Origin: Dethiosulfovibrio faecalis
Lineage (GTDB): Bacteria > Synergistota > Synergistia > Synergistales > Dethiosulfovibrionaceae
Length of the DNA: 61,223 nucleotides
Assembly (NCBI RefSeq): GCF_021568795.1
Contig: NZ_JAKGUE010000016.1
Span: forward strand, 1-61,223
Direction of reading: 5' to 3'
Under the pieces are notes generated by a model, which made no database searches, was not told the origin of the DNA, and saw nothing but the letters and a program-made list of their open reading frames with translations. Made by a program: the position numbers and the translations under genes. Positions 1 through 61,223 of this stretch are shown in pieces. Positions within the stretch are counted from its first letter, which is position 1; each line of letters starts with the position of its first letter.

Positions 1-41
1 GGACACCGCAGGAGATCTACTTCGGAAAGGAAGACCTATAG
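1..41 (+). pseudogene. C-terminal tail of an IS3-type transposase, cut by the window start
   Basis: The third frame reads TPQEIYFGKEDL and then a TAG stop. Many IS3/IS481-type DDE transposases (OrfB, integrase core) end with a motif of the form R-T-P-x-E-x-Y-F. The two bases before it (GG) fit an arginine codon. Only the last dozen residues are visible, so I cannot tell whether the upstream gene is intact. The inverted-repeat-like DNA that follows supports the reading. Confidence 0.5.
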
Positions 42-94
42 CAGTCTGACCTAAACTAATCTAGGCTAAAAAATGGTCTTGACAATGGGGTCCA
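1..94 (+). mobile_element. Right end of an insertion sequence (probable IS3 family)
   Basis: After the transposase tail there is about 25 bases of spacer and then a G/C-rich stretch at roughly 74-94 ending in GGGGTCCA. IS3-family elements typically end in ...CA with a terminal inverted repeat beginning TG at the other end. The left end lies outside the window, so repeat identity and target-site duplication cannot be checked. The exact boundary (94 or 97) is uncertain. Confidence 0.42.
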
Positions 95-106
95 CCATAC
101 TTTAAC
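79..106 (+). promoter_or_regulatory. Possible outward hybrid promoter at the IS edge
   Basis: A perfect -35 TTGACA (79-84) lies inside the presumed right inverted repeat. It is followed 16 bases later by TTTAAC (101-106, 4 of 6 matches) in the flanking DNA. Outward -35 boxes in terminal repeats are known for several IS3-family elements. Any transcript would run only to the hairpin at 148-180 or continue antisense through the two tRNA genes. Confidence 0.3.
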
Positions 107-147
107 GGCTAGCTCTTAGTCGTGTCTGGATAGAGCGGATGATAATA

Positions 148-180
148 AAAAGGCCTTCCATGAAAAATGGAAGGCCTTTA
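148..180 (-). terminator. Intrinsic terminator of the tRNA-Gln/Glu operon
   Basis: AAAGGCCTTCCAT and its complement form a long stem around a short A-rich loop. Read on the minus strand the stem is followed by TTTTTATTAT, a good U-tract. It begins 6 bases past the tRNA-Glu CCA end. In the plus direction the U-run is broken, so the main function is for the minus-strand tRNAs. Confidence 0.8.
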
Positions 181-185
181 GCTTT

Positions 186-261
186 TGGCAGTCCCTAGGG
201 GGTTCGAACCCCTGTTACCGGGCTGAGAACCCGGCGTCCTAGACCACTAGACGAAGGGACC
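186..261 (-). tRNA. tRNA-Glu (anticodon CTC)
   Basis: This is a 76-nt cloverleaf including an encoded CCA. The acceptor stem GGTCCCT pairs with AGGGACT, leaving a G-U first pair and discriminator G. The T-arm is AGGGG-TTCGAAC-CCCT. The anticodon loop TTCTCAG gives CTC, reading GAG. It follows tRNA-Gln by 3 bases in a shared transcript. Confidence 0.95.
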
Positions 262-264
262 ATT

Positions 265-338
265 TGGCTGGGGAACAGGGATTCGAACCCCGATTACCTG
301 ATCCAGAGTCAGGCGTCCTGCCGTTGGACGATTCCCCA
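265..338 (-). tRNA. tRNA-Gln (anticodon CTG)
   Basis: This is a 74-nt cloverleaf with encoded CCA. The acceptor TGGGGAA pairs with TTCCCCA, and the first pair is the U-A usual for bacterial tRNA-Gln. The anticodon stem CCTGA/TCAGG encloses CTCTGGA, giving CTG, which reads CAG. It is the first gene of the two-tRNA minus-strand operon. Confidence 0.95.
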
Positions 339-372
339 ATGGTCGACCGAGCTTCAACCCGGTGCGAGAGGT

Positions 373-401
373 ATAATACCATGGAGGCTGGATGTTCGCA
401 A
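373..401 (-). promoter_or_regulatory. Promoter of the tRNA-Gln/Glu operon
   Basis: Reading the minus strand, -35 TTGCGA (396-401) is followed by a 17-base spacer and -10 TATTAT (373-378). The -10 lies about 35 bases upstream of the mature tRNA-Gln 5' end, which leaves a short leader for RNase P to remove. Confidence 0.6.
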
Positions 402-451
402 CCCTGGAGTAAATATCGAAATAGTTCTTTTTTTGGGCGTACTTCTCCTCT

Positions 452-479
452 TTTACGAAACCGGCTGTATGGATATAAT
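452..479 (+). promoter_or_regulatory. Promoter of the aldolase gene
   Basis: -35 TTTACG (452-457) is followed by 16 bases and a perfect -10 TATAAT (474-479). Transcription would start near 486 and give a leader of about 160 nt before the aldolase start codon. The promoter is divergent from the tRNA promoter at 373-401, about 50 bases away. Confidence 0.55.
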
Positions 480-522
480 GGCAAAAGAGGGATAAGGTAT
501 TTTGGAGCGTCTATTGTAGCGT

Positions 523-604
523 ACCTCTAAAAACGTAAGTTATCCATTGGGACTACCTCACTGGAACTAACTGGAAGTGAGGTTCGTGAGGTTTTAGAGG
601 TCCC
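523..604 (+). promoter_or_regulatory. Structured leader RNA upstream of fba
   Basis: ACCTCTAAAA (523-532) is perfectly complementary to TTTTAGAGGT (592-601), forming a 10-bp closing stem. Inside it ACCTCAC (555-561) pairs with GTGAGGT (577-583). A second GTGAGGT copy (586-592) offers an alternative partner. GGGAC (549-553) could instead pair with GTCCC (600-604), breaking the outer stem. AAGTTA (537-542) can pair with TAACTT (623-628), just before the ribosome binding site. I see no U-tract, so translational control is more likely than termination. It matches no riboswitch class I know. Confidence 0.45.
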
Positions 605-644
605 CTTTAGACGTTATCGTATTAACTTGAGGAGTGATAGTGTT

Positions 645-1898
645 ATGGCATCCAAAGAGTGTTCGTTTCTCTCCAGACGTCCTCTAAATGTTCGAGCTAG
701 ATGGGACTCCGAGGACGTTGCATTGGTCAGCGGACGGGACGTCTTCGGCGCAATGAAACATAAAGGCGCAATAGCTTTGGCCGCGAACGCCAGGCATCCC
801 CTTACGGTGAAAGGGATTCTAAAAGCTGCGAAAAAACTTGATGCCGCGGTCATTATAGAAATAGCGAAATCGGAGACCAACTATTGTGGAAGTAACTTCG
901 ATACTCTGCCTGAGGCTGCTGTTCGATATTCGTCCGAGATCGGTCACGGAGCTGTCTTTGCCCTCCATGTGGACCACTACGGCATAAAGGGTTATGACGA
1001 TGTGATCAAGGCGGTCTCCGATCTAGGTAGGATAGTCAGAAATGGTTGGACCTCCGTCGCCATAGACGCCTCCCATCTTCCTGATTGGGAGAATCTTTGT
1101 GCTACCAGAGATGTCGCTATGCATGTGCCACCTTATTTCGGTTTGGAGGTAGAGGTGGGCGAGATAAAAGGAGCAGGGGAACTTTCAACGGTCGAGGAGG
1201 CTCTGTACTTCGTAGGCGGATTGAATTCCTGGAGCATCTTTCCCGATCTTTTGGCCATCTCGAACGGGAGTTTGCACGGTACCTACGATGCCTCGAAGGG
1301 ACAGGCGGAGGGGATCGATCTCGAGAGGACGAAGGAAATCGCCGAAGCCATAGCTCCCTACGGTGTATCCATCGCTCAACACGGTATATCCGGTACCGCT
1401 ATAGACAAATGCGCTGAATTCTCAAAATACGGCATAAACAAGGGCAACGTGGCGACCTTGTTCCAGAACGTGTTGTTCGGTATCAAGATGGATCAGGAAA
1501 CCGGTAACGCCGTGATAGAAGGGGATAGCTACATAAAAGAACAGGACCGTGGAATACCGATGGATCTCTGGAACGACCTGGTCTCTTGGTGTGACGGTCA
1601 GGGTTACAGCCGTAAGGACGGGAACTATAAAAAAGCCAATCTTCCTTTCTGGGAGCGGATAGCGTCTCTTCCGTCGGATCGTCTCGATATGATAGTAGAG
1701 GAAACTCAGTGGTGGGCCGAGAGGTTCATAAAGGCCTTTAACGCGGAGGGAACCGCCGAGATAGTCAAGGAGAGAATGTCGTCCAGGGAAAACTGGAATC
1801 CGTTTCCCGACATGAAAGTTCAGGCTTCCAGAGGGGATTTCGGTTCGGATAAGGCTCCCAATGCCGCGAAGAAAGACGGGGAGGATTACTCCGACTAG
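645..1898 (+). CDS. fba: Class II fructose-bisphosphate aldolase
   Basis: A zinc-dependent aldolase (417 aa) interconverting fructose 1,6-bisphosphate with dihydroxyacetone phosphate and glyceraldehyde 3-phosphate in glycolysis and gluconeogenesis. The family's metal and catalytic motifs are visible in order: HVDHYG (roughly residue 105), GSLHGTY and AQHGISGT. At 417 residues it is longer than the common ~300-residue class IIA/B enzymes and belongs to a long subgroup with a C-terminal extension. ATG 645 is chosen over an in-frame TTG at 627 because GAGGAG at 629-634 sits 10 bases before it. It is monocistronic, with its own promoter, structured leader and terminator. Substrate specificity (FBP against tagatose-bisphosphate) cannot be settled from sequence alone. 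Confidence 0.88.
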   Translation: MASKECSFLSRRPLNVRARWDSEDVALVSGRDVFGAMKHKGAIALAANARHPLTVKGILKAAKKLDAAVIIEIAKSETNYCGSNFDTLPEAAVRYSSEIGHGAVFALHVDHYGIKGYDDVIKAVSDLGRIVRNGWTSVAIDASHLPDWENLCATRDVAMHVPPYFGLEVEVGEIKGAGELSTVEEALYFVGGLNSWSIFPDLLAISNGSLHGTYDASKGQAEGIDLERTKEIAEAIAPYGVSIAQHGISGTAIDKCAEFSKYGINKGNVATLFQNVLFGIKMDQETGNAVIEGDSYIKEQDRGIPMDLWNDLVSWCDGQGYSRKDGNYKKANLPFWERIASLPSDRLDMIVEETQWWAERFIKAFNAEGTAEIVKERMSSRENWNPFPDMKVQASRGDFGSDKAPNAAKKDGEDYSD

Positions 1899-1912
1899 CA
1901 TATTTTGCCCAG

Positions 1913-1936
1913 AGGCCTCCTATTACGGGGGCCTTT
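1913..1936 (+). terminator. Likely terminator after fba
   Basis: AGGCCTCC (1913-1920) pairs with GGGGGCCT (1927-1934), an 8-bp stem with one G-U pair and a 6-base loop. The following TTTACTATATAAT is only moderately U-rich, so termination may be partial. A TATAAT at 1941-1946 could act as a -10 for the next gene, but no convincing -35 is seen. Confidence 0.5.
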
Positions 1937-1985
1937 ACTATATAATTTCAGGACCGATGTTCGATTTTAAAAGGGGGCCTGGAAA

Positions 1986-2405
1986 ATGCAGGACAGATCT
2001 ATTCGCTTGGAGGACCACTTTCTGGATGTTCTATCAGTAGAGATAGCCAACTACGAAAGGGTAAGCCATCTCTTGGACGATATGGAAGAAGCTCGTCTGG
2101 TTATAGACCCTATCGTGGTCGATAGCAGAAAACTGACGTCCAGTTATATCAGACGTAATAGGGTGCCTTCCGGAGGGACAACTCCGTTCGTAGTCTATTG
2201 TCGAATTCGTGGGGGAGGCCCGGCGAAGGGAGTTCTTGTAGAGGACTCCATAAACAGATGGTATGGTGAAGAGATGATATCGCGTGCGACGAAGAGGATC
2301 GTCGATAGGGGGTTCTACTCTCGCTATCAGGTGGAGGATGCGGTGGAAAGGATCGGCTCCATGGGGTGGGTCCCCATCGATCCCGACGAGGGCGGTCGTC
2401 GATGA
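1986..2405 (+). CDS. Conserved hypothetical protein upstream of lptA
   Basis: A 139-residue soluble protein with no signal peptide, transmembrane segment or motif I recognise. It is rich in Arg, Asp and Glu, with two amphipathic-looking helical stretches (residues ~8-40 and ~95-125). GGGGG at about 1973-1977 precedes ATG 1986 at a good distance. Its TGA stop overlaps the lptA ATG (ATGA), so the two are probably translationally coupled. That points to a job connected with lipopolysaccharide export or envelope supply, but this is inferred from position only. Because of the operon structure I am confident it is a real gene. Confidence 0.7.
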   Translation: MQDRSIRLEDHFLDVLSVEIANYERVSHLLDDMEEARLVIDPIVVDSRKLTSSYIRRNRVPSGGTTPFVVYCRIRGGGPAKGVLVEDSINRWYGEEMISRATKRIVDRGFYSRYQVEDAVERIGSMGWVPIDPDEGGRR

Positions 2406-3142
2406 GGCTATTTAAAACGGCCCTGGCGGTGCTGTTGCTTTCTCTCTTTTCGATATTTTCATCTCCTTTTATCTGTTGCGCCAAGGTGAAGCTTACCGCC
2501 GACAACATGACTTTCGATACGGCTACGGGGCTTTTGGTCGGATTGGGAAACGTGACGTTGATAAGGGAGGATCTCAAGGTAGTCTCCGATCGTTGCGAGG
2601 GTAGCTATAGGGAAAATACCGCCAGAATGTGGCAGAACGTCAGAGCCGAGGGGACCTGGAGCGGAGAGAACCTTTCGTTTCAGTGCCAGGAGCTGAATGC
2701 CTCCTTCTCCAAGCCGGAGAGGATCTCCATGGTCGGCTCCGTCGAAGGTCGTTTCGGAAGCCGCTCTTTGAGGTGTTATGACGTGGAGATGATCGGAGAT
2801 CGCTTCATAGCGACTAAGGTCTCTCGTTTCCAGGACGACGACGAGGGGATCTCCCTGTCCTGCGATAGGGTAAAAGGAGCGATCGGCGACGGTATGCTTC
2901 GAGAGTTCGAGGCCAACGGATCCGTCAAGATGGAGATAAAACACCTGAAAGACGGAACCTTGACGAAAATCTCCGGTGGCAAGGCGCTATATTCGAAAGA
3001 CAGGGGTTCCATAGTTATGAGCGGAGGTGCGGTGGCGGTGCAGAGAGGTAGAAAGATAACCGCCAAAAACGTGGTCTTTTATCCGGCTACAAGCAAGATA
3101 GAGGCGAAGGGGAGCCCCAAGATAACCTTCGACGTGGAATGA
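2402..3142 (+). CDS. lptA: LptA/OstA-like lipopolysaccharide export protein
   Basis: A 246-residue exported protein. It starts with a signal peptide (MRLFKTALAVLLLSLFSIF) and likely cleavage around residue 27. The rest is made of short beta-strand repeats of the OstA/LptA type, such as the stretch AKVKLTADNMTFD and later GGKALYSKDRGSIVMSGG. In the Lpt system LptA forms a beta-jellyroll bridge that carries LPS across the periplasm. ATG 2402 is preferred over an in-frame upstream ATG (2366) because it begins the signal sequence, has GAGGG about 8 bases upstream, and overlaps the previous stop. lptB follows after 13 bases. The LptF/LptG permeases are not in the window. An LptC-like role is possible. 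Confidence 0.8.
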   Translation: MRLFKTALAVLLLSLFSIFSSPFICCAKVKLTADNMTFDTATGLLVGLGNVTLIREDLKVVSDRCEGSYRENTARMWQNVRAEGTWSGENLSFQCQELNASFSKPERISMVGSVEGRFGSRSLRCYDVEMIGDRFIATKVSRFQDDDEGISLSCDRVKGAIGDGMLREFEANGSVKMEIKHLKDGTLTKISGGKALYSKDRGSIVMSGGAVAVQRGRKITAKNVVFYPATSKIEAKGSPKITFDVE

Positions 3143-3155
3143 GGTTGTATCATCC

Positions 3156-3893
3156 ATGACATCACGAAACGGAGTTACCCTTTCAGCGGAAGGGTTGACG
3201 AAGAGCTACAGAAAGCGGACCGTTGTTTCAGGGGTCGACCTGAAGATTCCTATGGGAAAGATCACCGGACTCCTGGGGCCTAACGGAGCTGGAAAAACCA
3301 CCAGTTTTTACATGATAGTGGGGTTGATAAGACCCGACAGAGGTCGCGTTCTACTGGGAGACAGGGAGATAACCGACCTCCCTGTCTATAAGAGGGCTCG
3401 TATAGGAATAGGCTATCTGCCTCAAGAAAGTTCTGTGTTTCGAAGTCTAACGGTTAGAGAAAATCTGGATCTCGTGTTAGAGGAAAGACACGTCGCTAAG
3501 GCGGAGAGACGGGAGATTGCTGATCGTCTGGTGGAGGATCTGGGACTTCAGAGACTGGTGGACGTATCGGGATACGCTTTGAGTGGAGGAGAGCGACGGC
3601 GGCTTGAGATAGCTAGGTGCTTAGCTATAATGCCGGACTTTATCTTTTTGGACGAACCATTCAGCGGGATAGATCCGATAGCGGTCTACGATATACAACA
3701 GATAATTTTGGGACTCAGGGAAAAAGGTTACGGAATAATGATAACCGATCATAACGTCAGGGATACCCTGGCCATAACCGATAAAACCTATCTGATCCAC
3801 AGAGGAGAAATAGTCATAGAGGGTAATCCCGATGAGGTAGCCAGGAGCGAGGTAGCCAGGAAATTCTATCTCGGAGAGAGGTTTACCTGGTGA
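3156..3893 (+). CDS. lptB: LPS export ABC transporter ATPase LptB
   Basis: A cytoplasmic ATPase (245 aa) that powers LPS extraction from the inner membrane with LptF and LptG. ABC motifs are all present: Walker A GPNGAGKTT (41-49), Q-loop Gln90, signature LSGGERRR (142-149), Walker B IFLDEP (163-168) and the H-loop His199. The length matches the LptB family, and its position right after lptA makes this more likely than a branched-chain amino-acid ATPase. GAGG at 3141-3144 serves ATG 3156. Confidence 0.93.
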   Translation: MTSRNGVTLSAEGLTKSYRKRTVVSGVDLKIPMGKITGLLGPNGAGKTTSFYMIVGLIRPDRGRVLLGDREITDLPVYKRARIGIGYLPQESSVFRSLTVRENLDLVLEERHVAKAERREIADRLVEDLGLQRLVDVSGYALSGGERRRLEIARCLAIMPDFIFLDEPFSGIDPIAVYDIQQIILGLREKGYGIMITDHNVRDTLAITDKTYLIHRGEIVIEGNPDEVARSEVARKFYLGERFTW

Positions 3894-3901
3894 CTTTTCG
3901 A

Positions 3902-4345
3902 TCAAAGAGGAGCTATTTTATCGATGTCTCCCGATCGGAGGATGCTCTCTACCCTTTCTGCTGCAGAGGCCACCTTTGCGCTGAGGGGCGCTCCCAGCAT
4001 GACCCTCTCTGGCTGTATCCCTATTACAAACGTCTCCAGATCGAGCTGGTTCAACATCAGGTTCAAGGGCATGTCGTGATTTGTGAAAGAGACATCCGAT
4101 ATCCTCTCTATTGAAAAACGCCTGAAATCCCCGGGGATGAGTCCCATGTCGGAGGCGTCTACCAGGATCAGCCTTTCTGGTCTCTCCCTCTTTATGGCGT
4201 ATACGTAATTTCCGGGTACGGTATAACATGTGTATACCACCGTGTCGGCAGGAGGGGTTCTCTTTAATCTGTCGGATATTATCACCCCTACCGCGTCGTC
4301 CCCGTAGAGCTCGTTTCCCAGACCCCATATCATCGTCTTGCTCAT
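3902..4345 (-). CDS. hycI: Hydrogenase maturation endopeptidase, HycI-like
   Basis: A protease (147 aa) of the HyaD/HybD/HycI family that removes the C-terminal extension of a [NiFe] hydrogenase large subunit after nickel insertion. The nickel-sensing motifs are seen: GLGNELYGDDAVG near the N-terminus, LILVDASDMGL, and NHDMPL. The DMGL and HxMPL forms resemble HycI, which matures group 4 membrane hydrogenases. ATG 4345 is preferred over GTG 4357, because the GAGG before it would overlap GTG 4357. The gene lies alone on the minus strand, convergent with lptB and divergent from murJ, and no hydrogenase structural gene is in the window. Confidence 0.82.
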   Translation of the reverse strand: MSKTMIWGLGNELYGDDAVGVIISDRLKRTPPADTVVYTCYTVPGNYVYAIKRERPERLILVDASDMGLIPGDFRRFSIERISDVSFTNHDMPLNLMLNQLDLETFVIGIQPERVMLGAPLSAKVASAAERVESILRSGDIDKIAPL

Positions 4346-4387
4346 CTTATTATGCACCTCGATCTATCTTGAACTGGAGGAAGCTCT

Positions 4388-5971
4388 GTGTCGGTAATTC
4401 TCTCTCGTATGGTCAGAAACGCTCTTACAATGATGCTGGGAACCTTCGCCAGCCGAATACTTGGACTGGCTAGAGAGATCATAACCGCGGCCCTTTTCGG
4501 GGCCTCTCGTTCTCTCGACGCTTTCTACATAGCCTATACCCTTGCTAATCTGGCAAGACAGCTTCTGGCGGAAGGGGCTCTCTCTGCAGCGTTCGTGCCG
4601 GTTTTCGCTCAGGTCCTCGAGAAGGACGGATGCGAGAGGGCCGAAAACCTGGCCAGGCAGGCTTCATCTGTGTTGCTTTTTTTGTGTGCCGTGGTTGTCG
4701 TTTTGGGTTATCTAATGTCTCCATTATTGGTCTCCTTGATGGCCCCGGGATTTGACGTCGAAAAGACCAACTTGGCGGTGTCCCTGACCAGGTGGATGTT
4801 CCCATATCTGATGATGGTATCAATGGCCGCACTTGCCATGGGAGTCTTAAACAGCATGGGCAGGTTTTTCGTGCCTGCCGTGGCTCCCGCCATGGCCAAC
4901 GTAGCATATATTACGATCGTGCTCCTGTTTGCGTCAAGGAGCGGCGTATCCTGTCTGGTCTGGGCGGTTCTTCTAGGAGGGGTCTTGCAGATGGGGGTAC
5001 AGCTTCTGGCGGTCTCCAGGGAAGGAGTCTCCCTCCTCCCGGCGATTCCTAAAAAAGGAGATCCAGAGCTCGGAAGGATGATGTTGCTCTTCCTTCCCTA
5101 TGCGGCAGGTCTCTCTCTGAATCAGATAAATCCGATCATCAGCAGGGTATTGGGCTCTTTTCTCCAGGATGGGGCCATTTCTGTCCTGAACTACGCCAAC
5201 AGAGTTATACAGCTTCCTCTCGGACTCGTCGTGATAGCCATATCTCAGGCGGTGCTTCCGGAACTATCGAGATGTATGTTGGAGGGGGACAGGGTGTTCT
5301 CTGAGACCGTTCGGGATTCGGTGAGGTTTGCTCTTTTCGCCATATTGCCGATAACGGTGGCAGCCTGCATGGTCTCGGGGCCCGTGATACACGTTCTTTT
5401 CTACAGAGGAGCTTTCGGCGAATGGGCATGGAACGCGACCTCTTTGGCCATGTCTATGTATGCTTTAGGACTTCCAGGAATGGCCTGTTCGACTGTAATC
5501 ATGAGAGCGCTCTACGCTAAGGGGCTTCCAAGGGCGGCCGTTGCAGTGACCCTGTCAAGCGTCGTCTCTAACCTGGTAATCAGCGTCTTGCTCCTGCGTC
5601 CCATGGGATTCAGTGGGCTGGCTTTGGCTACCTCGATAGCCTTTACTCTTTCCTCGTTTGTCGGGCTTTATCTTCTAGGTAGGAAAACGACGCATCGAAT
5701 AGGTCTTTTCGACATGTCCTGGATCGTTAAAAATATGGTAGCTCTGTCGGCTCTGGCAGTGGTTCTGTACGGTTTCTCGGTTTTGTATCCCTATCCTCAG
5801 GGCGGTTCGATGGCTTGGAGGTCCCTATGGATCCTGTTCGCCGCGATTTTAGGAGGGGTCTCCTACATAGGAGGAGCCGCCGTTATGGGGTCTGGTGAGC
5901 TCCATTGGATAAAAGAGGCCGTTGTCTCCAGAAAGAGAAAGGACAAAAAATGCGATGAATCGAATAGGTAA
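4388..5971 (+). CDS. murJ: Lipid II flippase MurJ
   Basis: A polytopic membrane protein (527 aa) of the MOP superfamily (MviN/MurJ) that flips undecaprenyl-linked peptidoglycan precursors to the outer face of the membrane. The N-terminus carries the family-typical stretch with SRILGLAREIITAALFG, and there are about 14 hydrophobic segments along the whole length. The GTG start at 4388 has GGAGG 7 bases upstream. Its 3' end overlaps the next gene by 17 bases. The 42-base gap to the divergent hycI must hold any promoter. Confidence 0.92.
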   Translation: MSVILSRMVRNALTMMLGTFASRILGLAREIITAALFGASRSLDAFYIAYTLANLARQLLAEGALSAAFVPVFAQVLEKDGCERAENLARQASSVLLFLCAVVVVLGYLMSPLLVSLMAPGFDVEKTNLAVSLTRWMFPYLMMVSMAALAMGVLNSMGRFFVPAVAPAMANVAYITIVLLFASRSGVSCLVWAVLLGGVLQMGVQLLAVSREGVSLLPAIPKKGDPELGRMMLLFLPYAAGLSLNQINPIISRVLGSFLQDGAISVLNYANRVIQLPLGLVVIAISQAVLPELSRCMLEGDRVFSETVRDSVRFALFAILPITVAACMVSGPVIHVLFYRGAFGEWAWNATSLAMSMYALGLPGMACSTVIMRALYAKGLPRAAVAVTLSSVVSNLVISVLLLRPMGFSGLALATSIAFTLSSFVGLYLLGRKTTHRIGLFDMSWIVKNMVALSALAVVLYGFSVLYPYPQGGSMAWRSLWILFAAILGGVSYIGGAAVMGSGELHWIKEAVVSRKRKDKKCDESNR

Positions 5972-6497
5972 GATGTTTATTTTTTCATCTGCACTAGTGA
6001 TGCTTTTTGTTGTCGGTATTCCTTGTTGGGGTTCTTCTTTCGAGGATTTGGAGGCCGATCGTTCCTCGGTGGTGTGGGTCGAAGGTCAGATCATGGGCGA
6101 TATGGTTTTAGGGGCGAAAGGAAAATTGACCTTCCTGTTTATGGACAGGAGGTTGTGTGATGTCGCCAGAGTGGATAGAGGAAATTTGCCGGAATGGCTG
6201 ACGTGGAACCTTCAATATGAAACGGTCGCAAGGAAAGGGAAAAGAGAGTTCTTCCTGTTGAGATACGAGGCGATAAAAAACTGGGAATTCGACCCTACCG
6301 AGATAAAGATAGGAGGGTACAAATTAAAGATGAGCGACGTCGTATCCAGAAAGGACATGATAAACGTAGGCCCCCTGTCTTCCGGTACGGTGGCTACGTT
6401 GGCGTTTTCCATGCCCAGGTCTCTGCTGAAGCCGGGGCGTTCTCTGGAGATGGCTTATGGTGAATGGACTACCGATTGGATTGTCCCGAGGAGGTGA
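5955..6497 (+). CDS. Secreted or membrane-anchored hypothetical protein
   Basis: 180 residues. A hydrophobic signal sequence spans residues ~5-25 (KMFIFSSALVMLFVVGIPCW), with a cysteine near its end that could suggest a lipoprotein, though the lipobox is poor. The mature part looks beta-rich and has no motif I recognise. ATG 5955 (AAAGGA 11 bases upstream) is chosen because it places the signal sequence at the N-terminus. It overlaps murJ by 17 bases, and the zinc-ribbon gene follows after 5 bases, so it is probably cotranscribed with murJ. Function unknown; an envelope role is an inference from context. Confidence 0.65.
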   Translation: MNRIGKMFIFSSALVMLFVVGIPCWGSSFEDLEADRSSVVWVEGQIMGDMVLGAKGKLTFLFMDRRLCDVARVDRGNLPEWLTWNLQYETVARKGKREFFLLRYEAIKNWEFDPTEIKIGGYKLKMSDVVSRKDMINVGPLSSGTVATLAFSMPRSLLKPGRSLEMAYGEWTTDWIVPRR

Positions 6498-6502
6498 GGT
6501 TA

Positions 6503-6670
6503 GTGCACGTCTTTAAATGCGCGGCCTGTGAAAAGGAATTTGAAAGCGAGAAAAGAGAGCTTAGGTGTCCTTTTTGCGGCAGCAATGTCTTGATTCATGT
6601 CAGCGGAGAAAAGTTCAATTCGAAAAGTTGCAGCGGTAACTGCAGTTGTTGCAGTGGCTGTGGGAGTTGA
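6503..6670 (+). CDS. Small zinc-ribbon protein
   Basis: A 55-residue protein with two CxxC knuckles (CAAC at residues 6-9, CPFC at 22-25), the pattern of a FmdB-like zinc ribbon, followed by a Cys/Ser/Gly-rich tail with several more cysteines. Such small proteins are often accessory regulators, but no specific function is known here. The GTG start at 6503 is supported by GGAGG at 6490-6494. It ends 4 bases before the tsaD start, so they are likely cotranscribed. Confidence 0.65.
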   Translation: MHVFKCAACEKEFESEKRELRCPFCGSNVLIHVSGEKFNSKSCSGNCSCCSGCGS

Positions 6671-6674
6671 GTTT

Positions 6675-7685
6675 ATGGGGTTCCTGACATTGGCCATAGA
6701 GAGCAGTTGCGACGATACCGCCGTAGCCATACTCGAAGGCCAGAGAAATGTACTGTCCTCCACGATGTCATCTCAGGTGGAGAGACATGCTCCCTTTGGG
6801 GGGGTTGTTCCGGAATACGCCTCCAGGATGCACCTGGAGGCGATTCTTCCCTTGGTGGAAAGGGCTTTAGCTGAAGCCGATGCAAAACCGTCGGATTTGG
6901 ACCTCATAGCCGTGACCGCCGGACCGGGGCTGATGGGATCATTACTGGTAGGTGTCATGACGGCCAAGGGATTGGCCCAGGCGTGGGAAAAACCGATTTT
7001 AGGGGTAAACCATCTGGAGGGACACGTGTTCGCCAACGTGGTGAATCATCCCGACCTTGAGCCTCCCTTCATAGCGATGATAGTCTCCGGCGGGCACACC
7101 GAAGTTGTTCTCGTGGAAGATCTAGGGCTTTACAGAATATTGGGTGGAACCAAAGACGACGCCGCGGGAGAAGCGTACGACAAGGTGGCTAAACTTCTAG
7201 GCCTTGCGTATCCGGGAGGACCTATCGTGGACGAATTGGCGAAGGACGGAGATCCTCAGGCATTCGACTTTCCGGTTCCCTTGAAAAGATCGGATGAGAT
7301 ATCCTTTAGCTTTAGTGGTTTGAAGACAGCCGTGCTCTGGCAGATAGAACGCATGAAGAAAGAGGGAACATCTCTCCCCGTGGAGGATATATGTGCTTCC
7401 TTTCAGAGATCCGCCGTAGAGGCTCTGATATGTAAACTGGATCTGGCTGTCCAAAAGACCGGGGTTAGAAAGGTGGTACTCTCAGGAGGCGTCGCCGCCA
7501 ACAGCTGTCTCAGGGATATGGTTCTCGATCGCGGATCCTGGAGGGGATATGTCCCAGATATGTTCTATTGTACCGACAACGCCGTCATGATAGGAGCGGC
7601 GGGATACCACGGTTGGATGAGAGGACGTAGAAGCGGCTTGGACTTGTCTCCTTCTCCTTCGTGGAGCATTATGGATGGAGTTTGA
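6675..7685 (+). CDS. tsaD: tRNA N6-adenosine threonylcarbamoyltransferase TsaD
   Basis: 336 residues, family-typical length. TsaD transfers the threonylcarbamoyl group from TC-AMP to A37 of ANN-decoding tRNAs to make t6A, together with TsaB and TsaE. It has the ASKHA-fold start TLAIESSCDDTAVAIL, the metal-binding HLEGH (His113/His117), and the VSGGHTEV and SGGVAAN nucleotide-binding motifs. ATG 6675 follows GGGAG at 6662-6666. An in-frame start further upstream would lie inside the zinc-ribbon gene. The TC-AMP synthase partner (sua5) is 40 kb away in this window. Confidence 0.94.
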   Translation: MGFLTLAIESSCDDTAVAILEGQRNVLSSTMSSQVERHAPFGGVVPEYASRMHLEAILPLVERALAEADAKPSDLDLIAVTAGPGLMGSLLVGVMTAKGLAQAWEKPILGVNHLEGHVFANVVNHPDLEPPFIAMIVSGGHTEVVLVEDLGLYRILGGTKDDAAGEAYDKVAKLLGLAYPGGPIVDELAKDGDPQAFDFPVPLKRSDEISFSFSGLKTAVLWQIERMKKEGTSLPVEDICASFQRSAVEALICKLDLAVQKTGVRKVVLSGGVAANSCLRDMVLDRGSWRGYVPDMFYCTDNAVMIGAAGYHGWMRGRRSGLDLSPSPSWSIMDGV

Positions 7686-7764
7686 CCAAATGTGATTATA
7701 GAAGAAAAACGGCGATTTTAGCTCGTAATGCGTGTTATTTATCTCACAATGCTCCTGATCTCTC

Positions 7765-7793
7765 TTGAGATTTAAAGGGGCTGCCTGTATCAT
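7765..7793 (+). promoter_or_regulatory. groESL promoter
   Basis: -35 TTGAGA (7765-7770) is followed by a 17-base spacer and -10 TATCAT (7788-7793). Both boxes are close to the vegetative consensus. The predicted start site (about 7800) lies just before the CIRCE operator, the usual arrangement for HrcA control. Confidence 0.75.
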
Positions 7794-7805
7794 CAGCATC
7801 GTCGA

Positions 7806-7832
7806 TTAGCACTCACAAGGTTTGAGTGCTAA
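7806..7832 (+). promoter_or_regulatory. CIRCE operator (HrcA binding site)
   Basis: A perfect TTAGCACTC-N9-GAGTGCTAA inverted repeat. This is the exact CIRCE consensus bound by the heat-shock repressor HrcA. It lies between the groES promoter and its ribosome binding site, so HrcA would block transcription and the repeat would also fold in the mRNA leader. No hrcA gene is in the window. Confidence 0.96.
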
Positions 7833-7866
7833 TATCACCAAAGAAATTTTGAGGGAGGTATTTAGC

Positions 7867-8157
7867 GTGAATCTCAAACCCCTTGCGGATCGTATCGTAG
7901 TCAAGGTCGTTACCAGTGAAGAAATGACAAAAGGTGGACTCTTCTTGCCCGACACTGCCAAGGAGAAACCTCAGGAAGGCGAGGTAATGGCTGTAGGTTC
8001 CGGGAAAGTTCTGGAGAACGGTCAGAAGCTTCCTCTTGAGCTCAAGGTCGGCGACAGGATTATCTTCAGCAAGTATGCCGGTACGGAGGTAAAAATCGAC
8101 GGAGACGAATACGTGATCTTCAGCGAGAGAGACGTTCTCGCCGTAATAGAGAAGTAG
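7867..8157 (+). CDS. groES: Co-chaperonin GroES
   Basis: The 96-residue lid subunit of the chaperonin, a heptameric ring that caps GroEL. It begins [13 protein letters not shown], the family start, and contains the mobile-loop segment ([15 protein letters not shown]) and the glycine-rich turn near [19 protein letters not shown] 7867 is the start: GGAGG lies at 7854-7858, and translation further upstream would run through the CIRCE repeat. groEL follows after 59 bases in the same transcript. Confidence 0.96.
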
Positions 8158-8174
8158 ACGTTTAAGACCGTTAG

Positions 8175-9854
<1,680 letters not shown>

Positions 9855-9879
9855 ACTCGATGTCCTGAAGGTCCTTTCC

Positions 9880-9914
9880 GGAACCCCCGGTTTTTCGCCG
9901 GGGGTTCCTTTTTT
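9880..9914 (+). terminator. groESL operon terminator
   Basis: GGAACCCCCGG (9880-9890) pairs perfectly with CCGGGGGTTCC (9898-9908), an 11-bp GC-rich stem with a 7-base loop followed by six T. It is a textbook intrinsic terminator. Confidence 0.95.
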
Positions 9915-9953
9915 CGATTTTATCGTTTGAAAGATCACCAAGGCCTCCCTTTC

Positions 9954-9962
9954 TGGTATCAT
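9954..9962 (+). promoter_or_regulatory. Extended -10 promoter of guaA
   Basis: TGG followed directly by TATCAT (9957-9962) makes an extended -10 element. No good -35 is found at 16-18 bases. TTGAAA (9927-9932) is too far, with a 24-base spacer. The expected leader is about 45 nt, too short for a purine riboswitch. Confidence 0.4.
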
Positions 9963-10014
9963 GAACGGAGCGACGGGAAGGTTCGTATTTAAACGGGGGA
10001 GGAACTTTGAGATC

Positions 10015-11547
10015 ATGGAAAACATCGTGATTTTGGACTGCGGCTCTCAGTTTACCCAGCTGATAGCCAGGCGCATCAGGGAGTTGAAAGTACACAGCGA
10101 GATAATGCCGTGGGACTCCACCTTGGAGGAGATAGAGGCCAGATCTCCTATGGGTGTGGTCATATCCGGAGGTCCCAGGAGTGTGTTGGAGGAAGGCGCC
10201 CCCTGGATAGATCCCGCAATATTGAATATGTCGGTTCCTGTGATGGGGCTCTGTTACGGGATGCAGTACATCTGTAAGGCCATGGGAGGAAGGGTTCGAT
10301 CGTCCACAAGCAGGGAATACGGTCGAGCTCACGTCACCATAGTGGACGACGAGGCAACGATCTACGACGACGTCCCCTCGAGGACCCAGGTCTGGATGAG
10401 TCACGGCGACGACGTCGAGGCCATCCCTGAGAACATGGTCTTGACTGCCAAGACCGACGACGGCGTTATCGCCGGTTTCCGCAGCCCCGACGGGCGATTG
10501 GTGGCGTTTCAGTACCACCCCGAGGTTGCCCATACGGAACACGGAACGACCATGCTTTCCAATTTTTTGTTTAAGATATGTGGGTGTAACGGAGACTGGG
10601 ATCTAGGAGACTGGGTCGAGAGTTCCGTGGCCTCCATCAGATCTACAGTAGGTGACGACAGGGTTATCTGCGGTCTCTCCGGAGGCGTGGATTCCTCCGT
10701 GGCCGCCGCTTTGGTGTCCAAGGCCATCGGGGACAGACTTCAGTGTATCTTCGTGGACACCGGAATGCTCAGGAACAGGGAAGCCGAGGAGGTCTTGGAG
10801 AGTTACGAGGCCATGGATTTAAACGTCGTTCACGTGGATGCTTCAGAACGTTTTCTGACCGCATTGGAAGGTGTTACCGATCCGGAGAGAAAACGTAAGA
10901 TCATCGGTGAGCTTTTCGTGAGAGTTTTCGAGGCCGAGTCGTCGAAGATAGCCGATGCCAAATGGCTTCTGCAGGGAACGCTCTACCCTGACGTCATAGA
11001 AAGCGGCCATCAGGGGAAGAACGCTGCGGTCATAAAGAGCCATCACAACGTCGGAGGCCTTCCCGAGGACATGGACCTGAAGGTCCTGGAGCCTCTAAGA
11101 GATCTCTTCAAGGACGAGGTAAGGGCTATCGGAAGGATACTCGAAGTGCCTCGGGATATAGTCAATCGTCATCCCTTCCCAGGTCCAGGTCTGGCCGTTC
11201 GCTGTCTTGGAGATATTACCAAGGAAAAATTGGATGTCCTTAGAAAAGCCGATCGGATATATATCGACGAGATCAAGAAAGCCGGTCTGTACGATAATAT
11301 ATGGCAGGCCTTTGCAGTGCTCCTTCCGGTCTATACCGTAGGAGTTATGGGCGACGATAGGACCTACGCCAGGGTTTTGGCTCTTAGAGCCATAACGTCC
11401 TCGGACGGTATGACCGCAGAGTGGTTTCGTTTCCCCTTGGAGGTCCTCGACAGGGTCTCTACCAGGATATGCAACGAGGTATCCGGCATAAACAGGGTAG
11501 TTTACGACGTAACTAGCAAACCACCTGCAACCATAGAGTGGGAGTAG
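10015..11547 (+). CDS. guaA: GMP synthase (glutamine-hydrolysing)
   Basis: A 510-residue enzyme that aminates XMP to GMP using glutamine and ATP, the last step of guanine nucleotide synthesis. An N-terminal class I glutamine amidotransferase has the nucleophile Cys80 (LCYGMQ) and His168/Glu170 (YHPEV). The ATP pyrophosphatase domain has the P-loop GLSGGVDSS at about 220-228. The C-terminal dimerisation domain ends in KPPATIEWE, the conserved GuaA tail. ATG 10015 is preferred over ATG 9961, which lies inside the promoter. GGAGG at 9998-10002 is slightly distant (12 bases). Confidence 0.97.
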   Translation: MENIVILDCGSQFTQLIARRIRELKVHSEIMPWDSTLEEIEARSPMGVVISGGPRSVLEEGAPWIDPAILNMSVPVMGLCYGMQYICKAMGGRVRSSTSREYGRAHVTIVDDEATIYDDVPSRTQVWMSHGDDVEAIPENMVLTAKTDDGVIAGFRSPDGRLVAFQYHPEVAHTEHGTTMLSNFLFKICGCNGDWDLGDWVESSVASIRSTVGDDRVICGLSGGVDSSVAAALVSKAIGDRLQCIFVDTGMLRNREAEEVLESYEAMDLNVVHVDASERFLTALEGVTDPERKRKIIGELFVRVFEAESSKIADAKWLLQGTLYPDVIESGHQGKNAAVIKSHHNVGGLPEDMDLKVLEPLRDLFKDEVRAIGRILEVPRDIVNRHPFPGPGLAVRCLGDITKEKLDVLRKADRIYIDEIKKAGLYDNIWQAFAVLLPVYTVGVMGDDRTYARVLALRAITSSDGMTAEWFRFPLEVLDRVSTRICNEVSGINRVVYDVTSKPPATIEWE

Positions 11548-11550
11548 TTT

Positions 11551-11572
11551 AAGGCCGGGCCTTTGCTTGTTT
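11551..11572 (+). terminator. Weak terminator after guaA
   Basis: AAGGC (11551-11555) pairs with GCCTT (11559-11563) in a short 5-bp hairpin, followed by an interrupted T-run ending TTGTTTTT. Its tail overlaps the -35 box of the next promoter. Termination is likely incomplete. Confidence 0.35.
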
Positions 11573-11595
11573 TTATCCTGTCCCTTTACTATAAT
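11567..11595 (+). promoter_or_regulatory. hppA promoter
   Basis: -35 TTGTTT (11567-11572) is followed by a 17-base spacer and a perfect -10 TATAAT (11590-11595). The start site would be near 11602, giving a leader of about 75 nt. Confidence 0.55.
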
Positions 11596-11608
11596 GTTGG
11601 AGCTTTGG

Positions 11609-11661
11609 CGAGGTGATCCCCCTATGGGGGACCTCGTTAACGGTGTGTTGTATCGAACACA
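11609..11661 (+). promoter_or_regulatory. Two stem-loops in the hppA 5' leader
   Basis: Hairpin 1: CGAGGT (11609-11614), a 3-base bulge and CCCCC (11618-11622) pair with GGGGG (11626-11630) and ACCTCG (11631-11636) around a 3-base loop. Hairpin 2: TGTGTT (11644-11649) pairs with AACACA (11656-11661) and ends just before the GAGGAGG ribosome site. No T-run follows either hairpin. They may stabilise the mRNA or tune translation. No known riboswitch motif is seen. Confidence 0.5.
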
Positions 11662-11676
11662 GAGGAGGTCTGTTTT

Positions 11677-13635
11677 ATGGGTCAAGTGTTTTTGCTTGTC
11701 GGTTTTTCCGGGATTCTGGCCCTGATCTACGCGATGATGGCTTATCGCAAGGTCAGCGGTTTCAGGGTCGATAACGAGAGGGTGGAGGAGCTTTCCAGCA
11801 TCATCCATCGCGGTGCCATGGCTTTTTTGAACAGAGAATATCGTTGGCTTTTCCCTTTCGTAATCTTGGTTGCCGTGCTTTTAACCTGGAAGCTAGGATT
11901 GCCCACGGCTCTGGCTTTCGTGCTCGGAGCCATGTGTAGCGCCGTTGCTGGCTATATCGGCATGAACGTTGCGACCAAGTCCAACGGAAAGACCGCCTAT
12001 GCAGCCACCAGAGGGATAAATCCCGCCCTCAACGTGGCCTTCAAGGGTGGCAGCGTAATGGGCATGGCGGTCGTGGGTCTCGGTGTTTTGGGAATATTGG
12101 TCTGCTATTTTCTGTATCGTGATCCCAGCATTATCACCGGCTTCGGATTCGGCGCTAGCTCCATCGCCTTGTTTGCCCGTGTAGGCGGAGGGATCTATAC
12201 CAAGGCCGCCGACGTCGGAGCAGACTTGGTAGGCAAGGTCGAGGCGGGGATTCCCGAGGACGATCCTCGAAATCCTGCCACCATCGCCGATAACGTTGGA
12301 GATAACGTAGGGGACATCGCCGGTATGGGAGCCGATCTTTTCGAGTCCTACGTGAACTCTATAATAGCTGCCATGGCTATAGGGGTCATAGTTGCCGGAG
12401 GTGTTGGCGTCGCCTATCCTCTGGTGTTGGCTGGTATCGGAATAATTTCTTCGATCCTCGGTACCGTCGTCGTTAAAGTCAAGGAGGGCGGAAATGCTCA
12501 GACCGCGCTCAGAAAGGGGACCTTCCTGACCGGGGCTTTGATGATGGTAGGGGCTTTCCTGGCCACCAAGTTCATGATGAACGATATCGCCCTCTTCTGG
12601 AGCGTCCTTTCCGGAATCCTGGTAGGTGTCCTTATCGGCTGGGTTACCGAGATATATACCTCGGCGGACTACAAGCCGGTTAAGCAGATAGCCCAGGCTA
12701 CCGAGACGGGAGCTGCCACGACGATCCTTTCCGGGATCGCGGTGGGAATGATCTCCACGGTCGTTCCGGTCATAATGATATGTATCGCCACCCTGGTCAG
12801 CTATAAGTTCGGTGGACTCTTCGGTATAGCCTGTTCCGCCGTCGGAATGCTTTCCATCACCGGCATGACCCTCAGCGTCGATGCCTACGGTCCCATAGCC
12901 GACAACGCCGGCGGAATTGCCGAGATGAGCAAGCTTCCTCCTGAGGTCAGGAAGATAACCGATAAGCTTGACGCTGTCGGCAACACCACCGCCGCTATGG
13001 GCAAGGGGTTGGCTATCGGCTCGGCCGCTCTTACCGCCCTGTCTCTGTTTGCCGCCTATGCTGCCGCCGTCAACCTTCAAGCCATCGACCTCAGCAACCC
13101 GACGGTGATGACCGGACTCTTCCTCGGTGGAATGCTTCCCTTCCTTTTCAGTGCCCTAACCATACAGGCCGTCGGAAGGGCCGCGGAAAAGATGATCGAC
13201 GAGGTCAGACGCCAGTTCAGGGAGATCCCCGGCATTATGGAGGGAACAGCCCGCCCGGAATACGAAAAGTGCGTCGAGATCTCTACCGGTGCGGCTCTCA
13301 AGGAGATGGTCTTGCCCGGTCTTTTGGCCATAGTCTGTCCCGTCTTGGTGGGTGTCTTCCTCGGCCCCGAGGCCCTTGGTGGACTTTTAGGAGGAGCTAT
13401 AGTCACCGGTGTGATGTTGGCTATCTTCATGTCAAACTCCGGAGGAGCCTGGGATAACGCCAAAAAGTATATCGAGGAGGGACATCACGGAGGCAAGGGC
13501 ACGGAGCAACACGCCGCCGCCGTGGTCGGAGATACCGTCGGAGATCCTTTCAAGGATACCTCCGGACCGAGTCTCAATATTCTCATCAAGTTGATGTCCG
13601 TCGTGGCCGTGGTTATGGCCCCTCTCTTCCTGTAG
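11677..13635 (+). CDS. hppA: Membrane-bound ion-pumping pyrophosphatase
   Basis: An integral membrane pump (652 aa, about 16 helices) that couples hydrolysis of pyrophosphate to export of H+ or Na+. The substrate-binding signature with [17 protein letters not shown] and [20 protein letters not shown] is intact, as is the C-terminal [17 protein letters not shown]. The motif GNTTAA, with Ala where K+-independent enzymes have Lys, places it in the K+-dependent group, which includes Na+-pumping forms. Whether it moves Na+ or H+ cannot be read reliably. It has its own promoter, a folded leader and a strong terminator, so it is a single-gene unit. Confidence 0.95.
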
Positions 13636-13681
13636 CAGGAGATATTTAAGCCTACGAATCGGATATCCGTTTTACCATCTC

Positions 13682-13713
13682 AAACGGGGAGAGCATATGC
13701 TCTCCCCGTTTTT
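13682..13713 (+). terminator. hppA terminator
   Basis: AAACGGGGAGAGCA pairs perfectly with TGCTCTCCCCGTTT through a TA centre (13682-13711), followed by more T. It is a strong intrinsic terminator separating hppA from dnaG. Confidence 0.93.
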
Positions 13714-13744
13714 AAGTAGACCTAGCTTTTGAGGGGGTGAGTCA

Positions 13745-15490
13745 GTGGGCGATGACGTGGATAGAATAAAATCCAGGCTAGATGTTGTGGATATAGTCGG
13801 AGATTACGTAAAACTGACCAGGAGCGGTAGAAACTACAAAGGTCTCTGTCCCTTTCACGAAGAAAAAACTCCTTCCTTCTATGTATCCCAGGAGAGGCAA
13901 TCCTGGCATTGTTTCGGATGCGGAAAGGGTGGGGATATCTTCAGCTTCGTTATGGAAAAAGAGGGGCTTTCATTTCCTGAGGCTCTCTCCCTTCTGGCTC
14001 GCCGAGCGGGCATAGAGATCGAGTCATATAGTCGAGGCGACGGATCCGGTAAAAAAAGTCTTTTCGACGTAATGGAGGAGGCTTGTTCCCTTTTTAGAGA
14101 ATGTATGGACGGGGATCAGGGGAGTGTCCCTCGAGGGTATCTGGACCGTAGGATGATCCCTTCCCAGGTTCGGTCGTCGTTCGAGTTGGGGTGGGCTCCT
14201 CCTTCCTGGTCTTTCATGGTCCAATCTCTCAAGGAGAAAGGGATATCCTTGAAGGACGCGGAGAGGTGTGGACTGGTCCTCAGAGGAGATCGAGGTCCTT
14301 ACGATAGATTCCGCGGCAGGGTCATCTTCCCGATCAGGGATATCACCGGTCGTTTAGTGGCTTTCGGTGGACGTATCGTCGATGGCGACGGAGCGAAGTA
14401 TCTTAACAGTCCTGAGACCGAGATTTACAGCAAGAGGAGGACCCTTTTTCTAATAGATAAGGCCAAGGGAGCTATAAGAAACGGCGGACACTCGATAATA
14501 GTCGAGGGATATATGGACGCCTTGCGACTTCATATGGAGGGCTATCCTCAGACGGTAGCCACCTTAGGCACCGCTTTGACGGAGGATCAGGCGACCATAT
14601 TAAAACGATTGGCCGATGAGGTTTTCATCTGTTACGATGCCGATCAGGCGGGACAGGCTGCGGCGATAAGAGGGATGTACGTTCTTCAGAAAGCGGGCTT
14701 ATCGGTGAAAGTCGTCGCTCTTCCCGAGGGACAGGACCCGGATGACCTTTTGAGAGCCGACGGTGGCAAGGCTCTTTTCGAAAGTTGTCTGAAAAGAGCT
14801 TTGCCCCTGGTGGAACATCACATAAAATTGCTCTCTCCCGCCATCAAGGACGACAGTACCAGAAAATCGGCAGTTCACGATCTTCTAGAGGGCCTTTCAA
14901 ACATAGACGTGACCGATGTATCTCCCTATCTTCCCTCTTTAGCCGCTTTGTTGGGCATTAGGGATTTCGAGGTGTTGGATGCATTGGAGAAGGTCCGTTC
15001 CGGACGCAGGAAGGGCGGTCGTTTTGTCGATACAGAGATCTCGCCATCTCTTCCGGAAGAGGGCAGAGATAGCCTGGAAATGCCTCCTTTGCCTGAGATA
15101 GCGCTGATCTCCCTACTCTGGAGCGAGTTCGATCTTCGTAGAAAATGCGATACCAGAGAGGTTATGGAGCTTCTATCCGATCCCAGACTTAAACTCATGG
15201 CCGGTTCCATAATTATGGGAGAATCTCCCTCCTCGTTGGAAAAGCGATGGCTCGAGATGGGGGAGACCTTTCAGCTTCGGGTTTTAGCCAGAGGAGGAGC
15301 CTATTTGGATGAATTCACTCAAAATTCCGATTGGAAATGGCGACATTTTTGTCATCTCCTCTATCGCCAAAAGGGGCAGATGAGGTATAATGAACTTCGT
15401 GTAAAAATGCTCAAAGGGGAGGCTACGACCCGGGAAATAAGGGAAATGGAGGACCTTCGACAGAAACTGGTATCCCAGAAAGGTTCCTGA
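13745..15490 (+). CDS. dnaG: DNA primase DnaG
   Basis: Synthesises RNA primers for DNA replication, working with the DnaB helicase. 581 residues in the usual order: an N-terminal CHC2 zinc finger ([11 protein letters not shown] ... CFGCGKGGD, residues ~35-65), the RNA-polymerase core with the TOPRIM motif [13 protein letters not shown] (~residue 250), and a C-terminal helicase-interaction region. GTG 13745 follows a G-rich site (GAGGGGGTGA). It is followed after 2 bases by rpoD, the conserved macromolecular-synthesis pairing; rpsU is not with them. Confidence 0.95.
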
Positions 15491-15492
15491 TT

Positions 15493-16662
15493 GTGGAAGA
15501 GGACGGTGGTTGTGATATGAAGCACATCGTTGACCAGCAGGAAGTAAACGACGATCTAGATATAGGAGCGGATCATACCGAGATCGTTCTGGACCAGTAC
15601 CTCGATAAGATAAAGGATATTCTTCTCGAGGGGCAGAGCAAGGGATTCGTTACCAAAGAGGACATCAAACGTCATATGACCCCTCAGACTCTGAACGAGG
15701 TGTTGCTGGAGAAGATATACGACAATCTTCGGGCCTTGGGGATAGATATCCAAGGGGTTGACGACGAGGACGAAAAAAAAGGCGACGATTCCTCTTCTCG
15801 CATTTCCGGAGAATCGGTCTCTTCCGACTCCGGAGGCGGAGGAGACCCTGTCAGGATGTATCTTAGGGAAATCGGTACCATCCCTCTATTGAATCAATCT
15901 CAAGAGGTGGAACTGGCGAAGAGGATAGAGATGGGGGACGACGAGGCCAAATCTCAGCTGATAGAGGCGAACCTTCGCCTGGTAGTCAGCATTGCCAAGA
16001 AATATATGGGACGTGGGATGCTCTTTCTGGATCTGATACAGGAAGGGAATCTGGGGCTCATCAGGGCCGTCGAAAAGTTCGATTACTCTAGAGGTTATAA
16101 ATTCAGCACCTATGCCACCTGGTGGATCCGACAGGCCATCACCAGGGCGATAGCGGACCAGGCCAGGACCATAAGGATACCGGTCCATATGGTGGAGACT
16201 ATCAACAAGGTGATGAGAGCCTCCCGCAACCTTGTCCAGAGCCTGGGAAGAGAGCCCACTGACGAGGAAATCGCCGCGGAGATGGGCATAGAGCCGGCCA
16301 AGGTAGTTCAGATAAGAAAGGTCGCCCAGGAACCCATATCCTTGGAATCCCCGGTGGGGGAGGAAGACGACAGCGAACTGGGAGACTTCATAGAGGATAA
16401 GGACATGATAAGTCCCGACGACTCCACCTCGATGGAATTCCTGAGGGATCAGTTGGACGATGTCCTTGAGGGGCTTACCGACAGGGAGAAGCAGGTTCTC
16501 CGACTTAGATTCGGTTTTGACGACGGTCAATGTTACACCCTGGAGGATGTCGGCCGTCGTTTCGGTGTCACCAGGGAGAGAATCCGTCAGATAGAGGCAA
16601 AGGCTTTGAGAAAACTTCGTCACCCCAGTCGGAGCGTTACTTTGAGAGACTACATGTCTTGA
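15493..16662 (+). CDS. rpoD: RNA polymerase primary sigma factor
   Basis: 389 residues, a group 1 sigma factor that recognises the TTGACA/TATAAT promoters seen in this window. It has a short region 1.1, an acidic linker (residues ~90-115), region 1.2 ([16 protein letters not shown]), region 2 ([16 protein letters not shown] ... [11 protein letters not shown]) and region 4 ending with the helix-turn-helix [18 protein letters not shown]. The large non-conserved region of proteobacterial sigma70 is missing, as in Gram-positives. GTG 15493 (AAAGG 9 bases upstream) is chosen; ATG 15517 is a possible alternative start. Confidence 0.95.
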
Positions 16663-16678
16663 TTTTTTCGGGGGTTCT

Positions 16679-18287
<1,609 letters not shown>

Positions 18288-18321
18288 AGGTCGAACCATC
18301 GATGGCGGAGGAGGGATGCGG

Positions 18322-18957
18322 ATGAAGGTCGCGGAACCTACGGTAGAGCGACTGGTCCAGTATCGTAGACTCCTGGAGCATATGGACAGAGACAAGGTCC
18401 AGGTAATCTCCTCCAAGGAGATAGGCGATATGCTAGGCTTCAAGGCCAGTCAGGTGAGAAAGGACCTTTCCTACTTCGGTGAGATAGGAAAACGAGGCGT
18501 AGGATACAACGTCGATCGACTGTTGAAACACGTATCCGATATACTTTCTCCTCCTAGAAAATGGAGTGTAGGCCTGGTCGGGGTAGGAAGGCTCGGAGAG
18601 GCTCTTTTGGATCACAAGGCCTTTTTATCGGATAAATATGAGATTGTAGCGCTCTTCGACGTTTCGGAGGAAAAGGTAGGAAAGACTTTTTTCGGACGGC
18701 CCTGTTTCCATGTCGACGATATGTCGAGAAAACTTAAGGACATGGACATAGAGATATTGATACTGACGGTCCCTAAGGATGCTGCGCAGCGATGCGTGGA
18801 TGCCGGTGCGGAAAATGGGCAGATAAAGGGGATTCTGAATTTCTCTCCGTCTTCCGTGGTCGCTCCTCCTGGTGTCATAGTGTACTCTGTCGACATATCG
18901 GTAGAACTGGAGAAACTGCTCTTTTATCTGAAACACGAGGGGACCGAAAGTATATAA
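18322..18957 (+). CDS. rex: Redox-sensing transcriptional repressor Rex
   Basis: 211 residues. Rex senses the NADH/NAD+ ratio and represses fermentation and respiration genes. It has an N-terminal winged helix (QVISSKEIGDMLGFKASQVRKDLSYFG) and a Rossmann domain with the dinucleotide motif VGLVGVGRLGEALL at about residue 80. A domain-swapped C-terminal helix is typical. ATG 18322 is preferred over ATG 18316 because GGAGGAGG (18307-18314) then has proper spacing. No clear Rex operator was found at its own promoter. Confidence 0.94.
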   Translation: MKVAEPTVERLVQYRRLLEHMDRDKVQVISSKEIGDMLGFKASQVRKDLSYFGEIGKRGVGYNVDRLLKHVSDILSPPRKWSVGLVGVGRLGEALLDHKAFLSDKYEIVALFDVSEEKVGKTFFGRPCFHVDDMSRKLKDMDIEILILTVPKDAAQRCVDAGAENGQIKGILNFSPSSVVAPPGVIVYSVDISVELEKLLFYLKHEGTESI

Positions 18958-18970
18958 ACTGTCCGGTCCA

Positions 18971-18979
18971 TGGTAGAAT
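18971..18979 (+). promoter_or_regulatory. Possible extended -10 promoter of yajC-secDF
   Basis: TGG directly before TAGAAT (18974-18979) makes an extended -10 about 50 bases ahead of the yajC start. No convincing -35 accompanies it. Confidence 0.35.
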
Positions 18980-19029
18980 AGTTATTCCTGGTCGTGGACA
19001 AGGGATATAAGATATAGGAGGCGGTATCG

Positions 19030-19407
19030 TTGAATCAAACTGGACAGGCGGGCGCGATGCAGATGTTTTTCCCTCTGGTAATATTTGTCGTCATCTTCTA
19101 CTTCTTCATCATAAGGCCACAGAAGAAGCGGCAGAAGAAGCACGATGAGCTTTTAGGTTCTCTCACCAGAGGCGACCGAGTAGTGACAGCCGGTGGCTTC
19201 ATCGGCATCGTGAGAGAAGTGAAGGACGATAGCCTGATCCTCGAGATAGCCGACGGTGTCAAGGTCAGAGTCCTTAAGGGGTCCATTTCCAGCAAGATGG
19301 TTGCAGAAAACCCTGAAGCCAAGAAGTCGGTAAAGGACGAGGTCACATTAGAGTCCGATAACGATAAGACAGAGGACAAGGGCGAGGACGCGGACGAGGA
19401 AAAGTAG
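19030..19407 (+). CDS. yajC: Preprotein translocase subunit YajC
   Basis: A 125-residue single-pass membrane protein associated with SecDF. It has one N-terminal transmembrane segment (FFPLVIFVVIFYFFIIRP) followed by the family-typical basic run, a small beta domain with GDRVVTAGGFIGIV, and an acidic C-terminal tail. It starts with TTG 19030, supported by GGAGG at 19017-19021. It is followed by a hairpin and then secD, so its output can be set separately from SecDF. Confidence 0.93.
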   Translation: MNQTGQAGAMQMFFPLVIFVVIFYFFIIRPQKKRQKKHDELLGSLTRGDRVVTAGGFIGIVREVKDDSLILEIADGVKVRVLKGSISSKMVAENPEAKKSVKDEVTLESDNDKTEDKGEDADEEK

Positions 19408-19425
19408 AGACCTTCGGTTTCGACC

Positions 19426-19470
19426 GGAGTGGGTGTTCTTGACGCATCCACTCCTTTTTCGTTTTTTTTT
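19426..19470 (+). terminator. Terminator or attenuator between yajC and secD
   Basis: GGAGTGGGTG (19426-19435) pairs with CATCCACTCC (19445-19454), a 10-bp stem with one G-U and a 9-base loop, followed by TTTTTC and a run of nine T. A second T-rich stretch continues up to the secD ribosome site. No promoter is evident between it and secD, so it probably sets partial read-through. Confidence 0.75.
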
Positions 19471-19503
19471 ATTTTTTGTTTTTTGAGGAGGTAGTGACGT
19501 TCT

Positions 19504-20898
19504 ATGCTGAGAAAAGATCGTTGGCGGCTCACGTTGGTAGCCGTCGTCGTTATCGCCGCCTTGGCGTCGGTTTTCCCAATAAAAGGGCGGATTAATCTCG
19601 GACTCGACCTCAAGGGAGGGGCTCATATAGTTCTCCAGGCAAAGGGAACCGAGGAGAACCCCTTGACCGGCGACAGCGTCGAAAGACTTCTTGCTGTCCT
19701 TAGAAATAGGGTCGACCAATACGGTGTATCCGAACCTCTGATACAAAGAGAGGGTCAGGACAGGGTGATCGTGGACCTTCCAGGTGTGGAAAACCCCGAA
19801 CAGGCCCTTGAGCTGATAGGCAAGACCGCTCTTTTGGAGTTCAGGCAGGTAGTTCAGGCTACTTCCGCATTGCCTCCTAGGGCTCAGAGGGAGAACTACG
19901 ATTCCGACGAAGAATATCAGGCCGCCGTTTCAAGGTGGAACAAGGTTAAAACCGACAGAGACGACCTGGAAAGTCGACTGAGATCGGAAGCTTCATCCGA
20001 GGCAGGGGCGGTCGTGGGAAGCGACGAAGCCGGACGTATCTATCTTCTGGGGCCTGTCTATGTTGGAGGAAAAGACCTAAAGGACGCAAAGGCCACCTAC
20101 GATAACCTGGGTAGACCTGTCGTAAGCCTTGAATTCAATGACGACGGAGCTAAACTCTTCGATTCGGCCACCGCCGAGAATGTCGGCAGCCAGATAGCTA
20201 TCGTGCTCGACGGGATGGTGGTATCCGCTCCGGTGGTGCAGGAGCGAATTAGCGGAGGAGCTGCCCAGATCTCCGGTCGTTTTACCCCGGAAGAGGCCCG
20301 TAATCTTGCAATAATGCTTCGTGCCGGAGCTTTGCCCGTTCCTGTAGAGGTATTGGAAAATCGTTCAGTAGGACCTACCTTGGGAGCGGACTCGATCAAC
20401 TCTGGGCTTAAGGCGGGACTTATAGGGTGTGCCCTGGTCATACTGTTTATGTTGCTCTATTACAGGATTTTGGGCATCGCTGCAGATATCGCCCTTTCGG
20501 TAACGATCTTGATACTTTTCGCTTTGCTTATAAGTTTCAAGGCGACTCTTACCCTTCCCGGAATCGCCGGTATCATCCTTACCATAGGAATGGCCGTCGA
20601 CGGCAATATATTGATATTCGAGCGGATCAAGGAGGAGTACAGGGACGGTAAGACTCCTTTTGCCTCTCTGGATTCGGGGTTCAAGAAGGCCTTCAAGACG
20701 ATTCTCGACGCCAACGTGACTACGTTGATAGCGGCAGCGGTCCTCTACTACTTTGGAAGTGGACCTATCAGAGGATTCGCCCTTACTCTGGCTTTTGGTA
20801 TAGTGGCCAGTGTCTTCAGCGCGGTGTTGGTGACCCGTGTCCTCCTCCAGGTCATGGTCAGCCATAACAGCATACCTTCTCTGGCTCGTAGGAAGTAA
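19504..20898 (+). CDS. secD: Protein translocase subunit SecD
   Basis: 464 residues. SecD works with SecF and uses the proton or sodium motive force to complete translocation by SecYEG. One N-terminal membrane helix is followed by the DLKGGAHIVLQ motif, a periplasmic P1 domain (a little shorter than in E. coli), and five helices at the C-terminus with the conserved GMAVDGNILIFERIKEE stretch. GAGGAGG precedes ATG 19504. secF starts 17 bases after the stop. Confidence 0.96.
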   Translation: MLRKDRWRLTLVAVVVIAALASVFPIKGRINLGLDLKGGAHIVLQAKGTEENPLTGDSVERLLAVLRNRVDQYGVSEPLIQREGQDRVIVDLPGVENPEQALELIGKTALLEFRQVVQATSALPPRAQRENYDSDEEYQAAVSRWNKVKTDRDDLESRLRSEASSEAGAVVGSDEAGRIYLLGPVYVGGKDLKDAKATYDNLGRPVVSLEFNDDGAKLFDSATAENVGSQIAIVLDGMVVSAPVVQERISGGAAQISGRFTPEEARNLAIMLRAGALPVPVEVLENRSVGPTLGADSINSGLKAGLIGCALVILFMLLYYRILGIAADIALSVTILILFALLISFKATLTLPGIAGIILTIGMAVDGNILIFERIKEEYRDGKTPFASLDSGFKKAFKTILDANVTTLIAAAVLYYFGSGPIRGFALTLAFGIVASVFSAVLVTRVLLQVMVSHNSIPSLARRK

Positions 20899-20914
20899 CG
20901 GGAGGCCGGTCGAC

Positions 20915-21793
20915 ATGAATAAGACAGCGGAATATCGTTTTAATTTTATGGCCTTTCGTAAAAAGGCTATGTTTCTAAGTGTTGTTTTGATTTTGGTGAG
21001 TTTGGGGTCTCTGTTTTCCAGAGGGCTTAACCTCGGGATAGACTTCACCGGAGGCAATTTGGTCCAGTTGGAGTTCGGCTCTCCCGTAGAGGTCGGAGAG
21101 GTACGAGACGTGTTGGCCGGGGTCGGCCAGGGTAAGGCCGTTATACAGGCCTACAGCGACAAGGGAGTCATTATAAGGATGAAGGCCGACGAGGAGGACG
21201 CTCGACGAGATGTACTCGAGGCTCTCAAGGCTAAATACGACTCGGTTCAGGTCCTTCGATTCGAGAAGGTCGGACCGGTGGTAGGAGATCAGCTTCGTAA
21301 AGAGGCTTTCATCGCCCTTGGGCTCGCTCTGGTGGGAATATTGATTTACATCACCGTACGGTTTCAGTTTCGTTTTGCCGTGGTCAGCGTACTGGCCCTG
21401 CTGCACGACTCGATAATAACCCTGGGTATCTTCAGTATCATGGGAAGAGAGATATCGGTCACCTTTATAGCGGCGATTCTGACCATCGTGGGATACTCTC
21501 TGAACGATACCATAGTTGTTCTAGACAGGGTGAGAGAGAACTGGAAACACCTAAGAGGCTGGGGAATCGACGGCCTTTTCAACGTATCGGTAAACCAGAC
21601 TTTGTCCAGGACGATAAACACATCTCTTACCACGTTTCTTCCCGTTTTGGCCTTCTATATATGGGGAGGACCGGTTTTGGCTAACTTTTCCTTTGCCCTC
21701 ATGATAGGGATAATAGTGGGAACCTACAGTTCCATTTACGTGGCCAGCTCGATACTGGACGAGTGGTTCACCAAATCTCCGGTCAAACAGTAG
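20915..21793 (+). CDS. secF: Protein translocase subunit SecF
   Basis: 292 residues with six predicted helices and one short periplasmic loop. The NLGIDFTGGNLVQLEF motif and the paired YSLNDTIVVLDRVRENW (transmembrane 4) match the SecF family. ATG 20915 is chosen (GGGAGG upstream); earlier in-frame starts would lie within secD. SecD and SecF are separate proteins here, not fused as in Bacillus. Confidence 0.96.
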   Translation: MNKTAEYRFNFMAFRKKAMFLSVVLILVSLGSLFSRGLNLGIDFTGGNLVQLEFGSPVEVGEVRDVLAGVGQGKAVIQAYSDKGVIIRMKADEEDARRDVLEALKAKYDSVQVLRFEKVGPVVGDQLRKEAFIALGLALVGILIYITVRFQFRFAVVSVLALLHDSIITLGIFSIMGREISVTFIAAILTIVGYSLNDTIVVLDRVRENWKHLRGWGIDGLFNVSVNQTLSRTINTSLTTFLPVLAFYIWGGPVLANFSFALMIGIIVGTYSSIYVASSILDEWFTKSPVKQ

Positions 21794-21809
21794 TTCGGAT
21801 AGTTTTTTC

Positions 21810-21846
21810 AGAGAGGAGGAAGCCTGGTGCTCCTCCTCTCTTTTTA
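21810..21846 (+). terminator. Terminator of yajC-secD-secF
   Basis: AGAGAGGAGGA (21810-21820) pairs perfectly with TCCTCCTCTCT (21831-21841) around a 10-base loop and is followed by TTTTATT. It is a strong intrinsic terminator. Confidence 0.92.
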
Positions 21847-21904
21847 TTACAATGTTCGTCGGAGAGTTTTATATGAGCTTTCCCCGAAGGAGTTGTTTGG
21901 ATAA

Positions 21905-23557
21905 GTGTTGCCTACCTGTACATTCGACGACATTCGACTTATATCCATAGACGACGACATCCTGAAAATGGCCGGAAAAATGAACTGCTCGGATGTTGTC
22001 GCGGCGGTCTTGAGTTCCAGGGTTGAAGATGCCTCGATAGGTATCGGAGACTTTAGAATAGGAGGCCTGGATGAATCTTTGTCCTCTCTGGATCTCGGTC
22101 CCGGAGTCTCTGAGGCTGTGGATACATGGAAAAGGGCTGTCTCCGGTCGTTCCGTTCTGGTCTACGGCGATTACGATGTAGACGGAATAGCCTCCACCGC
22201 TTTAGCGGTGGAGTTGGCCGGAGTCTCCGGTGCCTCTTCGGTCCATTACTATCTTCCCCATAGACAGAAAGAGGGATACGGGGTACATCTTTCCTTGATC
22301 AGAAAGGCGCTGGCTCAAGGAGTCCAGACCTTGATAGTCACCGATTGCGGCTCCAAAGACGTGGAGCCCTTGGGAGAAGCGGTCGCTGGAGGCATGGCCG
22401 TCATCGTCTTCGATCATCATTCGGTGGACGGAGAGACGATCGACTTACCCGCCTTCGTCAATCCCCAAAGGGGTGGATCTCCGGAGGCCCGAAACCTCTG
22501 TGCTACGTCCGTCCTCTGGAGTTGGGCCGCTGTCTCGTCCATTGCTTCCAGAAGATGGCTAGAGAACAGACTGGACCTAGTCGCTCTCGCTACCGTGGCC
22601 GACTGCGTGCCCATGGGCAGGTTCAACCGAGTCCTGGTCGACCGGGGGTTGGAGGTACTTCGGAACACGAGACGACCGGGGATAAAGGAGCTTTATAGTC
22701 GTCTGGGAATCTCAACTGCCGTTTTGGACGAAGAAACGCTGGCCATGAAGGTTATTCCCTGTCTCAACGCGGCAGGTCGACTGGACGTGGCTGATCTGGC
22801 TCTCTCGATCGTTCTCGGTACGGGAAACGTGGCGGGTGATGTGGATAGACTGGATGCCTTGAATCGCAGGAGAAAAGACCTTTCCGCCGATATCTCGTCG
22901 GAGATCGCCGAAAAAATAGAGAGAGACATGGAGCACGTTCTTTACGATGATCGATGGCCGGTGGGGTTGTTGAGCGCCATAGCCAGTCGTCTCTGTCATT
23001 CCTACGATAAGGGGTTTGCCCTGGCCGCTCCTTCGGGAAACGGAATAAAGGGCACCTTGAGGGTTCCGGAGGGGGCCAACGCCGTCGAGATATTGTCAGA
23101 ACTGGACGATATGCTCAATGCATGGGGTGGCCATCCATATGCGGCAGGTTTTTCCGTCGATCCATCCAGATGGGAAACCCTGTCCTCCAGACTTTCTGAG
23201 AAACTTAGATCCATAGTGCCCGAACGGGTCGTAGAGACCGCCATAAAATATGACCTTTCTCGTTTCGATATGGGGTTATGGAGGGAACTGCGGATCATAG
23301 GGCCTTTCGGGCAACTCAACCCATCTCCGTGTTTTTTTCTTCCCAGGCGGGGAGGGGAGAGGCTTTTGCCTCTCGGAAAAGGGGGAATCCACGGCAAAAT
23401 CGACGTAGGGTCGGGCTTCCTGATAGCTTTCAACGGAGCTGAACAACATCGGGATATGGATAACATCGCCGGATGGCTATACAAACCGCGACTCAATCAA
23501 TGGAAGGGCAGAATAAATTTGCAGTTCTTGGTGGAGAAGATAGTCCTCTCCTGCTAA
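21905..23557 (+). CDS. recJ: Single-stranded-DNA exonuclease RecJ
   Basis: 550 residues. A 5'-3' ssDNA exonuclease of the DHH family used in recombination, mismatch and base-excision repair. Motifs are visible in order: YGDYDVDGIAST (motif I), VTDCGS, FDHHS (DHH, motif III), the DHHA1 region with GGHPYAAGFSV, and a C-terminal OB-like domain. GTG 21905 was taken as start, though its Shine-Dalgarno (AAGGAG near 21886) is rather far. A weak promoter (TTACAA, 17 bases, TATATG) precedes it. Confidence 0.93.
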   Translation: MLPTCTFDDIRLISIDDDILKMAGKMNCSDVVAAVLSSRVEDASIGIGDFRIGGLDESLSSLDLGPGVSEAVDTWKRAVSGRSVLVYGDYDVDGIASTALAVELAGVSGASSVHYYLPHRQKEGYGVHLSLIRKALAQGVQTLIVTDCGSKDVEPLGEAVAGGMAVIVFDHHSVDGETIDLPAFVNPQRGGSPEARNLCATSVLWSWAAVSSIASRRWLENRLDLVALATVADCVPMGRFNRVLVDRGLEVLRNTRRPGIKELYSRLGISTAVLDEETLAMKVIPCLNAAGRLDVADLALSIVLGTGNVAGDVDRLDALNRRRKDLSADISSEIAEKIERDMEHVLYDDRWPVGLLSAIASRLCHSYDKGFALAAPSGNGIKGTLRVPEGANAVEILSELDDMLNAWGGHPYAAGFSVDPSRWETLSSRLSEKLRSIVPERVVETAIKYDLSRFDMGLWRELRIIGPFGQLNPSPCFFLPRRGGERLLPLGKGGIHGKIDVGSGFLIAFNGAEQHRDMDNIAGWLYKPRLNQWKGRINLQFLVEKIVLSC

Positions 23558-23586
23558 ACTTGACGATTACTCCGGAGGTGAGAGCC

Positions 23587-25848
23587 TTGACGAACGAAAC
23601 CGATAAATCGCCCAGCAAGAGGGAACTTTTATCCCTTAGAGATAGTTTCATGGGACGCATTCCCATGTCCCAGAGATCTGTAACTGTGAAGTTTGCCTGG
23701 CAGGAGTTATGGTCGAAGGTCTCTCGTTACCTTTCCAAAGAAGATCTTATGGAACTCGGCGAGGCCTTGATATTCGCCGCCGAGGCCCACGGTGAGCAGA
23801 AGAGAGGGACCGGCGAGCCCTATATAATCCACTGTGTCTACGTCGCTTCGATACTTGCCGATATGAAGATGGACGTTAAAACCATGGAGGCAGCCTTGTT
23901 GCACGACTGTATAGAGGATACCGTCGTGACCAAGGATACCTTGGCCGAACGTTTCGGCGAAGAGGTCGGGGTTTTGGTCGACGGGGTCACTAAACTGGGC
24001 AAACTTCCCTTTAAGTCTTTCGAGGACTACCAGGCGGAGAACCTCCGAAAGATGTTCTTGGTCATGGCCAAGGATATCAGGGTGGTCCTGATAAAACTGG
24101 CGGACAGGACCCATAATATGAGGACTCTGGGTGCCCTTCGAAGGGATAAGCAACAGAGGATAGCTAAGGAGACCCTTGAGATATACGCTCCCTTGGCCCA
24201 TAGGTTAGGGATATATCAGGTCAAGAGAACTCTGGAGGACCTGGCTTTCAAGTATTACGATCCCAATATGTATTACGAGATAAAGAAGAAGGTTCAAAAA
24301 AGGTTGCCCGAAAGAGAGGCCACCATAAAGAAGGCCATAGATGTGCTGGAGGAAAAGCTAAACTCCCAGGGCATCGATGCCCTGATAAAGGGACGAGCAA
24401 AGCATTTCTACAGCATTCTCGAGAAGATGAACCGCAAGGGACTTTCCGTCGACCAGCTTTACGATCTTCTGGCGATGAGGATCATAGTTGACGATATAAC
24501 TACCTGTTACACGGTTCTGGGGATAGTTCACACCATATGGAAACCCATACCGGGGCAGTTCGACGACTATATAGCCAACCCCAAGAACAACATGTATCAA
24601 TCGCTTCATACCACGGTGGTAGGCCCTTCCGGTGAGCCTTTAGAGGTTCAAATAAGAACCTGGGAGATGCATTGGCTGGCCGAGTACGGTGTAGCTGCTC
24701 ACTGGCGCTATAAAGAAGGCGCCGACAAGATGGACGATCTTGATGCCAAACTGGAATGGATCAGGAAGGCCATAGAGGGCGGTCAGGAAACCCGTCCCGA
24801 TGAGTTCATGGAGAGGTTGAAGGACGATGTCCTGACCTCCGATGTCTTCGTGTTTACTCCTCAGGGGGACGTGAAATCTCTTCCCAGGGGGGCCACTCCT
24901 ATAGACTTCGCCTACGCCGTGCATACTCAGGTGGGGAATCAATACGTAGGAGCGATGGTCAATAACCGGATAGTTCCCACCGACTACGAACTCCAAAATG
25001 GCGACATCGTAAAGGTGTTGACCTCCTCTCAAGGGAAACCCTCTCGGGACTGGCTCAAGGTAGCGAAGAGCAACAAGGCTAAATCAAAGATCAGGACCTA
25101 TTTCAAACACTTGGACTCTGTAGCCAAAGCAGAATCTCTGCAACGTGGCAGAGATCTGGTGGATAGAGAATTGAAAAAGCGTCTGCTCGGCAGTGAGGAG
25201 AACTCCTGTTCGCCCGAGGAAATATCCGCTGCTTTGAACAGGGTAGCCAGAGATATGGGGTACAATAACGGCGACGACGTTTTTTTCGCAGTGGGATCCA
25301 ACAATCAGTCCGCTGGTCCTATTGCCGCTAGACTATGTTCGATTCTCTCCAGTCATGACGGTAGACCCGACCAGAGAGGCGATGTCAAAAGCGGTTTCGA
25401 TAAAAAAGACAGCAACGCCGATATCGTAGTGGAAGGAGCCGATGGCGTTCTTGTGTCTCTCGCTAACTGTTGTAAGCCGGTGCCGGGAGATTCCATAGTT
25501 GGATTTGCGACCAGGGTTCGAGGAATAACCGTTCATAGGGAAAACTGTCCTAACGTGTCGTCCGTGTCGTCCGATAGATTGATCAGTGTCGCATGGGGAA
25601 ATACCTTTAAAAAGAGGTACGATGCAAGGATCCTGGTAGAAGGACTCGATCGCCCCGGGCTTTTTTCAGACGTGGCTCAGGCGGTAACAAAGGCCGAGTC
25701 CAGCTTGTTGTCCGTGAAAGCCAACCAGATAGGCGGAGGACAGGCCAGGATGAAGCTGGAGGTAACGGTCAGAAATTTGGAACATCTTTACGCCGTTATC
25801 GCCAGGATAAATACCGTTAAAAACGTCATAGACGTGTCCAGGGGGTAA
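23587..25848 (+). CDS. relA: Bifunctional (p)ppGpp synthetase/hydrolase (Rel/SpoT homologue)
   Basis: A stringent-response enzyme (753 aa) that makes and degrades (p)ppGpp. Domains in order: HD hydrolase with HDCIEDT near residue 105, synthetase (GRAKHFYSILEKM ... LAMRIIVDD), TGS (VFVFTPQGDVKSLPRGATPIDFAYAVHT), a helical/zinc region with LANCCKPVPGD, and a C-terminal ACT domain. The intact HD motif suggests a working hydrolase. The TTG start at 23587 sits 8 bases after GGAGG (23574-23578), outside recJ; upstream in-frame ATGs lie inside recJ and lack a ribosome site. dtd follows at once. Confidence 0.93.
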   Translation: MTNETDKSPSKRELLSLRDSFMGRIPMSQRSVTVKFAWQELWSKVSRYLSKEDLMELGEALIFAAEAHGEQKRGTGEPYIIHCVYVASILADMKMDVKTMEAALLHDCIEDTVVTKDTLAERFGEEVGVLVDGVTKLGKLPFKSFEDYQAENLRKMFLVMAKDIRVVLIKLADRTHNMRTLGALRRDKQQRIAKETLEIYAPLAHRLGIYQVKRTLEDLAFKYYDPNMYYEIKKKVQKRLPEREATIKKAIDVLEEKLNSQGIDALIKGRAKHFYSILEKMNRKGLSVDQLYDLLAMRIIVDDITTCYTVLGIVHTIWKPIPGQFDDYIANPKNNMYQSLHTTVVGPSGEPLEVQIRTWEMHWLAEYGVAAHWRYKEGADKMDDLDAKLEWIRKAIEGGQETRPDEFMERLKDDVLTSDVFVFTPQGDVKSLPRGATPIDFAYAVHTQVGNQYVGAMVNNRIVPTDYELQNGDIVKVLTSSQGKPSRDWLKVAKSNKAKSKIRTYFKHLDSVAKAESLQRGRDLVDRELKKRLLGSEENSCSPEEISAALNRVARDMGYNNGDDVFFAVGSNNQSAGPIAARLCSILSSHDGRPDQRGDVKSGFDKKDSNADIVVEGADGVLVSLANCCKPVPGDSIVGFATRVRGITVHRENCPNVSSVSSDRLISVAWGNTFKKRYDARILVEGLDRPGLFSDVAQAVTKAESSLLSVKANQIGGGQARMKLEVTVRNLEHLYAVIARINTVKNVIDVSRG

Positions 25849-25854
25849 TCTTGA

Positions 25855-26304
25855 ATGAGAGCAGTTGTCCAGAGAGTCTCCCGAGCTGCCGTCTCGGTCG
25901 ACGGAGTCGAGACCGGCAGTATCGATAAGGGGTTTTGTGTTTTTCTGGCCGTGGCACAAGGAGACGGAGAGAGACAGGTTGGATGGTTATCGGATAAAAT
26001 AGCCGGGTTGAGAGTCTTCGAGGACGACTCGGGAAAGATGAACCTCTCCCTTAGAGACGTGGCGGGAGAGGTCTTGCTGGTGTCTCAGTTCACCCTTTAT
26101 GGAGACTGTCGCAAAGGACGTCGTCCTTCTTTCGTTAAATCAGCTCCTCCCGATAAGGCGAAAGGACTCTATGAGGCGTTTATAGAGGCCTTGAGGGAGA
26201 AGGGCTTGGTTGTGGAGACCGGAGTCTTTCAAGCTCATATGGTCGTGGATATCGTCAACGATGGCCCCGTTACCTTGATGGTGGATACTCCGGAGGATAT
26301 GTGA
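25855..26304 (+). CDS. dtd: D-aminoacyl-tRNA deacylase
   Basis: A 149-residue proofreading enzyme that removes D-amino acids (and glycine from tRNA-Ala) after mischarging. It begins [13 protein letters not shown] and carries the two family motifs SQFTL and GPVT that form the cross-subunit active site. It sits 6 bases after relA, the order often seen in Firmicutes, and is followed after 1 base by the MBL hydrolase gene. Confidence 0.96.
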
Positions 26305-26305
26305 T

Positions 26306-26932
26306 ATGAAATGGAAACGTTTTCCCTTAGGGCCTCTTTGGACGAACGGTTATCTTCTCTGGGATGACGATGGAGTTGGTTTCTTCGTCGACCCCGGAGG
26401 CGATCCAACGGACGTGTTCAAATGGGTGGAGGATAATGGAATAGATGTCAGGACTATACTGTTGACTCACGGACATGGAGATCATATCGCCGGTGCCGCT
26501 GAGATGTCCAAGCGGTTGGGCTCGGATGTCTGGATTCACAGAGAAGACGAGAATATGCTCTGCGATAGGGACAAAAACCTCTCGTCCAATTTGGGTACAG
26601 AATGTCCTCCAGTCGAGGCCACTGGGTACCTGGAGGAGGGGGTTCCCCTTTCCGTAGGGAGTATGGATCTCCAGGTGATCCATACTCCCGGACATACCAG
26701 AGGGAGCTGCTGCGTTATCGTTCAAGACGGCAACGACAGGCTTCTTTTGGCGGGAGATACCCTGTTTGCCAGGAGTATAGGAAGGACCGATCTTCCTGGG
26801 AGCGTGCCGGAACTGATGTCCGGATCGCTGGAAAGGGTAGCTTCATTGGACGACGATCTTATCGTGCTTCCCGGCCACGGTCCGGAAACTGATATAGGGA
26901 CCGAGAGGCTGGAAAACCCCTTCCTGTCATGA
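26306..26932 (+). CDS. Metallo-beta-lactamase-fold hydrolase (glyoxalase II-like)
   Basis: 208 residues with the complete binuclear metal site: HGHGDHIAG (residues ~52-60), HTPGHTRGS (~131), GDTLFARSIGRTDLPG and the terminal PGHGPET. The short YcbL/GloB-like form hydrolyses thioesters such as S-lactoylglutathione or related substrates; the exact substrate cannot be told. This gene commonly sits next to relA-dtd in Firmicutes. Its stop overlaps the radC ATG by 4 bases. Confidence 0.85.
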   Translation: MKWKRFPLGPLWTNGYLLWDDDGVGFFVDPGGDPTDVFKWVEDNGIDVRTILLTHGHGDHIAGAAEMSKRLGSDVWIHREDENMLCDRDKNLSSNLGTECPPVEATGYLEEGVPLSVGSMDLQVIHTPGHTRGSCCVIVQDGNDRLLLAGDTLFARSIGRTDLPGSVPELMSGSLERVASLDDDLIVLPGHGPETDIGTERLENPFLS

Positions 26933-27576
26933 CCGAGGATCAGCTTCCGAGAGAAAGACTTTTCAACAACGGGGCAACGGCTCTGAGCGATGTCGAGTTG
27001 CTCGCCATATTGTTGAGAACCGGCGGAGGCGGGGAGGACGTCCTAGGCCTTTCCGAGTCCATATTGGATGGATTTGGAGGTTTGAGAGGTCTCACCAGAG
27101 CGTCGGTAAAAGAGTACCTTTCCTTCAAGGGTATAGGGACGGCAAAAGCGGCTGGACTTGCGGCCGCAGTCGAGATAGGTAGGAGGTTGGCTATCTCAAA
27201 TGGCCGTGATCCCTCCAGGGCTCCCTACTGGAGGGATGAACTGAAGGAGATCCAGATACGCCTTTCCGACGAGCCCAGGGAGTTGATAGTGGCTATTTTT
27301 CTCGGAGACAGGGAGCGTTTTCTCTCCAAGGAGATGATCTCCTTTGGAGGTCCTGACGGGGCTAGTTTGGATATCCGGCATTTCATGAGAGCTGCCGTTC
27401 GTCTGGATGCCTATGGAGTGGTTCTGGTGCATAATCATCCCGACGGCTCTTTGATCAGCAGCGCCGAAGACAGAACGCTTACCCGGATCGTTCGCGAAAG
27501 GCTGGACGCCTTGGGTATTCGATTTCATGGCCACTATATAGTCTCCAGGCTTGGTATAGCTGCGGTGGAGGAATAG
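26929..27576 (+). CDS. radC: RadC-family JAB1/MPN-domain protein
   Basis: 215 residues. An N-terminal UPF0758 helical part with a helix-hairpin-helix (KGIGTAKAAGLAAAVEIGRR) and a C-terminal JAMM domain with a complete metal motif (Glu, then HNHPDGSLISSAED, fitting HxH-x7-S-xx-D). Despite its name a role in DNA repair is not supported for the family, and its biochemical function is unresolved. It sits directly upstream of mreBCD, as in many Clostridia and Bacillus. Confidence 0.9.
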   Translation: MTEDQLPRERLFNNGATALSDVELLAILLRTGGGGEDVLGLSESILDGFGGLRGLTRASVKEYLSFKGIGTAKAAGLAAAVEIGRRLAISNGRDPSRAPYWRDELKEIQIRLSDEPRELIVAIFLGDRERFLSKEMISFGGPDGASLDIRHFMRAAVRLDAYGVVLVHNHPDGSLISSAEDRTLTRIVRERLDALGIRFHGHYIVSRLGIAAVEE

Positions 27577-27605
27577 GGGCAAGGATAAAGAGGAGGAACG
27601 TAAAG

Positions 27606-28655
27606 GTGGGCTTCTTTTCTGGTTTTTTGGGCAACGACGTAGGGATCGATCTTGGAACGTCCAACGTTGTAGTCTATCTATGTGGTGAGGGGATCGTTCT
27701 GGATGAGCCTTCCGCCGTGGCGGTAAGAAAAAGAAAGAGGGGCGGACAGGCCGAGGTAATAGCCTTTGGACATGAGGCCAAGGCCATGGCCGGTAAGACC
27801 CCTGCGGGAGTGTCTACGATAAGGCCCTTGAAGGATGGGGTCATAGCCAACTTTGATATGACCGAGGCCATAATACGTCATTTTCTTCAACTTACCGGAG
27901 GAGCAGGTATCAAGTCAAGACCGAGGGTGGTCATATCCGTCCCGGCAAAGGTAACCGAGGTGGAGAAAAAAGCCGTCATAGACGCGACCCTGGGAGCCGG
28001 AGCCAGAGAGGCATACGTCGTCGACGAACCGATCGCGGCGGCGTTGGGGGCAGGGCTTCCCATACAGGACCCCATAGGAAGCATGATTCTGGATGTCGGA
28101 GGGGGAACCAGTGAAGTCGCTGTATTATCCCTCGGCGGCATAGTGGTGAACAACTCCCTGAGGGTAGCCGGGGATGACATGGACGACGCCATAATAGCTA
28201 TGTTGAGGCAGAAACACGCCATACTTATAGGGGAAACCACCGCGGAGGCGGTCAAGATAGACATAGGTTCTGCTATGCCGACCGACCAGGAGGTAGAGAT
28301 AGAGGTAAAGGGCAGGGATCTAGCGGACGGTTTGCCGAAGGTCGCGACTGTATCGTCCGCCGAGATAAGGGAAGCGTTGGATCCTCTGGTCTCCAGAGTG
28401 GAGGACATGGTCAAGGTTGCTCTCGAACAGACTCCTCCGGAGCTATCGAAGGACATAGTCGATCAGGGGATCGTTTTGACCGGCGGAGTCTGTCAGCTTC
28501 GTGGTTTGGACCAGCGTCTCTCAAGGGCTTTGAACGCCCCGGTGATTCTATACGAGGATCCGTTGCACTCCGTGGCTCAGGGGGTCGGCAAGATCCTAGA
28601 GGATCTGAACGCCATGAAGAAGGTATTGATGTCCGTGGAAAAGGGGAGCCGTTGA
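27606..28655 (+). CDS. mreB: Rod shape-determining protein MreB
   Basis: 349 residues. The bacterial actin that forms membrane-bound filaments guiding lateral wall synthesis. Phosphate-1 motif GIDLGTSNVVVY at the N-terminus, phosphate-2 DVGGGTSEVAVLSLGG near residue 160, and the adenosine motif LTGGVCQLRGLD. The GTG start at 27606 follows AGAGGAGG. It is the first gene of a long cell-shape and division cluster. Confidence 0.96.
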   Translation: MGFFSGFLGNDVGIDLGTSNVVVYLCGEGIVLDEPSAVAVRKRKRGGQAEVIAFGHEAKAMAGKTPAGVSTIRPLKDGVIANFDMTEAIIRHFLQLTGGAGIKSRPRVVISVPAKVTEVEKKAVIDATLGAGAREAYVVDEPIAAALGAGLPIQDPIGSMILDVGGGTSEVAVLSLGGIVVNNSLRVAGDDMDDAIIAMLRQKHAILIGETTAEAVKIDIGSAMPTDQEVEIEVKGRDLADGLPKVATVSSAEIREALDPLVSRVEDMVKVALEQTPPELSKDIVDQGIVLTGGVCQLRGLDQRLSRALNAPVILYEDPLHSVAQGVGKILEDLNAMKKVLMSVEKGSR

Positions 28656-28675
28656 TATAGACCTCGGAGGATGGC

Positions 28676-29458
28676 ATGACGGAGAATCGTCAGGGATACA
28701 TAATATCTGGACTATGCGCCGTGGCTCTAGGGCTGGTATTGACTCTCGGGACCGGTAGTCCCTTTACCGAAAGGGCTATGGGGCTATGGACCGATTGTCT
28801 TGTTTGGTTGGAACAGCCTGCGTCGCATCTTAGGGGGTTTTACTGGACGGGACGTAAATGGGTCTTAGAGAGACGTTTTTTAATAGACAAACTGTCGAAA
28901 ATGGAGGAGGAGAACGATGCCCTGTTTCTATCCCTTCATCTCAAGGATGCTTTAGATCTGCGGGATTTTCTCTTGGAATCCACTGTGAACGCCATGGTGG
29001 ACTTGAGACTGCCTCTAAGTTGGTGGAAGGAAATAAGGATAAACCAGGGAGGCATGGACGGGCTTTCCCCCGGGGACCCTGTTTTGCAAAACGGTTTTTT
29101 AATAGGCCGGGTAAACCGTGTGGACTGCAGCAAGTCGTGGATTACACTTTTGACATCCACGGAAGAAATGACTCCTGTGGTTATAAGGGAGACCAGAGAC
29201 GTCGGTGTAGTCGTCGGAGACGGTATGGGAGGAATATGGCTTTGTTATATACCGTTGGATTCCGAGATCAAAGCGGGCATGAATCTGGACACCGCTTTGA
29301 TCAGCGAGATAATTCCTCCGGGAGTTCCAGTCGGAACTGTGACGGACGATATGAGAGATAACGAACAGGGGTATCGGGAATATCGAATCTCCTCGGGGGC
29401 CGATCTCTCCAGGCTTTACGACGTCAAGGTCTTTCGTAGAGGGGATAAACTTCCATGA
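28676..29458 (+). CDS. mreC: Rod shape-determining protein MreC
   Basis: 260 residues. A bitopic periplasmic scaffold of the elongasome that links MreB to the penicillin-binding proteins. There is an N-terminal membrane segment (residues ~10-27), a coiled-coil stretch (~45-80), and the beta-barrel domain with RINQGGMDGLSPGDPVLQNG and GRVNRVDCSKSWITLLT. Its end overlaps mreD by 4 bases. Confidence 0.9.
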   Translation: MTENRQGYIISGLCAVALGLVLTLGTGSPFTERAMGLWTDCLVWLEQPASHLRGFYWTGRKWVLERRFLIDKLSKMEEENDALFLSLHLKDALDLRDFLLESTVNAMVDLRLPLSWWKEIRINQGGMDGLSPGDPVLQNGFLIGRVNRVDCSKSWITLLTSTEEMTPVVIRETRDVGVVVGDGMGGIWLCYIPLDSEIKAGMNLDTALISEIIPPGVPVGTVTDDMRDNEQGYREYRISSGADLSRLYDVKVFRRGDKLP

Positions 29459-29919
29459 TAGCCGTTTTGGTCTTTGCCTGGTGTCTTCAGGATTTTCTCC
29501 AGGCGTTGTTTTTGGGGTGGACTAACTCTCCCGATGTATTTCTCCTGACTTTGTTGACAGTGGGATTGCTCGATGAAACGGCGGAGCACAGGTATCTGTG
29601 GATAGCTTTCATAGGTGGGGTGCTTATAGACCTCCGTTGGACCGGGGTTCCCGGAATGCATGGAGCTCTGTTCTGCGTCGCCTACATGACCTCAGGCCTT
29701 TTTTGGGCCTTTATTCCGAAGGAAGGTCGTGTTCCCTATCTCTTCCTGTCCTTAATAACGGTGAATTTGGTAGTAGTAGCCCTATTTCGGTGGGTGTTAT
29801 CACAGGTCGGTTTACCTATAGGAACAGCCTCTTTTGGAGCCTGGGTGTTGCTAACGGTACCTTTCATACTGATATCGTGGCTCTATTATTGCTGGTTTTA
29901 CAGGAGAGAAAATGTTTGA
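29455..29919 (+). CDS. mreD: Rod shape-determining protein MreD
   Basis: A 154-residue membrane protein with about five hydrophobic helices, the usual size for MreD. The sequence is poorly conserved in this family, so the call rests on membrane topology and on its place between mreC and mrdA, with 4- and 8-base overlaps. The motif FIGGVLIDLRWTGVPGMHG resembles the MreD GLL.D...G.LG stretch. Confidence 0.8.
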   Translation: MIAVLVFAWCLQDFLQALFLGWTNSPDVFLLTLLTVGLLDETAEHRYLWIAFIGGVLIDLRWTGVPGMHGALFCVAYMTSGLFWAFIPKEGRVPYLFLSLITVNLVVVALFRWVLSQVGLPIGTASFGAWVLLTVPFILISWLYYCWFYRRENV

Positions 29920-31684
29920 CGATAAAGTGTTGCTGAACTCCAGACTACGGCTGATAAGGATAGCACTGATGCTCTCTATGTTGGTCCTGTTCAGCGGATT
30001 GCTGTATTATCAGGTTTTTCGATCCGACAAGTACGTCAAATTGGCGACGTCGAACAAACTGAGAGTGGTTAGGCTTCCCGCCAGAAGAGGGAGAATTCTC
30101 GATGCCAACGGGGTTCTTCTGGCGAACAATGTCTTGACGTTCGACATAGTGGGCTACCCGTTAGACCTTAGAAAAGAGGGAATACTGTCCGATTTTGCCG
30201 ACCTGTTGGGTCGACATGGTATTCCTCTTACCGAGGAGATCCTGGAGAAGAGGATAAAAAAACAGTATGTAGTGCCCTACCGTTCCGTTGTTTTGCTCCG
30301 TAACCTGACCTTACCGCAGGTAACGGATCTGGTTGGGGATCCCGAATTTCCTCCGCAGCTTTTTCACCTTCCCGTCTGGAGAAGGACCTACCCTGTAGGA
30401 GCTCTCGTCTGTCACGTATTGGGTTACGTCGGGGAGATTTCGGAGCAGGAACTCAAGGAATTGGGGCAGGACGGCGAGACCTCTCGTTTTGTCGGAGGCG
30501 ACGTAATAGGCAAGGGAGGGGTCGAACAGTTTTACGAAGATCGCCTACAGGGCTACCCGGGACACAAGGTTCTGGAAGTCGACGCGAGAGGGCGATTCGT
30601 CAGGATTCTGTCCGGGAGAAAGCCTGTCCCTGGAGAAGACCTGTCTTTGACCCTTGACCTGGGAGCGCAAAAGTTCGCTGCCGATCTTTTAGGAGAGAGT
30701 CGAGGTGCCGTCATAGCCATGGACTTGAGGAGCGGAGGATTAAAAGTACTTTACTCCAACCCTACCTTCGACCTAAATCCTCTTGCCTGGGGAGTTTCTT
30801 CCAAAGAATGGAGAGATCTCGTCTCCGATCCCCATCGTCCCATGATGAACAGAGCGATCAGTGGGACCTACTCTCCCGGTTCGGTGTATAAACCGGTCGT
30901 AGCCTATGCCGCACTGGCCGACGGTGTCGTAACGGAGAAGACTACTTTCTTTTGCTCCGGAAAGTTCGAACTCGGAAATCAGGTCTTTCGTTGTCATAGA
31001 CGTTGGGGCCACGGAAACGAGGATCTAGTCGGAGCTCTGAGAGATTCCTGTGACGTCTATTTTTACGAGGTTGGACAGAGAGTAGGAATAGATTCGTTGG
31101 TTCGTTGGGGCAAGGTCTTTGGGATAGGCTTAAAGACCGGAATCGATCTTCCCGGTGAATCGGAGGGAAATATCGCAGGTCGGGATTGGAAGGAAAAGCG
31201 TTTCGGAGATAGGTGGTACAAAGGCGATACAGTAAATTATTCGATCGGTCAAGGGTTTCTCCTGATGACCCCTATACAGATATTGAGGCAGTTCGGAGCT
31301 CTTGCGACGGGGAAATTGTTGCGCCCCCATTTGTTCTCAGACGCGGCTTCGCCTCCGGTCGACCTCGGTCTCTCTCCTAAATTTCTCAAGGTGGTTCAAA
31401 AGGGCATGGCCGCTGTGGTCAAGCCCAAGGGGACGGGATGGCGTGCCGGTATCTACGGAGTCTCCGTGGCCGGTAAGACCGGTACAGTTCAGAATTCCGG
31501 AGAGGACCATGCGGTGTTCGGAGGATATGCTCCGGCCGAAAATCCACGCTATGCTGTCGTAGCTTTCGTAGAGGAAGGATTGCATGGCAGCACCGCCGCC
31601 GCTCCCATAGTTGGTCAGCTTCTGGCGTATTTGGTCAAAAACGACGAAGGAGGTTCCGGCGGTGCTTCAAGAAAAGGCAAATGA
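29912..31684 (+). CDS. mrdA: Penicillin-binding protein 2 (elongasome transpeptidase)
   Basis: 590 residues. A class B PBP that crosslinks lateral peptidoglycan with RodA. One membrane anchor (residues ~15-35), a dimerisation/pedestal domain starting RLPARRGRILDANG, and the transpeptidase with the nucleophile in SPGSVYK, the SCD motif in the SxD form typical of PBP2, and KTGT (AGKTGTVQN). The start overlaps mreD by 8 bases, and its 3' end overlaps minC by 23. Confidence 0.95.
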   Translation: MFDDKVLLNSRLRLIRIALMLSMLVLFSGLLYYQVFRSDKYVKLATSNKLRVVRLPARRGRILDANGVLLANNVLTFDIVGYPLDLRKEGILSDFADLLGRHGIPLTEEILEKRIKKQYVVPYRSVVLLRNLTLPQVTDLVGDPEFPPQLFHLPVWRRTYPVGALVCHVLGYVGEISEQELKELGQDGETSRFVGGDVIGKGGVEQFYEDRLQGYPGHKVLEVDARGRFVRILSGRKPVPGEDLSLTLDLGAQKFAADLLGESRGAVIAMDLRSGGLKVLYSNPTFDLNPLAWGVSSKEWRDLVSDPHRPMMNRAISGTYSPGSVYKPVVAYAALADGVVTEKTTFFCSGKFELGNQVFRCHRRWGHGNEDLVGALRDSCDVYFYEVGQRVGIDSLVRWGKVFGIGLKTGIDLPGESEGNIAGRDWKEKRFGDRWYKGDTVNYSIGQGFLLMTPIQILRQFGALATGKLLRPHLFSDAASPPVDLGLSPKFLKVVQKGMAAVVKPKGTGWRAGIYGVSVAGKTGTVQNSGEDHAVFGGYAPAENPRYAVVAFVEEGLHGSTAAAPIVGQLLAYLVKNDEGGSGGASRKGK

Positions 31685-32336
31685 CGATATGGTTACGTTG
31701 AAAGGACAGGGCAGTCTACTGAGATTATTGTTGCCCTCGAATGGTCCGTTGGAGATAGTGCTATCTCAGGCCAAACAGGCCTTGGATAAGGCATCTTCCA
31801 TGATCGGCGATATAGGGATTGTCTTGGAGACCGGTTGTAGACGTCTGGACGGGATCTCTGTCGTTCGGATTCTGGAGGATCTTATATGGCCGATGTCCTT
31901 AAACGTGAAATATTGGAAGAGTGAGGATAGAGAAACAACCGTTCTTCTTAAGAGATCTGGTTTTTCCTTGGAGGACGATGAGGTTTCCTCCGGTAATCTC
32001 TGCACCGGAGAGCCCTTGGTGGTGGATCGATCCCTTAGATCGGGTCAGAAGGTGGTTCACGATGGCGACGTCCTTATACTGGGGAGCGTTCACGATGGTT
32101 CCGAGGTTTTGGCGTCAGGAAATATCTGCGTTTTTGGAAAACTTCAGGGCCTTGTTCACGCTGGTTCTCAAGGAGACGATAGAAGGTTCATCGCCGTCGA
32201 TTCCTTTATGGCTCGTCAGGTAAGGATAGGCTGTAGGGTCAGCAACGAAATGGCCCAGTCGGAACAACGCTGGTGGGGAAGGCCTGTTATAATTTCCATT
32301 GAAAGAGGGTCTTTTTTGGTTACCGAGCGAGATTGA
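31662..32336 (+). CDS. minC: Septum site-determining protein MinC
   Basis: 224 residues. Inhibits FtsZ polymerisation away from mid-cell when bound to MinD. An N-terminal MinC_N-like half is followed by a C-terminal beta-helix with SLRSGQKVVHDGDVLILGSV and ASGNICVFGKLQGLVHAG, the MinD-binding part. GTG 31662 is chosen because AAGGAGG (31647-31653) is 8 bases upstream; the earlier in-frame start lies well within mrdA. It overlaps the end of mrdA by 23 bases. Confidence 0.92.
   Translation: MLQEKANDDMVTLKGQGSLLRLLLPSNGPLEIVLSQAKQALDKASSMIGDIGIVLETGCRRLDGISVVRILEDLIWPMSLNVKYWKSEDRETTVLLKRSGFSLEDDEVSSGNLCTGEPLVVDRSLRSGQKVVHDGDVLILGSVHDGSEVLASGNICVFGKLQGLVHAGSQGDDRRFIAVDSFMARQVRIGCRVSNEMAQSEQRWWGRPVIISIERGSFLVTERD
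32285..32293 (+). promoter_or_regulatory. Possible internal promoter for minDE-rodA
   Basis: TGT followed by a perfect TATAAT (32288-32293) near the end of minC makes an extended -10, about 85 bases before minD. A second TATAAT occurs at 32347-32352. Neither has a good -35. Confidence 0.35.
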
Positions 32337-32377
32337 TTACGGGTTTTATAATTTTAAAATAGATGGGGGTTTTTTCT

Positions 32378-33181
32378 GTGGATGCACGGGTGATAGTTGT
32401 TACCTCGGGCAAAGGCGGAGTGGGAAAGACGACCACCACCGCCAACGTCTCAATGGCGCTTGCCAAGAGAGGCTATAAGGTCGTGGCCGTCGATGCGGAT
32501 ATAGGACTAAGAAATCTCGATGTCATCCTCGGACTTGAGAACCGAATAGTATATAACCTAGTGGATGTCATAGAGGGTAATTGCGGACTTCGACAGGCTA
32601 TGGTAAAGGACAAAAGGGTAGAGGGGCTTTACCTTCTTCCGGCGGCTCAAACCAGGACCAAGGATGCGGTGTCTCCCGACCAGATGAAGTATCTCTGCGA
32701 CGAGCTCAAGAAGGAATTCGACTTCGTTCTTCTTGACAGTCCCGCCGGTATCGAGGGGGGGTTTCAGAATGCGGCCATAGGAGCCAGAGAGGCTCTGGTC
32801 GTTACCACTCCCGACGTTTCCGCTGTAAGAGATGCCGACAGGATCATAGGAATGCTCGAGTCGATGGGGAAGATGCCCATAAAACTCATCGTTAACAGGA
32901 TAAGACCCCAGATGGTGGCCAAGGGAGAGATGTTATCGGTCGACGACGTGCTGGAGATCCTTGCAGTGGACCTCGCTGGAATAGTCCCCGAGGACGAATC
33001 GGTCGTGACTTCCTCCAATAAAGGGGAACCTCTCACCATGGGGGACGGATCCCCTGCTGCCAGGGCTTTTGCGAATATAGCCGGAAGAATAGTGGGAGAG
33101 GAAATAAACCTGCTGGACATGAGGTCATCTCAAAGGGAAGGTCTTCTGGATGGCTTTAAAAAGTTCTTTCTCCGGAAGTAG
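32378..33181 (+). CDS. minD: Septum site-determining ATPase MinD
   Basis: 267 residues. A membrane-bound deviant Walker ATPase that recruits MinC and is set oscillating by MinE. Deviant Walker A SGKGGVGKTTTT near residue 10, LLDSPAGIEGGF (Walker B region), and a C-terminal amphipathic membrane-targeting helix (LDGFKKFFLRK). GTG 32378 is preferred over ATG 32363 because GGGGGT lies between them at correct spacing and the upstream ATG has no ribosome site. Confidence 0.95.
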   Translation: MDARVIVVTSGKGGVGKTTTTANVSMALAKRGYKVVAVDADIGLRNLDVILGLENRIVYNLVDVIEGNCGLRQAMVKDKRVEGLYLLPAAQTRTKDAVSPDQMKYLCDELKKEFDFVLLDSPAGIEGGFQNAAIGAREALVVTTPDVSAVRDADRIIGMLESMGKMPIKLIVNRIRPQMVAKGEMLSVDDVLEILAVDLAGIVPEDESVVTSSNKGEPLTMGDGSPAARAFANIAGRIVGEEINLLDMRSSQREGLLDGFKKFFLRK

Positions 33182-33193
33182 AAAGGGACAGAT

Positions 33194-33469
33194 ATGAGTT
33201 TTCTGGATAAGATATTCGGTAAGAAAAAATCTCAGTCCGTCGCCAAGGAGAGGCTCCAGCTAGTATTGATCAACGATAGATCGGACATCTCCCCAGAGGT
33301 GCTGGAAAGGCTTCGAGAGGACTTAATCTCCGTGATCTCCAGTTATATGGAGATAGATACGGAACATATAGAGATGGACTTCGATCGAGAGGGGAAGAAA
33401 GTGGCCTTAGTGGCCAACATCCCTGTAACCAACATCAGGAGGGGCCAGCGAGGCAACAGGGATGTCTGA
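33194..33469 (+). CDS. minE: Cell division topological specificity factor MinE
   Basis: 91 residues. Activates MinD ATPase and confines MinCD to the poles. N-terminal membrane-binding and anti-MinCD part (FLDKIFGKKKSQSVAKERLQLVLINDR) and a C-terminal dimerisation domain. The minCDE set is complete, so the Min system is expected to oscillate instead of being anchored by DivIVA. Its end overlaps rodA by 8 bases. Confidence 0.95.
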   Translation: MSFLDKIFGKKKSQSVAKERLQLVLINDRSDISPEVLERLREDLISVISSYMEIDTEHIEMDFDREGKKVALVANIPVTNIRRGQRGNRDV

Positions 33470-34586
33470 GGAAAGAACGCATTCCTTCCGTAGATCGTTG
33501 AAAGGACTCGATCTTGCGCTGTTCTTCTGCATCGCAGTTCTGTATTTCGTGGGAGTTGCCTTCATATACAGCGCAGCATCGGGGATAAACGTCAGCGGAA
33601 TTGGTTTCGCTCGTCGCCAGTTGGTATGGGGGGGCGTCTCAATTCTGGCCTTCGGTGCGGTTCTGAAAGTCGGTTACAGACGTTTGTTAAGTTGGGGGTA
33701 CTGGATTTACGGTGGAATTCTCTGTTGTCTCGTATTAGTCTTGCTTACAGGAGTCGTGGCGAAGGGAGCCCAGTCCTGGTTCTCCTTCGGTGGACTCAGA
33801 CTGCAGCCATCCGAGATGGGGAAGATCTCCTTGGCTTTGTTGCTGGCCAAGCTTTCGGTATACGGCAAGTTGGAGACTCTTTCGGGCTTTCTGAAGGTGT
33901 GGGCTCTGTCCGGGTGCAGTCTGGTCCTTGTCTTGCTCCAACCGGACCTGGGAAGTGCCCTGGTATATGCGACCATGATCTTCGCCGCTCTATGGGCATC
34001 AGGGTGTCGTAAACGCCATTTCTTTTCCCTTATAGGCCTTGGATTGGCCATGCTCCCCGTGGGATGGCATTTTCTTAAGGGATATCAGAAACAGAGGTTG
34101 ATGGTCTTCGTTGATCCATCCCTAGACCCGTTAGGGGCGGGCTATAACGTCATACAGTCCAGGATTGCCGTCGGTTCCGGGTCGATCTGGGGCAAGGGAT
34201 TCCTTCAAGGTACCCAGAGCAAGCTTCGTTTCTTGCCTGAGCCTCATACGGATTTTATATTCAGCGTTTTTTCCGAGGAATGTGGTTTCATCGGAGGAGT
34301 CGTTGTTCTGGCTATTTTTTCGTTGCTTTTCTGGAGAATGATCTCCATCGCGATCAAGACCAAGGATAAACAGGCTAAAGTCATGATAGCCGCCTTGACC
34401 GCCTGGATATGGTTTCAGGTCTTCGAATGTGTGGGGATGAGCATGGGGCTTCTTCCCGTGACGGGGCTTCCTCTTCCCCTTCTGAGTTACGGAGGTAGTG
34501 CCTTGGTCGCCACCTCCGTTGCCTTGGGATTGATAGCGAGTGTGGGCATTACCGATGAGATGGAGCGCCAGACTTTTGAAAGGTAA
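33462..34586 (+). CDS. rodA: Peptidoglycan glycosyltransferase RodA (SEDS family)
   Basis: A membrane polymerase (374 aa, ten helices) that polymerises lateral-wall glycan strands with PBP2. SEDS signatures: LQPSEMGKI, LLQPDLGSALVY, LPEPHTDFIFSVFSEE and LPLPLLSYGGSA. Assignment to RodA and not FtsW rests on its location in the mre/mrdA cluster; sequence alone cannot fully separate the two. Confidence 0.92.
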   Translation: MSEERTHSFRRSLKGLDLALFFCIAVLYFVGVAFIYSAASGINVSGIGFARRQLVWGGVSILAFGAVLKVGYRRLLSWGYWIYGGILCCLVLVLLTGVVAKGAQSWFSFGGLRLQPSEMGKISLALLLAKLSVYGKLETLSGFLKVWALSGCSLVLVLLQPDLGSALVYATMIFAALWASGCRKRHFFSLIGLGLAMLPVGWHFLKGYQKQRLMVFVDPSLDPLGAGYNVIQSRIAVGSGSIWGKGFLQGTQSKLRFLPEPHTDFIFSVFSEECGFIGGVVVLAIFSLLFWRMISIAIKTKDKQAKVMIAALTAWIWFQVFECVGMSMGLLPVTGLPLPLLSYGGSALVATSVALGLIASVGITDEMERQTFER

Positions 34587-34620
34587 TCGTTTTTGTTTTT
34601 AACTGACAGGGGAGCGATTT

Positions 34621-36453
34621 ATGTTTTTTGACGAGTGGAACGATCGACGATGGGAAGCGATGGCCTCGGTCAAGCGTCCTTCGAGATACGCCGGAGGGGA
34701 GTGGGGAGACACTTCACCCAAGGTAGGTCCCTCCTACAGGATATGTCTGTGTTTTCCAGATGTCTACGAGGTGGGTATGAGCTATCTGGGGTATCAGCTT
34801 TTGTACTCCATGATAAAAGGACTCGATCGGATAGATGTGGAGAGAGCTTACTGTCCTTGGATAGACATGGAAAAAGAGATGAGATCCAGGAACATCTCTC
34901 TGGGATCTCTGGAATCCGATCGGTCTCTGTCCGACTTCGACGCCTTAGGATTCACGTTGCAATACGAGCTCTCTTTTACGAATATACTGACCATGCTTGA
35001 TCTGGGCGGCATCCCCCTGAAGGCATCCGATAGAGGTGATGACGCCCCGCTTGTCATAGCGGGAGGCCCGGGGGCGCTGGCTCCCGAACCTATCTCCGAG
35101 TTTTTCGACCTTATCTGTCTTGGAGACGGAGAGGAGATGCTCCCATCTCTGCTCGAGTCATTGGCCGAATCTTCCGAAATGTCACGGGACGACAGAATTC
35201 GTATGGCCTCCGATATCCCGGGGGTCTACGCTCCTTCAATAATTGATTGGACCTACGGCGAGCAAGGTGCCTTACCTCTTGAGTTGAAAAGCTCTCTTTC
35301 CAGAGTAATTTCTGCCGACATGGACTCGATCTGCCCCGATTCCGCGATAGTTCCGTCTGCCAGTATCCTGCACGACAGGATCGCCGTCGAGGTCTTTCGT
35401 GGTTGTTCCAGAGGATGCCGCTTCTGCCAGGCTGGGATGATATATCGCCCCATAAGGGAACGATCTCCCGAAAAGGTATTGGAGACGGTAAAGAAACTTG
35501 CCGAGGCCACCGGATGGGAGGAGGTCAGCCTCGTGTCTCTGGCGAGCTGCGACTACTCCAGGATCGGCGAGGCCATAGAGATGTTGAGGCCTTATCTGGA
35601 CGCCAGAGACATGAAGCTCAGCTTGCCCAGCCTCAGGATGGACAACTTCGCCCTCTCTTTGGCCGCAGGGCTGGACGTAATGAAAAAAAGCGGTTTGACC
35701 TTGGCGCCGGAGGCGGGATCTCAGAGGCTCAGGGACGTGATAAACAAAGGGGTCTCCGAGGAAGACGTGGAGACCACTCTGAAAGCTGCCTTCGAGCACG
35801 GGTGGAATAGGATAAAACTTTATTTTATGATGGGGCTTCCGACGGAGACGGAGGAGGATCTTGCCGGGATTCTCAGGATAGCCGATAGAGCCGCCAAGAT
35901 AGGTCGTTCCATGAAAAAGAGGGGGCAGATCTCCGTTTCGGTGGCAGGTTTCGTGCCGAAACCTCACACCCCTTTCCAATGGGAGGCTCAGGACGATATC
36001 GAGACCCTAAGAGAAAAGGGACGATGGCTCAAGGGACGTGTCAGAGATAAGAAGATATCTCTCAGGTACCATGAACCGGAGCAGACTTTTCTGGAAGGCG
36101 TTTTCGCAAGAGGCGACAGGAGATTGGGCGATGTCATAGAGCGGGCCTGGCGTTTAGGGGCCCGTTTCGACGGTTGGACCGAGACATTCGATCTGTCCAT
36201 ATGGCTCAGGGCTTTCGAGGAATGTTCCGTCGACCCGGAATGGTACAACCAAAGGGAGAGGTACAGGGACGAGGGCTTCCCCTGGGATCACATTGACGTC
36301 GGAGTGACCAGAGAATTTCTCTGGAGAGAGAGATGCCGTTCCAGGGAAGGTCTTTTAACCCCCGATTGCCGTGGAGGGACCTGCTCTGCCTGTGGATGGC
36401 AGGGGCGAGGATGCAGCTGGTCCGGGGGAGGTGCCGATCTTGCCCAGAATTAG
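34621..36453 (+). CDS. B12-binding-type radical SAM protein (TIGR03960-like)
   Basis: 610 residues. An N-terminal cobalamin-binding-like region (residues ~40-200, including GGPGALAPEPISEFFDLICLGDGE) precedes a radical SAM core with the cluster motif CSRGCRFCQAGMIYRPIRER (three cysteines, CxxxCxxC). The C-terminus is cysteine-rich (CRGGTCSACGWQGRGC). This matches an uncharacterised family that is nearly always followed by a DUF2344 gene, as here. The reaction is unknown; proximity to rng suggests RNA or ribosome biology. It overlaps the next gene by 14 bases. Confidence 0.85.
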   Translation: MFFDEWNDRRWEAMASVKRPSRYAGGEWGDTSPKVGPSYRICLCFPDVYEVGMSYLGYQLLYSMIKGLDRIDVERAYCPWIDMEKEMRSRNISLGSLESDRSLSDFDALGFTLQYELSFTNILTMLDLGGIPLKASDRGDDAPLVIAGGPGALAPEPISEFFDLICLGDGEEMLPSLLESLAESSEMSRDDRIRMASDIPGVYAPSIIDWTYGEQGALPLELKSSLSRVISADMDSICPDSAIVPSASILHDRIAVEVFRGCSRGCRFCQAGMIYRPIRERSPEKVLETVKKLAEATGWEEVSLVSLASCDYSRIGEAIEMLRPYLDARDMKLSLPSLRMDNFALSLAAGLDVMKKSGLTLAPEAGSQRLRDVINKGVSEEDVETTLKAAFEHGWNRIKLYFMMGLPTETEEDLAGILRIADRAAKIGRSMKKRGQISVSVAGFVPKPHTPFQWEAQDDIETLREKGRWLKGRVRDKKISLRYHEPEQTFLEGVFARGDRRLGDVIERAWRLGARFDGWTETFDLSIWLRAFEECSVDPEWYNQRERYRDEGFPWDHIDVGVTREFLWRERCRSREGLLTPDCRGGTCSACGWQGRGCSWSGGGADLAQN

Positions 36454-37081
36454 AGTCCTTTTCTCTAAAAGAGGTCCTTTTTGTTTCATACGTCACGTCG
36501 AGTTACCTCAGATATTCTCCCGGGCTGCCGCCAGGGCGGGGTTGTCCATAGAGTTGACGGAGGGATTCTCCCCCCATCCCAAGATCTCCCTAGGTCCTGC
36601 TCTGCCTGTCGGTGTGGTCGCCTGTGCCGAGCCGGCGGAGATCTGGTTCGACGACTGGCGGGATTCATATCTCGAAAAGTTTGACGGCGCTCTTCCCGAC
36701 GGCCTTTCTGTGTTTGCAGCCGAGCCAGTCGAGGGAAAATCGCTAAATAAACTCTCCGATGCCGGGGAGTATGTCGTGCATTTTCCCCGTGACGAAAAGA
36801 GAGAGACAGTTTTGTCTCTCTTGAGAGAGGAAAAGCACCCCTGGGAGGAGTCCCTTCTCGACTGGGAGATAATCGATCGCTCCTTCCGTATGGTTATGTC
36901 GTCCCCCTCTCAGAAAGGTCCGGGGCATATAGTCAAAAAACTGGTAGAGATGGAGATAATCCGGGGATGGGCCGATGTAAGATTGGCTCGTCTTTCCGTA
37001 GGTACATGGAACAGCGAATCTAAAAAGGTGGTTCCTCTGGTCGAGAGCGCCTCTGGGACTCTTTCCGTCAGAGAGGGGTGA
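36440..37081 (+). CDS. DUF2344 / radical SAM-linked protein (TIGR03936-like)
   Basis: 213 residues with the family start RIRVLFSKRGPFCFIRHVEL and GFSPHPKISLGPALPVGV. It is the constant partner of the preceding radical SAM protein; in some bacteria the two are fused. TTG 36440 is chosen: GGGGGAGG (36424-36431) is 8 bases upstream, and translation from there starts exactly at the conserved N-terminus. The overlap with the upstream gene suggests coupled synthesis at a fixed ratio. Function unknown. Confidence 0.85.
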   Translation: MPRIRVLFSKRGPFCFIRHVELPQIFSRAAARAGLSIELTEGFSPHPKISLGPALPVGVVACAEPAEIWFDDWRDSYLEKFDGALPDGLSVFAAEPVEGKSLNKLSDAGEYVVHFPRDEKRETVLSLLREEKHPWEESLLDWEIIDRSFRMVMSSPSQKGPGHIVKKLVEMEIIRGWADVRLARLSVGTWNSESKKVVPLVESASGTLSVREG

Positions 37082-37085
37082 GACC

Positions 37086-38588
37086 GTGGCCGATCGGGAC
37101 AGCGAGATCAGGATAATAGCCAACACAGTCGATCCCGAGGAGATGAGGGTAGCGATAATAGAGGGCGACAGGCTCAGAGAGCTCTTCATAGAGCGGATGT
37201 GGGAGCGCCAGAAAACAGGTGAGATCTACAAAGCCAGGGTGGAAAGCGTCTTACCGGGTATGAACGCCTCCTTCGTCAACCTAGGGGACGGCAGAAACGC
37301 CTTTCTCTATCTCAACGACGCCAAGGGGTACCATCTAAAGCCTGGGATGGACGTGGTCGTTCAGGTCGTCAAGACCGCCAGAAAAAACAAAGGAGCCAGG
37401 GTTACAACCAGACTGTCTCTGCCAGGACGTTTTCTCGTGATAGTCCCCGGAGGTCAGGACGTCGGGGTTTCGAAGAGGATCGTGGAAGACAAGGAACGTC
37501 TCAGACTCAGGGACGTAGCCAGACAGCTCTCGAAAAGAGAGGATATCGGCATCATCGTCAGAACCGCCGCCGAAGGTCAGGATCCGGAAATTCTCGAAAA
37601 CGATTTCGATAGCTTGATGCAACTTTGGCGCGAGGTCGCACACGAGGCCGATGTACAGACAGCCCCATGCCTTCTCTATCGGGATCCGGGGCTTACCGGC
37701 CGTGTCCTTCGGGACGAGTTCTCCGGAGACGTCTTCGAGATCGTGACCGACAACGAGGAAGAGAAAACCAAGGTGGAGGAATGGCTGAGGACATACGGGG
37801 GACAGGTTATGCCGTCGGTATCCCTTCATCGAGGCAATACCCCTGTCTTCGAGTTCTACGACATAGAGAAAGAGGTAGCGGCCGCGCTGGACCAGAAGGT
37901 ATGGCTTCGTTCCGGTGCCTATATAGTGATCGAACAGACCGAGGCTATGACGGTAATAGACGTAAATACCGGTAAATTCGTAGGCGATACGGACCTGAGG
38001 CACACGGTTTTACAGACCAACCTCGAGGCAGCCGACGAGATAGCCTGGCAGCTTCGTCTCAGAGCCATCGGTGGAATAGTCATAGTGGATTTCATAGACA
38101 TGGAATGCGAGGAAGATAAAACGGCCTTGGTCCAGAGGATGGAACAGCTTTTGGCCGACGATCGATGTCGCTCCAAGGTCTTCGGAGTTACCCATCTTGG
38201 ATTGGTGGAGATCACCAGAAAGAGAGCCAGAACTGACGTGAGGTCCATACTCACGAGGAGCTGTCCTTTTTGTGGCACCACTGCCAGGGTATTGAAGGAA
38301 GACAGCGTCGCCGTGACATTGAAACGATTCATCCGAAAAATCGTCAGGTCCAATAAATCGGAGGCCATGCTGTTGGAATGTAACTCCCATATCGCCGGCT
38401 ATATAGCGGAGACCTATCTCTCCGTATGGGAGGAGGCTTTCGAACGTGCAATAGCTCTATGTGCCGTCCCTTCGATGGATTGGGAGAAATTCAGATTGGA
38501 CTATCAAGGGAGCAGGGAAGGGCTTGAAAAGAGAGTCGCCCAGCGTCAGGAGGAGGCCCTAGTTGTATATAGCACGACTTCAGCTTAA
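37086..38588 (+). CDS. rng: Ribonuclease G/E family endoribonuclease
   Basis: 500 residues, the short RNase G form without the degradosome scaffold of RNase E. It cleaves 5'-monophosphorylated RNA in rRNA processing and mRNA decay. An S1 domain (residues ~45-125), the DNase I-like catalytic region with both metal aspartates (VIDVNTGKFVG about residue 292; IVDFIDM about 335), and the zinc-link CPFCGTT. GTG 37086 is 4 bases after the DUF2344 stop. Its end overlaps smc by 26 bases. Confidence 0.94.
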   Translation: MADRDSEIRIIANTVDPEEMRVAIIEGDRLRELFIERMWERQKTGEIYKARVESVLPGMNASFVNLGDGRNAFLYLNDAKGYHLKPGMDVVVQVVKTARKNKGARVTTRLSLPGRFLVIVPGGQDVGVSKRIVEDKERLRLRDVARQLSKREDIGIIVRTAAEGQDPEILENDFDSLMQLWREVAHEADVQTAPCLLYRDPGLTGRVLRDEFSGDVFEIVTDNEEEKTKVEEWLRTYGGQVMPSVSLHRGNTPVFEFYDIEKEVAAALDQKVWLRSGAYIVIEQTEAMTVIDVNTGKFVGDTDLRHTVLQTNLEAADEIAWQLRLRAIGGIVIVDFIDMECEEDKTALVQRMEQLLADDRCRSKVFGVTHLGLVEITRKRARTDVRSILTRSCPFCGTTARVLKEDSVAVTLKRFIRKIVRSNKSEAMLLECNSHIAGYIAETYLSVWEEAFERAIALCAVPSMDWEKFRLDYQGSREGLEKRVAQRQEEALVVYSTTSA

Positions 38589-41500
38589 GAATTTCAAAAG
38601 TTTCGGTGGATCCCACGATCTGCCCCTCTCCGAGGGATTTACCGCCATAGTCGGTCCGAACGGCAGCGGCAAGAGCAACATACTGGACGGACTCAGGTGG
38701 GGACTGGGAGACAGCAACGGCGGGCGACTGAGGATCACCAGACAGTCCGATCTGCTATTTCAGGGAACTGCCACCCGTCAACCGGCAAAGTCGACCGAGA
38801 TAGCCCTGGAGCTGAAGGATGCGGACGCATCTACCGTCATACGCAGAAGATTCTCCGACGATTCCGGGGCGGTTACCTTGGTCGACGGTGTAAAGTATCG
38901 ACTTCAGGATCTCTCGGAAGTCAAACGTCGATGGCGGTTGGACGGCGACAGATTCGCCTTTATCGGACAAGGTGACGTGACGGATGCTATTACCCATCGC
39001 CCCATGCAGAGGAGAAATCACCTGGAGGAACTGTTCGGGATAGATACCTATCGAAAGAGGCGGGACGACGCCTTGAACAAAATCCTCTCCGCCGAGGACG
39101 AGATGGGACGTCTAGAAGCTTTGATGGCCGAACTGGAATCCAGGAGGCGTGAGATAGCCCCGGCGGTTGTCAAGGCGAAAAAGGCTAGGGACATAGAGAC
39201 GGCCCTGGATGAATCCAGGGCCGACTGGTATCGGCTCAGACGTCGAGACATGGAAAGCGAGATAGAGGACCTCTCCAGAAAACTGGTCGAGGAGAGGCGC
39301 CGTTCCGAGGAGAGGCTGGGATGGAAGCTCATCTGGGATACCGCTTTGAACCGGCTCAAGGAAAAATCCGTCCAGGTGGAGAGACGTAGAATAGAGTCCA
39401 GACAGAGACTGTCCAATATAGACGGAGTACTCGAGACCTTGGGAAGAGAGGTCTTCGAGCTAGAGACGGCGCTCAGAGTAGAGGAAGACAGGTTTTCCCG
39501 GCTGGAAATGTCCTCCGTCGATCTCAGGGAGAAGGAGAAGAAGGTCTCCGGGGAGCTCGAATCTACAGAGGAGGACTTGCTGTCGGTCGGAAAGGGATTC
39601 GACGATAGGCGAGCGGAACTGGCCGATCTCGAGGCCAAACAGGAGGACATCCTTCGAAAGATGGAGGCCCATCGTTCCAGGAGAGAGCAGCTGATCCTCC
39701 GAAAAGAGGAGCTGCTTGCATCCATAGAAGCGGCTAAAGCTAGAAGCGGAGCTCTTTCGGGATCGGATAGAGAACGTCGGACCGCATTGAAAAAGCTTTC
39801 CATCGAGATAGGCGAACTGGAGAAGGCTATCGAAAAAGCCAAGCTCGTCGAGCGGGATCGCAGAAACGATTTAAAAGAACGTTCCTCCTCCAGGTTGGAG
39901 GCGAACAGAAAGTGCAGCGAATTAGGCGCCACGGTTCAGCCTATTCGCAAGGAGATCCTTCAGTTGGAGAGAGAGCAGGACTCCCTTTCATCTGCGGCAA
40001 ACGATGGACTCTATCCAAGGCCGGTAAATCACGTAATCTCCGCGGCCGACCTCGGTCGTTTGACCGTGAGACCGACCCCTGTGATAGAGTCGTTTCAGTG
40101 CCCCGAAAACCTTACAGTAGCCATGGACGCGGCTCTGGGAGGCCGTCAGTTCTGGTTGTTGGTCGAATCCATGGAGGATGCCAAAGAGGGCATAGAGGAA
40201 CTCAAAAGAAGCAAGGCCGGAAGGGCCACCTATCTTCCTCTGGACAGGACGAGGCCGAGGACGGCCAGGAACGTTCATCTTCCTGAAAAAGGTATCGTAG
40301 GTTGGGCTATCGACCTCATGTCCGTCATGGAGGTATGGAGGCCCGCCCTGGAGCATATATTCGGAGATCTTCTGATCGTGGAGGACTACGAAGTTGGGGC
40401 GTCTCTCGTCTCCGGAGGATACCGTTTCCCGATCGTCACGGTAGCCGGAGAGGTGTTCTCTCCGGGAGGTACGATAAGCGGAGGTCGAAAGCGCAACTCC
40501 GGAGGGGCCCTGCAGATAAGAGGGCGGCTCCACTCGGTGGAAGGACGCCTTGACGAGAGCAGAAAGAAGCTCAGAGATCTGGAGAGAACTCTGGCGGGGG
40601 CGGAAGTAGACGAGGCCAGATGGGGTGAGGAAGAAAAGAAAGCCTCCGATCTCGTCGCAGAGGCGGAGAGAGAGGTCCTCAGAGGCGAGAAGGTCCTGGC
40701 CGATCGAATCAGGGACAGGGATATGCTGGAGAGCGAGGCGAGCCAGACTGCCAAGAGGCTGGAATCCCTAGATAAAGAGATCTCAGAGGCAGAGGCGGAG
40801 TTGCTCTCCGTTTCGGAGGAGATCTCCGGTCTGACCGCCCCGGAGGACGAGACCGTAAGGGATCGACTGAACGAACTTCGTCCGGAACTGAAACTTTGGG
40901 AGGAACGCAAGACAGCTGCATTCTTGAGAGTCGAGAAACTACAGTCCGATCTGGATGAGATCAAAGCAACCCTCTCAAAAACCCTGTCGGAGTCCTTGAC
41001 CCTCAAGGAGGAGATGGACCGGAGGGGCCGAAGACTGTCCCAGTTGAGGTCGATGGTGGATGCCAAAAAGGGGGAAAGAGCCGAGGAAAAAGCCGCTTTG
41101 GACGATACCGAATCCGGTGGAGGCCGTCTGGGTGAGGCTCTGGACCGTTGTTATCTAAGATATCAGCTTGCCTCGGAAAGGTCGGACGACGGAGAGAAAA
41201 CCGTATCGTGGTTGGAGCAGAAAAAAGACAGGGTAGCCAGTCGCCTGGAAGATCTTGTGGAATCCTGGGAGTCCCGATATCCTTACCTTCCCGAGGGGGA
41301 TACGGTCGAGGGCGATCTGGACGAGACGGAACGGAAGGTAAAGAGGCTGGAAAACGCTATGGCAGCTCTGGGGGACTTCGATAGAGGCGCTCTGTCGGAG
41401 GACCAATCCCTGGAAGGCCGGATAGAATACTATCGCGAACAGACCGAGGACGTCTCCTCCGGCATATTGGAACTTCGCTCACTCGTGGAGACCACAGATC

Positions 41501-41970
41501 TTCAGGCGGGGGAGCTGTTTGGAAACGCCCTGGAGAAGATAGATCTTCGGTTCAACGGTCTTTTTCAGCGATTGTTCGGCGGAGGCGAGGCCCATCTTAG
41601 GCTCCAGGAGGATGGAGGACTTTGGGACTCCGGCGTCGATATAGTGGCCCGTCCCCCCGGAAAAGGATCTGCTTATCTGGCCCAGCTCTCAGGAGGAGAG
41701 CAGACCCTCACAGCTCTCTCGCTACTTTTTGCCTCTATGGAGGTAGCCCATGTGCCAATGGTGGTGCTGGACGAGGTGGACGCCGCGTTGGATGAGGTCA
41801 ACCTTGGGAGATTTGCCGGTATAGTCTCGGATTACGCGTCCTCCCTTCAGATATTGGCGATGACCCATCGTCGACAGACCATGGAGAGGGCCGACGTCAT
41901 GTACGGCGTCACCATGTCCGAGCCCGGCCTATCCCAGATAGTAGGGGTCAGACTGGAGGATTGGCTATGA
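38563..41970 (+). CDS. smc: Chromosome partition protein SMC
   Basis: 1135 residues. A condensin ATPase that compacts and segregates the chromosome with ScpA and ScpB. N-terminal Walker A GPNGSGKS (31-38), long coiled coils, a central hinge (~480-660), a second coil, and the C-terminal head with signature LSGGEQ (from 1042) and Walker B VVLDEVD (from 1067). The TTG start at 38563 follows AGGAGGAGG and lies inside the end of rng, so it depends on rng translation. scpA and scpB are not present here. Confidence 0.95.
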   Translation: MYIARLQLKNFKSFGGSHDLPLSEGFTAIVGPNGSGKSNILDGLRWGLGDSNGGRLRITRQSDLLFQGTATRQPAKSTEIALELKDADASTVIRRRFSDDSGAVTLVDGVKYRLQDLSEVKRRWRLDGDRFAFIGQGDVTDAITHRPMQRRNHLEELFGIDTYRKRRDDALNKILSAEDEMGRLEALMAELESRRREIAPAVVKAKKARDIETALDESRADWYRLRRRDMESEIEDLSRKLVEERRRSEERLGWKLIWDTALNRLKEKSVQVERRRIESRQRLSNIDGVLETLGREVFELETALRVEEDRFSRLEMSSVDLREKEKKVSGELESTEEDLLSVGKGFDDRRAELADLEAKQEDILRKMEAHRSRREQLILRKEELLASIEAAKARSGALSGSDRERRTALKKLSIEIGELEKAIEKAKLVERDRRNDLKERSSSRLEANRKCSELGATVQPIRKEILQLEREQDSLSSAANDGLYPRPVNHVISAADLGRLTVRPTPVIESFQCPENLTVAMDAALGGRQFWLLVESMEDAKEGIEELKRSKAGRATYLPLDRTRPRTARNVHLPEKGIVGWAIDLMSVMEVWRPALEHIFGDLLIVEDYEVGASLVSGGYRFPIVTVAGEVFSPGGTISGGRKRNSGGALQIRGRLHSVEGRLDESRKKLRDLERTLAGAEVDEARWGEEEKKASDLVAEAEREVLRGEKVLADRIRDRDMLESEASQTAKRLESLDKEISEAEAELLSVSEEISGLTAPEDETVRDRLNELRPELKLWEERKTAAFLRVEKLQSDLDEIKATLSKTLSESLTLKEEMDRRGRRLSQLRSMVDAKKGERAEEKAALDDTESGGGRLGEALDRCYLRYQLASERSDDGEKTVSWLEQKKDRVASRLEDLVESWESRYPYLPEGDTVEGDLDETERKVKRLENAMAALGDFDRGALSEDQSLEGRIEYYREQTEDVSSGILELRSLVETTDLQAGELFGNALEKIDLRFNGLFQRLFGGGEAHLRLQEDGGLWDSGVDIVARPPGKGSAYLAQLSGGEQTLTALSLLFASMEVAHVPMVVLDEVDAALDEVNLGRFAGIVSDYASSLQILAMTHRRQTMERADVMYGVTMSEPGLSQIVGVRLEDWL

Positions 41971-42713
41971 TAAACCTTAAGTCCATAAGCGAAGATTCCA
42001 TAAACGGCGTGAATATAAAATTGTTGCAGCCTTTAAAGGGGCCGAGGGTAAACGTCGATACGGTCCTTCTCGCGGGGTTTTCGAAGGTTCGTAGAGGCGA
42101 GAGGGTCTGTGAGCTGGGTTGCGCTCACGGTGCCGTCTCCCTAATTCTGGCTAAGAGAAAGGAAATTTCCGTGGTCGGCCTGGATATACAGGAAAACCTG
42201 GTCCATATGGCGGAGAAAAACCGGGAGCTCAACGAACTATCGGACAGGGCCTCTTTTATACACGGAGACCTACGGGAAATACATAAAATACTACCCCCTC
42301 AGGGATTCGACGTCGTAGTGGCAAACCCTCCATACGGCGATCCGATCAGACACAGGACCGGCAACAGATCGGAAAACGTGCTGGCGAGACACGGAGTGGC
42401 CTGTTCCGTGGAGGACGTGGCGGAGGCCTGCCGGTATCTTTTGGGAGACAAGGGAAGAGCCTACTTCGTCTTTGCCGCCGAGAGGCTGGTGGACTTACTC
42501 TGTGCCCTCAGGTCCCGCGGGGTGGAACCTAAAGCTTTAAGGGCCGTCCATCCCAGAGAGGGCAAGGACGCCTCCGTCTTTCTGGTGAAGGCCCTCCGGT
42601 CGGCCTCTCCAGGCATAAGGCTTCTTCCTCCTCTGAGGATAAACGACGACGGCGGTAACTACACCGAGGAGCTGCTGGATTTCTACTCCCCGGAGGGATC
42701 GCCATGCCCCTGA
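41967..42713 (+). CDS. trmN6: tRNA1(Val) adenine-N6-methyltransferase-like protein
   Basis: 248 residues with a Rossmann SAM-methyltransferase fold: motif I CELGCAHGAVSLILA, an acidic residue in VVGLDIQENLV, and the N6-adenine catalytic motif NPPYGDP. The family (YfiC/YabB) methylates A37 of tRNA-Val in E. coli. ATG 41967 overlaps the smc stop and has GGAGG 7 bases upstream. The order trmN6-rsmI-metG-tatD matches that of Bacillus, which supports the call. Confidence 0.88.
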   Translation: MINLKSISEDSINGVNIKLLQPLKGPRVNVDTVLLAGFSKVRRGERVCELGCAHGAVSLILAKRKEISVVGLDIQENLVHMAEKNRELNELSDRASFIHGDLREIHKILPPQGFDVVVANPPYGDPIRHRTGNRSENVLARHGVACSVEDVAEACRYLLGDKGRAYFVFAAERLVDLLCALRSRGVEPKALRAVHPREGKDASVFLVKALRSASPGIRLLPPLRINDDGGNYTEELLDFYSPEGSPCP

Positions 42714-43528
42714 TAGTTATACCGACCCCGGTGGGCAACATGGACGACATAACCTTGCGAGCTCTGGAGGAACTTGGAAAGGCCGATGTCGTGGCCTGCG
42801 AGGACACCAGACACTCTGGGTTGCTCCTCAAACGTCACGGAATAGACGCCAGGCTGCTCTCGTATCATAAACACAATGAAGCCGGCAGGTCGGAGGAGCT
42901 GTTGGATCTTCTGGCTCGAGATAAAAGAGTGGCTCTGATATCCGATGCGGGAACCCCCGGCATATCCGATCCGGGATACGAGATCGTAAGAAAAGCCGTG
43001 GACGAAGGCTTCGAGATAGACGTCCTTCCCGGGGCGACCGCCTTCGTACCGGCCCTGATTTTGTCGGGGCTTCCTCCCCATCCCTTTCTGTTTTTCGGGT
43101 TCCTGTCCGACAGGGAAGGTGACAGGATCAGAGAGTTGACAGGGCTCAAGGACATCCCCTGGACGCTGGTCTTCTACGTGTCGCCACACAAGGTCGTTAG
43201 ACATCTCGAATCGATGATATCCGTCTTCGGGGACAGAAAATCGGCTCTGGTAAGGGAGATCAGCAAGATCCATCAGGAAGCCTTGCGGGGATCCTTGACG
43301 GCAGTTCTCCGAAAGGCCGAGTCGGGATTAAAGGGGGAGATGGTCCTGGTCGTGGAGGGGGCCTCCGTTGATTCCGGAGACGAAGAGGCCCGGTGGAAAG
43401 AGAGGGCTCTCGATATGGCCCAGAAGGGGATGTCCCTGAAGGACGTTACCTCGATTCTTTCGGAGGAACTGGGAATACCGAAAAACCCGATAAAAAAATG
43501 GCTCCTAGGACAAAAGGGGATAAAATAG
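42704..43528 (+). CDS. rsmI: 16S rRNA cytidine-1402 2'-O-methyltransferase RsmI
   Basis: 274 residues. Methylates the ribose of C1402 in the ribosomal P site. Tetrapyrrole-methylase fold with the family stretches PTPVGNMDDITLRALE, ACEDTRHSGLLL, SYHKHNE and ISDAGTPGISDPG. A C-terminal helical extension ends the protein. It overlaps trmN6 by 10 bases. Confidence 0.95.
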   Translation: MPLIVIPTPVGNMDDITLRALEELGKADVVACEDTRHSGLLLKRHGIDARLLSYHKHNEAGRSEELLDLLARDKRVALISDAGTPGISDPGYEIVRKAVDEGFEIDVLPGATAFVPALILSGLPPHPFLFFGFLSDREGDRIRELTGLKDIPWTLVFYVSPHKVVRHLESMISVFGDRKSALVREISKIHQEALRGSLTAVLRKAESGLKGEMVLVVEGASVDSGDEEARWKERALDMAQKGMSLKDVTSILSEELGIPKNPIKKWLLGQKGIK

Positions 43529-43560
43529 AGGGAGTTTTACTTTTGCAGGAGGTCGAGATC

Positions 43561-45501
43561 ATGTCAGATTCCAAGCACTTTTACATAACCACGCCGATCT
43601 ATTACGTCAACGACGTGCCTCATATCGGTCACGCCTATACCACCATAGGGGCGGACGTTATGTCCCGTTACAAGAGGATGGACGGCTACAATGTGTTTTT
43701 TCTCACCGGAACGGACGAGCATGGACAGAAAATCTACGAGAGTGCCAAGGCCAAGGGGATGACCGCCCAGGAACTTACGGACGAGATGGCGGAGAACTTC
43801 AAGAGGCTTTTGCCCGTGTTGAATATATCCAACGACGATTTTATCAGAACCACCGAAAAGAGGCATGAGAGGGTTGTCCAGTCCATATTCTCCAAACTCA
43901 TGGACCAGGGGGATATCTACAAGGGGACCTACAAGGGCCTATACTGCGTGCCCTGCGAGACCTACGTTCCCGAGAGCAGCATGGGAGAGAACAACACCTG
44001 CCCTGATTGCGGTCGTCCCTTAGTGGAGATGGAGGAGGAAAGCTACTTCTTCAAGACCTCCCGCTACGCCGACAGACTTTTGAAGTATTACGAGGAGAAT
44101 CTGAAGGCTATAATGCCCAAGACTCGCTACAACGAGATAGTCAGCTTTATCAAAAGTGGCCTCAGGGATCAGTCGGTTTCCCGAACCTCCATATCCTGGG
44201 GCATTCCAGTTCCGGGGGACGAGAAACACGTCATATACGTTTGGTTCGACGCCCTTATAAACTACCTCACTGCCTGCGGTTACGAGGACGACCCGGAGAA
44301 ACTGGCGGCATTCTGGCCCAACGTTCATCATCTCATGGCGAAGGACATAATACGTTTCCACTGCGTCATCTGGCCCATCATGGTGATGGCCCTGGGACTG
44401 AAACCTCCCGTCAGGGTCTTCTCCCACGGGTGGTGGACCATGGAGGGGGAGAAAATGTCCAAGTCCAAGGGCAACGTGGTGGATCCCTTCGAGATGGTCG
44501 ATCTCTACGGTGCCGACGCTTTCCGATACTTCCTGTTGCGACAGGTCCCCTTCGGTATGGACGGAGACTTCTCCGAGGCCGCCATGGCACAGAGGATCAA
44601 CTCCGATCTGGCCAACGACCTGGGGAATCTCCTCAGCCGGACCGTGTCGATGGTTTTGAAATACAGGGACGGGATAGTGCCGAGTCCCTCCGATCTCTCG
44701 CCCCTTGACATAGAGCTTTCCGAGGTGGCTAGAAAAGCGCTCGAGACCTACAGGGAAAAGATGGACGATTTCGCCTTCGACGAAGCTCTCAAGGCCGCCT
44801 GGGGGCTTATCGGAAGGGCAAATAAATACATAGACGAGACCATGCCTTGGAAATTAGGCAACGAAGGGTCTAAAGAGCCTCTGGACGCCGTGCTGTGGGG
44901 ACTTGTGGAGAGCCTTAAGTTGGTATCCATGATGATATCTCCCTTCATGCCAGAGACCGGTCATAGGGTCTGGTCTCAGCTTGGCTTCTGCGGCGACCCC
45001 GCCAACCTCCAGTGGGAACACTACCGCTGGGGAGAGCCTACCGCCGGCATGTTATCCGTCCACAGGAGCAAGGATGTGCTGTTTCCCAGGATAGACATGA
45101 AGGAATGGGAGGAAGCAAAAAACAAGAGGGATATCGCAAAAGGCAAGGTAGTCGATCCGGGGGAGCACGAACCTCAGATAACCATAGACGATTTCGCCAA
45201 GATAGAGCTCAGGGTAGCCCAGATAGTGAAGGTGGAGGAGGTTCCCAGGGCCAGGAGGCTGTATAAGCTCGAGATCGATCTGGGATACGAGAGGAGAACT
45301 ATAGTCTCCAGCCTCAAGGAAGACTTCACCGCCGAAGAGCTTCAGGGACATAAAATAGTCGTCGTGGCCAACCTGAAACCAGCCAAGATGTGTGGTGTTC
45401 AGAGCGACGGAATGCTTTTGGCCGCATCTCTGCCGGGGCACGACGGGCTGTCCCTACTGGCCCCCTTTGAGGATATACCTCTGGGCAGCAGGGTTCATTA
45501 G
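43561..45501 (+). CDS. metG: Methionyl-tRNA synthetase
   Basis: 646 residues. Class I synthetase charging tRNA-Met. HIGH motif in VPHIGHAY, a zinc knuckle with CVPC and CPDC in the connective domain, KMSKS at 298-302, and a C-terminal tRNA-binding (EMAP/Trbp111) domain (~545-646, starting near IDDFAKIELRVAQI). This is the MetG1 type with one zinc knuckle and dimerising tail. ATG 43561 follows AGGAGG; upstream in-frame starts lie inside rsmI. Confidence 0.96.
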   Translation: MSDSKHFYITTPIYYVNDVPHIGHAYTTIGADVMSRYKRMDGYNVFFLTGTDEHGQKIYESAKAKGMTAQELTDEMAENFKRLLPVLNISNDDFIRTTEKRHERVVQSIFSKLMDQGDIYKGTYKGLYCVPCETYVPESSMGENNTCPDCGRPLVEMEEESYFFKTSRYADRLLKYYEENLKAIMPKTRYNEIVSFIKSGLRDQSVSRTSISWGIPVPGDEKHVIYVWFDALINYLTACGYEDDPEKLAAFWPNVHHLMAKDIIRFHCVIWPIMVMALGLKPPVRVFSHGWWTMEGEKMSKSKGNVVDPFEMVDLYGADAFRYFLLRQVPFGMDGDFSEAAMAQRINSDLANDLGNLLSRTVSMVLKYRDGIVPSPSDLSPLDIELSEVARKALETYREKMDDFAFDEALKAAWGLIGRANKYIDETMPWKLGNEGSKEPLDAVLWGLVESLKLVSMMISPFMPETGHRVWSQLGFCGDPANLQWEHYRWGEPTAGMLSVHRSKDVLFPRIDMKEWEEAKNKRDIAKGKVVDPGEHEPQITIDDFAKIELRVAQIVKVEEVPRARRLYKLEIDLGYERRTIVSSLKEDFTAEELQGHKIVVVANLKPAKMCGVQSDGMLLAASLPGHDGLSLLAPFEDIPLGSRVH

Positions 45502-45515
45502 GTCGAATCTCCCAT

Positions 45516-48384
<2,869 letters not shown>

Positions 48385-48414
48385 GGTCCCTGACCTCGAA
48401 AAACGATAAAGTAC

Positions 48415-48443
48415 TTGCAAATCGGAGGTTCGACTGATAGAAT
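48415..48443 (+). promoter_or_regulatory. tRNA-Leu promoter
   Basis: -35 TTGCAA (48415-48420), a 17-base spacer, then -10 TAGAAT (48438-48443). It lies 20 bases before the mature tRNA 5' end. The same TTGC-type -35 occurs in the tRNA-Gln/Glu promoter. Confidence 0.65.
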
Positions 48444-48463
48444 ACATCTCGTTCCGAAGATAC

Positions 48464-48550
48464 GCCCGGGTGGCGGAATTGGTAGACGCGCTAGATTCAG
48501 GTTCTAGTGGGCATTTGCCTGTAGGAGTTCGAGTCTCCTCCCGGGCACCA
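48464..48550 (+). tRNA. tRNA-Leu (anticodon CAG)
   Basis: An 87-nt class II tRNA with a long variable arm and encoded CCA. The acceptor GCCCGGG pairs with CCCGGGC and the discriminator is A, as required for leucyl-tRNA synthetase. The anticodon stem CTAGA/TCTAG encloses TTCAGGT, giving CAG, which reads CUG. It is a single gene just upstream of rpoB. Confidence 0.96.
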
Positions 48551-48594
48551 TCCAATAGGGGTGCTATGCACGATTGGATCGCCAAGTGTGTATC

Positions 48595-48631
48595 AGGTCG
48601 TATTGTGTCGTTGACATAATGCGACCTTTTT
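48595..48631 (+). terminator. Terminator after tRNA-Leu, carrying the rpoB -35 box
   Basis: AGGTCGTATTGTGT (48595-48608) pairs with ACATAATGCGACCT (48614-48627), a 14-bp stem with G-U wobbles and a 5-base loop, followed by TTTTT. The TTGACA of the next promoter spans the loop and the start of the 3' arm. Confidence 0.85.
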
Positions 48632-48639
48632 GTTATTTT
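48611..48639 (+). promoter_or_regulatory. rpoBC promoter embedded in the terminator
   Basis: Consensus -35 TTGACA (48611-48616), a 17-base spacer, and an extended -10 (TGT then TATTTT, 48634-48639). Transcription would begin near 48646, giving a leader of about 57 nt to rpoB. The element at 57448-57476 has the same layout. Confidence 0.7.
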
Positions 48640-48702
48640 TGTTGTTCGTCAGCATGGAGAGTTTACCCTCACTTTTAGAGACACAGGGAGGTCGTCAGCC
48701 TA

Positions 48703-51700
48703 ATGGCCGAATTCGTACCCGTGGGCAAAAAGCGCAGCCGCCTCACCTTTGGGCGTGTCCGAGATCTAGTGGAGATCCCGGATATGGTCGAGGTGCAGCG
48801 AGATTCCTACCGAAGCTTTTTTCAGGAGGATGTCGATCCCGACAAAAGGGACAGCGTAGGGCTTCAGGAACTTCTCGACGAGATTTTCCCGATTGAAAGT
48901 TACGACGGCTCCTTTGCCCTGGAGTTCGTCCGATACTATCTGGACAGGCCAGCCACCACACAGGAGGAGTCGCAACAGAAGGACTGTACCTGGCATCGGC
49001 CCGTCCGAGCCACCATAAGACTCGTAAACAGGAAGAACCTGGAGATCAAGGAAGAGGAGATCTTTCTCGGCGACTTTCCGATGATGACAGAGAGGGGAAC
49101 CTTCATCATCAACGGAACCGAAAGGGTCGTCGTCAATCAGCTTGCCCGCTCCGCGGGGATCTACTTCAAGGTGGACTATTCCGCTCCGGTGGCCGAGACC
49201 TTCACCGCAAAGATAATCCCCGATAGAGGGGCCTGGCTGGAGTTTGCCATGGGGAGCGGAGATGCTCTCCACGTCAATATAGACAACCGTAAGAAACTTC
49301 CCGGAACCCTTCTTCTAAAGGCTTTCGGAGTCTCGTCCAACGAGGAGATGCTTCGTCTTTTCGGGGGGGAGATAGAGGAGGTCGACATATCGGAGGAGCT
49401 TCTGATCGGCAGGCTTCTCGGCGAGACCGTATTGGACGAGAGCGGAAACGTCGTAATCCGCAAGGAGGAGCGTATCGGGAAGGAAGAGCTAGAACGGCTC
49501 TGGGATCTCGGTCGGACTAGGGTAAAGGTATGGGACGTCAACCCCGTTTTCGCCGCTACCTTGGAGAAGGATTTTACCAACAACAGCGACGAGGCTATGT
49601 TGGAGATATTCCGCAGGCTTCGTCCTAACGATCCGGCCAGAATAGAGAACGCCAGAGAGTACATAGACAGCCTGTTCTTCGATTCCCGTCGTTATACTCT
49701 GGGCCGTGTCGGTCGTTACAAGCTCAACAGACGGCTGAAGCTGGACCTTCCCGACAGGGAGTACCTGCTCACGATAGACGACCTGGTGAGAATCGTCAAG
49801 GGAATAATCGTCCTCAGGGACACGGAGGAGCAGAGGGACGTGGTCTCCTTCCCCGACGTCACCGAGGAGTTCCCCGACGATATCGACCACCTCGGCAACA
49901 GAAGGGTCCGTTCCGTAGGCGAGCTTCTTCAGAATCAGGTCAGAATAGGCCTTCTGCGGATGGAGAGAAGAGCCAAAGAGCGTATGACCACCGTGGCGGA
50001 TCTCACCAAGGCAATGGCCAGGGACCTCATAAACGTCAGGCCCATATCGGCGGCCCTCAGGGAGTTCTTCGGTTCGGGGCAGCTGTCGCAGTACATGGAC
50101 CAGAACAACCCCCTGTCCGAACTGACCCACAGGCGGAGGCTTTCCGCCCTGGGACCGGGAGGTCTTAGCAGAGAAAGGGCTGGCTTCGAGGCTAGAGACG
50201 TCCATTACACCCACTATGGCCGTATCTGCCCCATCGAGACCCCCGAGGGGCCCAATATCGGGTTGGTCACGTCTCTGTCTACCTATTCAAAGGTCAACCA
50301 ATACGGTTTCCTGGTTACCCCTCGTCGTCCCGTGGCAGAGGGCGTTGTATCGTTGAATCCCGAGGACGTCGTCTACCTGGCAGCGGACGAGGAGGACAAC
50401 GCCTACGTGGGAAGGGCTAATACCCCTTACGACGAAAGTACCGGTCGTCTTTCCGAGGAGTACTGCTACGCCCGTTACAGAGGGCGCATAGTCGAGGTTC
50501 CTAAGGAGAAGATCGACTATCTGGACATATCTCCTAAGCAGATCGTCTCTGCCTCGACGGCTTTGATCCCTTTTCTGGAGCATGACGATGCCAATAGAGC
50601 CTTGATGGGCTCGAACATGCAACGTCAGGCCGTCCCGCTTCTACTTCCAGAGGCTCCGAGGGTCGGGACCGGCATGGAGGGCAGGATAGCAAAGGACTCT
50701 GGCTCCTGCGTGGTGGCTCCAGAGGACGGAGTAGTCACCTATGTAGACGCAGATAGAATAGAGATAAGAAGCGACCTGGGAGTATATCGTTCCATGTCTC
50801 TTCAGAAGTTCAAGAGGTCCAATCAGGGTACCATCATCCATCAGAAGCCTACGGTCTCGAAGGGCGATGTCGTCTCCAAAGGCGAGATAATGGCCGACGG
50901 GCAGTCGGTGGACCAGGGAGAGCTGGCTCTTGGACGCAACGTTCTCATTGCCTTTATTCCCTGGGAGGGGTACAACTACGAGGATGCCATCCTCCTCAGC
51001 GAGAGATTGGTAAAGGAGGATTTCTTTACCTCCATACACATAGAGGAATACGAGATGGACGCCAGGGACACCAAGCTCGGGCCGGAGGAGATAACCAGGG
51101 ATATCCCGAACGTCGGAGAGGACGCGCTTAAAGACCTCGACGAGTTCGGAGTGGTTCGCGTCGGAGCCGAGGTCAACGCCGGGGATATCCTGGTCGGAAA
51201 GGTGACCCCCAAGGGCGAGTCGGATCAGTCTCCGGAGGAGAAGTTGCTCAGGGCCATCTTCGGCGAAAAAGCCAGAGAGGTCAGGGACACGTCACTTCAC
51301 GTTCCCCATGGAGCCAGAGGAAAGGTCGTCGCGGTCAAGAAACTGAACAAGGACGAGAATAGCGACTCCCTCAGTCCCGGTGTCAACGAGGTGGTCAAGG
51401 TCTACGTGGCCCAGCTCAGGAAGATCACCGTCGGAGACAAGATGTCCGGACGTCACGGCAACAAGGGGGTCGTTTCCAGGGTCCTTCCCGTAGAGGATAT
51501 GCCCTATCTTCCCGACGGAACTCCCGTGGACGTCTGCCTCAACCCCCTCGGGGTTCCGAGTCGAATGAACCTCGGACAGGTTCTCGAGACCATACTTGCC
51601 ACCGTGGCAGTTGCCAACGACTGGCACGTAGCTACTCCGGTTTTCGAAGGGGCACAGGAAGACGAGATCTACGATCTGCTCGATAAACTCAGTCAGGAGA

Positions 51701-52416
51701 ACCCGGACTACTCCTCTCTGACCAGAGGCGGGACCATGCAGCTCATAGACGGTAGAACCGGGGAGCCCATGGAGTACAAGACCACCGTTGGGCACATGTA
51801 CATGCTGAAGCTTAATCACCTGGTGGACGATAAACTGCACGCTCGATCCATAGGACCTTACAGTCTCATAACCCAACAGCCTCTGGGCGGTAAGGCCCAG
51901 TTCGGCGGACAGCGCTTCGGAGAGATGGAGGTCTGGGCCCTTCAGGGGTACGGAGCCGCTCATGTCCTTCAGGAAATGTTGACGGTAAAATCCGACGATA
52001 TCCACGGTCGACTCAAGACCTACGAGAAAATCGTAAAAGGTCAGAATCTGACCAGGCCGGGGGTTCCCGAGAGCTTCAAGGTTCTTGTAAAAGAGCTCGA
52101 GGGGCTGGGCTTGGGGGTCGATATAGAGTACAACGACGGCACCATCGGTCCTCTTCTTCCCGACGAGGACGACGAACAGAGCAACTCCGCTCCCATTCCG
52201 CCCAAGGTGGAGGTCGTTCCGGCCGTTGCTCCGGAGGCGGCATCTGCTCCTACACCGAAGGAGATGGAGGAGATGATCTTCGGGAACGGAGAGCCCAGCG
52301 CCAAGGAAGATAATGCCTCCGACAAGGGGCAAAACGACGGCGATGAGGTGTCGACGGAGAACGCCTCGGATAGTTCCACAGTCGAGAACGATGATGCGAA
52401 AGGAGCTGACCGCTAA
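48703..52416 (+). CDS. rpoB: RNA polymerase beta subunit
   Basis: 1237 residues. Forms the catalytic centre with beta'. The rifampicin region (about residues 455-487, [20 protein letters not shown]) matches the wild-type sensitive sequence, and the downstream [32 protein letters not shown] and [19 protein letters not shown] blocks are intact. After the conserved end (about residue 1155) there is an 80-residue low-complexity tail rich in Asp, Glu, Ser, Ala and Pro. The large E. coli insertions are absent. GGGAGG precedes ATG 48703. It is not preceded by rplJ-rplL. Confidence 0.98.
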
Positions 52417-52418
52417 CG

Positions 52419-55400
52419 ATGACCCGTCGCGAGATCGTCGGAGTCAGGGTACGTCTTGCCAGTCCCGGAGAGATAAGGGGACTTTCCACCGGAGAGGTCA
52501 AGAAACCCGAGACCATCAACTACCGGACCTTGAGGCCCGAGAAAGACGGCCTTTTCTGCGAGCGTATCTTCGGACCCACTAAAAGTTTTGAATGCGCCTG
52601 CGGCAAGTACAAGAAAAGCGGTCCGAAATTCAAGGGCGTGATATGCGATCGATGCGGCGTGGAGGTCACAGATAACCGCGTTCGTCGAGAGAGAATGGGC
52701 CACATCGAGCTGGCCGCCCCTGTCGTCCATATATGGTATCTCCGGGGAATCCCCAGCAGACTCAGTCTGTTGCTGGGTACCGCCACGAAGATGCTGGAGA
52801 AGGTGGTCTACTTCGCTCCCATCAGAAAAAGGGAGCCGGCCTTCAAGGTAGTCATAGAGGGCAAGAGATCCGATCTCGCCAAGAGGGGAGACGTGGTCTC
52901 CGAAAGCGAGGTCAGACTTCATTGTCATTACGACCCGAAGTTCAAGGCAGAGGAGGCCTATAGGGTCGTATCGGTCGACGATGTCCCCATATCGGAGGGC
53001 GACATCGTATCGTCCTCTCAGATAAGTCGTTACAAGGCCGATTACGGCGACGAATCCTTTTCCGCCGAGCCTGCCTTTGTCGTGAAAGGCTGCGGCGAGG
53101 GAGTCGAGATCGAGCTCGAGTCGATCCTGTCCGGAGATGAATATCGGTCGTTAAAAGAAGAAGGGCTGGACGTAACGGTAGAGAGGGCCATGTCGGGCAA
53201 CCAGGAGGGGTTTGTCGTCACGTCGGTTGCCAAGCTCCCTTTCTCTAAGGGTGACGTTATATCCACCAGCGAGTTCAACCTCTTTCAGGAGCGCTATCCG
53301 GAACGCTTTACCGCTCAGCTCGAGACGGTGGTCGTGGAGGATCCCTGTTTCCTGGTGATAGACGGCAGCGAGTCCCCCTTCGACGACGGTGACGTGATAC
53401 TGGACAGAGAACAGCATCTCTGTAGCCACTACGACAAGAAATTTCGAGCCGGCATAGGTGCGGAAGGTGTCAGGGAGATGCTCGATACCCTGGACATGGA
53501 CCACCTGGCCCAGGAACTCAGGGAAGAGTTATCCGAGACTTCCGGCCAGAAACGTCGAAAGTTGGTCAAGAGACTCCAGGTCGTAGAGGATTTTCGCAAG
53601 GGTGATTGCAACCCTCAATCCATGGTGCTCGAGGTTCTGCCGGTCATACCTCCGGACCTTCGTCCCATGGTTCAGCTCGACGGAGGGCGTTTTGCCACCT
53701 CGGACCTTAACGACCTGTATCGCAGGGTCATAAACAGAAACAACCGACTGAGAAAGCTCCAGGAACTCAGGGCTCCGGAGATAATAGTCAGGAACGAAAA
53801 GAGGATGCTCCAGGAGTCGGTCGACGCGCTGATCGACAACGGTAGAATGGGCAAGGCGGTGCTGGGGGCCGGCAATCGTCCCCTCAAGAGTCTCTCCGAT
53901 TTGTTGAGAGGTAAGAAGGGGCGTTTCCGTCAGAATTTGCTCGGTAAGCGAGTGGACTACTCCGGTCGTTCTGTTATAACGATAGGGCCCAATTTAAAGA
54001 TATACCAGTGCGGCCTTCCCAAGCAGATGGCTCTGGAGCTGTTCAAGCCCTTCGTAATACAGAAACTGGTGGATCTAGGCATAGCTCCGAACGTCAAGAG
54101 CGGCAAAAGGATGATCGAAAGAGGCAAGGAGGAGATCTGGGCCATTCTGGAGGAGATCATAAAGGATCACCCCGTGATGCTGAACAGAGCTCCTACGCTT
54201 CACAGATTGGGCATCCAGGCCTTCGAGCCTGTCTTGATGGAGGGTAAGGCCATACGGCTTCACCCCTTGGTCTGTACAGCTTTCAACGCCGATTTCGACG
54301 GAGATCAGATGGCAGTACACGTACCTCTCTCCGTGGAAGCCCAGGCGGAGGCCAGGATGCTCATGCTCTCCGCCAACAACATACTCTCCCCCGCCAGCGG
54401 GAAGCCCATAGTGGCTCCCTCGCAGGACATAATATTGGGGATATATTACCTGACCAATCTCAGAGAGGGTATGACCGGAGAGGGCAAATACTTTGATAGC
54501 TTCGACGACGTTTTAACCGCTCTGGATCACGGGGTTGTGCATGTGAACGCCAGAATTCGCATGAGATGGAACCACGAATGGGGTAACTGGAAGGACAAGG
54601 TCGCTCAATGGGGAGTCTCCTTCCTGGACGAAAACGGAAAATGGTTCGAGACCTCGCCGGGAAGGGTCCTTTTCAACAGCTATCTCCCTAAAAAACTTCG
54701 ATTCCTCGACGGTCAGCTGGGCAAGAAGGATCTCAGCAGGTTGCTGGACCTCGGTTACAACCAGGTCTCCCGTCAGGAAATGGTCGAGATGTTGGACTCT
54801 ATAAAGGGGCTCGGCTATCACTGGGCTACCCTGAGTGGTATAAGCTTCTGCGTCACCGACGTCGTAATACCCAAGGAAAAAGAGGACGTGGTCTCCACTT
54901 CTCTGGTAGAGGACGACGAGATAAGAAACCAGTACGATATGGGGGTTCTTTCGGAGGACGAATACCTCCTTCAGAAGGAGACCCTGTGGTCCAAGGCGGC
55001 CGCCGATGTCGGAAACGCAATCCTGAACCACATGGGGCACGATAACCCGGTCAGGATGATGGTGGACTCCGGAGCCAGGGGAAGCCGAGGACAGCTGGCT
55101 CAGATGGCCGGAATCCGAGGCCTTATGGCCGACCCGACCGGTCGAATAATAGATTACCCCATCACCACCAACTTCCGTGAGGGAATGAACATGTTGGAGT
55201 ATTTTATCTCCACTCATGGAGCCAGAAAGGGGCTGGCCGATACCGCTCTTCGTACGGCCAAGTCTGGTTATCTGACCCGACGTCTCGTCGATGTATCTCA
55301 GGACGTCATAATAACCGAGGAAGACTGTGGAACGGACAAAGGTGTCAAGATAGAGCCTTTGGAGAGCGACGGCAAGACGGTCATCCCCATCAGCGAGAGG

Positions 55401-57401
55401 ATAGCCGGCAGGACGTCTCTTAACGATGTCAACGATCCCGAGACCGGAGATCTTATAGTCGGAGCCGGTGAGATCATAACTCCGGATCTGGCTTCCCGGA
55501 TAGATTCCTGCGGATTCAAGGAGATCTGGGTAAGAAGCCCCATGACCTGCACAACCAGACACGGTATATGTCAGAAGTGCTACGGTGTCGACCTGGCTAC
55601 CCGTTCCGTCGTCGACATAGGAGAGGCTGTAGGGGTCGTTGCCGCCCAGTCTATCGGTGAACCTGGAACCCAGCTCACCATGAGGACCTTCCATACCGGG
55701 GGAGTCAGGATTACCGGTGAGGACATCACCCAGGGGCTTCCGAGGATAGAGCAGCTTTTCGAGGCCCGTCGTCCCAAAAAAGTCTCCGTCCTTGCCGGTG
55801 TGGACGGCAAGGTGATCGAAATTCGGGAGATGGAGGGCAAGCGCAAGGTAATAATAACCTCCGAGGAGCCCGGGAACGAACAGAAGATCACCCACACCAT
55901 CCCTTCGTCGCAGAACCTTCTGGTCGAAGAGGGCGAGCCTGTCTACCGTTCGACGAAGCTGACAGAGGGCTATATCGATCCTCAGCAACTTCTCGAGGTG
56001 CTTGGACAGGAAGAGGTTCAGAAATACCTGGTGGACAGCATTCAGGAGGTCTACCGATCTCAAGGCGTCTCCATCAACAACAAACATATAGAGGTAATCC
56101 TCAGAAAGGTCGCTCCTGTTAACAGACTGAGGGTCGTCGATGAAGGGGACACAGCCTTCGTGGCTGGAGATCTGGTCTGGGCCGGTGACGTGGAGGCCGA
56201 GGAAAAGGTAATACTGGAGGAAAACGAGAACAACATACACGAGGCGGTCAAGATCTTCTCCGGTAAAATCTTCCAGGGAATTGCCGGAGCCGTCAAAACG
56301 GATCTGAGCAAGAAAAAAGATCAGCCCATGGACGAGGAGCTCATAAGGTCGATCCTGACTCCTGGAGCGCCGGTGACGGAGATAAACGTGACCGATGAGG
56401 TCGGACCTCTTAGGATCGTGGCGGGAGAGGCCTCTTTCAGAAAAGAGCTCAAGGGATTCGAGCTTATCGATCCCTTCGAATCCAGGGATGGAAAGGTCGT
56501 CGAATCGGGGCAGCCTCTTACACTTGGACAGTTGTCGGTGGTGACCTCTCAGGAACCCCGACCCTTGAGGGTCAGGGACGTGGAGGTAATAGAGAAGCTG
56601 GTTGACTCGGCCTATCTTGCGGAGGACGTCGTGGTGGACGGTCAAGCCGTCGCCCTCAAGGACCATATGGTCACGGAGGAAATAGCCGCATTGTTAAGGA
56701 TAAACGACGTGCCCTCCGTCAAGGTATGGAAGGGGATCGAGAGGATCAGTGTCTCCGATGCAATGCAGGAAAGACTCCTGGCCAGGATATGGGGTAAACC
56801 TCTGAGGCAGGCCATAGATTCCCAGGGCAATGCGTTATCCTCAAGGCCTCAGCTCGTCGACGGCAGCGTAGTTCGAGGGATAATAGACGGAGATCTTGCG
56901 GCCATCTCGATAGGTGAGGATATAATCACGAGGGAGAACATCCTCAAGGAGGTCATAGCTGAGACCTGTTATGGAAAGGTCCTGCTGGACAGGGTAGAGG
57001 TTGACGGAAGGATCGCAGCCGACTCAGGCCAGGAGATAAATAAAACCCTTCTGGATGAGTTGGTCGCAGCTGATCCGGAGGAACTGGTCATAAGGCCTAT
57101 TCACTGTAACAACGAGACCAGAAACATAGTCTCCAGAGTTACCTTCGTTCGCAAGCTCAGGCAAAACCCCGAGTGCCGGAAGTTCATTCACGGCATAACG
57201 AAAGCCGCTCTGGCCACGGACAGTTTCCTGAGTGCGGCGTCCTTCCAGCAGACTGCTCAGGTACTGGCTGGTGCAGCGGTCCGTTGTCAGGTCGATAACC
57301 TCGTAGGTTTGAAGGAGAACGTGATAATCGGTCACCTCATCCCGGCTGGAACGGGAGTGGAGGATTTCCGAAAGATCGCGGTCAACGAAAAAGAGTCCTA
57401 A
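52419..57401 (+). CDS. rpoC: RNA polymerase beta' subunit
   Basis: 1660 residues, much longer than the ~1200 of Firmicutes or 1407 of E. coli and close to the Thermotoga size. The N-terminal zinc site (C59, C61, C76, C79) is followed by an insertion at ~140-345 made of four repeats. Then come the clamp, the catalytic NADFDGDQM (from residue 623), the bridge and trigger-loop region ([20 protein letters not shown]), a second zinc site ([13 protein letters not shown]) and a jaw region with more SBHM-like material. The start is 3 bases after rpoB; AAAGGAG is 13 bases upstream. Confidence 0.98.
52842..53450 (+). repeat. Four imperfect ~35-residue repeats in the RpoC insertion
   Basis: Residues 142-344 hold four copies of a pattern: aromatic, V-[VI], 8-12 residues, G-D-[VI]-[VI], about 11 residues, Y, 3-4 residues, F-x-A. 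The GD pairs are at 157, 194, 278 and 324; the F-x-A at 175, 214, 297 and 342. The location between the N-terminal zinc site and the conserved core matches the NCD1 insertion of Thermus and Thermotoga beta', built from sandwich-barrel hybrid motifs. The repeats have diverged and are not visible as DNA repeats. Confidence 0.7.
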
Positions 57402-57428
57402 AAACGAATAATCTTTCGAAATAAAGCT

Positions 57429-57466
57429 CGACCTGGTGTTATGTTTCTTGACATAGCATCAGGTCG
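57429..57466 (+). terminator. Strong hairpin after rpoC (terminator-like), carrying a -35 box
   Basis: CGACCTGGTGTTATG (57429-57443) pairs with CATAGCATCAGGTCG (57452-57466), 15 continuous pairs including two G-U, with an 8-base loop. The following TTGTTATCATT is only partly U-rich, so termination is probably incomplete. The loop and 3' arm contain TTGACA. Confidence 0.7.
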
Positions 57467-57476
57467 TTGTTATCAT
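57448..57476 (+). promoter_or_regulatory. Promoter of the L7Ae-rpsL-rpsG-fusA-tuf operon
   Basis: Perfect -35 TTGACA (57448-57453), a 17-base spacer and an extended -10 (TGT then TATCAT, 57471-57476). It is the best-scoring promoter in the window. The start site near 57483 gives a leader of about 25 nt. Confidence 0.8.
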
Positions 57477-57507
57477 TACCCGGTGCCTATGCTCAGGAGG
57501 TTTTATG

Positions 57508-57801
57508 ATGAACGTAGCGGAGTTGGCCGAGGGTAGACGATTAGTCGGTTTCAAACAGGTCCGTCGCGAGCTTTCGAGGGACAACGTCCGTAAAGTCTTC
57601 ATCGCTGCCGACGCCGACGTTTCGATGATTCAGGAGATTTCCCGTATGTGTTCCGAGCGAGGGGTTCCTATGGAGACGGTCGAGTCTATGGCATCTCTGG
57701 GTAGGGCTTGCGTCATAGATAGGGGCGCAGCTACTGCGGCTTTGCAGCGGACGACCGCTGTTAAGAAAGCATATAAGAATATCTGGAAGGAGGTAACGTA
57801 G
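57508..57801 (+). CDS. rplGB: L7Ae/L30e-like ribosomal protein
   Basis: 97 residues of the L7Ae/L30e/S12e/Gadd45 fold ([28 protein letters not shown]), homologous to B. subtilis YbxF, a k-turn RNA-binding protein found at this place between rpoC and rpsL. Its exact role on the ribosome is unsettled. ATG 57508 fits the GGAGG (57496-57500) better than ATG 57505. Its TAG stop shares one base with the rpsL GTG start. Confidence 0.88.
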
Positions 57802-58175
57802 TGCCAACAATCAACCAGCTAGTCCGGAAAGGTCGGAGTGATAAGGTCAAGAAATCCGACTCCCCGGCGTTGCAGAATTGTCCGGCGCGAAGAGGGGTCT
57901 GTACGCGAGTCTATACGATCACTCCAAAGAAGCCTAACTCGGCTTTGAGAAAAGTCGCCCGTGTGCGTCTGACCAACGGTATCGAGGTGACCTCGTACAT
58001 ACCGGGAGTCGGCCATAATCTGCAGGAGCACTCTGTCGTCCTGGTCAGGGGTGGTCGAGTCAAGGACCTTCCCGGTGTGCGCTATCACATCGTACGCGGT
58101 ACCCTTGATTGCGGCGGTGTCGAGGGTCGTCGTCGGAGCCGTTCCAAATACGGTGCCCGTCGTCCCAAGTCCTAA
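57801..58175 (+). CDS. rpsL: 30S ribosomal protein S12
   Basis: 124 residues, in the decoding centre. It starts [12 protein letters not shown] and contains [11 protein letters not shown] and [13 protein letters not shown] with the wild-type lysines at the streptomycin-resistance positions, so no resistance substitution is seen. The GTG start overlaps the upstream TAG by one base; GGAGG lies in the end of the L7Ae-like gene. Confidence 0.98.
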
Positions 58176-58185
58176 AAGGGTATAA

Positions 58186-58668
<483 letters not shown>

Positions 58669-58718
58669 CACTTGACGATATGTTCGTCAGTCGACGTTAC
58701 GTGTCCTAGGTGATAATT

Positions 58719-60785
58719 ATGGCTGGAATGGATCTACATAAGATAAGAAATATAGGAATAGCTGCGCATATAGACGCAGGCAAGACGACCACCACCGAGC
58801 GTATCCTGTTCTACACCGGGCGGAACTACAAGATCGGTGAGGTTCACGAGGGCGCGGCCACCATGGACTGGATGGAGCAGGAACGTGAGAGAGGCATAAC
58901 CATCACTTCCGCTGCTACCACATGTCAGTGGAAGGGCCATAATATCAATATAATTGATACACCCGGGCACGTGGACTTTACCGTCGAGGTCGAACGTTCC
59001 ATGAGGGTTCTTGACGGAGCCGTATCGGTATTCTGTGCCGTAGGCGGAGTCGAGCCTCAGTCCGAGACCGTGTGGCGTCAGGCCGATAAGTACCATGTCC
59101 CTCGTATAGCTTTCGTCAACAAGATGGATCGGGTCGGAGCCAACTTTCTTACCGTGGTCGATCAGCTCAAGGAAAGGCTGGGGGCTACCGCGGTTCCTCT
59201 TCAGCTTCCGATAGGTTCCGAGGAGGAGTTTCAGGGGGTCGTCGATCTCATAGAGATGAAGGCGATTCTCTTTTCCGACGTGATGGGTGCCGAGCCCACT
59301 ATGGAGGAGATCCCTGCGGACATGATGGAAGAGGCAAAGCTCTACAGGGAGTCTATGATAGAGACCCTGTCCGACTTTGACGAGGAGATAATGGCCCTCT
59401 TCCTCGAGGGAGAGGAAGTCTCCAACGACATGATCAGGTCGGCCATCAGGAAGAGCACCATCTCTCTCGATATCGTCCCGGCGATGTGTGGGACGGCCTT
59501 CAAGAACAAAGGGGTTCAGCCCCTTCTGGATGCCGTAGTGGCGTATCTTCCAAGCCCCATGGACCTTCCCGCTATAGTGGGAGTGGATCCCGACGACGGA
59601 TCGGAGCTGGAGAGGCACGCCAACGAGGACGAGCCAGTATCCGCCCTGGCCTTCAAGATAGCGGTGGACCCCTTCGTGGGTAAGCTGACCTTCTGTAGGA
59701 TTTACTCGGGGGTTCTTAAGTCGGGGATGTCCCTCTACAACCCGAGCAGTCGCAAGAAGGAGCGTATCGGCAGAATACTGCAGATGCACGCCAACAAGAG
59801 AACCGACATAGACGAGGCCGGCGCCGGCATGATAGTCGCCCTTCCGAGTCTCAAGAACACCAGGACCGGCGATACCCTCTGCGATGAGAAGAAGCCGATC
59901 GTTCTCGAAACCCTCGAATTCCCCGAGCCGGTTATATCTCTGGCGGTCGAGCCCATAACCCAGAGCGACAAAGACAAGCTCTCCAAGGGGCTTATCGCTC
60001 TGGCCGAAGAGGATCCCACCTTCGTGGTCCGCAACGACGAGGAGACCGGTCAGACCGTTATTTCCGGAATGGGAGAGCTTCACCTCGACATCATCGTCGA
60101 CCGTCTCAAGAGAGAGTTCAAGGTCGGGGTCAACGTCGGCCGTCCTCAGGTCGCCTACAGAGAGGCCATCACCAAGGCGGTCTCCCAGGTTCAGGGTAAG
60201 TTCGTTCGTCAGAGCGGAGGTCGCGGTCAGTACGGAGACGTGGTCATCGACATGGAGCCTCTCGAGGAAGGCAAAGGGTTCATCTTCGAGGACAAGATCG
60301 TCGGTGGGGTTATCCCGAGGGAATACATACCTGCTGTACAGAAGGGTATGGAGGAATCCATCACCAACGGTATACTCGGAGGCTTCCCCGTAATAGGTGT
60401 GAAGGTCTCGCTGGTTTACGGAAGCTATCACGATGTCGACAGCTCCGAGATGGCGTTCAAGATCGCTGCGTCCATGGCGTTCAAGGAAGCCATGAGAAAA
60501 GCCGGGCCTACCCTTATGGAGCCGGTGATGTTCGTGGAGGTAGTGACTCCCGAGGAATACGTCGGAGACGTCATGGGAGACCTTTCCTCTCGTCGCGGAA
60601 GAGTCGAGGGCATGGAGATTCGTGGCAACGCCAGGGCGATAAAGGCATACGTTCCCTTGGGAGAGATGTTTGGATACGCCACCGACGTAAGGAGCAAGAC
60701 CTCCGGTCGAGCCACCTACACCATGCAGTTTGATCACTATGAGGCCGTCCCGGCAAGCGTTGCCGAGGAGATCCTCAAGAAATAG
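58719..60785 (+). CDS. fusA: Elongation factor G
   Basis: 688 residues, full length. The GTPase that drives ribosomal translocation. G1 [15 protein letters not shown], switch [11 protein letters not shown]4 NKMDR, the domain IV loop region and the C-terminal [22 protein letters not shown] are present. ATG 58719 (TAGG 8 bases upstream) is chosen over GTG 58710. The Shine-Dalgarno is weak for such an abundant protein, so coupling to rpsG or a strong transcript must compensate. Confidence 0.97.
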
Positions 60786-60809
60786 GACTTCTGATTAGGA
60801 GGGAGTACC

Positions 60810-61223
<414 letters not shown>

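Follow-up and report, generated by a model that had tools for sequence, protein, structure and literature searches.

At the junction between rpoC and the str operon of Dethiosulfovibrio faecalis, one stretch of DNA probably works as a composite element (we put this at roughly 0.7), in which the hairpin that ends the rpoBC transcript, fully or partially, and the promoter of the str operon are built from the same letters, and a second copy of this element lies at the junction between tRNA-Leu and rpoB. Both junctions fall within the window, which is the whole stretch of 61,223 nucleotides taken from this genome. An earlier note on this DNA had proposed that the same letters hold a hairpin closing the rpoBC unit and a near-consensus promoter for str; this was borne out, with both parts conserved in relatives. 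The rpoC-str junction contains the following features.

52419 to 57401, plus strand: rpoC, RNA polymerase beta' subunit, end of the upstream operon (open reading frame list; Pfam RNA_pol_Rpb1 domains)
57429 to 57466, plus strand: str-junction hairpin at the end of the rpoBC unit (17 RNA pairs including two G-U; structure-model hit 57429-57476, E 1.2e-8)
57448 to 57453, plus strand: str -35 element TTGACA, within the hairpin and spanning its loop and 3' arm (sequence)
57468 to 57469, plus strand: TG of the extended -10 of the str promoter (sequence)
57471 to 57476, plus strand: str -10 element TATCAT, doubling as part of the T-rich tail behind the hairpin (sequence)
57482 to 57483, plus strand: predicted transcription start of the str operon (from the position of the -10)
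57495 to 57500, plus strand: AGGAGG ribosome-binding site of the first str gene (sequence)
57505 to 57801, plus strand: L7Ae/L30e-type ribosomal protein, gene 1 of the str operon (open reading frame list; Pfam PF01248)
57801 to 58175, plus strand: rpsL, S12 (open reading frame list; Pfam PF00164)
58198 to 58668, plus strand: rpsG, S7 (open reading frame list; Pfam PF00177)

The rpoC stop codon (57399-57401) and the ATG of the first str gene (57505) are separated by a gap of 103 bases. The hairpin arms in this gap, 57429-57444 and 57451-57466, are 88% complementary at the DNA level, and both mismatches become G-U pairs in the plus-strand RNA, giving 17 pairs around a 4-base loop; the hairpin reported in the earlier note is real, and its length of 15 bp was slightly short. 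Folding of the whole gap as sense RNA gave -33.7 kcal/mol with a z score of -5.5 against dinucleotide shuffles, compared to -1.9 for the reverse strand. The placement of TTGACA in the loop and 3' arm, with an extended -10 (TG and TATCAT) 17 bases on, was likewise confirmed; the spacer lies within the 16 to 18 bases typical of sigma-70-type promoters, and 11 of the 12 consensus bases are present. With a consensus score of 14, this promoter ranked first in the window, the best score in 20 mononucleotide shuffles of the whole window being at most 13; the claim that it is the strongest promoter in the window holds in terms of its match to consensus. A search of positions 57300-57620 against Rfam 15 returned only sub-threshold matches, and the str hairpin fits no family at gathering score. 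Downstream of the -10, at 57480-57500 of the window and in relatives, there is a recurrent short motif, CGGTGC or TGGTGC, and in several relatives its GTGC is able to pair with GCAC just before AGGAGG, as if a small 5' hairpin opened the str mRNA.

Since the rpoB promoter shares the hairpin-embedded design, the str junction is one of a pair, whose other member goes unmentioned in the earlier note. The features of the second junction are given below.

48464 to 48547, plus strand: tRNA-Leu, 5' of rpoB (Rfam tRNA; ARAGORN tRNA-Leu)
48595 to 48627, plus strand: second hairpin of the same design, located 3' of tRNA-Leu and 5' of rpoB, with a strong T-tract behind it (structure-model hit 48593-48639, E 4.4e-7)
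48611 to 48616, plus strand: rpoB promoter -35 element TTGACA, within the second hairpin and spanning its loop and 3' arm (sequence)
48631 to 48639, plus strand: rpoB promoter extended -10, TGTTATTTT, inside the T-tract (sequence)
48703 to 52416, plus strand: rpoB, RNA polymerase beta subunit (open reading frame list; Pfam RNA_pol_Rpb2 domains)

The rpoB promoter match (48611-48639) ranked second in the window by consensus score, and the T-rich tail of its hairpin contains both the TG and the -10. When positions 40000-61223 were searched against Rfam 15, the tRNA was the sole match at gathering score, and neither hairpin corresponded to a known RNA family.

A covariance model was built from 25 sequences, that of D. 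faecalis among them. In the D. faecalis genome, the model placed the two junctions first (57429-57476 with E 1.2e-8 and 48593-48639 with E 4.4e-7), followed by weak hits with E values of 0.037 and 0.30. Over 61 genomes, 61 hits at E of 0.01 or less were found in 42 genomes, 53 of them at rpoB or rpoC-str and eight elsewhere (best E among these 8.6e-4), and all 49 hits below E 5e-4 lay at one of the two junctions. Because the model was built from some of those sites, the scores at the two junctions are partly by construction, and the informative part of the model search is the lack of strong hits away from them. Applied to four genomes of other groups, the model returned only hits with E of 0.005 or worse, which gives its noise level and not absence in other phyla. 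In two scans of the genome_contigs collection, the L7Ae protein had no relative and the RpoC relatives were all distant. Two counts within D. faecalis are consistent with confinement to the two junctions. A sample of 20 stretches of 20 kb plus the window, covering 461 kb of the 2.67 Mb genome, contained 240 terminator-like hairpins, among which only the two window sites carried a convincing fused promoter and one further site a weak match; as far as sampled, a fused promoter-hairpin as a general genome architecture was rejected. The pattern TTGACA-N16-18-TANNNT occurs 78 times in the whole genome, and among the 41 of these sites that were checked, a hairpin was found at three, namely the two window sites and G000:C17:42194-42222 on the minus strand. 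The latter (L184/L281) is a plain-looking terminator hairpin that has TTGACA close to its loop and, after 17 bases, TAACAT; its -10 has no TG, and the match is perhaps due to chance. Another promoter match with TTGACA (L067, G000:C4:3085-3113, minus strand) precedes a tRNA-Ala(GGC) behind an open frame and has a predicted hairpin over its -35; it was dropped as a further fused case, being absent from the covariance-model hits.

Conservation was examined by searching for the RpoC C-terminus in 159 genomes of the order, of which 150 matched. A total of 147 rpoC ends from 145 genomes were extracted, with G057 (contig edge) and G016 left out of this set and G091, G136 and G151 outside the analysis; rpsL lies directly 3' of rpoC in 80 of these places and is absent there in 67. 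For a strict test we required at least eight pairs spanning the -35 together with a z score below -2, and the thresholds of 8 pairs, z of -2 and E of -12 used throughout were of our own choosing. A promoter match was present in all 80 rpoC-str gaps, at least eight predicted pairs spanned the -35 in 62, the z score of the segment was below -2 in 60, and a 6-pair criterion held together with the z criterion in 53. After two adjacent str promoters scoring below 12 were dropped, the strict test was positive at 52 of 78 rpoC-str junctions, so the hairpin described in the earlier note proved to be conserved as a hairpin in related genomes. At 55 of the 56 embedded str sites, the -10 follows the end of the 3' arm at a distance of one to six bases. 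The gene rpoB was present in all 61 genomes searched for it, with tRNA-Leu as the upstream neighbor of the hairpin in most genomes. A loose test was positive for 48 of the 61 upstream regions, of which 45 remain by the same energy test once three with a promoter match below 11 are set aside; with four regions lacking a promoter match and three scoring below 11 dropped from the 61, the strict test was positive at 44 of 54 rpoB promoters. Taken together, the comparison across the genomes indicates that a terminator-like hairpin fused to a promoter is an old, conserved arrangement in many relatives of the order.

The arrangement also varies within the order. The strict test fails at 26 of the 78 adjacent rpoC-str junctions, including most of those in families f10, f2 and f9; family f10 has the hairpin at rpoB and mostly lacks it at str, and in family f9 the rpoB promoter has no hairpin. 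In two rpoC-str gaps of family f10 (L020 and L021), the hairpin predicted covers the -10 and the start region and not the -35. In one genome (G015, L263), a hairpin and T-tract lie just upstream of the rpoB -35 and not over it, which is an unfused arrangement; a tRNA-Leu was looked for upstream of this rpoB and was not found.

A natural experiment is provided by relatives whose str genes are no longer next to rpoC. Of the 67 rpoC ends that lack str, 49 are followed within 220 bases by a plain hairpin and T-rich tail, and TTGAC is absent from all 49 hairpins. The str genes were searched in 30 genomes, nearly all from the group with rpoC lacking an adjacent str, and rpsL was found in 29. Upstream of 27 of the 30 relocated str places there was a promoter match of at least 12, and the three places without one were dropped. 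A hairpin by the strict test was present at one of the 27 relocated str promoters versus 52 of the 78 adjacent ones (Fisher p of 3e-9, uncorrected for relatedness), and a looser energy test gave seven of 27 versus 56 of 78. Because of this difference, promoter and hairpin are separable, and the hairpin tracks the junction and not the promoter. The near absence of the hairpin at relocated str promoters, together with the plain signal at 49 of 67 rpoC ends, points to a hairpin for the upstream end and a promoter for the downstream operon. Most likely, the same bases are used twice, by the hairpin to close the upstream transcript and by the promoter to serve the downstream operon.

Covariation in the stem was analyzed in an alignment of 25 sites in one register (19 from rpoB and six from str), selected for at least 12 pairs. 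In this alignment, 90% of cells were paired versus 67% in shuffles, 13 of 16 pairs showed changes on both sides, and the covariation score over the 25 selected rows was 0.738; shuffles scored 0.260, and sliding the partner gave no more than 0.186. All rows share TTGAC, and in the -10 region they also share the G of TG, the TAT and the final T. A less selected test gave mean pairs out of 16 of 12.93 for rpoB and 10.53 for str, versus 9.20 and 8.79 with shuffled 5' arms and 10.89 and 9.18 with arms swapped between sites.

A comparison of the two strands favors a structure that acts as RNA and not as DNA. Over the segment from -35 to -10, the plus strand folds better than its complement at 52 versus 18 adjacent str sites and at 45 versus 7 rpoB sites; at relocated str promoters the counts are 12 versus 11. 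With the register set by Watson-Crick pairs only, G-U combinations exceed A-C by 60 to 13 at rpoB, and the count of 21 to 23 at str is neutral. A DNA palindrome over the -35 bound by a regulator is for these reasons very improbable: the arms are perfectly palindromic in two relatives (L002 and L003), but the sense strand folds better at most sites, both departures from the palindrome in D. faecalis are G-U in the sense RNA, and the stem letters vary between genera, the 13 pairs that change on both sides being at odds with the conserved arm letters of an operator. The palindrome or operator was rejected on the stem covariation and strand bias, the G-U to A-C count at str being neutral by itself. 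Further evidence on what the RNA hairpin does came from terminator scores. As in intrinsic terminators, the unit closes with a stable RNA hairpin. The T-tract is strong after 48627 and weak after 57466 (TTGTTATCATT), and the scores were +27 for the rpoB hairpin and +1.3 for the str hairpin, with 231 and 187 of the 240 sample hairpins, respectively, scoring lower. Scores above zero were obtained for 32 of 45 fused rpoB hairpins versus 16 of 56 fused str hairpins, and in a second terminator scan the positives numbered 30 among the 45 rpoB sites, 35 among the 67 plain rpoC ends and 13 among the 56 fused str sites. As judged from its letters, the str hairpin is a mediocre terminator; it looks like a compromise in which the -10 occupies the place expected of the T-tract. 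The hairpin goes with the junction, as the relocated cases indicate, but as a stop signal it is weaker than the earlier note stated. The poor U-tract suggests that termination at str is only partial, and some read-through from rpoBC into str would naturally be expected. Such a combination of a strong stem and a weak T-tract would also suit an attenuator or processing hairpin, which lets some polymerases pass or is cut in the read-through RNA and so sets the ratio of polymerase to translation factors. Precedents exist in E. coli, where an attenuator hairpin between rplL and rpoB limits read-through and an RNase III site is present. We regard this reading as rather unlikely, as the rpoB copy has a strong T-tract and a score of +27, and plain hairpin-T signals stand at 49 of the 67 rpoC ends without str. 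Overall, the hairpin in the RNA between neighboring operons probably ends the upstream message.

Why the two parts overlap is a separate matter, on which the free space upstream of the hairpin bears. Simple compaction, in which a gap of about 100 bases had to house both a terminator and a promoter and the two ended up with letters in common, without added function of the overlap, is compatible with the composite element and is the null reading for the overlap; we give it slightly less than even odds. It is in line with the short gaps, where a median of 36.5 free bases separates the rpoC stop from the 5' arm, and with the disappearance of the hairpin where str sits elsewhere. However, 23 of 56 str and 11 of 42 rpoB sites have 45 or more free bases 5' of the hairpin, so a separate terminator would often fit and the overlap appears favored, which is a hint and no proof of function; moreover, the 240 sampled hairpins include only the two window sites with a convincing fused promoter, the third match being weak. 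The same free space, which in many cases does not force overlap, speaks for a hand-over, in which a terminating polymerase stays on the DNA, keeps or regains sigma and restarts at the promoter that it covers, linking tRNA-Leu, rpoBC and str in a relay. At two successive junctions of the same cluster, terminator and promoter lie about zero bases apart, the overlap is retained across many genera, and two in vitro studies (PMC6978380, PMC6978322) show that E. coli RNA polymerase can be retained after intrinsic termination and reinitiate. Nevertheless, the weak T-tract at str would lower the number of terminating polymerases, str promoters elsewhere manage without a hairpin, and the sequence tests used here do not discriminate between a hand-over and simple co-location. 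The hand-over is accordingly considered improbable, and the coupling of termination to initiation suggested in the earlier note is speculative. Equally doubtful is its extension, in which both junctions are relay elements that release polymerase onto the next promoter for a restart, the ratio of RNA polymerase to translation machinery is fixed and the overlap itself is selected.

Under the composite element that we favor, the hairpin and the U-rich stretch would act as RNA to end the rpoBC transcript, in full or in part, and the hairpin loop and 3' arm would provide, as DNA, the -35 of the str promoter, with the T-rich tail providing its extended -10. A polymerase leaving rpoC would stop with its RNA 3' end in the -10 region, at about 57473-57475, and a fresh or retained polymerase would begin the str message about 8 bases further, at about 57482-57483. 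From the anatomy, conservation, covariation, confinement to two places and loss of the hairpin where str does not follow rpoC, all of which are read from the sequence, we infer actual termination, actual initiation and the efficiencies of both.

Terminators and promoters are usually handled as separate parts, and here a deep bacterial lineage appears to have merged both at its RNA polymerase gene junctions and to have retained the merger while most stem bases were replaced. A search of the open-access literature listed no paper that describes a promoter embedded in a conserved terminator hairpin at either rpoB or the rpoC-str junction, which is no proof of absence. Single-molecule work (PMC6978380, PMC6978322) shows that, once intrinsic termination has occurred, E. 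coli polymerase usually remains bound to DNA and is able to initiate again from a promoter close by, and the authors of PMC6978380 hypothesize that clustered operons are served in turn by one polymerase. PMC11347151 reports that 85% of major termination sites in E. coli lie within 1000 bp of a start site. By their sequence layout, the junctions described here are an extreme, conserved case of such closeness, with a distance near zero. They offer a natural system for the in vivo question of whether a polymerase released at a terminator restarts at the next promoter and thereby couples operons, and the relatives with a relocated str are ready-made controls. If a relay were true, the synthesis of RNA polymerase would be linked to that of the translation machinery in a fixed ratio.

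Among known systems, the element resembles an intrinsic (Rho-independent) terminator in that a transcription unit closes with a GC-containing hairpin and T-rich DNA behind it, strongly so at the rpoB site; unlike in such a terminator, the loop, 3' arm and tail double as a near-consensus promoter of the next operon, and the T-tract at str is poor. It likewise resembles a conserved sigma-70-type extended -10 promoter, with TTGACA, 17 bases, TG and TATCAT, and a start codon 28 bases after the -10 in D. faecalis, but the -35 lies within a conserved RNA hairpin of the upstream transcript, outside the promoter's own RNA. The E. coli rplL-rpoB attenuator is similar as a hairpin 5' of rpoB that limits read-through; here, in contrast, it is tRNA-Leu that precedes the hairpin in most genomes, and the rpoB promoter is carried by the hairpin itself. 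Finally, the E. coli single-molecule work on recycling termination and reinitiation (PMC6978380, PMC6978322, PMC11347151) also places a terminator near a downstream promoter where a retained polymerase may restart; it concerns designed templates or genome-wide distances, whereas the junctions of this order combine a distance of about zero with conservation.
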